Shown here: piece after piece, positions 1 to 37,547 of the stretch
How positions within the stretch are numbered: position 1 is the first letter of the stretch
Layout: every line of letters starts with the position of its first letter
DNA from: Geobacteraceae bacterium
Lineage (GTDB): Bacteria > Desulfobacterota > Desulfuromonadia > Desulfuromonadales > BM103
DNA length: 37,547 nucleotides
NCBI GenBank assembly: GCA_024641085.1
Contig: JAHEDT010000008.1
Coordinates: 1 to 37,547, forward strand
Direction: 5' to 3'
Notes under the pieces: model-generated
Databases searched by the model: none
What the model was told of the DNA's origin: nothing
Seen by the model: the letters and a program-made list of their open reading frames with translations, nothing else
Translations under genes and position numbers: made by a program

Positions 1-665
1 GCAACTTCGGAAACATCCTCCGGAACGGCCGCCCGACCGAGCGGGGTGCCGGCAGCCAGCCGCCTGACATGGTCCTCCTGCCCGGCCACCCAGCGGGTCT
101 CGACGATCCCGGGGGAGATGGCATTGACCCGAACCTGCGGCGCCAGTACGCGCGCCAGGGACTTGGTCAGGCTGAGCAGGGCGGCCTTGGAGGCCGCGTA
201 GGCCATCGAACTGCCCAGGCCGGTCATCCCTGCCACAGAGGCGATATTGATGATGCAGCCCTGCTGCACTTTGAGGGCCGGGGCGGCCGCCCGGCAACAA
301 TGAAACGTGCCTTTGACGTTGACATTCATGACCCGATCCCAGTACTCGTCGGTGAGCCCCGCCAGATCGTCGTGCGCAACGAAATTGGTCACACCGGCGT
401 TGTTGACCAGGATATCCAGGCGTCCAAAAACTGCGAGCGTCTCTGCAACCATCGCCCGCACCTCGACATCGTCGGCGACGTCAGCCCGGATCAGCAGGGC
501 CCGCGCCCCCAGGGCCTCGGCTTCGCGCCGGGTCGCGCGCGCCTCTTGCTCGGAACGGGAATAATTGATCACCAGGTCAGCGCCGGCGCGGGCCAGGCGC
601 AGGGCGATCGAGCGGCCGATCCCCGTTCCGGCGCCAGTGATCAGGGCGGTGTGGCCTTTCAACAT
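1..665 (-). CDS. SDR-family oxidoreductase (FabG-like), 3' end outside the window
   Basis: About 221 residues are visible; the C-terminus runs off the left edge. This is a classical short-chain dehydrogenase. It has the dinucleotide motif TGAGTGIG at residues 10-17, NNAG at 88-91 and the catalytic triad S143, Y156 and K160 (YAASK), followed by a PG motif typical of the family. Such enzymes use NAD(P)H to interconvert a hydroxyl and a keto group in the cytoplasm. The ATG at 665 is preceded by GAGGAGA, a good ribosome site. It follows glcD by 77 bases on the same strand and is probably the last visible gene of the catabolic operon, where it could oxidise or reduce a hydroxyacid intermediate. 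The substrate is not readable from sequence; 3-oxoacyl-ACP reductase would be the default automatic name. Confidence 0.9.
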   Translation of the reverse strand, partial: MLKGHTALITGAGTGIGRSIALRLARAGADLVINYSRSEQEARATRREAEALGARALLIRADVADDVEVRAMVAETLAVFGRLDILVNNAGVTNFVAHDDLAGLTDEYWDRVMNVNVKGTFHCCRAAAPALKVQQGCIINIASVAGMTGLGSSMAYAASKAALLSLTKSLARVLAPQVRVNAISPGIVETRWVAGQEDHVRRLAAGTPLGRAAVPEDVSEV

Positions 666-742
666 CTTGTCTCCTCGGATTTTTGACGGCTGTCCCAGGT
701 CCTACCCTGGCGGCTTCGCGTGCAGCCTGCCAAGTCGTTAGG

Positions 743-2134
743 TCAGCCTTCAGCGGCGAGATCGACGATCTTTCCCCGGTTGAGGATGGCGGTCGGGTCG
801 AAGCTGCGCTTGATCTTCCGGAAGGCCTCGATCGCCGTTTCGGAAAACTCCCAGGCAAGGTACTCTTTCTTCAGTACGCCAATGCCGTGCTCGCCGCTCA
901 TGGTGCCACCCAGCGCAAGGGCATCCCTGATCAGGTCGACCTCGGCCTTGTGGACCCGCTCCACCTCACTGGCGTCGCGCTCATCGAACAGCACCAGGGG
1001 ATGGAAATTGCCATCCCCGGCGTGGGCCAGGATGCCGATCGGCAAATCGTACCGGCGCGAACACGCCAAGATCGCATCGACCATTTGCGGGAAAGTGCTG
1101 CGCGGGATGGTCACGTCCTGGAGGGAATAGGAGGGACGGCGACGCCCGACGGAACCGATCACCGTGCGCCGGGCCAGCCATAGCTGATCGGCTTCGGCCT
1201 GGCTGGTCGCCACCTTGAAGCTGCGCACATCGGCCTTTTCACACAGTTCCTCGATGAGCCGCACCTGCTTGTCAAGGTCGACCTCATAGCCATCCACCTC
1301 GATGATCAGCAGCGCCCCGGCATCCCGGGGCAGCCCGAGCTTGACATGTTCGTCGGCCGTATTGATCAGCAGGTTGTCCATCATCTCCAGGGTCGTGGGG
1401 ATAATGCCGGCGGCCACGATGTCGGCCACGGTCCGGGAAGCGTCCTCCACCTTGTTGTAGATGGCCAGCATGGTGCGCTTGGCAAAAGGCTTCGGCAGGA
1501 TCCTGAGGATCGCCTTGGTCACCAGACCCAGAGTGCCCTCCGAGCCGACCAACAGCCTCGTCATGTCGTAGCGGAACTCGCTCTTGAAGTTTTTCCCCCC
1601 GACCTCGATGATCTTGCCACTCGGCAGCACCACTTCAAGACCGAGGATGTAGTCTCGCGTGACACCATACTTGAAACACCGCGGCCCACCGGAGCACTCG
1701 GCAATGTTGCCACCCAGGGTGGATGCTTTGTAACTCGCCGGATCAGGCGGATAATAGTAGCCGTACTTCTCAAGCGCCTCCTGCAGATCGAAATTGACCA
1801 GCCCCGCTTCCACGGTGGCGGTGAAATTTTTCGGGTCGATCTCCAGGATCCGGGTCATGCGGCTCAAACAGACGACCAGGCTGTTTTCGAGCGGCAGGCT
1901 CCCACCGCTGAGATTGGTGCCGGCGCCGCGCGGCACCATGACGAGACCGACCTGGTTGGCATATTTGACCAGCGCCGAGGTGTCTTCGGTGCTGCGTGGG
2001 AACACAATCCCCACGGGCCGCTGGGCCATCAGGGTGGCATCGTAGCCGTAGGCTGCCAATCCAGCCTGGTTGGTGATGATATTTTGGCTGCCGACAATGG
2101 CGGTCAGTTCTTTTATCATTGCCTGGGTCAACAT
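743..2134 (-). CDS. glcD: FAD-linked 2-hydroxyacid oxidase, GlcD-type catalytic subunit
   Basis: 463 residues. The N-terminal FAD-binding PCMH fold carries PRGAGTNLSGG at 68-78. The C-terminal FAD-oxidase domain has HAGDGNFHP at 371-379 and GEHGIG at 414-419, both hallmarks of glycolate and D-lactate oxidase catalytic subunits. The family oxidises 2-hydroxyacids to 2-oxoacids and passes electrons through GlcF to the quinone pool. The start at 2134 is chosen because AAAGGGAG lies just upstream. A GTG at 2161, overlapping the stop of the preceding gene as GTGA, is possible but would add nine residues with no better ribosome site. It lies in a glcF-glcE-glcD order. Glycolate, D-lactate or another 2-hydroxyacid could be the substrate; the operon context argues for an acid imported by the TRAP system. 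Confidence 0.93.
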   Translation of the reverse strand: MLTQAMIKELTAIVGSQNIITNQAGLAAYGYDATLMAQRPVGIVFPRSTEDTSALVKYANQVGLVMVPRGAGTNLSGGSLPLENSLVVCLSRMTRILEIDPKNFTATVEAGLVNFDLQEALEKYGYYYPPDPASYKASTLGGNIAECSGGPRCFKYGVTRDYILGLEVVLPSGKIIEVGGKNFKSEFRYDMTRLLVGSEGTLGLVTKAILRILPKPFAKRTMLAIYNKVEDASRTVADIVAAGIIPTTLEMMDNLLINTADEHVKLGLPRDAGALLIIEVDGYEVDLDKQVRLIEELCEKADVRSFKVATSQAEADQLWLARRTVIGSVGRRRPSYSLQDVTIPRSTFPQMVDAILACSRRYDLPIGILAHAGDGNFHPLVLFDERDASEVERVHKAEVDLIRDALALGGTMSGEHGIGVLKKEYLAWEFSETAIEAFRKIKRSFDPTAILNRGKIVDLAAEG

Positions 2135-2157
2135 GGGCTCTCCCTTTCGCTGATAGT

Positions 2158-3471
2158 TCACTGATGAACACCCGGAGCCAGAATGCCTTTAGGATCAAAC
2201 CGGCTTCTGATCCCGTCGGTCAGCGCGACCATTTCCTGCCACATCTCATTTTCCCTGAGCTCCTCGCATTTCAGCCGGTAGCCGAGATCCCCGGCGAGAT
2301 TTCCGCCGAGCCTGAGAGCCAGCCGGTTGACCTCCTGAAGAAGGGCCGGCAGGTCATGAGCAGGCGAGGGAAACAGTCGGAGGTTGCCATTCAGGATGTG
2401 GACGATCAGCCCCGAATCGGAATCGAGATCCGCCACCAGCTTTTCGAGGCCATTCAAGGCCTCGGCAAGGTGAGCCGGACCGACCAGGAAGTCGATGGCC
2501 CGGTCCTGGGCAGCGTCATGATAGGCCTTCTTGAGCTGCAGCCACTGCCGCCAGAAGTCATCGATGGCGGCGGGCTGATCGAGACAGAGGGCATCCCTGG
2601 CGCCTTCGAGCCTGAAGAGCGCCATGAGCTCGTCGGCGAGATGTTCCGTTGAATTCTGAAACCCCTCCAGGTCGACCAGAACCTGGGGCCCCGCAGCAAT
2701 CGGTCCCGACCCCGGGGCAAGCTGCCCGGCCAAGGGGGCATTCAGCAGGTTCAGCCTGGCGGGATAAATCTTGCGCTCCATGATGATCTGAGCCACCTGC
2801 ACGGCCTTGGCGAGGGAGGCAAAAGAACCGATGATGGTTCTGCGCGCTTCCGGCAAGGGCAGCAGCTTGAGCAGCACCTTGGTAATCACCCCCAAGGTCC
2901 CCCTGCTCCCGACAATAAAATGGATCAGGTCGTAACCGGAGACGTTCTTGATCACCTTGCTACCGCAATTGAGGACTTCACCGGTCGGCAGGACCATTTC
3001 AAACCCGAGCACGTAAGTACGCGGCGGCCCGTAGAGAAAAGACTTGCAGTCCAGGTCGCCCGCAGATATACAGGCGCCGATGGAGCTGCCTTCGCCGCCG
3101 TATGGTTCGGGAGGGAAATACAACCCCTGTTCAGCGATCTGCTGCTGAAACATGCTGTGCAGAGCTCCAGCTTCCACCTCGGCAACCAGGTTTTCATGAT
3201 CGATCTCCAGGACCCGGTTCATGCGCGACAGGACCATGGCGACCCCGCCGGAAAGTCCCTTGCTGCTCACGGTATGGCCACCGACACAGAGTTTGACCCC
3301 GAGATCATTGCAGAGGGTAATCACGGCGGCCACCTCTGCGGTTCCACCGGGCAAGACCACCGCCAGCGGAGCCTCCGCTCCGGTCAGGAAAGCCCCCATC
3401 TGGGCAGGGTTCTCGACCAGGTGCTCTGCGCCAACCACGGACGTTAATTTTTCCAGAAGTTTATCCTGCAT
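2158..3471 (-). CDS. FAD-binding oxidase subunit, GlcE-like (non-canonical)
   Basis: 437 residues, clearly longer than the roughly 350 residues usual for E. coli GlcE. It has the FAD-binding PCMH fold with a GSRGTLGVITK stretch like that of GlcD. At the place where GlcD has HAGDGN it reads HILNGN, and the GEHGIG motif is absent. It therefore looks like a catalytically altered paralogue that binds FAD and supports GlcD, as GlcE does in the glycolate oxidase complex. The start at 3471 (MQDKLL) follows AAAGGGG; an upstream in-frame start adding 23 residues lacks this. It ends 23 bases before glcD. A separate oxidase with its own substrate cannot be excluded. Confidence 0.85.
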   Translation of the reverse strand: MQDKLLEKLTSVVGAEHLVENPAQMGAFLTGAEAPLAVVLPGGTAEVAAVITLCNDLGVKLCVGGHTVSSKGLSGGVAMVLSRMNRVLEIDHENLVAEVEAGALHSMFQQQIAEQGLYFPPEPYGGEGSSIGACISAGDLDCKSFLYGPPRTYVLGFEMVLPTGEVLNCGSKVIKNVSGYDLIHFIVGSRGTLGVITKVLLKLLPLPEARRTIIGSFASLAKAVQVAQIIMERKIYPARLNLLNAPLAGQLAPGSGPIAAGPQVLVDLEGFQNSTEHLADELMALFRLEGARDALCLDQPAAIDDFWRQWLQLKKAYHDAAQDRAIDFLVGPAHLAEALNGLEKLVADLDSDSGLIVHILNGNLRLFPSPAHDLPALLQEVNRLALRLGGNLAGDLGYRLKCEELRENEMWQEMVALTDGIRSRFDPKGILAPGVHQ

Positions 3472-3555
3472 GACGGCCCCTTTTTGAGTTTTGACGTATC
3501 GCCGCTTAGCCCCCGAAGGGTCACGAACACTGTCCGGCAATCCCCTTCTATGCCC

Positions 3556-3597
3556 GGAGGGTTATCCCTCCACAAGACCTATGGAACGCGCCGTTCC
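3556..3597. repeat. Two short perfect hairpins in the glcF-glcE spacer
   Basis: GGAGGG (3556-3561) pairs with CCCTCC (3566-3571) across a 4-base loop. GGAACG (3583-3588) pairs with CGTTCC (3592-3597) across 3 bases. Neither has a T-run behind it on the minus strand, so they are not obvious terminators. They could be mRNA processing or stability elements between the cistrons. The second arm sequence recalls the GAACG/CGTTC repeat upstream of dctP, but the spacing differs. Confidence 0.5.
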
Positions 3598-3626
3598 GGT
3601 GCGGGCGGATTTGAACCAGTTCCGGT

Positions 3627-4880
3627 TTATTGGTAAGCCTCCGCGAGGAGGTCCGCAAGATGCACGACCTTCTGCTCCTTGCCGGTCAAACGGAGCGACC
3701 CCTGGATGCGGTGGACACAGGCTGGGCATCCCGTCACAACAATATCCGCACCGGTGTTGTCGATATTCTGCACCTTCTGTCGTGAAATCTCCGTAGCGAT
3801 TTCATAAAAATAACTCTGGAAAAGCCCTGCTGCCCCGCAACAGCGGTCGGCTTCGCGCAACTCCACATATTCGATGCGCGGAATGCTTTTCAGGATGTCC
3901 CGGGGTTCCTTGGTGATCTTGAGTCCACGCGACATATGGCAGCCATCGTGATAGGTCACCTTGTGATGGAAGACTTTGAATTTTTGAGGGTCCAATTTGA
4001 TTTCGTGCATGACGTACGTGGAGAAATCGAAAATTTTCTTCGCAAAATTCTCAACCTCGGGCAGGAAATCCGGCTCGTCGGCAAACAGGTGCAGATACTC
4101 GTTCTTCAGCATCGCGCCGCAGGAACCGCAACCGGTTATCACTGCATCCAGGTCCTTGTACAGGCGGATGTTCTTTCTGGCGTTTTTCTTGGCCAGTTCG
4201 AAATCGCCGTAAGCGTTTTGCGGGGTCCCGCAGCACACCTGCTTCTTCGGCACCACCACATCGATATCATTTTTGTTCAGGACCTTGACAATGGCGTGCC
4301 CGGTTTTGGCCAGCGAGTGATTGATGAAGCAACCGACGAAAAAACCGACCTTACCCTTTGAAACAGGCGCCTTGTTCAGCTCGGGGACCTGGTCGATGAA
4401 ACCGGTTTTATCGATCGGCAGGCCCCTGACGTCGATCCCTTTCAAGTCGTTGAACCCCTGGATCTTGTTGGACACTTTGTCCCGGAGAAAACGGGCGGTG
4501 CTGAAGGCCAGCTTCCTGCGGAAGGGGTCCGCCAAGGTCCCGAGGATGATTTTTTTATCAAGGGGCAGCCCCTCGGTCTGCTGCATGTAGCGCCGCGCGG
4601 CCAGCACCAGCTCATGGGGCTTGACGCCGCTCGGGCAGGCAACGGTACACTCCTGGCATAACAAGCAGCTGTTGACCGCATCCCTGAACCCCTCGTCGAC
4701 CGGGAGCTTCCCCTCGGCAACGCCCTTGATCAGCTGCACCCGACCTCTGGCCGAGAAGGACTCGTTGAGATCGGTCTTGTAGACTTTGCAAGCCGGCTGA
4801 CAGAAGCCGCACTTGTTACAGAGGTAAAGATCCTTGATGACGTCATCCAGAGATGCACTTTTTCTGTCAGCTTTTGCCAT
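3627..4880 (-). CDS. glcF: Iron-sulfur subunit of glycolate/lactate-type oxidase, GlcF
   Basis: 417 residues. Two 4Fe-4S ferredoxin motifs lie at C21-C24-C27-C31 and C72-C75-C78-C82. Two CCG (heterodisulfide-reductase-like) domains follow, with C184 and CCG at 216-218, C251/C254, C314, CCG at 347-349 and C385/C388. This is the standard layout of GlcF/LldE-type electron-transfer subunits, which take electrons from the flavoprotein to the membrane quinone pool. The start at 4880 is preceded by AAGGGAG; a longer in-frame start adds 30 residues with no domain match. It is transcribed ahead of the GlcE- and GlcD-like genes, separated from glcE by a 155-base spacer containing hairpins. Confidence 0.93.
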   Translation of the reverse strand: MAKADRKSASLDDVIKDLYLCNKCGFCQPACKVYKTDLNESFSARGRVQLIKGVAEGKLPVDEGFRDAVNSCLLCQECTVACPSGVKPHELVLAARRYMQQTEGLPLDKKIILGTLADPFRRKLAFSTARFLRDKVSNKIQGFNDLKGIDVRGLPIDKTGFIDQVPELNKAPVSKGKVGFFVGCFINHSLAKTGHAIVKVLNKNDIDVVVPKKQVCCGTPQNAYGDFELAKKNARKNIRLYKDLDAVITGCGSCGAMLKNEYLHLFADEPDFLPEVENFAKKIFDFSTYVMHEIKLDPQKFKVFHHKVTYHDGCHMSRGLKITKEPRDILKSIPRIEYVELREADRCCGAAGLFQSYFYEIATEISRQKVQNIDNTGADIVVTGCPACVHRIQGSLRLTGKEQKVVHLADLLAEAYQ

Positions 4881-5024
4881 TGCCTGCTCCCTTGTAAAGC
4901 CTTGACCACCTCTGCCCAGGAACCGCTGGCCGGGCGCCATGGCTTGGCCTGTGTGAAGACGGTGCCACAAAACACGGCCTGATTTGTGTTCCCTAGTTTT
5001 TTTTGCCGGCCCACCAGGTCGGGG

Positions 5025-6530
5025 CTATTTCATGATTGGCATATTAAATTCTGCGCCTTCAGCGGCTTTTTGGGGCCACTTCGAGGTGATGGTTTTAAGC
5101 CTTGTGTAAAAATGAACCCCTTCGGCTCCGTAGACATGGTGGTCGCCAAACAAAGAGCGTTTCCAACCGCCAAAACTGTAAAAAGCAACCGGCACCGGGA
5201 TGGGCACATTGATCCCGACCATGCCGACCAGGATCCGCGAAGAGAAAGCGCGCCCGGCCGCGCCGTCGCTCGTGAAGATGGCGGTCCCGTTGCCGTATTC
5301 ATGGGCGTTGATCATATCGATCGCGGTGGACAGGTCCGGCACCCGAACCACGCAGAGGACCGGGCCGAAGATTTCTTCCCTGTAGATGCGCATCTGCGTC
5401 GTGACATGATCGAACAGGCAGCCCCCGATAAAAAACCCCTTTTCAGCACCCGGGACCTTAAAGTTGCGCCCGTCAACGACCAGCTTGGCTCCTTCTGCAA
5501 CGCCGAGATCAACATAGCCCCTGACCCGGGCCAGATGCTCCGCGGTAATCAGCGGCCCCATTTCGGCTTCAGAGGCGGCGTCGGTTCCGGGGGCGATCTT
5601 CAGCGCAGCCACCCGCGACGCGAGCCGCTCGACAAGTGCATCGGCGACAGCGTCACCCACCGCGACGGCCACCGAAATCGCCATGCAGCGCTCCCCGGCG
5701 GAGCCGTAAGCAGCCCCCATCAGAGCATCCACCGCCTGGTCGATATCCGCATCCGGCATGACAACCATGTGATTCTTGGCACCACCGAGGGCCTGGACGC
5801 GCTTGCCGTGAGCCGTTGCGGTCCGGTAAATATGTTCCCCCACCGCGGTGGACCCTACGAAACTGACAGCAGCAACATCGGGGTGGGTCAAAAGGACGTC
5901 GACCGCGTCCTTGCTGCCGTTCACTACGTTCAGGACCCCGTCAGGCAGCCCGGCCTCGCTGAACAGTTCGGCCAGGCGCAAAGCCGTCGAAGGAACCTTC
6001 TCCGATGGTTTGAGCACAAAGGTATTGCCGCAGGCAATGGCCATCGGGAACATCCACATCGGCACCATCGCCGGGAAATTGAAGGGCACGATGCCGGCGC
6101 AAACACCCAACGGCTGGCGGATCGAATAGCTGTCAATCGCGGTCCCGACATTCTCGGAAAATTCCCCTTTCAGCAGATGGGGAGCGCCGCAGGCAAATTC
6201 GACCACCTCGAGGCCCCGGATCACCGAGCCGCGCGCGTCACTGAAAACCTTGCCATGCTCGCGAGAAACCAGGGTGGCCAACTCGTCCAGGTGCAGTTCC
6301 AGAAGCTCCTTGAAGCGGAACAGCACCCGGGCCCGCCGCAGCGGTGGCGTGTCGCGCCAGGCCGGGAATGAGGCCTTGGCCACGGCAATGGCGTCAGCCA
6401 TCTCCTGACCGGAGGCAAAGGGAACCTTGGCAGCGACGGCACCGCTGGCCGGATTGAACACATCGCCGTACTGGCCACTCGTCCCGACGACACGTTGACC
6501 ATTGATGAAATGATACAGTTGGTTGCTCAT
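5025..6530 (-). CDS. mmsA: CoA-acylating (methyl)malonate-semialdehyde-type dehydrogenase
   Basis: 501 residues, the normal length of the MMSDH branch of aldehyde dehydrogenases. The NAD-binding region has PFNFP at 149-153, and the catalytic cysteine is C282 in GERCMAIS. At the position of the usual general-base glutamate the sequence reads ALGGAKNH (248-254), as in CoA-dependent MMSDH enzymes, which release acyl-CoA rather than a free acid. The start at 6530 follows GAGAGGAAC. It lies 49 bases behind the UxaA-type large subunit, inside the TRAP/GlcDEF operon, so the natural substrate is more likely a semialdehyde of that pathway than a valine-breakdown intermediate. The reaction type is firm; the exact substrate is inference. 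Confidence 0.88.
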
Positions 6531-6579
6531 AATGGAGTTCCTCTCTACAAACTCAGGAGTCCACCGTATTTCAGACGAA

Positions 6580-7743
6580 CTAAAATGACGGGGAGATTCT
6601 GTGTATCCCGAATTCATGGTGACGCAGGCTTTCGGCTTTGGGCAGGTGCCCGTTGGCGGCCTTGATGATCTCTTCAAAGAGGCGCTGTCCAACCTGATCG
6701 ACCGTTTCTTCACCGGCAAGGATCGACGAGGCGTCGATGTCGATATTCTCCTCCATCATCCGGTAAGTGCGGGCGTTGCCGGTCACCTTGATGACGGGGG
6801 CGAGCGGCGAACCCGTTGGTGTACCGCGGCCCGTGGTAAAAATGGCCACCTGTGCGCCTCCGGCCAGCAGACCCGTGATCGTCTCGATGTCCTGCCCCGG
6901 GGTGTCCATGACGTACAGTCCCTTGCCGCTTGGTGCTTCGCCGTAGGGCAGGACCCCCTGGATCGGCTTGTGGCCGGCCCGGTAGATGCAGCCCAGCGAC
7001 TTCTCTTCAAGGGTCGTGATGCCCCCGCTGATGTTACGCGGGGTTGGCTGCCCATTGCGCAAATCGCCATTGACAAGCTTGGCGCGCTCTTCACATCGAC
7101 CGACAAGGTGCAGGATCTCCTCACCGATGGCAGGGGTTTTCGCCCGGCGGGCCAGGATGTGTTCAGCGCCGATAAACTCGGTGGTCACCGCCAGCATGGC
7201 CGTGCCGCCCCAGGTCGTCAGCATGTCGGCAGCGACCCCGGCCGCCGGATTCGCAGCAAGCCCTGAGGTGAAGTCGGAACCGCCGCACTCGACAGCCAAC
7301 GTCAACTCACTGACACTGACCTTCTCGCGCTGCAAGTGGGCCACCTGGCGAGCGATCCGGCTGGCCTTGTGCACACCCTCGGCCGTGGCCTGCAAGGTGC
7401 CGCCGGCCTCCTGGATCACAACCACTTCGACCAGCTTGCCGCTGGCCGCGATCTCCTCCGCAACCTGGTCTACAGTGATCCCGTCACAACCCAGGCCGAT
7501 CACGAGAGCCGCGGCCACGTTGGGGTTCTTCCCCAGGCCGATCAAGGTCCTCACCGTCTGTTCATGATCCGTCCCCAACTGGCAGCAGCCCTGCTGGTTG
7601 GCCAAGGACACTACGCCGGGGACCTGCGCGGCAATGTTGCAAGCGACCGTGCTGGAACAGACCGATGTCGGGATAATGGCAATATGGTTGCGGATGCCGA
7701 CCCTGCCATCGGCACGGCGATAGCCAAGGAACTCCATCTTCAT
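6580..7743 (-). CDS. UxaA-family lyase/dehydratase, large subunit
   Basis: 387 residues, matching the C-terminal catalytic part of altronate/galactarate dehydratases (UxaA, GarD) and the large subunit of (2R)-sulfolactate sulfo-lyase (SuyB). Visible family motifs are [12 protein letters not shown] near the start, [16 protein letters not shown] near 73-88 and [18 protein letters not shown] in the C-terminal half. The family metal-site motif usually written HxxGC reads N49-Q-Q-G-C53 here, so the histidine is replaced. The family eliminates water, or sulfite in SuyAB, from hydroxyacids. The start is ATG 7743 (MKMEF, after GGGAACAG) or ATG 7737; longer in-frame starts run through the small-subunit gene. 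It pairs with the small subunit 19 bases upstream. Substrate is unknown. Confidence 0.85.
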
Positions 7744-7762
7744 CTGTTCCCAGATGCTGCCT

Positions 7763-8050
7763 TCAAGAACCGCCGCGCCCACGCCGACTTTCCACATTGT
7801 GAACATGCACGTGTTCCCCTGGGTTGATGTTTGCCGTCGCCCTGCCGATGCTTTCGCCGTATTTGATGACATCCGCGCCGGCCAGAATCTCGCATATGGC
7901 GCACTTGTGCCCCATGGGCGTATCTTGCAGAAGCTGAACCGTCCCCTCGGAATGACCCAGCGCATAATTGAGGATCGTCCCCGCCGGAAAATCATCGACC
8001 ACGGTCGCAACGTTGTCCTTGGCGTTGATGACGACAGCTTGCTTTTTCAA
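7763..8050 (-). CDS. UxaA-family lyase, small SAF-domain subunit
   Basis: 95 residues. It matches the N-terminal SAF domain of UxaA/GarD and the small subunit SuyA of sulfolactate sulfo-lyase: GHKCAICEILAGADVIKYGE in the middle, then IG and GEHVHVHNV near the end. The SAF domain forms part of the active site next to the large subunit. The start codon is TTG at 8050, supported by AAGGAG seven bases upstream; the family similarity begins at once (KKQAVVINAKDN). Splitting the enzyme into two genes is typical of SuyAB and of some sugar-acid dehydratases. It lies 225 bases behind tatA. Confidence 0.87.
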   Translation of the reverse strand: MKKQAVVINAKDNVATVVDDFPAGTILNYALGHSEGTVQLLQDTPMGHKCAICEILAGADVIKYGESIGRATANINPGEHVHVHNVESRRGRGGS

Positions 8051-8275
8051 CAGGGGCTCCTTGAATGTTTCCTGACCATTCAGGCCGCATCAACAACCCG
8101 ATGGGGCAAACGGCCAGAACCAGAGGAGAACTGTTTAAGGTCTTGCCTGTCGAGACGTGCCGCGCCCAGGTAGATGGACCTTTTACCCGTTGAGGCGGCT
8201 GGCAGCCTAAAACTTTTTACCTTGCCTGGGAGAAGTATAGCGGCATCAGCAATCTTTAGCGAGAGGAACGAGCCA

Positions 8276-8467
8276 TCATTGCTTCTTTGTGAAGCCATCC
8301 TCTAAAACGACGGTGTCGGCGACGGCGTCTTCATCCCGGACCCCGGACTTGAAGTTCCTGATTCCCTTGCCAAGAGCGCCGCCAATCTGGGGGAGCTTGC
8401 CGGCACCAAAAATGATCATCACCAGCACGAGGATAATAAGTAATTCCGGGGTTCCCAGACCAAACAT
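8276..8467 (-). CDS. tatA: TatA/E-type twin-arginine translocase subunit
   Basis: 63 residues. A single N-terminal membrane segment (about residues 5-22) is followed by the FGxGKLPQIGGALGKGIRNFK hinge and amphipathic helix typical of TatA/TatE, then a short acidic tail. TatA oligomers form the pore for folded proteins carrying a twin-arginine signal. The ribosome site is rich in GGAGG just before ATG 8467. No tatB or tatC is nearby. Its place between dctM and the lyase genes, in the same operon as a binding protein with a twin-arginine signal, suggests it helps export that protein. Confidence 0.93.
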   Translation of the reverse strand: MFGLGTPELLIILVLVMIIFGAGKLPQIGGALGKGIRNFKSGVRDEDAVADTVVLEDGFTKKQ

Positions 8468-8535
8468 GAAAATAGCTCCTCCCCTCCCTGTTGTCTAACA
8501 GTTAAAATTGTCTTTGCATATTACCATGCAAAATA

Positions 8536-8596
8536 ATGGGCCCTTTCAAGGCAAACAGACGGAGAGAGGTCACCTGTTTTCAGAAAAAGGGCCCAT
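8536..8596. repeat. 11-bp perfect inverted repeat between dctM and tatA
   Basis: ATGGGCCCTTT (8536-8546) is repeated inverted as AAAGGGCCCAT (8586-8596) with 39 bases between. It fills most of the 173-base dctM-tatA spacer and would form a stem-loop in the operon transcript. A short GGTCACC inverted element lies in the loop. There is no T-run, so an mRNA stabiliser or processing site is more likely than a terminator. Confidence 0.6.
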
Positions 8597-8640
8597 GCTT
8601 AACGTTCTGCCGGCTGATTCTCCCAGAGCTAGAGGACCTG

Positions 8641-10194
8641 TCAGCCGTACACCAGGTGAGGCAGCCAGGAGACAATCGCCGGGAAGAACACGCACACGCC
8701 CAGACCGACCACCTGCAGCGCCAGAAAAACCAGGGCCGATTTAAAAATTGTCGACATGGGGATTTCCGGAGGCGTTACCCCGCGCAGGTAGAAAAGGGCA
8801 TAGCCAAACGGCGGGCTGAGGAACGACATCTGCATGTTGACGATGTACAAGACGCCGAACCAGATGGCCACATCCCCGGCAGGCACGCCGGGCAGGCCGA
8901 AAAGACCGTCGAACTGGAGGGTCTTGATAATCGGTACGAAGATCGGGACCGCGAGCAGCAAGATCCCCACCCAGTCGAGGAACATCCCCAAGATCACCAG
9001 AAGCACCATCATCAGGAAGAGAATGCCGTAGGGCCCCATGCCGGTGCTGAGCAGCAGTTCGGTGATGAAGGCCTGGCCCCCCTGCAGGATGTAGAAGCCG
9101 ACGAAGATCGATGCGCCGAAAATAATCCACAGCACCATGGAGGAGGCCTTGAGGGTGGTGATGGAGGCTTCCTTGAGCGCGAGCAGCGAAAACCGCTTAT
9201 GCATGATGGCCACCCCGATGGCACCGAAGGAGCCGACACCGGCCGACTCCACCGGCGTCGCCACGCCGCTGAACAGCAGCCCGAGCACCAGGGCCACCAG
9301 GATGATCGGAGCAATCAGGTTCTTGAGCAGAACCAGTTTCTCCGTGAATTTGAGACGTTCATCGACAGGCACGGCCGGACCCAGGGTCGGGTTGAGCCAG
9401 CAGCGCAACAGCACGTAGCCGATATACATCGAGGAAAGCAGCAGGCCGGGCAGAATACATCCCAGGTACAACTCGCCCACCGACTGCTGTGCGACCACCG
9501 CGTAGAGAATGGCGAGAATCGACGGGGGGATCAGAATCCCCAAGGTTCCGCCGGCCATGATCGACCCGAGGGCGATCTTCGGCTCGTAATGACGCTTGAG
9601 CATGGATGGCAAGGCGATGATGCCCATGGTCACGACCGCCGCGCCGATGACTCCGACCATGGCCGCAAGGATCGTGGAGGCCAGGATCGTCGCCGCCGCA
9701 AGCCCGCCGCGCAATCCGCCGAGCCACTTGTAGACCACCGTGAACATCTCTTCGATCAAGCCGGCGCGTTCCAGCAGGGCCGCCATGAAAATAAACAGGG
9801 GGATCGCCGCCAGGTCCGAATTGGTCATCATCGGGAAGATGCGGCTCGGGATGATGTTGAGCATCGCCTGATCGCCGACCAGGTAGACAAACACCACGCC
9901 CAGGCCACCCGTCACGAACGCCAGCGGCAAGCCGGCCATGAGAAAAACCAGCAGGGTGCCGAACATCAGCCAGGTCAGGGTCGAGATGTGATAGGAGGAC
10001 AGCACGCCAGCCAACCGGAACAGGAAATATTCGTCAGCGTAGGGATCGTAGAACAGGATATTGATGATCTCGACCGCCACGACAAAGGTCAGGCCCAGTG
10101 AGACCAGGATCATCACCCAGGTCCAGATTTTGCCGCTACTGGTCTTGTTGCCTCCAGGGCCAGCGTCTGCCTGTACAGCTGTATTGGTTTCCAT
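8641..10194 (-). CDS. dctM: TRAP transporter large permease, DctM family
   Basis: 517 residues with many hydrophobic segments. It includes conserved DctM stretches such as GGTLGILIPPS (mid-protein), MLKRHYEPKIALGSIMAGG and the C-terminal LSPPFGYALFYLRG. DctM couples substrate movement to the sodium (or proton) gradient in the inner membrane. The polar N-terminus (about 20 residues before the first membrane span) is slightly extended. ATG 10194 lies 2 bases behind the dctQ stop and is served by GGGGGGAAGG inside the end of dctQ, so the two are translationally coupled. Confidence 0.95.
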   Translation of the reverse strand: METNTAVQADAGPGGNKTSSGKIWTWVMILVSLGLTFVVAVEIINILFYDPYADEYFLFRLAGVLSSYHISTLTWLMFGTLLVFLMAGLPLAFVTGGLGVVFVYLVGDQAMLNIIPSRIFPMMTNSDLAAIPLFIFMAALLERAGLIEEMFTVVYKWLGGLRGGLAAATILASTILAAMVGVIGAAVVTMGIIALPSMLKRHYEPKIALGSIMAGGTLGILIPPSILAILYAVVAQQSVGELYLGCILPGLLLSSMYIGYVLLRCWLNPTLGPAVPVDERLKFTEKLVLLKNLIAPIILVALVLGLLFSGVATPVESAGVGSFGAIGVAIMHKRFSLLALKEASITTLKASSMVLWIIFGASIFVGFYILQGGQAFITELLLSTGMGPYGILFLMMVLLVILGMFLDWVGILLLAVPIFVPIIKTLQFDGLFGLPGVPAGDVAIWFGVLYIVNMQMSFLSPPFGYALFYLRGVTPPEIPMSTIFKSALVFLALQVVGLGVCVFFPAIVSWLPHLVYG

Positions 10195-10196
10195 AT

Positions 10197-10892
10197 TCAG
10201 ACCTTCCCCCCCATGAGCTTGAACAGCTTGATGTCCTTGATGAGTTTCGACACCCCCGCCATCAGCAGCAGGATGGAGCCGGCGAACATGGTCGCCTTCA
10301 CCGGTCCGTAATGAACCTGCCAGGTTTCAACGGTGGTTTCCGACATGCGGATGGAATCCATCATAAAGGACCAGGAGGTCCCCGCCATCGCCAGGGCAAA
10401 GATGAAGAAGAATACCGAAGTGAAGATATCCATGCCGATGCGGCCGCGTTCCGACAACTTGATATAGAGGACATCGACGCGCACATGGGACCCGTGGTGC
10501 AGAGCAAAGGCCCCGGAGAGGAGGTACTGCATCCCGAAGAGCAGAAAGCACGCCTCGGACACCCAGATCGTCGGACTGTTGAATACGAAACGCGCCACCA
10601 CTTCATAGGTATAGGCAACCACTGCGCTCACCGTCCAGAAGGCCACGAGGGTCCCGCTTTGCTCACTGAACCAGTCAATGAAATCGGTCAGCTTGTTACC
10701 AGGGGCATGCAGGGCGGGGTCTTCTTCTGCGAGAAGATCCATGGCCGTCTCTTCATCGAGGACCTTTTCAGCCAAAGGCGCTTTTTTTTCTTTTCGTTTG
10801 CTCCATAAAACCATTACCAGCGGGGACAGGATCAGCCACCCCCAATATGCCCAGTGCGGCAGGACAAAACCAAAGCCCTCTAGATCTGACAT
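10197..10892 (-). CDS. dctQ: TRAP transporter small permease, DctQ family, with N-terminal extension
   Basis: 231 residues, longer than the usual 160-190. The C-terminal two thirds is a normal four-span DctQ domain (FVFNSPTIWVSEACFLLFGMQ, HHGSHVRVDVLY and the following helices). Ahead of it lies an extra membrane span at about residues 14-33, then a charged linker (about 34-70) rich in K and E. The start at 10892 (MSDLEG) is chosen because GGAGG lies nine bases upstream; the GTG at 10907 would overlap that site. DctQ partners DctM in the membrane. A hairpin in the spacer separates this gene from dctP. Confidence 0.92.
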   Translation of the reverse strand: MSDLEGFGFVLPHWAYWGWLILSPLVMVLWSKRKEKKAPLAEKVLDEETAMDLLAEEDPALHAPGNKLTDFIDWFSEQSGTLVAFWTVSAVVAYTYEVVARFVFNSPTIWVSEACFLLFGMQYLLSGAFALHHGSHVRVDVLYIKLSERGRIGMDIFTSVFFFIFALAMAGTSWSFMMDSIRMSETTVETWQVHYGPVKATMFAGSILLLMAGVSKLIKDIKLFKLMGGKV

Positions 10893-10912
10893 CTTTACGA
10901 CCTCCACAGGTG

Positions 10913-10945
10913 GGGAGCGGAGGCTGGATCAAAGCCCCCGCTCCC
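10913..10945 (-). promoter_or_regulatory. Strong stem-loop in the dctP-dctQ spacer
   Basis: GGGAGCGG (10913-10920) pairs with CCGCTCCC (10938-10945). Inside that, GGCT (10922-10925) pairs with AGCC (10933-10936), giving a 12-pair stem with one A-C mismatch and a 7-base loop. There is no T-run on the minus strand. Such a structure behind a binding-protein gene commonly protects the upstream mRNA, so DctP would be made in excess over the permease; that role is inference. Confidence 0.65.
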
Positions 10946-10977
10946 TGGTCACGCGTTGAATACTACTTGTAAAACAT

Positions 10978-12138
10978 TTACAGGGTCATGCCCTTGATAT
11001 CATCAGGCGTCACGTAACCCAGCAGGTCATTCATCATGTAATCCAGCTGCAGCTTGAAAACGCGCGTCGCGTCGGCATCCTTCTTGGCCCACTTGTACCA
11101 GATGGGGATGGCCGCCTTACGGAACTTGGTCACATCGTCCATGCTCAGGCGATTGACGATGCTGCCGGCTGCCTCGAATTTTTTGAGCGCATCGATATTC
11201 TTTTTCTGGATGGCGACATAATGGTCCCGTGAATACAGGGTAACTTCATCCTCGACAAATTGTTGCAATTTCGGCGACAGACGCTTCCAGGCGCCCATGT
11301 TGATCGTCAGGTCCATGGAGTCAACCGCCTGGTAAAGGGACATCATGCCCGGAGGTCCGAACAGGATGTACTTGGTGACCTGGGCAAAACCGAGCTCCCA
11401 GTTGACGCCGGGACCGACGTAGTCGGCGGCATCGATGGTGCCTTTTTCGAGAGCCGGGAAGATGTCCGACCCGGGCAGGGTCACGGTCCTGGCGCCGAAC
11501 TCCTGGAACACCTCGGAGACCATGCCGCCGGGGACCCGCAGCCTGAGGCCATCAAAATCGGCCATGCTGGTAACGGGCTTCTTGGAATGGATGATGTTGG
11601 CGTCATGATGGATGATGCCGACGAAATACAGCCCGTGCTTGGCATAAATTTCCCGGGCCATCTGCAGCATGCCCAGGCCGTAGTACATGGTGTCCCACTG
11701 GGCCGGCTGATCGGGGCCAGCCGGATAGGAGGAGAGGAAAACCGTGGCCGGGATCTTGCCCGCCCAGTAGAGGGTCCAGGGGTTCATGCCCTGCAGAACC
11801 CCGGTCTTGACCGCCTCGAACAGGGCGTTGTTGTCAGCGGCAACCGACTTCGCAGGGAACGCTTTGATGGTGAGCTCTCCGCCGGTTTTTTCCTGGAAGC
11901 TGTTGCACCACTTTTCAAACAGCGTGTAGCCTGTCGTACCGGCATCCCAGGTCGATTGGACCTTCCAGACCGTGCCGCCGGCAGCTTCAGCCTTGCTGAC
12001 GAAAGGCGCCCCGATGACAGCGGCGCCTCCGGCAACGGCAGCACCTGTCAATGCGGCTTTTTTGAGGAACGTTCGACGATCGGTGTCTTTCGTTTCGGAG
12101 ACCTGCGGGATAATTTCGTTTTTCTGCTCTTCAGACAT
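10978..12138 (-). CDS. dctP: TRAP transporter substrate-binding protein, DctP/TakP-like, Tat signal
   Basis: 386 residues. The N-terminus has a twin-arginine signal: D20-R21-R22-T-F-L-K-K followed by an alanine-rich hydrophobic stretch and a probable cleavage site near residue 53 (SKAEA/AGG). The mature part resembles the TakP/FcbT1-type branch of TRAP binding proteins, with FDGLRLRVPGG and DIFPALEKGTIDAADYVGP; these bind 2-oxoacids, hydroxyacids and similar organic acids in the periplasm. Export as a folded protein fits the private tatA in the same operon. ATG 12138 follows AGGGAGGAA. As the first gene, it sets the uptake specificity of the pathway; the ligand is unknown. Confidence 0.94.
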   Translation of the reverse strand: MSEEQKNEIIPQVSETKDTDRRTFLKKAALTGAAVAGGAAVIGAPFVSKAEAAGGTVWKVQSTWDAGTTGYTLFEKWCNSFQEKTGGELTIKAFPAKSVAADNNALFEAVKTGVLQGMNPWTLYWAGKIPATVFLSSYPAGPDQPAQWDTMYYGLGMLQMAREIYAKHGLYFVGIIHHDANIIHSKKPVTSMADFDGLRLRVPGGMVSEVFQEFGARTVTLPGSDIFPALEKGTIDAADYVGPGVNWELGFAQVTKYILFGPPGMMSLYQAVDSMDLTINMGAWKRLSPKLQQFVEDEVTLYSRDHYVAIQKKNIDALKKFEAAGSIVNRLSMDDVTKFRKAAIPIWYKWAKKDADATRVFKLQLDYMMNDLLGYVTPDDIKGMTL

Positions 12139-12374
12139 AAATTCCTCCCTGAGTTAGAGTGATAGCCCAGCAGATTAAGTCATCCTGCCAACGAATTTGC
12201 CTTCACATGCACGCTGTAGAAGACGCTCGAAAATTCTGAGAATCAACTATTGGGGAACGCAGGTCCCCGGCCACAACCTCGCCAGGCATGAACCCTGCGC
12301 AATTGGACCCCCTCCGCGAGTTCTTTCAAATCGATAGCCAGCTCCACATAATCAAAGGGTCACAAAAACCTTGT

Positions 12375-12399
12375 GTTCCTATATAAGGAACGCCGTTCT
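12375..12399. promoter_or_regulatory. Nested palindromes upstream of dctP, candidate operator
   Basis: GTTCCT (12375-12380) and AGGAAC (12386-12391) form a perfect inverted repeat around ATATA. It overlaps a second repeat, GAACG (12388-12392) and CGTTC (12394-12398), around a single C. The site lies about 240 bases before dctP, in AT-rich DNA, and overlaps a TATATA that could serve as a -10 box. A repressor or activator of the catabolic operon could bind here; no regulator gene is in the window. Confidence 0.4.
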
Positions 12400-12509
12400 A
12401 TAATTAAAAGGGATTTTTAATGTTCGTAGCCATGAGTGGTCCAATCGAGAGCTGAACAAATCATTACTTCGATTTAGAAGATCGAAAAAAGAAACGGCGT
12501 TATATTATT

Positions 12510-12537
12510 GATATAATTCTCTTAAGTGTAATGTCAA
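12510..12537 (-). promoter_or_regulatory. Sigma-70-type promoter reading toward dctP
   Basis: On the minus strand a perfect TTGACA (12537-12532) is followed after 16 bases by TATATC (12515-12510). The predicted start near 12503 gives a leader of about 365 bases that contains the nested palindromes. It lies in the 676-base gene-free stretch 12139-12814, where I see no coding sequence; most of it is AT-rich compared with its surroundings. Confidence 0.5.
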
Positions 12538-12742
12538 GCTGTTTTTCAGGTAAACGCCCCCATCATCAAGACGAAAGAGCCCCAGGCATCGGCACGTTCA
12601 CCACTTCGGGCAACTTCAAAAAACGGCCCCTTCATTAGCCAAAACTCGATAGCCACGCCGCACGTGACATTACCAAAGGCCCCGGACTAAACAGATCCAG
12701 CCCGGGCAAGAATTTTCAGGCATAGAATTCGAGAAGCCGCAG

Positions 12743-12772
12743 GAAAGGCCGTCATCCAGGCATGACAACGGC
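12743..12772 (-). terminator. Possible terminator behind the RND operon
   Basis: GCCGTCAT (12748-12755) pairs with the complementary bases in 12762-12772, with a 3-base bulge. On the minus strand the stem is followed by CTTTCC, a weak T-run. It lies 43 bases past the stop of the outer-membrane channel gene. Confidence 0.4.
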
Positions 12773-12814
12773 TTCTTGCTGAGGCCTCGCAGTTGTTCTC
12801 TCTACCGGGAGAGG

Positions 12815-14233
12815 TTAAGAACCACCGGCAGCTGTCACCCCCTGCCGCTCAGCCACATCAATCCAGCCGCCGCCCATGGCACGGTAGACGTTAATCAAGC
12901 TGGTCAAGACCGCAGTTTGGGTTTGTACGTAATCGAGCTGACCTGAGAAAAGACTTCGGTTGGCGTCGAGGACCTGCAGATAGCTGGTGGTCCCGGCATC
13001 ATACTGGTAGCCGGCAAGTTTTGCATAGGTTTGCAGCGCACTGACCCGGCGGCCCTTGGCGGCCTGGCTTGCACGCCCCTTGGTGGTCGCCACCAGGGCG
13101 TCTTCCACATCGCGGAACCCGGCAATGATTGATTGCTGGTAACGGTACAGGGCTTCGCGCTGGGCCGCTTCACTTGACATGACCTGGCCTTCGATCGCTC
13201 CGAAAGTAAAGATTGGCGCCAGCACATCGCCACCCAGCTGCCAGATCGCCGAAGGCCCCTCGAACAATTGGTCGGAGTGAATGCTGGCGGTACCGTAAGT
13301 ACCGGTCAGGGCGAGACGCGGCAGATAGAGGGCGCGGGCCACGCCGATCCGGGCATTGGCGGCGATCAGCGCCTGCTCGGCCTGGATGATGTCCGGGCGC
13401 TGTTCAAGCAGATCGGACGGCAGCCCGGCCGGAATCCCTGGGTTGGTCAATTCGTCGATCCTTTTACCGCGCGGGATGGCTTGCGGATTGCGGCCCAGCA
13501 GCAGGGCGATCAGGTGCTCCTGCTGGGCGATCTGGGCTTCCAGCTGCGGGATGGTCTGCAGGGCGGATTCGTACTCCGATTCGACCTGGCTGACCTCGAC
13601 CTGCGAAACGGTGCCATGATCGTGACGCAGGCGGAATATGCGCAACGACTCGGCATAGGCCTGCTCGGTGTCGCGGGCGATCTCCAGTTGGCGGTCGAGC
13701 CCGCGCAGAACCAGGTAGTTGCTGGCGACATTACTCACCAGCGTCAGCAATACGGCACGCCGGCCGGCTTCACTGGCGAGAAGCTCGGCCTGGGCGGCTT
13801 CATTGGCGCGGCGGATGCGCCCCCACAGGTCAATCTCCCAGGAGGCGTTGAGCGCCCCCTGGTAGGTGCTGTATGAGGAATTGTCACCCGGGACAAGCCC
13901 GGTTTCCGTGTCCTTCTGCCGGTAGGCGCTCGCCGTGGCGCCGATTTGCGGGAGGAACTCGGCGCGGGTCGTCCGCCATTGGCCGAGGAACTGATCGACC
14001 CGGGCCGTGGCGGCCTTGATGTCGAGGTTGTTGGCCAGCGCGGTGCTGACCAGGGTGTCGAGGACCTGGTCATCGAATTGCTGCCACCAGGCGGTGTTGA
14101 CCAGGTCGGCGGCGGCGTCATAAGAGACGGTCCACGCCGCTGGCGTATCGACTGTCGGCCGCACGTAATCGGGGCCGAGGGTGCAGGCGCAGAGCGACAG
14201 AAGGACAAGCATGGCAAACATCGGATTACGCAT
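12815..14233 (-). CDS. RND outer-membrane channel lipoprotein, OprM/NodT family
   Basis: 472 residues. The N-terminus is a lipoprotein signal with lipobox L14-C15-A16-C17, followed by TLGPDYVRP, the typical start of mature OprM/NodT-type channels. Two OEP repeats follow; LNASWEIDLWGRIRR and the PSDLLEQRPDIIQAE stretch are classic for the family. The trimer forms the outer-membrane tunnel of a tripartite pump. ATG 14233 has a perfect AAGGAGGT site lying inside the last codons of the pump gene, and the two genes overlap by 8 bases. A longer in-frame start would run 70 residues into the pump gene and is rejected. Confidence 0.95.
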   Translation of the reverse strand: MRNPMFAMLVLLSLCACTLGPDYVRPTVDTPAAWTVSYDAAADLVNTAWWQQFDDQVLDTLVSTALANNLDIKAATARVDQFLGQWRTTRAEFLPQIGATASAYRQKDTETGLVPGDNSSYSTYQGALNASWEIDLWGRIRRANEAAQAELLASEAGRRAVLLTLVSNVASNYLVLRGLDRQLEIARDTEQAYAESLRIFRLRHDHGTVSQVEVSQVESEYESALQTIPQLEAQIAQQEHLIALLLGRNPQAIPRGKRIDELTNPGIPAGLPSDLLEQRPDIIQAEQALIAANARIGVARALYLPRLALTGTYGTASIHSDQLFEGPSAIWQLGGDVLAPIFTFGAIEGQVMSSEAAQREALYRYQQSIIAGFRDVEDALVATTKGRASQAAKGRRVSALQTYAKLAGYQYDAGTTSYLQVLDANRSLFSGQLDYVQTQTAVLTSLINVYRAMGGGWIDVAERQGVTAAGGS

Positions 14234-17200
14234 GATGGTCACCTCCTTGAGGAGCTGTCTCTGTGGCAGGTTTCTTTCGGCGGCTGAACAGCCCGGTGGC
14301 GTTTTCGAGCACCACGAAGAAAAGCGGCACGAAAAAGGAGGCCACCAGGGTCGAGGCGAGCATGCCGCCGATGACCCCGGTTCCGATCGCGTGTAGGCTG
14401 TTGGCACCGGCGCCTGTGGCAATCGCCATGGGGACGCAACCAAGAATAAAAGCCAATGACGTCATGACGATCGGTCGCAGTCGCAGTCGGGCTGCCTCGA
14501 TCGCCGCCTCGGCGACTTCCATCCCGTTATGCAGATTTTCCACGGCGAACTCGATGATCAGGATAGCGTTCTTGGCCGCCAGTCCGACCAGGGTGACCAT
14601 CCCGACCTGGAAGTAGACGTCGTTTTCCAAGCCGCGCACCCAGGTCAGCAGCAGGGCACCACAGATAGCAAACGGCACCGCCATGACCACGCCGACCGGC
14701 AGTGACCATTTTTCATACTGGGCGGCCAGAATCAGGAACACCATGATCAGGCCGAAGATGAAAGCGGAACTCGAGGTGCCGCCGGACTTTTTTTCCTCGA
14801 ACGCCTGACCGGACCAGGCAAAACCGTAGCCGGAAGGAAGGACCTCGGCGGCGACCGCCTCCATGGCAGCGATCGCCTCCCCGCTGCTGTAGCCAGGGGC
14901 CTGACTGCCAGTCAACTTGGCTGCAGGGAAGTTGTTGAAGCGCGGCAACAGACCGGGACCGGCGACATAGCGGACCGTGGCCAAAGCCGAGAGAGGGATC
15001 ATGCTGCCGTTTCTCGATCGCACGTAGATCTGTTGAAAATCCAAGGGTTCGTCGCGATACTTGGGCTCAGCCTGGATGATAACTTGCCAGATACGGCCAA
15101 AATCGACGAACTGAGAGACGTAGGAGGAACCGAAATAGGCCTGCAGGGTCTGGTAGACGTCCGCAACAGGAACCCCGAGAAGTTCCGCTCGAGGACGGTC
15201 AAGATCGAAATAGAGCTGCTGCTCCGAAGCGGAGTAGGTCGTCGAAACGCCGGCCAGGGTCTTGTTCTCACGGGCTTTGGCCACGAATTGCTTGGTCACC
15301 TTGTCCAGGTCCTGTGGACTGCCGCCGCCCATGCTCTGAATGTAGAATTCAAAGCCGCCGGTGGTTCCCAGGCCCGGGATCGATGGCGGGTTGAGGGGAA
15401 AGACGATGCTGTCCTTGATGCCGGCCAGTTGCTTACGGGTCTCTGCGACCACAGCAAAGGCCGTCTCCGTCTTGGCCTTGCGCTCCTCGTAGGATTTGAG
15501 TGAGGCAAACATCAAGGCCGTATTGGTCTTGTACTGGCTGTCGATGATGCTGTAGCCGTCGATCTGGGCGATCGCACTGATAGCGGGGTTCTCCAGCAGC
15601 ATCTTGACAGACCGATCGCTGACGGCCGTGGTCCGTTCCAGGCTGGATGCGTCGGGCATGATGCTGCCGACGAAGATGTAGCCCTGGTCTTCCTCGGGAA
15701 CAAAACTGCCCGGAACGACACCAAAGAGAGTGACCGTGCCGAATAGCACCCCGCCAAACAGCAGCATACCGATCAGCTTGTGACCGATCAGCCAGCGGAC
15801 ACCGACCACATAGTGATTGGTCACCCAGGTAAAGCCGTTTTCAAACCACTTGAAGAACCCTTTCTTCTCATGATGGCCCGGCTTTAAAATACGGGCCGCC
15901 AGTGCCGGCGAGAGGGTCAGGGCGACCACGCCAGAGATCACCATGGAGATGGCGATGGTGATGGCGAACTGCTTGTAAAGGGTTCCGGTCATGCCGCCCA
16001 GGAAGGCGACTGGCAAAAAGACCGAGACCAACACCATGACGATGGCGACCAGGGCCCCGGCCAACTCCTGCATCGCCTTGCATGCCGCATCATAGGGCGT
16101 CATCTTTAGAGTGGCCATGTTGTGCTCGACATTCTCGACCACGATAATAGCGTCGTCGACCACCAGGCCGATGGCCAGGATCATACCGAACAGAGTGAGC
16201 ATGTTGGTCGAGAAACCAAGGGCCAAGATACCGATGTAGGTGCCGACGATGCAGATCGGCACGGCGATGATCGGGATGAGGGTGGCGCGGAAGCTCTGCA
16301 GGAAGAGGAAGACCACCAGCACTACCAGGATGACCGCCTCGAAAAAGGTGTGCACCACTTTTTCGATAGACGCTTCGGTGAACTTGCTGGTGTCAAGCAC
16401 GATATTGTAGGTTAGACCGTCAGGGAAACTCGGCTTGACCTGATCAATCAAGGCACGAACCTTGGCCGAGGTCTCGATGGCATTGGCCCCGGGCTGCTGG
16501 TAGACGATAATGGCCGCTGAGGTTTTACCGTTGACCTTTGCCCGTAGCGAGTAATCCTTGGACCCGAGCTCGGCATGACCGACATCCTTGAGACGAACGA
16601 TCGCCGAACCATTGGCCTCGGTGCGGAGGATGATCTCGTCGAATTCGGCGGGCTTGGTGAGCATTCCCTGGGAGGTGACGACAAAGCTTTGCTGGGTACC
16701 CTCCGTGGTTGGCACCTGGCCGATCCGGCCGACGCCAAAGGCCTGGTTCTGCCCGGAGATGGCGTTGGCAACGTCATTGGCGGTCAGACCCATCTGCGCC
16801 AGGCGGTCGGGCTTGAGCCAGATACGCATGGCGACATCCGGGGTCGGCATCATGCTGGAGAGGTTGGCGCCGGGGATGCGCTTGATCGCATCGAGCAGAT
16901 AGAGATTGACGTAGTTGCCTAGATAAGTCTGATCGTAGCGGTCGTCTTCGGCGTAGAAGCTGATGACCATCATGAAAGCGTTGGAACGCTTCTGCACGAT
17001 GACCCCCTGCTTGGCAACCACCTCGGGCAATTGAGCATTGGCCTGGCTGACGCGATTCTGCACGTTAACCTGGGCCTGGTCGGGATCGGTTCCCGGGTTG
17101 AAGGTCACGGTCAGGGTCATGTTGCCGGTCGAAGAACTGGTCGAAAGCATGTAGCTCATGTCATCGACGCCGTTGACCTGAGCCTCGATAGGTGCGGCCA

Positions 17201-17381
17201 CGGTGTTGGCAATCACCTCGGCGGTCGCACCGGGATACACGGCTGTGACCTGTACGGTCGGTGGCGCAATGTCCGGATACTGAGCGATCGGGGTCGATTT
17301 CATCGCCACAAATCCGCCCAGGGCAATAATTATTGAGATAACCGCAGCTAAGACGGGTCTATCGATAAAAAAACTGGCCAT
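14226..17381 (-). CDS. RND multidrug efflux pump, HAE1 (AcrB/MexB) family
   Basis: 1051 residues, the normal AcrB length. It starts with MASFFIDRPVLAAVISIII and carries the paired-aspartate proton relay in GLVVDDAIIVVENVEH in the fourth transmembrane segment. The porter-domain stretch PTIAQYPD-like (here TPIAQYPDIAPP) and the VPLFFVVLE-type C-terminal motif also match. It pumps hydrophobic compounds out of the periplasm and inner-membrane leaflet in exchange for protons. It lies 12 bases behind the adaptor gene and overlaps the channel gene. The substrate range cannot be predicted. Confidence 0.97.
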   Translation of the reverse strand: MASFFIDRPVLAAVISIIIALGGFVAMKSTPIAQYPDIAPPTVQVTAVYPGATAEVIANTVAAPIEAQVNGVDDMSYMLSTSSSTGNMTLTVTFNPGTDPDQAQVNVQNRVSQANAQLPEVVAKQGVIVQKRSNAFMMVISFYAEDDRYDQTYLGNYVNLYLLDAIKRIPGANLSSMMPTPDVAMRIWLKPDRLAQMGLTANDVANAISGQNQAFGVGRIGQVPTTEGTQQSFVVTSQGMLTKPAEFDEIILRTEANGSAIVRLKDVGHAELGSKDYSLRAKVNGKTSAAIIVYQQPGANAIETSAKVRALIDQVKPSFPDGLTYNIVLDTSKFTEASIEKVVHTFFEAVILVVLVVFLFLQSFRATLIPIIAVPICIVGTYIGILALGFSTNMLTLFGMILAIGLVVDDAIIVVENVEHNMATLKMTPYDAACKAMQELAGALVAIVMVLVSVFLPVAFLGGMTGTLYKQFAITIAISMVISGVVALTLSPALAARILKPGHHEKKGFFKWFENGFTWVTNHYVVGVRWLIGHKLIGMLLFGGVLFGTVTLFGVVPGSFVPEEDQGYIFVGSIMPDASSLERTTAVSDRSVKMLLENPAISAIAQIDGYSIIDSQYKTNTALMFASLKSYEERKAKTETAFAVVAETRKQLAGIKDSIVFPLNPPSIPGLGTTGGFEFYIQSMGGGSPQDLDKVTKQFVAKARENKTLAGVSTTYSASEQQLYFDLDRPRAELLGVPVADVYQTLQAYFGSSYVSQFVDFGRIWQVIIQAEPKYRDEPLDFQQIYVRSRNGSMIPLSALATVRYVAGPGLLPRFNNFPAAKLTGSQAPGYSSGEAIAAMEAVAAEVLPSGYGFAWSGQAFEEKKSGGTSSSAFIFGLIMVFLILAAQYEKWSLPVGVVMAVPFAICGALLLTWVRGLENDVYFQVGMVTLVGLAAKNAILIIEFAVENLHNGMEVAEAAIEAARLRLRPIVMTSLAFILGCVPMAIATGAGANSLHAIGTGVIGGMLASTLVASFFVPLFFVVLENATGLFSRRKKPATETAPQGGDHHA

Positions 17382-17393
17382 GCCGGGCCTCGC

Positions 17394-18599
17394 CTATTTC
17401 TTTGCCGCGGGGGCAGCGGCTTCGGTGGTTTGGGTTTGATTATCTGGGGGAGTGGCGGCCACCTTTACCGGGGCTCCAGGCGCGAGGCGCTGGAACCCGT
17501 CAGTAATGACCTGATCGCCTGGCTTGAGCCCCTTCTCGATGATCCAGTCCTGCCCGACCCAGTCACCGACAACGACCGGGCGAACCTCCGCAGTCCCCTG
17601 GCTACTGACCACGAACACAACATGACCGTTGCTGGTTTGCTGTACCGCCCGCTGCGGGACGACCAGGGCGTTCGGGCGCGTGGCTCCCGTAAGGGTTGCC
17701 TTGACGAACATCCCCGGGTGCAGTTCAGCATCCGGGTTGGGAAGCTCGGCGCGAGCCAGGAAGGTACCGGTATCACTATTGAACGACGGATCGACAAAAT
17801 TGATCTCGCCGGTGTGGGGATAAGTGTTGCCCTCGGAGAGTTCAAGCTCGACACGGTATGCCTGGTTGGGCGGAGCGACAATCAGGCCAGCCGCTTGCTG
17901 TTTCTGGGCTTCAGACAGTTGGTTCTGCGAGACGCTGAAGTTGACCCAGATCGGGTCGATCTGGGCCACGTAGCTTAAGTGCCCACCCGGACCGGCGGTC
18001 AGGTAGGTGCCCTCGCGGACCAGGGCCTGGCCGGTGACACCGGACACTGGCGACTTGATCACGGTATAGCTCAGGTTGAGTTCTGCATCGTCGAGGCGGG
18101 CCTGGGCCGAGTGGACAGCCGCTTCGGCCGACTTGACTGCACCGATGGCATTGTCAAGGTCACTCTTGCTGGCGGCGTCGAGGGCGGCCAGCGGCTGGAT
18201 GCGGTTCAGGTTGGCCTGCGCCGTCCAGAGCTGCGCCTTGTGGTTTTCCAGGGCACCGCGCGCCGCCTCGACTTGGGCAACAAACGGTTTCTTGTCCATC
18301 AGGAAGAGGGTCTGCCCCTGCTTGACCACCGCACCCTCCCGGTACAGGATCTTGTCGAGAAATCCGTTGACCCGGGCCATGACCTCAACCTGGTGAGAGC
18401 TTTCCACCTGGGCGACAAAGGTGGTTGCAACCGGAACGGTCTGTGGCTCAACCTTGATGACGGACACCTCGACCGGAGCCGGCGGCGCCTTGACTTCCTG
18501 CTTTTCACATGCCGTCAGGGTCAGTGCAGTCATGACCATACTGGCCAGAGCAACAAAGCGGGTTCCGTGCAGGGGGGGCGACAGTTTAAAAACATTCAT
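17394..18599 (-). CDS. RND periplasmic adaptor lipoprotein, AcrA/MexA family
   Basis: 401 residues. A lipoprotein signal with lipobox L28-T29-A30-C31 is followed by the membrane-fusion-protein architecture: a lipoyl half-motif (QVEVMARVNGFLDKILYREG, about 70-90), an alpha-hairpin with alternating A, Q, L and E, a second lipoyl half (SPVSGVTGQALVREG), a beta-barrel and a membrane-proximal domain. It links the pump to the outer channel. ATG 18599 is preceded by GTGAGG; the alternative GTG at 18611 is part of that site. It is the first gene of the operon and has no adjacent TetR-type regulator. Confidence 0.95.
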   Translation of the reverse strand: MNVFKLSPPLHGTRFVALASMVMTALTLTACEKQEVKAPPAPVEVSVIKVEPQTVPVATTFVAQVESSHQVEVMARVNGFLDKILYREGAVVKQGQTLFLMDKKPFVAQVEAARGALENHKAQLWTAQANLNRIQPLAALDAASKSDLDNAIGAVKSAEAAVHSAQARLDDAELNLSYTVIKSPVSGVTGQALVREGTYLTAGPGGHLSYVAQIDPIWVNFSVSQNQLSEAQKQQAAGLIVAPPNQAYRVELELSEGNTYPHTGEINFVDPSFNSDTGTFLARAELPNPDAELHPGMFVKATLTGATRPNALVVPQRAVQQTSNGHVVFVVSSQGTAEVRPVVVGDWVGQDWIIEKGLKPGDQVITDGFQRLAPGAPVKVAATPPDNQTQTTEAAAPAAKK

Positions 18600-18676
18600 A
18601 ACGATCCTCACTTTAACAGAAGCATCATTGATATATCAGAAGGAGGCATTCAGAATTATCCCAATACGAATGATGG

Positions 18677-18697
18677 CCGGAAAGTCAACCCTTCCGG
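18677..18697. promoter_or_regulatory. Inverted repeat in the RND operon leader
   Basis: CCGGAA (18677-18682) and TTCCGG (18692-18697) are separated by 9 bases, about 80 bases before the adaptor start. A TATACT (18756-18751, minus) lies upstream and could be a -10 box, but no good -35 is seen. It could be an operator or an RNA hairpin. The 538-base stretch 18600-19137 otherwise holds only a palindrome and a tRNA terminator; no gene is supported. Confidence 0.35.
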
Positions 18698-18956
18698 AAA
18701 ACCTGTGGCCATGGTAGCGCCTTTTCTCAATTATGGCAGTCCTACCAAGCAGTATAATCCTTCATAACATAAAAAAACTTGCAACCTATAATTTGATTTT
18801 CTATGTGATCAGCATCTGCCCCATATCGTCATGAACTTCCCCGCCACAAATGACTTGGAAGCAAGAGGAGATTCGAAGCTTCTTCGTAGCACAAACCCGC
18901 TGCAAATATTCACCATCACAACCTGAGTGCTATTGTAAACGGGTCGTTCAAGCGGA

Positions 18957-18972
18957 TGGCCATTAATGGCCA
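18957..18972. repeat. Perfect 16-bp palindrome
   Basis: TGGCCATTAATGGCCA is its own reverse complement. It lies in non-coding DNA between the RND operon and tRNA-Ser. A protein-binding site is possible; no gene start on either strand is close enough to assign it. Confidence 0.5.
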
Positions 18973-19096
18973 AGACCCATAACAGTCCAAGGCTGCATAA
19001 ATATCTTAGAGAGTATAGCAGACGCATTACACAAGCTTCATATCACGGTTCCCCAGTTGGCACGAAATCTTCAGAAAACGCCTAGAAAGAGAAATC

Positions 19097-19129
19097 AAAA
19101 AGGGCCCAACCACTCCTGGCCAGGCCCTT
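19097..19129 (-). terminator. Rho-independent terminator behind tRNA-Ser(CGA)
   Basis: AAGGGCC (19123-19129 on the complement) pairs with GGCCCTT (19100-19106 on the complement), and the minus strand continues with a short T-run. It begins 9 bases past the CCA end of the tRNA and ends the tadA/tRNA transcript. Confidence 0.7.
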
Positions 19130-19137
19130 CTTTTATA

Positions 19138-19225
19138 TGGCGGAGGGGGGGAGATTCGAACTCCCGGTGGGTTGCCCCACAACAGATTTCGAGTCTGTCA
19201 CCTTCGGCCTCTCGGACACCCCTCC
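19138..19225 (-). tRNA. tRNA-Ser (anticodon CGA)
   Basis: 88 bases including an encoded CCA. The acceptor GGAGGGG pairs with CCCCTCC, followed by discriminator G. The anticodon loop CTCGAAA gives CGA (19189-19191), reading UCG. A long variable arm and the TTCGAAT T-loop confirm a serine tRNA. It starts 25 bases after the tadA stop. A TATAAA at 19255-19250 overlapping the tadA stop could serve as its own -10, but the -35 is poor, so co-transcription with tadA is also likely. Confidence 0.97.
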
Positions 19226-19250
19226 GTGGGTATTCCGTTCGGGAGACCCT

Positions 19251-19736
19251 TTATAATGTCTTTTGCATTTTTTTGCCAGCCCTTAATTCTTTGAAAAAAT
19301 CGCTGAGCATTGCGCTGCATTCCGTGCCGAGCACGCCTTCTCTCACCTCGACCTTGTGGTTGAATCGCTCGTCTTGAGCGAAGTCGTAGATCGAGCCGAC
19401 CGCACCCGCGCGCGGGTCGCGGCAGGCATACACCAGTCGCGGGATCCGGGCGAGGATGATCGCGCCCATGCACATCACGCATGGCTCCAGAGTGACGTAA
19501 AGGGTGGTGTCGAGCAGCCGCCAGTGGCCGATCTGTTCGGCGGCCTGCCGGATCGCCACCATCTCGGCGTGGGTGGTCGGGTCATTGCTGGTTTCACGCA
19601 GGTTGTGGCCTCGGCCGATGATTTTACCGTCGAGCACGATCACTGCACCGATCGGCACTTCACCGAGAGCTCTGGCGGCATCGGCTTCGGCCAGCGCCCC
19701 CCGCATAAAAATCTGATCCTGCTCCTGGTTTACCAT
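19251..19736 (-). CDS. tadA: tRNA adenosine(34) deaminase
   Basis: 161 residues. The zinc deaminase motifs H56-A57-E58 and P85-C86-V-M-C89 are present. TadA converts A34 of tRNA-Arg(ACG) to inosine so that it reads CGU, CGC and CGA codons; its substrate tRNA is encoded in this window at 30512-30588. The start ATG overlaps the stop of the upstream flavoprotein gene by 7 bases, so the two are translationally coupled. The C-terminus (FFKELRAGKKMQKTL) is normal. Substrate assignment rests on the family. Confidence 0.96.
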   Translation of the reverse strand: MVNQEQDQIFMRGALAEADAARALGEVPIGAVIVLDGKIIGRGHNLRETSNDPTTHAEMVAIRQAAEQIGHWRLLDTTLYVTLEPCVMCMGAIILARIPRLVYACRDPRAGAVGSIYDFAQDERFNHKVEVREGVLGTECSAMLSDFFKELRAGKKMQKTL

Positions 19737-20590
19737 GATGCCTCCGCCTGGTCAGCGGAGGGCCTGATCCAGGGCGTCTCATCCTGGTAAGCCGCCTTGA
19801 CCTCCTTGAGCGGCTCCCTCTGTTCGCGATATCTCGCCAACATCCCCTTGAGCCACTCCTGGTGTTCGAGGGCCGCGACCCGATCGGTGACGAACTCGTG
19901 ATGGCTTTGGGTAATCTGCAGGGTCGGACCGGAAGGGCCTTCCTCCAGCTCTCCCGTGTTGCTGCAGAGCATGCAACGTACCCGGCCGTCGCCGAGAAAG
20001 CGGAACGTTGCCCCTCCACACAGCGGGCAGCATGGCTGCAGCCGCGCGGCCGGCTCACCGAACAGGGCATCGGCCAGTTCACCGGCCAAGCGCCGGTTCT
20101 CTTCATGCATGACCGCTTCGCCGGGGAGGGCACCGTAGATGATGCGGCTCATGCGGTTGTCGGCCTGAAGTGTCACCAGAAGCCTTTCGATATCCAGCAG
20201 GGTGCTCCCTTCCTTCCCCTCGATCCCGGCGATGCCGATGCCGACCGCCGGTTTGCCCCAGAGGCGCTCGGCCATGGCATAGAAGGAGATTCCCCGATCG
20301 ACCAAACCCTTGAGGCAGGCATGGGCGCCCAGAAAATAGGTTGGCGCCGCCAGGATGACGGCATCCGCCGCGGCGATCGCTTCGAGGATCACGTTCAGAT
20401 CATCGTTGAGAACACACCCGCCCCGGCTCAAGCAACGGTAGCAGCCATTGCAGTAGCGCAGGCGGAAATCGGGCAGCCGGAGCAGTTGCAGACGGTGTGG
20501 GACCTCAAGCTGTCGGCTGACCTCCTTGACCATGATTTCACAGTTGCCGAGTTGGCGTTGCGAAGCGATGATTCCCAGGACCTGTTTCAT
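19730..20590 (-). CDS. Iron-sulfur-flavoprotein-like NAD(P)H oxidoreductase with C-terminal zinc ribbon
   Basis: 286 residues. The N-terminal flavodoxin-like domain (MKQVLGIIAS start, APTYFLGAHACLKGLVDR for FMN binding) has a compact cysteine motif C47-x2-C50-x2-C53-x5-C59. This resembles the 4Fe-4S site of iron-sulfur flavoproteins (Isf). The C-terminal part adds a probable zinc ribbon, C188-x2-C191 and C206-x2-C209, then a charged tail. Isf proteins reduce oxygen, peroxide or other electron acceptors; no substrate can be named here. It overlaps tadA by 7 bases. A plain NADPH-dependent FMN reductase is the alternative name. Confidence 0.82.
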   Translation of the reverse strand: MKQVLGIIASQRQLGNCEIMVKEVSRQLEVPHRLQLLRLPDFRLRYCNGCYRCLSRGGCVLNDDLNVILEAIAAADAVILAAPTYFLGAHACLKGLVDRGISFYAMAERLWGKPAVGIGIAGIEGKEGSTLLDIERLLVTLQADNRMSRIIYGALPGEAVMHEENRRLAGELADALFGEPAARLQPCCPLCGGATFRFLGDGRVRCMLCSNTGELEEGPSGPTLQITQSHHEFVTDRVAALEHQEWLKGMLARYREQREPLKEVKAAYQDETPWIRPSADQAEASW

Positions 20591-20691
20591 AAGCGGCCTT
20601 TCTACAGAAGCTTTTGGCGTCTTAGCCTTGCCAGCTTAAAACAATTGGTCTGCTGATTGCCAGAGAAAGGCGCCTTTGTCTGGCTTCGCCG

Positions 20692-20766
20692 CAGGGGTCA
20701 GGTCTACACATTTCACAAAAAATGCATTTTGTGCAAAAAAAGTGAAATGTGTAGACCTGACCCCTG
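20692..20766. repeat. REP/MITE-like element with perfect 25-bp inverted repeats
   Basis: The arms 20692-20716 and 20742-20766 are exact reverse complements of 25 bases, beginning CAGGGGTCAGGTCTACAC. The 25-base AT-rich centre holds a nested TGCA/TGCA repeat between A-runs. GGGGTCAGGTCT-type ends are, from general knowledge, common in dispersed palindromic elements moved by REP-associated (Y1) transposases; no transposase is present here. It lies between the flavoprotein gene and the BMP operon (gene-free stretch 20591-20997) and would fold into a strong cruciform or RNA hairpin. Confidence 0.8.
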
Positions 20767-20850
20767 TGCCCGGCAGGACCCCGGGGCACTCGACAGCAGG
20801 GCCTTGGCAATTGCGTCGCGGGGCGTTGAGGCGTTCACCGGGATTTGGGT

Positions 20851-20879
20851 TTGACAAGATACCGGCGGTACGGTAGAAG
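20851..20879 (+). promoter_or_regulatory. Promoter of the purine/nucleoside ABC operon
   Basis: TTGACA (20851-20856), a 17-base spacer and TAGAAG (20874-20879) form a good sigma-70 promoter. The spacer contains an inverted repeat TACCG-G-CGGTA (20860-20870), a possible operator. The predicted start near 20886 leaves a leader of about 110 bases. Confidence 0.6.
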
Positions 20880-20911
20880 AAGCGGATAGATCGCTAGTAA
20901 TTCCAGGGCCA

Positions 20912-20939
20912 CCCTGTCCGACCCGCCGGGTCTGCAGGG
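20912..20939 (+). promoter_or_regulatory. Stem-loop in the leader of the BMP operon
   Basis: CCCTG (20912-20916) pairs with CAGGG (20935-20939), enclosing GACCC (20920-20924) and GGGTC (20928-20932). It lies in the mRNA leader. It does not match the purine riboswitch core I would expect, so no ligand is proposed. Confidence 0.45.
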
Positions 20940-20997
20940 ATCGTCCTCTCGCAGCTTACAGTAACCATCATCCTGACACCCCTGAAAGGAAACCACG

Positions 20998-22071
20998 ATG
21001 AGAAGATTTACCTTGCTGGCACTAGCCCTGTTGTTGGTCCTGCCCCAGTTTGCCGCAGCGGCCGGGGCGAAAGAAAAAGTTAAAGCCGGCTTTATCTACG
21101 TCGGCCCGGTCGGCGATGCCGGCTGGACCTGGGCCCATGACCAGGGTCGCAAGGAGATGGAAAAGCTGCCCTTCGTCGAGCCGTCGACTTTTATTGAATC
21201 GGTGCCGGAAGGGGCGGAATCCGAGCGGGTGATCACCGGCCTGGTCCGCAAGGGGCACAACCTGGTGTTCACCACCAGCTTCGGCTACATGGATGCCACC
21301 CTTGATGTTGCCAAGCGCAACAAAGATGTGGTCTTCATGCACTGCTCCGGTTACAAGTCCGCCGAGAACGTCGGCAACTACTTCGGCCGCATGTACGAGC
21401 CCCGTTACCTCTCGGGCATCGTCGCCGGCAAGATGACCAAAAAGAACGTGATCGGCTACGTCGCCGCCTTCCCGATCCCCGAAGTGATCCGCGGCATCAA
21501 CGCCTTCACCCTCGGCGTGCGCAGCGTCAACCCGGCCGCACAGGTGCGCGTCGTCTGGACCCAGACCTGGTTCGATCCGGGCGTCGAGCGCGATGCCGCT
21601 GACAGCCTGCTCGATGTCGGGGCCGACGTACTGACCATGCACCAGGACGCACCGGCGACCCTGCAGGCGGCCGAAGCCCGTGGTGCCTACGTGATCGGCT
21701 ACAACTCGGATATGCGCTCATTTGCCCCGAAATCCTTCCTCACCGCCCCCGTTTGGAACTGGGGCCCGCTCTACACCAAGATCGCCCAGGAAGTCCATGA
21801 CGGCACCTGGAAGTCCGAGTCCATCTGGTGGGGCATGCAGCATGACCTGGTCAAGCTGGCGCCGATCAGCGACAAGGTCCCGGCCGCAGTCAAGCAGTTG
21901 GTCGAGGAGAAAACCGCGGCCATCAAGGCCGGCAAGCTGCACCCCTTCAGCGGGCCGATCAAAGACCAGGACGGCAAGGTCCAGGTTGCGGCCGGCAGCG
22001 CCCCCTCCGATGGGGATCTGCTCGGCATGAGCTACTTCGTCGAAGGCGTCCAGGGGACGATTCCCAAGTAA
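20998..22071 (+). CDS. BMP-family ABC transporter substrate-binding protein (nucleoside/purine)
   Basis: 357 residues. A signal peptide (MRRFTLLALALLLVLPQ then AAAAG) has no lipobox cysteine, so it should be a free periplasmic protein. The BMP/PnrA fold is shown by GFIYVGPVGDAGWTWAHDQG near the mature N-terminus, VRKGHNLVFTTSFGYMD, and the NYFGRMYEPRYLSGIVAG stretch. The family binds nucleosides or purine bases. GAAAGG lies before ATG 20998. It is first in an operon with an ATPase, two permeases and a xanthine phosphoribosyltransferase-like gene, which supports a purine ligand. Confidence 0.93.
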   Translation: MRRFTLLALALLLVLPQFAAAAGAKEKVKAGFIYVGPVGDAGWTWAHDQGRKEMEKLPFVEPSTFIESVPEGAESERVITGLVRKGHNLVFTTSFGYMDATLDVAKRNKDVVFMHCSGYKSAENVGNYFGRMYEPRYLSGIVAGKMTKKNVIGYVAAFPIPEVIRGINAFTLGVRSVNPAAQVRVVWTQTWFDPGVERDAADSLLDVGADVLTMHQDAPATLQAAEARGAYVIGYNSDMRSFAPKSFLTAPVWNWGPLYTKIAQEVHDGTWKSESIWWGMQHDLVKLAPISDKVPAAVKQLVEEKTAAIKAGKLHPFSGPIKDQDGKVQVAAGSAPSDGDLLGMSYFVEGVQGTIPK

Positions 22072-22091
22072 ATCAACGGCTTCATAATCAG

Positions 22092-22127
22092 GGGCACGCG
22101 CGAACCCAATAGCGCGTGCCCTTTTTT
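22092..22127 (+). terminator. Rho-independent terminator/attenuator between the BMP gene and its ATPase
   Basis: A perfect 10-bp stem, GGGCACGCGC (22092-22101) with GCGCGTGCCC (22112-22121), closes a 10-base loop and is followed by TTTTTT (22122-22127). It ends 20 bases after the BMP stop codon region begins and immediately abuts the start codon of the next gene. Partial read-through would give much more binding protein than transporter. Confidence 0.9.
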
Positions 22128-22128
22128 G

Positions 22129-23643
22129 ATGGCGATGACCACTCTGCTGCAAACCAGACATATCCGCAAAACATTCCCCGGTGTCGTTGCTCTGGACGAT
22201 GTCTCACTGTCCATCGCTCCGGGAGAAATCCACACCCTGCTCGGTGAGAACGGTGCCGGGAAAAGCACCCTGATGAACGTGCTGACCGGCCTGTACCGGC
22301 CGGACCGCGGCGAGATTCTGTTCGATGGCGTACCGGTCCAGTTCAGCAGCCCCGGCGACTCCCTGGCCATGGGGATCGGCATGGTTCATCAGCATTTCAT
22401 GCTGGTTCCGGCCCACACCGTGTTCGAAAACGTCCTGCTGGCTATCGATGGGGTCCCCAACTTCTTCTCACGCAGGAAATTCCAGCAAAAAGTCCAGAAG
22501 ATCCTGGATGAGTTTGCTCTCGACCTCGATCTGGACACCCCGGCCTGGAAGCTGTCGATCGGTGCGCAACAGTGGATCGAGCTGATCAAGTTGCTGGTAC
22601 GCGACTGCCGCCTGCTGATTTTCGATGAACCGACGGCGGTGCTGACGCCCCAGGAGAGCGCGCGCCTGTTCAAGGTTTTGACCCGGCTGCGGGACCAGGG
22701 GAAAAGTATTCTTTTCATCTCCCACAAGATGCGCGAGGTCATGGAGATCTCCGACCGGGTCACCGTTCTCAAGAAGGGGCGCAGCCTGGTCACCCTCCCC
22801 CGGGGTGAATATGACGAGAACAAGCTGGCTTCGCTGATGATCGGCGAGGACCAGATTCCCATGTGGATAAAGCCCGCCTGCAAGTACGAGGAACTGGCGC
22901 TGGAGATCAAGAACCTGTCGGTGCGCAACGACCGCGGCCTCGCCGACCTTGACAATTTCACCATGAAGTTGTATCGCGGCCAGATCCTCGGCGTCGCCGG
23001 CGTCGCCGGCAACGGCCAGAAGGCTCTGGCCGAGGTTCTGACGGGGCTCAAGGAAGCAACAAGCGGCCGGATCCTGGCTGGCGACCGCGACATCACCGAC
23101 AGTACGGCAAAGAGTTCCTACATCGCCGGCATCGCCCACATCCCGGAAGACCGCAAGACCATCGGGATTGCTCCCGACATGACGGTTGGCGACAACCTGA
23201 TCATGAAGAATTTCAACTCACGGGCCTTTCGCCGCTGGATTTTCCAGGACCGCGCCGCGATCCGCAGGAACGCTGTCGCCAAGATTGACCAGTTCGCCAT
23301 CAAGGCCGGGCCGGACGGCAACCCGATTCGCTACCTTTCGGGCGGCAATATCCAGAAAGTCATCATCGCCCGCGAGCTGTCTGAAAAGCCCTCGGTACTG
23401 GTCGCCCTCTACCCGACGCGCGGTCTCGATATCGGCAGCGCCGAGTACGTGCACAAAGTCATCATCGATGGGGCGAACCAGGGGATGAGCACCATCCTGA
23501 TCTCCGAAGATCTCGACGAATTGCTCAAGCTCTCGGACCAGATCGTCGTCATGTTCCGTGGCCGCCTGGTCGGATGCGTTGATCCCCAGACAACCACCCG
23601 TGAAGAGATCGGGCTCCTGATGAGCGGCGAGGTGCAAAAATGA
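22129..23643 (+). CDS. ABC transporter ATP-binding protein, two-domain nucleoside type
   Basis: 504 residues from ATG 22129 (502 from ATG 22135). Two ABC cassettes are fused, as in sugar and BMP-type importers. The first has Walker A GENGAGKSTL and Walker B LLIFDEPTAVLTP. The second has a degenerate Walker A (GVAGNGQKALAEVL), the signature YLSGGNIQK and an altered Walker B ending PTRGLDIGS. No Shine-Dalgarno is visible: the start lies directly behind the terminator T-run, whose stem would occupy the normal ribosome site. The domain begins at once (LLQTRHIRKTFPG), so a later start is not plausible. It ends in an ATGA overlap with the first permease. Confidence 0.93.
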   Translation: MAMTTLLQTRHIRKTFPGVVALDDVSLSIAPGEIHTLLGENGAGKSTLMNVLTGLYRPDRGEILFDGVPVQFSSPGDSLAMGIGMVHQHFMLVPAHTVFENVLLAIDGVPNFFSRRKFQQKVQKILDEFALDLDLDTPAWKLSIGAQQWIELIKLLVRDCRLLIFDEPTAVLTPQESARLFKVLTRLRDQGKSILFISHKMREVMEISDRVTVLKKGRSLVTLPRGEYDENKLASLMIGEDQIPMWIKPACKYEELALEIKNLSVRNDRGLADLDNFTMKLYRGQILGVAGVAGNGQKALAEVLTGLKEATSGRILAGDRDITDSTAKSSYIAGIAHIPEDRKTIGIAPDMTVGDNLIMKNFNSRAFRRWIFQDRAAIRRNAVAKIDQFAIKAGPDGNPIRYLSGGNIQKVIIARELSEKPSVLVALYPTRGLDIGSAEYVHKVIIDGANQGMSTILISEDLDELLKLSDQIVVMFRGRLVGCVDPQTTTREEIGLLMSGEVQK

Positions 23644-24710
23644 AACTGGTCGCGGAAAAACGCGAGCTCTCATCACGGCTGTTCCGCATCAGCGCTCCGG
23701 TGATCTCGATATTCGTGGCCCTGTTCGTGGCCGGCTTCCTGCTGCTCGCCGCCGGTGTCAACCCACTGCAGGCATATCTTGAAATCTTCCAGGAGTCCCT
23801 GGGTTCGATCTACGGCCTCTCGGAAACCCTGGTCAAGACAACCCCGCTGATCTTCGCCAGCCTCGGGGTCTCGCTGGCGTTTCGCATGCAGATCTGGAAC
23901 ATCGGCGCCGAAGGCCAGATTTACATGGGCGCCTGCGGTGCCACCGCCGTCGCGCTCTTCTCGGGGATCGAGAGCCACCTGCTGATGATCACCGCCATGT
24001 TCCTTACGGCCTTCCTGGTCGGCGGCCTGTGGGCCGGAGTGGCCGGAGCCTTGCGTGCCGTCTGGCGGGTCAACGAAGTCATCGTCACCCTGCTGATGAA
24101 CTACATCGCCATCCTCGGTGTCGACTACCTGATCTACGGCCCCTGGAAGGATCCAAAGGGGTTCAACTTCCCCCTGACCGCCCAATTCAGCGACGCCGCC
24201 CGCCTGACGGAATACTTCGACACCCGCCTGCACAGCGGGTTTTTCCTGGCACTGTTCTGCGCCCTGGTCCTCTACCTGTTCATGGAGCGCACCGTCTGGG
24301 GGTACGAGATCAAGGTGATCGGCAGCAACCCGAAGGCGGCTCGCTACGCCGGGATGCGCACCGGCCTGGCGATTTTTGCCGTACTTTTTTTGAGCGGCGC
24401 CATCGCCGGGATCGCCGGCTTCAGCGAAGTTGCCGGCCTGCAGCACCGCCTGCAGCACGGGATCTCGCCCGGGTACGGCTATACGGCGATCATCATCGCC
24501 TGGCTGGCCAAGCGCAGCGCCCTCGGCGTCGTGATCGTCTCCTTCCTGATGGGCGTCCTCCTGGTCGGCGGTGACAGCCTGCAGCTCTCGTGGCAGCTCC
24601 CGGTGGCCTTTGCCTACGCCTTCCAGGGGCTGATCCTGTTTTTCCTGCTGGCCTCGGAGTTCTTTATTCACAACCGGGTCCGGCTGATCAGAGGAGAACG
24701 CCATGCTTGA
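23640..24710 (+). CDS. ABC transporter permease (BMP/nucleoside type), first subunit
   Basis: 356 residues with about eight to ten hydrophobic spans. It is a BPD_transp_2 permease with the family stretches LAFRMQIWNIGAEGQIYMGA and VNEVIVTLLMNYIA, then GYEIKVIGSNPKAARYAGM, typical of nucleoside importers such as YufP. It forms the inner-membrane channel with the next permease. Its ATG overlaps the ATPase stop by 4 bases and its end overlaps the next gene by 8 bases. Confidence 0.94.
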   Translation: MKLVAEKRELSSRLFRISAPVISIFVALFVAGFLLLAAGVNPLQAYLEIFQESLGSIYGLSETLVKTTPLIFASLGVSLAFRMQIWNIGAEGQIYMGACGATAVALFSGIESHLLMITAMFLTAFLVGGLWAGVAGALRAVWRVNEVIVTLLMNYIAILGVDYLIYGPWKDPKGFNFPLTAQFSDAARLTEYFDTRLHSGFFLALFCALVLYLFMERTVWGYEIKVIGSNPKAARYAGMRTGLAIFAVLFLSGAIAGIAGFSEVAGLQHRLQHGISPGYGYTAIIIAWLAKRSALGVVIVSFLMGVLLVGGDSLQLSWQLPVAFAYAFQGLILFFLLASEFFIHNRVRLIRGERHA

Positions 24711-25623
24711 GATCCTGCTCGATGCCACGGTGCGGGCCGGCACGCCGATCCTCTTCGCCACCCTGGGGGCCATCATCAACGAACGTGCCGGGATCATCAA
24801 TCTCGGCATCGAAGGGCTCATGCTGATCGGTGCCCTGGCCGGCTTTGCCGGCACCCAGGCGAGCGGATCGCTGCTGGTCGGCGTGCTGGCGGCATTCGGC
24901 GCCGCCCTGCTGGCCGGCAGCGTGCACGGCTTCATCACCGTGCAGTTGCGCGGCAACCAGATCGTCAGCGGCCTGGCCCTGACCATGTTCGGCATCGGCA
25001 CCACGGCCCTGTTCGGGCGCAGCATGGTCGGACTGACCATCGAGGGCTTCGAACGTATCGCCATTCCAGGCCTGAGCCGGCTGCCGGTGGTCGGAAAACC
25101 GTTTTTCAACCAGGACCTGCTGATCTATTTCAGTTTCCTTCTGGTGGTAGCGATCGCCTTCTTCTTCTACCGCACCCGCTGGGGGTTGGCTCTGCGCACG
25201 GTGGGCGAAAATCCGGCGGCGGCGGACACCTGCGGCGTCCCGGTCACCCTTACCCGCTTTCTGGCCGTGACCGTCGGTTCGGGGATCGTTGGTATCGGTG
25301 GCGCCTACCTGAGCCTCGCCACTACGCCGATGTGGATCGAGAACATGACTGCCGGCCGAGGCTGGATCGCCGTGGCCCTGGTCATCTTCGCTTCCTGGTC
25401 GAGCTACCGGGCCCTGGCCGGCGCCTACCTGTTTGGCGGCATTACCGCCATGCAGCTGCGCTTCCAGGCCATGGGCACCACGATCAGTGCTCACATCCTG
25501 CAGATGCTCCCCTACTTCTTCACCATCCTGGTCCTGGCCATCTCGACCATCCGGCTGCAAAAAGGCGCGTCCCAGCAGCCGGAAGGCCTTGGCCAGCCCT
25601 ACGATCGCGAGGATCGCAAATGA
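24703..25623 (+). CDS. ABC transporter permease (BMP/nucleoside type), second subunit
   Basis: 306 residues, BPD_transp_2 family (YufQ-like). It has the matching motifs TLGAIINERAGIINLGIEGLM and WGLALRTVGENPAAADTCGV, with multiple membrane spans between. It pairs with the first permease. GAGGAG just upstream of ATG 24703 is a good ribosome site even within the overlapping gene. Its stop overlaps the phosphoribosyltransferase start (ATGA). Confidence 0.94.
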   Translation: MLEILLDATVRAGTPILFATLGAIINERAGIINLGIEGLMLIGALAGFAGTQASGSLLVGVLAAFGAALLAGSVHGFITVQLRGNQIVSGLALTMFGIGTTALFGRSMVGLTIEGFERIAIPGLSRLPVVGKPFFNQDLLIYFSFLLVVAIAFFFYRTRWGLALRTVGENPAAADTCGVPVTLTRFLAVTVGSGIVGIGGAYLSLATTPMWIENMTAGRGWIAVALVIFASWSSYRALAGAYLFGGITAMQLRFQAMGTTISAHILQMLPYFFTILVLAISTIRLQKGASQQPEGLGQPYDREDRK

Positions 25624-26147
25624 ACCAGGTCGCCGTCGAGCTGCGTGAACGGATCGCGCGGGAAGGCTCAGTTAACGGCCGGATCATCAAGGTGGACCGG
25701 TTTCTCAACCACATGGTCGACCCCCTGCTGATCGATCGACTCGCCGCCGAACTGGCCGGGCGCTTTGCACGGCAGAGGATCGACAAGATCATCACCGCGG
25801 AGAGCAGCGGGATCATGATCGCACAGGCCCTGGCCAGACAGCTCGGGGTCCCCTTCGTCTACGCCAAGAAGAAGCGCCCCCTGACCATGGGGGAGTTTTA
25901 CGCCGCGTCGAGCTTTTCCTTCACCAAGCAGGAGTCGACCACGCTGTATGTGTCTCAGGAGGTTTTGCTGGCAGGAGAGAGGGTGCTCTTTGCCGACGAT
26001 TTCTTCGCCGTCGGCTCCACCCACAAGGCGATCGAGCAGATCATCGAACAGGCGGGAGCAACTCTGGTCGGCGCCGCAGTGATCATCAACAAGTCGGAAC
26101 GACGAGACATCGAGGCGATCCTCACCCTTGAGGAGCTCATGGGTTAG
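25620..26147 (+). CDS. xpt: Xanthine phosphoribosyltransferase-like protein
   Basis: 175 residues, similar throughout to Xpt of Bacillus-type bacteria: VDRFLNHMVDPLL near the start, ITAESSGIMIAQAL, FVYAKKKRPLTM, SSFSFTKQE and the PRPP loop VLFADDFFAVGSTHKAI. Xpt joins xanthine to PRPP to make XMP. It is shorter than the roughly 190-residue norm: the C-terminal segment after IINKSERRDIEAILTLEEL is missing. The start ATG overlaps the permease stop by 4 bases; a longer reading from 25332 is out of register with the permease gene and is rejected. Coupling to the importer suggests that imported base is trapped as a nucleotide. Hypoxanthine or another purine is possible. Confidence 0.88.
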   Translation: MNQVAVELRERIAREGSVNGRIIKVDRFLNHMVDPLLIDRLAAELAGRFARQRIDKIITAESSGIMIAQALARQLGVPFVYAKKKRPLTMGEFYAASSFSFTKQESTTLYVSQEVLLAGERVLFADDFFAVGSTHKAIEQIIEQAGATLVGAAVIINKSERRDIEAILTLEELMG

Positions 26148-26153
26148 ATCCAG

Positions 26154-26200
26154 GGGCTGGAGGCTGTAGTTTTGCTTTCCCCACGCCTAGCTCCCAGCCC
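26154..26200. repeat. Imperfect inverted repeat behind xpt
   Basis: GGGCTGG (26154-26160) with AGGCTGTAG faces CTAGCTCCCAGCCC (26187-26200) with a few mismatches. It lies 6 bases past the xpt stop and could end the operon, although no T-run follows. Confidence 0.35.
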
Positions 26201-26248
26201 GGGGTTCTGACACCGCGCACCTCGCCACGATCTAGATCTTCAAACTTC

Positions 26249-26297
26249 TATGTTCTGTATTCTGTCTCCTGTATTCTGTATTCTGAGTTTCAGATTT
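26249..26297 (+). repeat. Degenerate 7-bp tandem repeat upstream of the small transporter gene
   Basis: Heptads resembling TGTATTC run head to tail from 26249. Exact copies start at 26256, 26270 and 26277, with diverged copies at 26249, 26263, 26284 and 26291. The array ends about 22 bases before the start codon at 26320. No clear promoter is seen next to it. Confidence 0.65.
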
Positions 26298-26319
26298 CTG
26301 CCCCGGATTGGAGCGTTTC

Positions 26320-26769
26320 ATGTCCTCAACAACCCTGTTTCTTCTCATGGCACTGCTGGCCGGCATCTCGGTGCCGACCCAGGCCGGCATCAATGCGCAA
26401 CTCGGCCTCTGGACCCGTTCACCGGTCCTGGCGGCAACGATCTCCTTTGCCGTCGGCACCCTGACCCTGATCATCTACACTCTCGTCGCCCGCATCCCCA
26501 TGCCCAGCCTGGCCAACGCCGGCAACCACCCCTGGTGGGTGTGGATCGGCGGTGCCCTCGGGGCTTTTTTCGTCACCGCCACCATCATCCTCGTTCCCAA
26601 GCTCGGTGCGACCACCATGGTCACCCTGGTGCTGGCCGGGCAGATGTTCGCCTCCCTGCTGCTCGACCACTTCGGTGGCCTCGGTTACCCGGTGCACCCG
26701 ATCAGCCTCGGCCGCATCGCCGGCGTGCTGCTGGTCTGTGGCGGCGTCTGGTTGATCAGGGCGTACTGA
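26320..26769 (+). CDS. DMT-type small membrane protein, DUF606/YdcZ family
   Basis: 149 residues with about five membrane spans. It begins SSTTLFLLMALLAGISVPTQAGINAQLG, and the middle WWVWIGGALGAFFVTATIILVPKLGA is typical of DUF606 (YdcZ) half-size transporters of the drug/metabolite superfamily. The start at 26320 follows GGAG; a TTG four codons upstream is possible. Function unknown beyond likely transport. Confidence 0.87.
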   Translation: MSSTTLFLLMALLAGISVPTQAGINAQLGLWTRSPVLAATISFAVGTLTLIIYTLVARIPMPSLANAGNHPWWVWIGGALGAFFVTATIILVPKLGATTMVTLVLAGQMFASLLLDHFGGLGYPVHPISLGRIAGVLLVCGGVWLIRAY

Positions 26770-26948
26770 ACGGGAGGGCAAAATCGCTCATCCCGGGAAG
26801 TCGACCGCCGTGCCACGCTTGGCAGGCGCCGCCCTTCAACTGGCAGACAGTAGAAAAATCGGCCAGTGACAGGTAGACTGTCAAAAGGCTTAAACAACCT
26901 TCGACCCTCTGACGTGTCGAGCAAAAGAACCTGCCCCCAGGGCCCCTT

Positions 26949-27659
26949 ATGCATCAGACCAAAATGACCGACCCCATCCTGATCGTCGAAGACGATCGCA
27001 ATACCGCCGCCCTGATTGCCACCTACCTGGAGCGTGAAGGGTTCACCACACAGATCGTTCATGACGGGGCCAGGGCACTGGCCATCGCCCGCCTGCAGAT
27101 GCCGGGGTTCGTCATCCTCGATATCATGCTGCCGCAGGTCGATGGCTGGGAGATCTGCCGTGAACTGCGCAAACTTTCTGCCGACCTGCCGATCCTGATG
27201 CTGACCGCGCGCGAGGAGGAGATCGACCGGGTGCTCGGCCTCTCCCTCGGCTCCGACGACTACGTGGTCAAACCGTTCAGCCCACGGGAACTGGTGGAGC
27301 GCGTCAAGGCGATCCTGCGCCGCACCACGCGCCGGGCATCACCGGACAGTCTGCTCAGCCACGGGGATCTGAGCCTCGACACCGAGAAGCGCCGGGTGAC
27401 CCTCGCCGGCCAGTCCGTGGAACTGACCGCTGTGGAGTACAAGCTGCTGCAGGCCTTGATGAGGGCCCCGGGCAGAGCCTTCTCGCGCGACGACCTGCTC
27501 AGCCACGTCTACGAGCAGGGCGAGTCCGTCATTGACCGGGTGGTCGACGTGCACATCGGCCACTTGCGCCAGAAGCTCGGCGACGACCCGGCCGCGCCGC
27601 GCTTCATCGAGACCGTGCGCGGCTACGGCTACCGTTTTGCCGACAAGGAGCAGGGATGA
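26949..27659 (+). CDS. OmpR/PhoB-family response regulator, BaeR-like
   Basis: 236 residues. The receiver domain has D15/D16 (VEDD), phosphoacceptor D58 (ILDIMLP), T87 (LTARE) and K109 (VVKPFSP). A winged-helix DNA-binding domain follows (about 140-232), ending with VRGYGYRF. The family binds 11-bp-spaced direct repeats; a fitting site lies at 28776-28808, upstream of the repair genes. ATG 26949 has a weak AGGG site; an internal ATG at 26964 is a less likely start. Overlaps the kinase gene by 4 bases. Confidence 0.93.
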   Translation: MHQTKMTDPILIVEDDRNTAALIATYLEREGFTTQIVHDGARALAIARLQMPGFVILDIMLPQVDGWEICRELRKLSADLPILMLTAREEEIDRVLGLSLGSDDYVVKPFSPRELVERVKAILRRTTRRASPDSLLSHGDLSLDTEKRRVTLAGQSVELTAVEYKLLQALMRAPGRAFSRDDLLSHVYEQGESVIDRVVDVHIGHLRQKLGDDPAAPRFIETVRGYGYRFADKEQG

Positions 27660-28726
27660 CCCGCCGTCTGCGCCTGCACTGGAAGCTGATGCTGGCCACC
27701 ACCGTGCCGGTCATCGCCGTGATCGTCGGCATCATCTGGCTGGCCTTCGACCAACTGGCCGCCGACTACTTCATGGTCCTGATGGACAAGTACATGGTTT
27801 CGCCCACCGACACCCACCGGGCCTTCCTGACCGCGGTGCACCGCTATCTGCTCTGGGCCAGCCTGATCGCGCTGCTCCTCGCCTTCCTGCTCAGCTACCT
27901 GCTGACCCGCCGAGTCCTGCGACCGCTCTCGCAGATGATCCTGGCCAGCCGCCAGATTGCCGCCGGGAATTTCGCGGCACGGGTCGAGGTCACCCCCGGC
28001 GATGAAATCGGCGAGCTCGGCACCGCCTTCAACCGCATGGGCGACAGCCTGGAGCAGCTCGAGCGGCTGCGCAAAACCATGGTCGCCGACGTCGCCCACG
28101 AACTGCGCACCCCGCTGACCAACCTGCGCGGCTACCTGGAGGGGTTGAGCGACGGGGTCATCCCGCCGGACAAGCAGACTCTCGACATGCTGCAGCAGGA
28201 GAACCTGCGCCTGGTCAGTCTGGTGGAAGATCTCGGCCAGCTGGCTCGCGCCGATGCCGCCCTCGCCTACCTCGAACGCCAGACGGTCGACCTGCAGGCC
28301 TGCATCAGCGAGATCCTCACCCTCTACCGGATGAATTTTGAGGAGAAGCAGATCGACGTGCAGACCCGGACCATCGAACAGCTCCTGGTACAGGCTGATC
28401 GCGACAAGCTGCTGCAGGCAATCCGCAACCTGGTGGAGAACTGCTGGAAATACACCCCCGCCGGGGGCGAGGTCGAGATCTCCTGCACGCGAACCGTCGC
28501 TGGCGTCCGGGCCGACTTCATCAACAGCGGGCCCGGCGTTCCTGAGCAGGACATCCCCTTCATCTTCGAGCGCTTCTTTCGGTCCGATCCGTCGCGTTCG
28601 CGGGAGGTCGGCGGCGCCGGCATCGGCCTGGCCATCGTCAAACAGCTGATCGAGGCCCACGGCGGGCGGGTCGGGGCCGAGAGCGCGCCGGGCTTAACCC
28701 GCGTCTGGTTCGAACTGCCGGCCTGA
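27656..28726 (+). CDS. Sensor histidine kinase, BaeS-like
   Basis: 356 residues. Membrane spans at about 12-32 and 64-84 bracket a short periplasmic loop of some 30 residues, so the sensor is small. A HAMP linker (about 85-137) leads to the H-box H148 (VAHELRTPLT). The catalytic domain has the N-box with N262 (LVENCWKYT) and the G-box GGAGIGLAIVKQ near 319-330. It phosphorylates the adjoining regulator. The signal is unknown; envelope or oxidant stress is inferred from the genes that follow. Confidence 0.94.
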   Translation: MTRRLRLHWKLMLATTVPVIAVIVGIIWLAFDQLAADYFMVLMDKYMVSPTDTHRAFLTAVHRYLLWASLIALLLAFLLSYLLTRRVLRPLSQMILASRQIAAGNFAARVEVTPGDEIGELGTAFNRMGDSLEQLERLRKTMVADVAHELRTPLTNLRGYLEGLSDGVIPPDKQTLDMLQQENLRLVSLVEDLGQLARADAALAYLERQTVDLQACISEILTLYRMNFEEKQIDVQTRTIEQLLVQADRDKLLQAIRNLVENCWKYTPAGGEVEISCTRTVAGVRADFINSGPGVPEQDIPFIFERFFRSDPSRSREVGGAGIGLAIVKQLIEAHGGRVGAESAPGLTRVWFELPA

Positions 28727-28775
28727 AAGAACCGGGCACATCTTCTGGAGGGAAGGGCTGGCGGACCTGGCGATA

Positions 28776-28808
28776 AAATCTTTATCAAATCTTTACCGAA
28801 CCTTGCTC
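28776..28808 (+). promoter_or_regulatory. 11-bp direct repeats, candidate response-regulator box
   Basis: AAATCTTTATC (28776-28786) is followed directly by AAATCTTTACC (28787-28797). A third, diverged unit at 28798-28808 matches at about 7 of 11 positions. An 11-bp period places half-sites on one face of the helix, as for PhoB/OmpR-type regulators. A weak -35 (TTGCTC, 28803-28808) and TGATAT 17 bases later could form the controlled promoter, about 65-100 bases before the next start codon. Confidence 0.6.
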
Positions 28809-28874
28809 ACCTATTCACAACCGTCTGATATCGTCCTGTCACCTGGCAAACCCCAACGTGAAAGGACCACCGCC

Positions 28875-29201
28875 ATGAAAACGTCCCTTCTCATATCAGT
28901 AATTTTTCTGACCGGCCTGCTGCGAACGGCCGGTGCCGCGACCGAGATGCCGGCCGACATGGCAAAGGCGACCTTCGCCGTACACTGCTACGATGTCGGC
29001 GCCAATGCTCTCGCCGGCAAGCCTGGGGTCATCTCTGTGGAGCGCGGCTGGAGTGGCGCCCGGGAAGTCGACCGGGTCGTCTACAACCCCCGTGAGGTCT
29101 CTCTCAGGCAAATCGAAACCTGGCTCAAGGAGTCCGACACTTACGTCAGCACCCTGGAGGCCGAGGCCGACACCATGCCAGCAAAGAAAATGTTACAATG
29201 A
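28875..29201 (+). CDS. Small exported protein, HMA-like fold, next to msrA
   Basis: 108 residues. A signal peptide (about 1-21, ending TAGA/ATEM) is followed by a compact domain. The pattern of that domain (ATFAVHCYDVGANALAGKPGV with ISVERGW and VVYNPREVSLRQIETWLKES) recalls heavy-metal-associated domains: beta-alpha-beta with GV and Y-x-P landmarks. The usual CxxC metal motif is reduced to one cysteine (HCYD). Start 28875 follows AAAGGACC. It precedes msrA by 83 bases. I do not recognise a named function; a periplasmic partner of MsrA or a metal/thiol sensor is a guess. Confidence 0.75.
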   Translation: MKTSLLISVIFLTGLLRTAGAATEMPADMAKATFAVHCYDVGANALAGKPGVISVERGWSGAREVDRVVYNPREVSLRQIETWLKESDTYVSTLEAEADTMPAKKMLQ

Positions 29202-29219
29202 GAGTGTTTCAATAGGAAA

Positions 29220-29263
29220 AGCGTCAATACGTCGCTCAGGCAAGCCTGCGGAGAGACGACGCT
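29220..29263 (+). promoter_or_regulatory. Stem-loop leader ahead of msrA
   Basis: AGCGTC (29220-29225) pairs with GACGCT (29258-29263). Inside, GTCGCTC (29231-29237) pairs with GAGAGAC (29251-29257) with one mismatch, and AGGC (29238-29241) with GCCT (29244-29247). It occupies the spacer up to 10 bases before the msrA ribosome site (AAGGAG). It could be a processing site, attenuator or translation control; there is no T-run. Confidence 0.45.
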
Positions 29264-29284
29264 ACTCAAGTCAAGGAGACCAGG

Positions 29285-29833
29285 ATGGAGAAGAATAACG
29301 CGATGACGGCCAGGGCCATCTTCGCCGGAGGGTGCTTCTGGTGCATGGACCCCCCCTTCGCAAAACTCGACGGGGTCCGGACCGTCGTTTCCGGCTATAT
29401 CGGCGGACACGGTGAGAATCCCACTTACCAGGAGGTGTGCACCGGGGCAACCGGCCATGCCGAAGCGATCGAGATCACCTATGGTCCAGGCATCATCAGC
29501 TATGAACAGCTGCTCGAGGTGTTCTGGATGAATATTGACCCCACCGACGAAAGCGGCCAGTTCGTCGATCGCGGCAGCCAGTACCGCTCCGGGATCTTCT
29601 ACCTCGACCAGGAGCAGAAGCGGCTCGCCGAGGCGTCCAGGGACCGGCTGGCCGAATCCGGCCGTTTCAGCAGGCCAATCGTCACCGAGATCGTCGCTGC
29701 CACTCAGTTCTATCCGGCGGAAGGCTACCACCAGGGCTACTGCAGGACAAACCCGGTGGACTACAACCTCTACAGGTACAGCTCGGGGCGCGACCAGTTC
29801 CTGGGAAAGGCCTGGGGGAAGCGGGAAAAATAA
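29285..29833 (+). CDS. msrA: Peptide-methionine (S)-S-oxide reductase
   Basis: 182 residues. The catalytic motif GCFWC is at 16-20 with C17 as the nucleophile. The family stretches SGYIGGHGENPTYQEVCTG, TGHAEAIEI and QYRSGIFY follow, and YHQGYCRTNP in the C-terminal part holds a probable resolving cysteine. MsrA reduces methionine-S-sulfoxide in oxidised proteins using thioredoxin-type electrons. No signal peptide, so cytoplasmic. AAGGAG precedes ATG 29285. It stands between an exported small protein and the selenocysteine peroxiredoxin. Confidence 0.96.
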   Translation: MEKNNAMTARAIFAGGCFWCMDPPFAKLDGVRTVVSGYIGGHGENPTYQEVCTGATGHAEAIEITYGPGIISYEQLLEVFWMNIDPTDESGQFVDRGSQYRSGIFYLDQEQKRLAEASRDRLAESGRFSRPIVTEIVAATQFYPAEGYHQGYCRTNPVDYNLYRYSSGRDQFLGKAWGKREK

Positions 29834-29872
29834 AATGGCCCCGGCAGGAGCCAACATTTCCACAGCGGGTCA

Positions 29873-29900
29873 TTGGCAGGAGGCTCTCTTGCGGTATAGT
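29873..29900 (+). promoter_or_regulatory. Promoter of the selenocysteine peroxiredoxin gene
   Basis: TTGGCA (29873-29878), 16 bases, then TATAGT (29895-29900): each box has one mismatch to consensus. Transcription would start near 29907, leaving a leader of only about 17 bases. Confidence 0.55.
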
Positions 29901-29923
29901 TCGTAAAACGAAAGGAGCTTGTG

Positions 29924-30403
29924 ATGAAACGGATGATTCGTGCCGGCGCCGTGGTTGCGGCGACCCTGCTGGCGTCAAAGGCCGCCGCCCTGCAGATCGG
30001 CGATGCGGCGCCAGCCTTTTCCGCACCCTCCACCAGGGGCGAGATCGAGCTCAGCCGTGCACTCGAGAAGGGGCCGGTGATCCTGGCCCTCTACTACGCC
30101 GATTTCACCTCTGGATGAACCAGCGAGATGCAGGCTTTTCAAGACGACTTCGTGCGTTTTGCAGAGCTCAACGCCCAGGTGCTGGGCGTCAGTTCCGACT
30201 CGCTGGAAACCCACCGGGAATTCGCCGTCAAGCTGGGCCTGAACTTTCCACTGGTTGCTGATGACGGCACGATCCGCAAGATGTATGGCGGTGGCCGGAT
30301 GACTTATCTCATCGACCAAACCGGCATCATTCGCTATGTGCACAAGGGGATGCCGGACAACACCCGGCTGATTAAGGAGATTGACAACCTTCAGTCGCAT
30401 TGA
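29924..30403 (+). CDS. Selenocysteine-containing peroxiredoxin (in-frame UGA), exported
   Basis: 159 residues if UGA at 30116-30118 is read as selenocysteine (U65). The frame is open on both sides of that codon. The stretch DFTSG-U-TSEMQAF lines up with the DFTPGCTxE active site of AhpC/TSA (BCP-like) peroxiredoxins, so U replaces the peroxidatic cysteine. Conventional annotation would give two fragments, 29924-30118 and 30128-30403. The N-terminus (MKRMIRAGAVVAATLLASKAAA) is a probable signal peptide, so the enzyme would act in the periplasm. AAAGGAG precedes ATG 29924. A short ACG/CGU hairpin 26 bases past the UGA is the best SECIS candidate I can see, and it is weak. A pseudogene is the alternative, but the exact position of the stop argues against it. 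Confidence 0.87.
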
Positions 30404-30469
30404 CCGACCGGGGACCGCGGAGAGCCGCCATTAAACAAGGGCTGGGAGCCAGAGGTCATAATAGAATAA

Positions 30470-30504
30470 AAAGGCCTCAGCACATGAGCCGTGCTGAGGC
30501 CTTT
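30470..30504. terminator. Bidirectional terminator between the peroxiredoxin gene and the tRNA genes
   Basis: AAAGGCCTCAGCAC (30470-30483) pairs perfectly with GTGCTGAGGCCTTT (30491-30504) around a 7-base loop. T-rich DNA follows on both strands. It ends the peroxiredoxin transcript from the left and the tRNA-Ser/tRNA-Arg transcript from the right. Confidence 0.88.
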
Positions 30505-30511
30505 CTTTAAA

Positions 30512-30588
<77 letters not shown>

Positions 30589-30654
30589 AAAGGAAAAGGG
30601 TTTATCGCTTAAAGCTAACCCAAAGTCAAGTTTTTTCAAGTCCGGCTTGGAAAC

Positions 30655-30744
<90 letters not shown>

Positions 30745-30772
30745 GCTATCCACATATTTTTTGCGAACGCAC

Positions 30773-30801
30773 AGTGTAATGCTGTTGCCCGCGTTTTTCA
30801 A
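30773..30801 (-). promoter_or_regulatory. Promoter of the tRNA-Ser(GCT)/tRNA-Arg pair
   Basis: On the minus strand TTGAAA (30801-30796), 17 bases, then TACACT (30778-30773). The start would fall near 30766, about 22 bases ahead of the mature tRNA-Ser. Confidence 0.55.
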
Positions 30802-31031
30802 TCTTTAAAGTGCCTGATCAAGTTGGGGACGTGATGGGCAGGCGGATTTTATATAATCTTTACCAAGTCCAGGGCAAGCATTTTTTACCGGTTCAACAGC
30901 GAAAAGCCGGTGACCAAGAGCCAGCGGCGGTCGATTTCAAATTTTCGAGCATATGATATTCTTTGAGCACAGGCGCTGTTCCCGAAAACCACTGCGACCT
31001 GGTCGCAACATCATCAGGGAAAGGAGGCAGT

Positions 31032-31730
31032 ATGCCCATAGGAGACCTTGCTCCATCAGTCGAACGGAGGCTGAAAGCGTATCACGAACTGAGCCATCGG
31101 GTCGCAGACCTGATGACCAAGGCCCCGCAGAAACCGACCATCACCATCTCCCGCGAGTTCGGCTGCGAAGCGTTCCCGGTCGCTGAAGAGCTGGTCAGGC
31201 TGGCAGAGAAGAAAACCGGCGAGCCATGGCTTTTGGTCGACAAGTCGCTTCTGGAGGCCGTCGCCAGGGAACACCATGTCCCGGAAGAGATCATGCGCTC
31301 GCTGGGCAGCAAGCCGCGCTGGTTCGATGACATGATGGCGACTTTTTCCACGAACTGGAAAAGCGATGCGGATTACTACCGGCTGCTCTGCGGCCAGGTC
31401 GCGATGATCGCCTCTGCGGGCAACGCCATCATCGTCGGGCTGGGGGCGGCACTGATCACCAGGTCTCTACAGAATTGCTTCCATTACCGACTGTTTGCGG
31501 ATCACGAGTTCAAGGTCAAATCAATCTCCCGTCGCCTCAAGATGCCCATGCAGGATGCGGAAATCGTCGTACTGGACCAGCAGAAGGAGCGGGACCGGGT
31601 CCTGCGCAAACTGCTCAATTCCGATCAGCACGAACCTCTGCTGTATCACGCGATCTTTAACAACGGCAGAATCAGGAGCCGACAGATCGCCAGGCTGATC
31701 CTTGACCATGCCCTGGCCGGCAGCCATTGA
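31032..31730 (+). CDS. Cytidylate-kinase-like family protein
   Basis: 232 residues. It resembles the cytidylate-kinase-like family (AAK/P-loop fold): ITISREFGCEAFPVAEELVRLAEK, then LLVDKSLLEAVA and a middle IIVGLGAALIT. The nucleotide loop reads GCEAFP, without the GxGK pattern of true kinases, so NMP-kinase activity is doubtful. The C-terminal half has RDRVLRKLL and YHAIFNNGRI, as in the family. ATG 31032 follows a perfect AAAGGAGG; a longer reading from 30963 is rejected for that reason. Role unknown; members are common in Desulfuromonadia. Confidence 0.8.
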   Translation: MPIGDLAPSVERRLKAYHELSHRVADLMTKAPQKPTITISREFGCEAFPVAEELVRLAEKKTGEPWLLVDKSLLEAVAREHHVPEEIMRSLGSKPRWFDDMMATFSTNWKSDADYYRLLCGQVAMIASAGNAIIVGLGAALITRSLQNCFHYRLFADHEFKVKSISRRLKMPMQDAEIVVLDQQKERDRVLRKLLNSDQHEPLLYHAIFNNGRIRSRQIARLILDHALAGSH

Positions 31731-31897
31731 ACCGGTCAGTGGGGCGCGGCAGACCTTAAAAAGAAAGAGGCTCCTCGAAGAAAGCAGTCCGGAACCAGCG
31801 GTGAAGATTCGCAGCTGAACCGTCTCCCGACGGTCCGGTCAAACATGTCCCATGCAGCGACTGATGAGAGTCCCGCCTGCGACCGGGGGAACCCGTT

Positions 31898-32836
31898 ATG
31901 TTGAGCCTGTTCAGGTCTATTTTTAAAGGCAACGAGACCAGCGGACGCTACCCGAAGAGGCTGGTGGACGAGGCCATTGAGCGGGCGGTAGACAGCACCG
32001 ACCCGTGGCTGCGGGGACTCTCCGGCTACCGCAGGGAGCTGCGTCCCGCCGTCCTGACGGCCATCGACCACGTGGTGACCCTGGTCGATGGCCTGGCCCC
32101 AGTGCGGCCAGCGACCCGCGACGGCTACGCCCACGACCCCTTGCTGCAGGCGATGTTCCTCTCCTCCGGACAGATGATGCAGCTGCTGCATGAACTGCTG
32201 CAGGCGCATGCGGTGGTGGGTGGTGCAGCCTGCGCGTTGCTGATGATGGACCTGGAGCAGCGCGGCATCTTCGGCGCCGACCTGCACGGCGACACCCTGG
32301 TCCGCGACGTCCCCCAGGTGACCGTGAGTTTTGCCAACCACCGCCTGCTCGACCCCTGTAAAACCGAGAGCAAGACGCGACGTCTGCTCAAGCGAAGGGC
32401 TTTCGACCACCTGCTGAGCCTGGCCCTGCACAGGATGGCGACCACCAAGAAGATCCGCAAGGACCTCGACAACCGGCACGCACTGCTCCAGGCCAAGCTC
32501 GATATTCTGCGGAGCGGCAACTGGGGCTTCGACCCCGGCACGCCCCAGCCCCCGGACATGCTCGCCGATCTGGAAAAACAGCTGGCCGACAACGAGGCGC
32601 AGCTGCAGCGGGTCGGCACCGACGACCGCTCACTGGAGGTCGCCATGCAGTTGCTGATCGATGTGCTCGGCCGGCCGCAGCAACATCTGTGGGCGGATCA
32701 TAAACTTCTGGCGGTCGATCGCATGGGGATCAAGCACGCCACCGCGGGCGACGCGGCCCCCGAACTGCAGTTGGAAGAGCTGCACGACACCGAGGGGCAC
32801 AGCGTTGTGGTGACCCTGGTTACGATTGAGCCCTGA
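31898..32836 (+). CDS. Conserved-looking protein of unknown function
   Basis: 312 residues, no signal peptide or membrane span. I do not recognise it. The first 100 residues contain alternating helices with arginines and a DPLLQAMFLSSGQMMQLLHEL stretch; the middle is DLEQRGIFGADLHGDTLVRDVPQ. A probable coiled-coil segment follows (about 185-255, KKIRKDLDNRHALLQAKLDIL and LEKQLADNEAQLQRV), and the end is beta-rich. Codon use and GC match the neighbours, so a real gene is likely. GGGGGA precedes ATG 31898. It lies 167 bases past the kinase-like gene, on the same strand. Confidence 0.7.
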   Translation: MLSLFRSIFKGNETSGRYPKRLVDEAIERAVDSTDPWLRGLSGYRRELRPAVLTAIDHVVTLVDGLAPVRPATRDGYAHDPLLQAMFLSSGQMMQLLHELLQAHAVVGGAACALLMMDLEQRGIFGADLHGDTLVRDVPQVTVSFANHRLLDPCKTESKTRRLLKRRAFDHLLSLALHRMATTKKIRKDLDNRHALLQAKLDILRSGNWGFDPGTPQPPDMLADLEKQLADNEAQLQRVGTDDRSLEVAMQLLIDVLGRPQQHLWADHKLLAVDRMGIKHATAGDAAPELQLEELHDTEGHSVVVTLVTIEP

Positions 32837-32939
32837 AACCCCCTTGATCCGCCCGGGTCACGACACTCTCGGTGCAAAAGCCAAGGGTTTGCCCTCACGC
32901 CCTGTTGTCCTCTCCCGGCATCCCGTAACCTGAACAGCA

Positions 32940-32967
32940 AAAAGCCCTCTTAACAACGAGGGCTTTT
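32940..32967. terminator. Bidirectional terminator between the unknown gene and tRNA-Ser(UGA)
   Basis: AAAAGCCCTC (32940-32949) pairs with GAGGGCTTTT (32958-32967) around an 8-base loop. The T-tail serves both the plus-strand gene and the minus-strand serS/tRNA transcript. Confidence 0.85.
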
Positions 32968-32998
32968 GTCTGTCACCGGCTGTTGCCAGTCGCTAAAT

Positions 32999-33084
32999 TG
33001 GCGGAGGAGGTAGGATTCGAACCCACGGAACTTTCGTTCAACGGTTTTCAAGACCGCCGCCTTAAGCCACTCGGCCACTCCTCC
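32999..33084 (-). tRNA. tRNA-Ser (anticodon TGA)
   Basis: 86 bases with encoded CCA and a long variable arm. The acceptor GGAGGAG pairs with CTCCTCC, discriminator G. The anticodon loop CTTGAAA gives TGA (33048-33050), reading UCA and UCG. It begins 35 bases behind the serS stop on the same strand, so synthetase and its own substrate tRNA appear to share a transcript. Confidence 0.97.
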
Positions 33085-33102
33085 GTGCTGATACTATTTA
33101 TA

Positions 33103-33117
33103 CGAACCGGAGGTTCG
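33103..33117 (-). promoter_or_regulatory. Hairpin in the serS-tRNA spacer
   Basis: CGAACC (33103-33108) pairs with GGTTCG (33112-33117) around 3 bases, in the 35-base gap between serS and tRNA-Ser(UGA). The minus strand continues TATAAATAG, not a T-run, so it is more likely a processing site or part of a tRNA promoter (TTGATG overlaps the serS stop) than a terminator. Confidence 0.45.
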
Positions 33118-33119
33118 CA

Positions 33120-34388
33120 TCAACCGATTTTTTCCAAACCGCCCATGTAGGAACGTAACACCTCCGGAATGACCACCGAGCCGTCGGCCTGCTGATAGTT
33201 CTCCAGCACCGCGACCAGGGTTCGGCCGACCGCCAGCCCCGAGCCGTTCAGGGTGTGCACGAATTCCGGCTTGCTGCCGGCTTCGCGGCGGAAGCGGATG
33301 CCGGCGCGGCGCGCCTGGAAATCGCGGAAGTTCGAGCAGGACGAGATCTCACGGTAGGCCTGCTGGGCCGGCAGCCAGACTTCGATGTCGAAGGTGCGGG
33401 CTGCGGAGAAGCCGAGGTCGGCAGTACAGAGATCGACCACCCGGTAGGGGAGCCCCAGCGCCTGCAGAATCCCCTCGGCGTCGGCGAGCAGCCGATCCAG
33501 TTCGATCTCGGAGTCTTCCGGGCGGGTGAACTTGACCAGTTCGACCTTGTTGAACTGGTGCTGGCGAATCAGGCCGCGCGTGTCGCGGCCATGGGCCCCG
33601 GCCTCCTTGCGGAAACAGGGCGTATAGGCCGTGTAGCAGACCGGCAGCATGGCGCCGTCGAGAATCTCGTCGCGGAAGATATTGGTCACCGGCACCTCGG
33701 CGGTCGGGATCAGGAAGAAGTCCGGGTCGTCGAGATGAAACAGGTCGGCTTCGAATTTCGGCAGCTGGCCGGTGCCGGTCATAGTATCGCGGTTGACCAG
33801 GAAAGGCGGCAGCACTTCGGTGTACCGGTCTCCCCGGGTGTGGGTATCGAGCATGAAATTGATCAGGGCGCGCTCGAGCCGTGCGCCGGCCCCCTTGGCG
33901 AGGGCAAAGCGGGCTCCGGCGATCTTGGTGGCCCGTTCGAAATCGATGATGTCGAGGGCTTCGCCCAAGTCCCAGTGCGCCTGCGGCGCGAAGTCGAGCC
34001 GGGGCGGGGTCCCCCAGGTGTGGATCTCGGGATTATCCGCCTCCGATTGGCCGACCGGGCAGACGGCATCGGGGAGGTTCGGCAGGGTCAGCAGCAGCCC
34101 CTTGAGGCGCTCTTCAGCCTCGCGCAGCTCCTCGTCGAGGTCCTTGATGCGCGCCGAGACATCCTTCATGCGCATGATTTCACCCTGGACCTGGCTCTTG
34201 TCCTTGGTCCGGCCGATCAGGGCCGAAACCTGGTTGCGCTCGGCCTTGAGGCTCTCCGCCTCGCTGAGCAGGACGCGCCGGCGGTCATCCAGGGCGCGGA
34301 AGGCTCCGAGGTCGACGGCCCCACCACGGGTGGCCAGGCGCCGTTCGACTTCATCCAGGTTGTCACGCAGAAATTTGAGATCGAGCAT
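33120..34388 (-). CDS. serS: Seryl-tRNA synthetase
   Basis: 422 residues. The N-terminal coiled-coil arm (about 1-110) grips the long variable arm of tRNA-Ser. The class II core has motif 2 ([21 protein letters not shown]) and motif 3 ([20 protein letters not shown]). It charges tRNA-Ser, and also tRNA-Sec, with serine; the latter is needed for the selenocysteine peroxiredoxin here. The start at 34388 (MLDLKF) follows GAAGGA; a six-residue longer start is less likely. Confidence 0.97.
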
Positions 34389-34451
34389 CAGGGGTCCTTC
34401 TTCCATGCAAAGCGGTCAGGCTGGCTGTTCTAGCACTTTCGGCGGGACAGG

Positions 34452-35042
34452 TCAAGACTCCGCGTCATCGCTGCGCTGGCCGCGCACCCACCAGTCGGCA
34501 TCGTCGTCGAACCACCAGCGGGTCGAGTCGGTCTCCCAGATGGTTTCCGCCAGGGTCCTGGCCGCCTCGGTCTGCAGGCGCTTGAGGGTCGTCGGGTACC
34601 ACTCGTCGGCGTAACGGTTGCCGAGGTCCTTGTATTCCTTGAGCGCCAGGATCATCTCCAGCTGGTCGGCATCGTGGGCAATGCGCGCTTCGCGGGTCTC
34701 CCGGGCCAGGAACTCGTACTGCAGGCCGCGATAGTCGTCACCGAAGGGAAGGGTGCGGGCGAGATCCTCTACCGCCCGGCGCTCGTCGACCTTGACGTAT
34801 TTCTTGTTGACGTAGTTGAGATCACCGGTGCGCGCTTCGGGGATGTCGTGAAACAGGCACAGCAGCACCACTCGTCCGGCATCAGCCTCGGCGTCGAGCT
34901 GGGCCAGGGTGTAGCCGATCAGGCTGGTGCGGAAGATGTGCTCGGCGACCGATTCGGCGCCGGAGCCCAGAAACTGGAATCCGGTACGCGGCGTGCGCTT
35001 GAGCATGCCGGCTTCGAAGAGAAAATTGGCAATGTTCTTCAT
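34452..35042 (-). CDS. HD-domain phosphohydrolase, YfbR/HDDC2-like
   Basis: 196 residues. HD metal-site residues are visible in ESVAEHIFRTS, LFHDIPEARTGDL and AHDADQLEMI. The N-terminal LKRTPRTGFQFLG matches the HDDC2/YfbR group, which hydrolyses deoxynucleoside 5'-monophosphates. The start at 35042 follows AAAAGGG; the longer reading is rejected. The tail is rich in W and D. It is transcribed toward serS, with a 63-base gap. Confidence 0.88.
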   Translation of the reverse strand: MKNIANFLFEAGMLKRTPRTGFQFLGSGAESVAEHIFRTSLIGYTLAQLDAEADAGRVVLLCLFHDIPEARTGDLNYVNKKYVKVDERRAVEDLARTLPFGDDYRGLQYEFLARETREARIAHDADQLEMILALKEYKDLGNRYADEWYPTTLKRLQTEAARTLAETIWETDSTRWWFDDDADWWVRGQRSDDAES

Positions 35043-35232
35043 GGGAAACCCTTTTACACAGAGACCTGGAGACACAGCTCAGTTTTAACGCAAAGCCGCC
35101 GGAGACGTAAAGATTATTCGGGGCGCGGGGCGAGCGCTGAAATGGTCTGACGATCCCGAAAAGGAGGATCCACTGGTTTGTCCTGAGGGTTGCGACTTTC
35201 GCGGCCCTGGTTCCTCGTCCCCCGCGCCAACC

Positions 35233-36102
35233 CTATCCTAGCCGAATCATTGCCACCCCGCAGAGGATCAGCAGGGTCGCGATGAAGCGGATGCGGCCGC
35301 AGGACTCGCCGAGGAAGAGGACGCCGATCAGCACGCCGATCAGTAGGCTGACCTGGCGCACCGGCACGGCATAGCTCATCGGCGCCAGCTTCAGACCGTA
35401 ACGAAAACTGAGAAAGGAGGCCATGAGGACCGGCCCCGAGACCAGCACCAGGGGACGGCTGTTGCGGAACTCAGCCATGATCCGCCCATGGAAATGGGGC
35501 CGCATGACGTTCAGGGTCATGAACAGCACCATGAAGGCGACCAGCAGGAAAGTGAAGTGGAAGGGCGGGTAGATCATCACGCCGGTCTTGTCGATCACCG
35601 CGCCAATCGAGTAGATAAATCCGGCGGCCAAAGCCGCCATGACCGCCGGATCGCGCAGGTTGCGAAAGGGCCGCACCACCTCGCTCCAGGCCAGGGCCCG
35701 CAGCTGGATCGAGTAGGCGCCGAACAGGATCAGGCCGATCCCGGCCACGCCCGGAGCGGACACTTTTTCCGCGAGCAGCAGCACCCCCCAGATCGGCACC
35801 CAGAACATCGCCGTCTGCGCCAGCGGATAAATCATCGACAGGTCGCCAGTCCGGTAAGCGCGGCCGGCGAACAAATGATAGAGCATGAAGCAGACGGCAC
35901 CGACCACCGCCAGCCCGACGACGCGCAAGGAGAGCGGCGGGAAGGGCCCGGCCAGCGGCAGGGCCAGCAGCATCAGGCTGCCGGAACTGGCGAACATCCA
36001 CCAGATGAAAACGGTCTTGTCCCGGCTGCGCTTGACCAGCAGGTTCCAGAGTGCGTGCATCAAAGCGGAAAAGAGAATCAGGCTAAAGGCGAGGGTCGAC
36101 AT
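35233..36102 (-). CDS. EamA/DMT-superfamily transporter
   Basis: 289 residues with about ten membrane spans in two EamA halves. It has the typical MHALWNLLVKRSRD after the first span and PMSYAVPVRQVSLLIGVLIG with FLGE near the end. It is an inner-membrane exporter or permease of unknown substrate. It stands alone, divergent from fumC. Confidence 0.92.
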   Translation of the reverse strand: MSTLAFSLILFSALMHALWNLLVKRSRDKTVFIWWMFASSGSLMLLALPLAGPFPPLSLRVVGLAVVGAVCFMLYHLFAGRAYRTGDLSMIYPLAQTAMFWVPIWGVLLLAEKVSAPGVAGIGLILFGAYSIQLRALAWSEVVRPFRNLRDPAVMAALAAGFIYSIGAVIDKTGVMIYPPFHFTFLLVAFMVLFMTLNVMRPHFHGRIMAEFRNSRPLVLVSGPVLMASFLSFRYGLKLAPMSYAVPVRQVSLLIGVLIGVLFLGESCGRIRFIATLLILCGVAMIRLG

Positions 36103-36177
36103 GCCTGTTATATTAGTGAAGTGTAAAATTTAGCGATACTGAATTTTTTTGAAGCGTTTAAACCGCACTCCGAGGCA

Positions 36178-36205
36178 TTGACAGCCGCGCTGCTATTGGT
36201 ATGCT
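36178..36205 (+). promoter_or_regulatory. Promoter of fumC with extended -10
   Basis: TTGACA (36178-36183), a 16-base spacer and TATGCT (36200-36205), preceded by TGG to give an extended -10. Transcription would start near 36212, leaving a 100-base leader. Confidence 0.65.
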
Positions 36206-36312
36206 GATTAAATTCAAACTATTAATGATTTCATAGAGATACATTCAACGAAACGCTTTCGGCCACACCGGCCCCGACCTGCCCTCGGCAGAACCCGCAA
36301 GGAGTGAGCACC

Positions 36313-37547
<1,235 letters not shown>

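Follow-up and report, generated by a model that had tools for sequence, protein, structure and literature searches.

The reading frame described here, from a Geobacteraceae bacterium, raises the question of whether a UGA codon located at the catalytic position of a peroxiredoxin terminates the protein or specifies selenocysteine (Sec). The frame lies in the window, by which we mean the whole stretch of DNA analyzed, 37,547 nt of contig JAHEDT010000008.1, belonging to a draft genome of 151 contigs. It starts with the ATG at 29924 and terminates with the TGA at 30401-30403. A preliminary description, based on the letters alone, reported an in-frame UGA followed by a further 95 codons; the UGA and the long continuing frame were confirmed, although the two TGAs enclose 94 sense codons and 95 is obtained only by counting the stop. 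The placement of this UGA at the peroxidatic position was borne out as well, with the TGA found at codon 65 within DFTSG-U-TSEM. The read-through product contains the active-site stretch YYADFTSG-U-TSEM and no Cys among its 159 residues. When the TGA was read as a residue, the frame matched PF00578 (AhpC/TSA) over residues 25-139 at 5e-28, with a score of 98 bits against a gathering cut-off of 26. The part after the TGA matched PF00578 by itself at 3.5e-16, and the 64 residues before it matched no Pfam family by themselves at E 0.001. The conventional ORF list splits the gene into a 65-aa ORF (29921-30118) and a 91-aa ORF (30128-30403), and judging from this list, the two-fragment mis-annotation proposed in the same description is expected; an antisense ORF of 141 aa at 29975-30400 could also be called in its place. 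In Desulfococcus multivorans, one Sec peroxiredoxin bears two locus tags (PMC5109826). The gene neatly illustrates how a stop codon can conceal a catalytic residue from ordinary ORF calling.

Table 1. Positions of the peroxiredoxin gene, its associated elements in the window, and TGA-containing relatives on other contigs of the same genome (G000)
Feature	Position	Strand	Remarks
Peroxiredoxin gene (putative selenoprotein)	29924..30403	+	159 residues, Sec at residue 65, TGA stop
In-frame TGA (UGA)	30116..30118	+	Codon 65, peroxidatic position; Sec codon
Putative bacterial SECIS hairpin	30134..30167	+	Arms 30134-30146 / 30155-30167, loop 30147-30154
N-terminal leader, probable signal peptide	29924..29989	+	Residues 1-22, AAA-type site, by eye
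Promoter-like site TTGGCA-16-TATAGT	29873..29900	+	Between msrA and the peroxiredoxin gene; 10/12 matches, 0.8 expected by chance in the stretch scanned
GC-rich inverted repeat, probable terminator	30468..30506	.	17 pairs, scored on the - strand; after the peroxiredoxin gene
AhpC-like peroxiredoxin L183	C110:77696-78037		In-frame TGA, DFTFV-U-ATEF; C-terminal Cys; peroxidatic position by eye
Peroxiredoxin-like protein L184	C147:27839-28183		In-frame TGA in U-P-Y-C motif, placed by eye
Paralogue of the window gene, L074/L181	C151:63963-64382		TGA at the same position

Based on sequence comparison, this is almost certainly a genuine selenoprotein gene, in which UGA codon 65 encodes the Sec of a thioredoxin-fold AhpC/TSA peroxiredoxin. 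The selenoprotein reading, already put forward in the preliminary description, is supported by conservation of the UGA, protein-level constraint downstream of it, a covarying hairpin and the presence of selA, selB and selD.

To characterize conservation of the UGA, 277 genomes of the class were searched. The best 58 matches (E <= 5e-33), including two from the window's own genome, all contain an in-frame TGA, and four of them have an additional TAA inside the matched stretch. The match ranked directly after these (E 1.4e-19) has no in-frame TGA, and below it matches with and without TGA both occur. Alignment with Sec- and Cys-containing relatives, as the preliminary description had suggested, revealed TGA at the homologous codon in 46 and TGC in 6 of 52 class loci read out, a partly hand-chosen set made up of 30 loci for the best class matches, two paralogues and 20 picked by hand, six of the latter having been listed without a stop in the 277-genome search. 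The six TGC loci (L080-L084 and L096) are PrxQ-like and score 169-214, a range that overlaps with the four most divergent TGA loci, L088-L091 (186-202). One of these, L089 (G123 C5), has LLLLAC near its start, a lipoprotein-like site by eye, and is possibly a membrane-anchored Sec peroxiredoxin.

A second collection of named genomes, overlapping in part with the class collection, was scanned with two peptide patterns derived from our own alignment, one of which demands Tyr or Pro at the conserved Pro position, and its counts are weighted to close relatives and to Tyr/Pro. Among the best 80 of 533 relatives, 47 carry TGA and 33 carry TGC or TGT. The 45 best-scoring loci of these 80 (L100-L144) all have TGA at the exact codon and none has Cys; by record titles they belong to Desulfuromonadales, Geobacter, Geomonas, Geomobilimonas, Nitrospirota and one Desulfobulbaceae genome. 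Since these 45 are all Sec and none Cys, something in the chemistry of the clade seems to require selenium. A tree was built from the 80 loci kept from the scan (best 80 of 533) together with 12 class loci out of the 52, giving 92 rows, of which 54 are Sec and 38 Cys. It rests on short data and leaves many forks unresolved; in it, 52 Sec rows group together, joined by a single Cys row on a long branch (L165). The opposite side is made up mostly of Cys proteins that we take to be PrxQ-like, and the Sec/Cys label takes 3 changes. Two Sec rows lie on this Cys side, outside the main Sec clade: L150 (Vicinamibacteria) and L176 (Dehalococcoidia), peroxiredoxins with TGA at the peroxidatic position, which are possibly separate Cys-to-Sec changes.

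The window gene was compared with 16 relatives over the 83 codons that directly follow the TGA. There, dN was 0.13-0.24 and dS, defined in 14 of the 16 comparisons, 0.54-2.36, giving dN/dS of 0.08-0.29 in those 14. Differences at codon positions 1, 2 and 3 numbered 275, 186 and 598. The low dN/dS and the predominance of third-position differences therefore indicate that the part after the UGA is under selection as protein.

A putative SECIS hairpin lies downstream of the UGA. In the window, 12 of its 13 pairs form, with one U-C mismatch, and the spacing from UGA to loop is 28 nt. The 13-pair helix corresponds to columns 19-31 / 40-52 of an alignment of 25 sequences, 23 of them distinct, across which 94.0% of helix cells are paired. 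Twelve cells are changed on both sides against a shuffled mean of 3.4, and 0 of 500 shuffles reached this value, a control that leaves room for relatedness to inflate the score. Pair 29/42 occurs as A-U, G-C and C-G, and pair 30/41 as C-G, U-A and U-G. When the 3' arm is displaced by one, two or three columns, pairing drops to 25-60%, a comparison that favors the helix as it was picked from the same sequences on which it was scored; RNAalifold independently predicts 11 of the 13 pairs. Two measures were ordinary in comparison with shuffles, namely both-sides-changed pairs (377 of 500 as high) and further pair types (379 of 500). Columns 24 and 47 fail to pair in 8 of the 23 sequences, and a broader set of 38 more varied sequences has a larger number of broken pairs. 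By single-sequence folding the best structure varies with the stretch taken: the fold was no more stable than shuffles for 60 nt (z -0.76, 44 of 200 as good) or 45 nt (z +0.61), and the 45-nt stretch beginning directly after the UGA gave z -2.0 with a different fold. We disfavor the rival helix of the single-sequence fold, since it is only in the upper hairpin that column 29 pairs with 42 and column 30 with 41, the columns that covary. The published bacterial SECIS model has a loop of 3-9 nt, an upper stem of 4-16 bp, a G at loop position 1 or 2 and a spacing of 16-37 nt (PMC13188914). The stem length, the 28-nt spacing and the 8-nt loop fit this part of the model; for the invariant G to stand at loop position 1 or 2, the top pair would have to open, which gives a 10-nt loop against the 3-9 nt of the model.

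Absence of the selenocysteine machinery had been named in advance as the finding that would count against selenocysteine, and the search for it gave the opposite result. The genes selA (618.6 bits, cut-off 267.9), selB (397.2, cut-off 242.25) and selD (373.9, cut-off 125) are all located on contig C146, and SelD carries its own in-frame TGA at SSG-U-AAK. The fourth gene, selC (tRNA-Sec), was not found in this genome's assembly by the Rfam model or by DNA search. The Rfam search scored 150 of 440 first-look candidates, and later 96 of 441; its matches are other tRNAs, the best being tRNA-Trp. The exact pattern GGTTCAAATCC, tried as selC, occurs in seven places, of which four fall on ordinary tRNA genes and the remaining three on no tRNA gene. 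A DNA search with the tRNA-Sec of G007 was positive in G008 and negative in this genome, its genus mate G005 and G021. These three are the exceptions among 31 genomes searched, the other 28 having a clear tRNA-Sec match (E 1.2e-13 or better), and G021 also has a TGA-containing peroxiredoxin. ARAGORN called tRNA-SeC in 10 of 10 loci so tested.

The location of selC in relatives offers an explanation for its absence. In G011, G015 and G017, selC adjoins two genes, taken here to be ispG and a yedF-like gene. The G011 copy of selC begins at position 14760 of L071, shortly after the yedF-like ORF ends at 14751, with ispG on the far side of this ORF. Contig C31 of the window's genome is syntenic with G011 and ends within the gene next to ispG. 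The yedF-like gene had no match in this genome or in G005 in a search run without a positive control, and tblastn found it in G015 and G017. ispG was likewise without a match in this genome; G011 and G015 have it, and in G005 a contig end truncates it. These bacteria should need ispG. Because C31 ends near ispG, and ispG and the yedF-like gene are missing too, an assembly gap is likelier than a loss of selC, and based on synteny selC was probably swallowed by such a gap at its expected locus. A gap of N between selB and selD (L017, 7651-7750) was also considered as the selC site and set aside, as synteny points to the ispG region. Both flanks of this 100-base gap (L017, C146, ~7520-7860) look alike, repeats included, which suggests an assembly artefact.

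If the UGA were a true stop, the gene would be a pseudogene, or a sequencing error would be present where a Cys codon stood or still stands. A draft assembly in 151 contigs lends this some plausibility; however, the same TGA recurs across genera, in 46 of the 52 chosen loci and in all 45 best-scoring loci of the best 80 of 533, and the codons after it are under purifying selection, which makes a stop very improbable. It is harder still to credit that UGA is read as an ordinary amino acid without Sec, either genome-wide through a reassigned code or by general readthrough. The frame that stays open across the TGA and the failure to find selC in the assembly are compatible with such decoding, but the same gene terminates in TGA, the internal TGA is precisely at the catalytic residue, and selA, selB and selD are present. 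For the selenocysteine reading, homology and covariation point to a mechanism in which UGA codon 65 would be decoded by SelB and Sec-tRNA, directed by the hairpin whose loop lies 28 nt downstream.

The structural model of the protein (pLDDT 86.2) has its best match in BcpB 5epf (Z 23.0, rmsd 1.4, 137 residues), with 5enu, Bcp1 3drn and Bcp4 3hjp as the other best solved relatives, and the 1-Cys AhpE at Z about 22. Thr62, at Cp-3, and Arg125 are present, and both are invariant in 22 aligned proteins. All 45 best-scoring Sec loci (among the best 80 of 533) have a Thr or Ser at Sec-3, and all 45 show a loose downstream Arg-Thr/Ser pattern. Tyr58 occupies the Pro position of the PxxxTxxC motif, and the protein has TxxU and lacks the full PxxxTxxU. 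A review calls PxxxTxxU highly conserved and, in a table, lists the family under TxxU alone (PMC13188914). In the named-genome set (best 80 of 533), Pro is present in 33/33 Cys homologues in comparison to 4/45 closest Sec loci, the remaining 41 having Y (32), F (8) or I (1), where the Tyr share is not a fair sample given that one scan pattern asked for Tyr or Pro. In the class set, Pro occurs in 6/6 TGC loci and 10/46 TGA loci (Y 24, F 12). The domain is without Cys in 42 of the 45 closest Sec loci (best 80 of 533) and in 41 of 46 in the class set. Among the loci examined, Tyr or Phe in place of Pro is confined to Sec members, and this swap provides a direct way to probe what selenium allows at the active site of a peroxiredoxin.

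These departures would also suit a Sec protein that is not chiefly a peroxidase but senses redox state, works as a thiol/selenol oxidoreductase or reduces some other substrate: Tyr58 stands for the Pro kept in 33/33 Cys homologues and in only 4/45 closest (best 80 of 533) and 10/46 class Sec loci, and the chain is without Cys. We judge this unlikely, given that the Thr/Ser at Sec-3 and the Arg-Thr/Ser pattern persist in 45/45 closest Sec loci (best 80 of 533), that Arg125 is invariant in the 22 aligned proteins, and that the fold and the position of Sec are those of a peroxiredoxin. For a peroxidase, family chemistry suggests that the Sec65 selenolate, aided by Thr62 and Arg125, would attack the peroxide and yield a selenenic acid. 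The chain has no Cys and therefore could form no intrachain selenenylsulfide; an outside reductant would be needed, as in 1-Cys peroxiredoxins. Candidate reductants of the oxidised Sec are HS-, a small thiol or a protein thiol. Prx6-type 1-Cys enzymes are reported to be reduced rapidly by HS- (PMC12697902), which, speculatively, makes sulfide a candidate reductant in such anaerobes.

The enzyme may work outside the cytoplasm, as its leader suggests, and this is the weakest step of the proposed mechanism. The leader sequence is MKRMIRAGAVVAATLLASKAAA, and residues 1-20 have pLDDT <50. Inspected by eye, leaders in many of the 45 relatives look signal-like, several with charged residues in the hydrophobic stretch, and L116, L118 and L119 are without one. 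From the sequence, export of the peroxiredoxin appears likely. It is a tentative and rather doubtful proposal that these proteins, from anaerobic Desulfuromonadales, relatives of Geobacter and Nitrospirota, constitute a distinct subclass of 1-Sec peroxiredoxins that is Sec-only, exported and free of Cys. In this subclass the usual Pro would have given way to Tyr or Phe, and the oxidised Sec would be reset by an extracytoplasmic reductant such as sulfide, and not by a resolving Cys and thioredoxin.

The window gene joins the already known Sec peroxiredoxins with TxxU, in print since at least 2005 and including Geobacter. Earlier surveys describe 43 TxxU Sec peroxiredoxin sequences in a Sargasso Sea set (PMC1088965), 12 in genomes, apparently from five Cys-to-Sec events, the holders including the Deltaproteobacteria Anaeromyxobacter dehalogenans and Geobacter metallireducens (PMC1794560), and 253 in the GOS marine metagenomes (PMC2398784); a figure of TxxU peroxiredoxins names the same two species among others in its legend (PMC1914089). 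The window protein shares with this family (PF00578/COG1225) the Sec at the peroxidatic position and the Thr three residues before it, and appears to differ in being Cys-free, in having Tyr for the usual Pro and in its leader. Its active site is mildly unusual, and its clade is the less ordinary part, with 45/45 Sec, 42/45 Cys-free and 41/45 with Pro replaced among the best-scoring of the best 80 of 533.

In both sequence and fold, the protein resembles PrxQ/BCP, with Bcp1 3drn, Bcp4 3hjp and BcpB 5epf among the best solved structures; 2-Cys members have a resolving Cys at Cp+5 (22 of 33 Cys homologues, best 80 of 533), where the window protein has Gln70. With the 1-Cys AhpE and Prx6-type enzymes it has in common a single chalcogen residue without a resolving partner. 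AhpE, however, has Cys in place of Sec and is 25-26% identical, and the Prx6-type chains matched are longer (6p0w, 201 residues; 6q5v, 208; 5b6m, 214) than the 159 of the window protein. PrxU (NF040737), presumably a Sec enzyme of Eubacterium acidaminophilum, is a peroxiredoxin family too; at 43.1 bits against a cut-off of 270, the window protein is not a member.

The gene is probably transcribed alone, between a promoter-like site and a probable terminator (Table 1). A T-rich stretch follows the inverted repeat on the + strand by eye, and terminator-like sites numbered 3 against 2.1 expected in shuffles. A Cys-type msrA (GCFWC) lies just upstream of the peroxiredoxin gene at 29285-29833. Farther upstream, a two-component system is followed at 28875-29201 by a small protein with a signal-like start, retained with it beside the peroxiredoxin in L115; this small protein matches only positions 141-210 of the 287 in NF041383 (VPGUxxT thioredoxin-like (seleno)protein) with 40.8 bits, against a cut-off of 275. 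The neighbors in L100-L144 were searched over a flank of at most 3 kb and often less. Within it, no close msrA was found beside the peroxiredoxin, distant ones being limited to L128 and L130; L115 was the only locus in which response regulator, kinase and small protein all had close matches, with a distant response regulator in L103 and L111 and a distant kinase in L104 and L112. An operon with msrA or the two-component system was rejected, as the neighbors are mostly not kept within the flanks of these loci. A search against plasmids gave no DNA match and protein matches only at <60% identity.

Additional Sec genes in the window are possible. Mechanically, 70 UGA-gene candidates were listed and 6 were left after removing those under longer ORFs, a poor filter that also dropped the peroxiredoxin gene owing to its antisense ORF. 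In the whole genome, a family profile search revealed six peroxiredoxin- or thioredoxin-like genes, four of them with an internal TGA; in the three further TGA-containing peroxiredoxin-like genes, the TGA is at the active-site position by eye (Table 1). L183 looks like a second kind of Sec peroxiredoxin by its sequence. The paralogue on C151 retains the active-site Pro and is without a similar leader.
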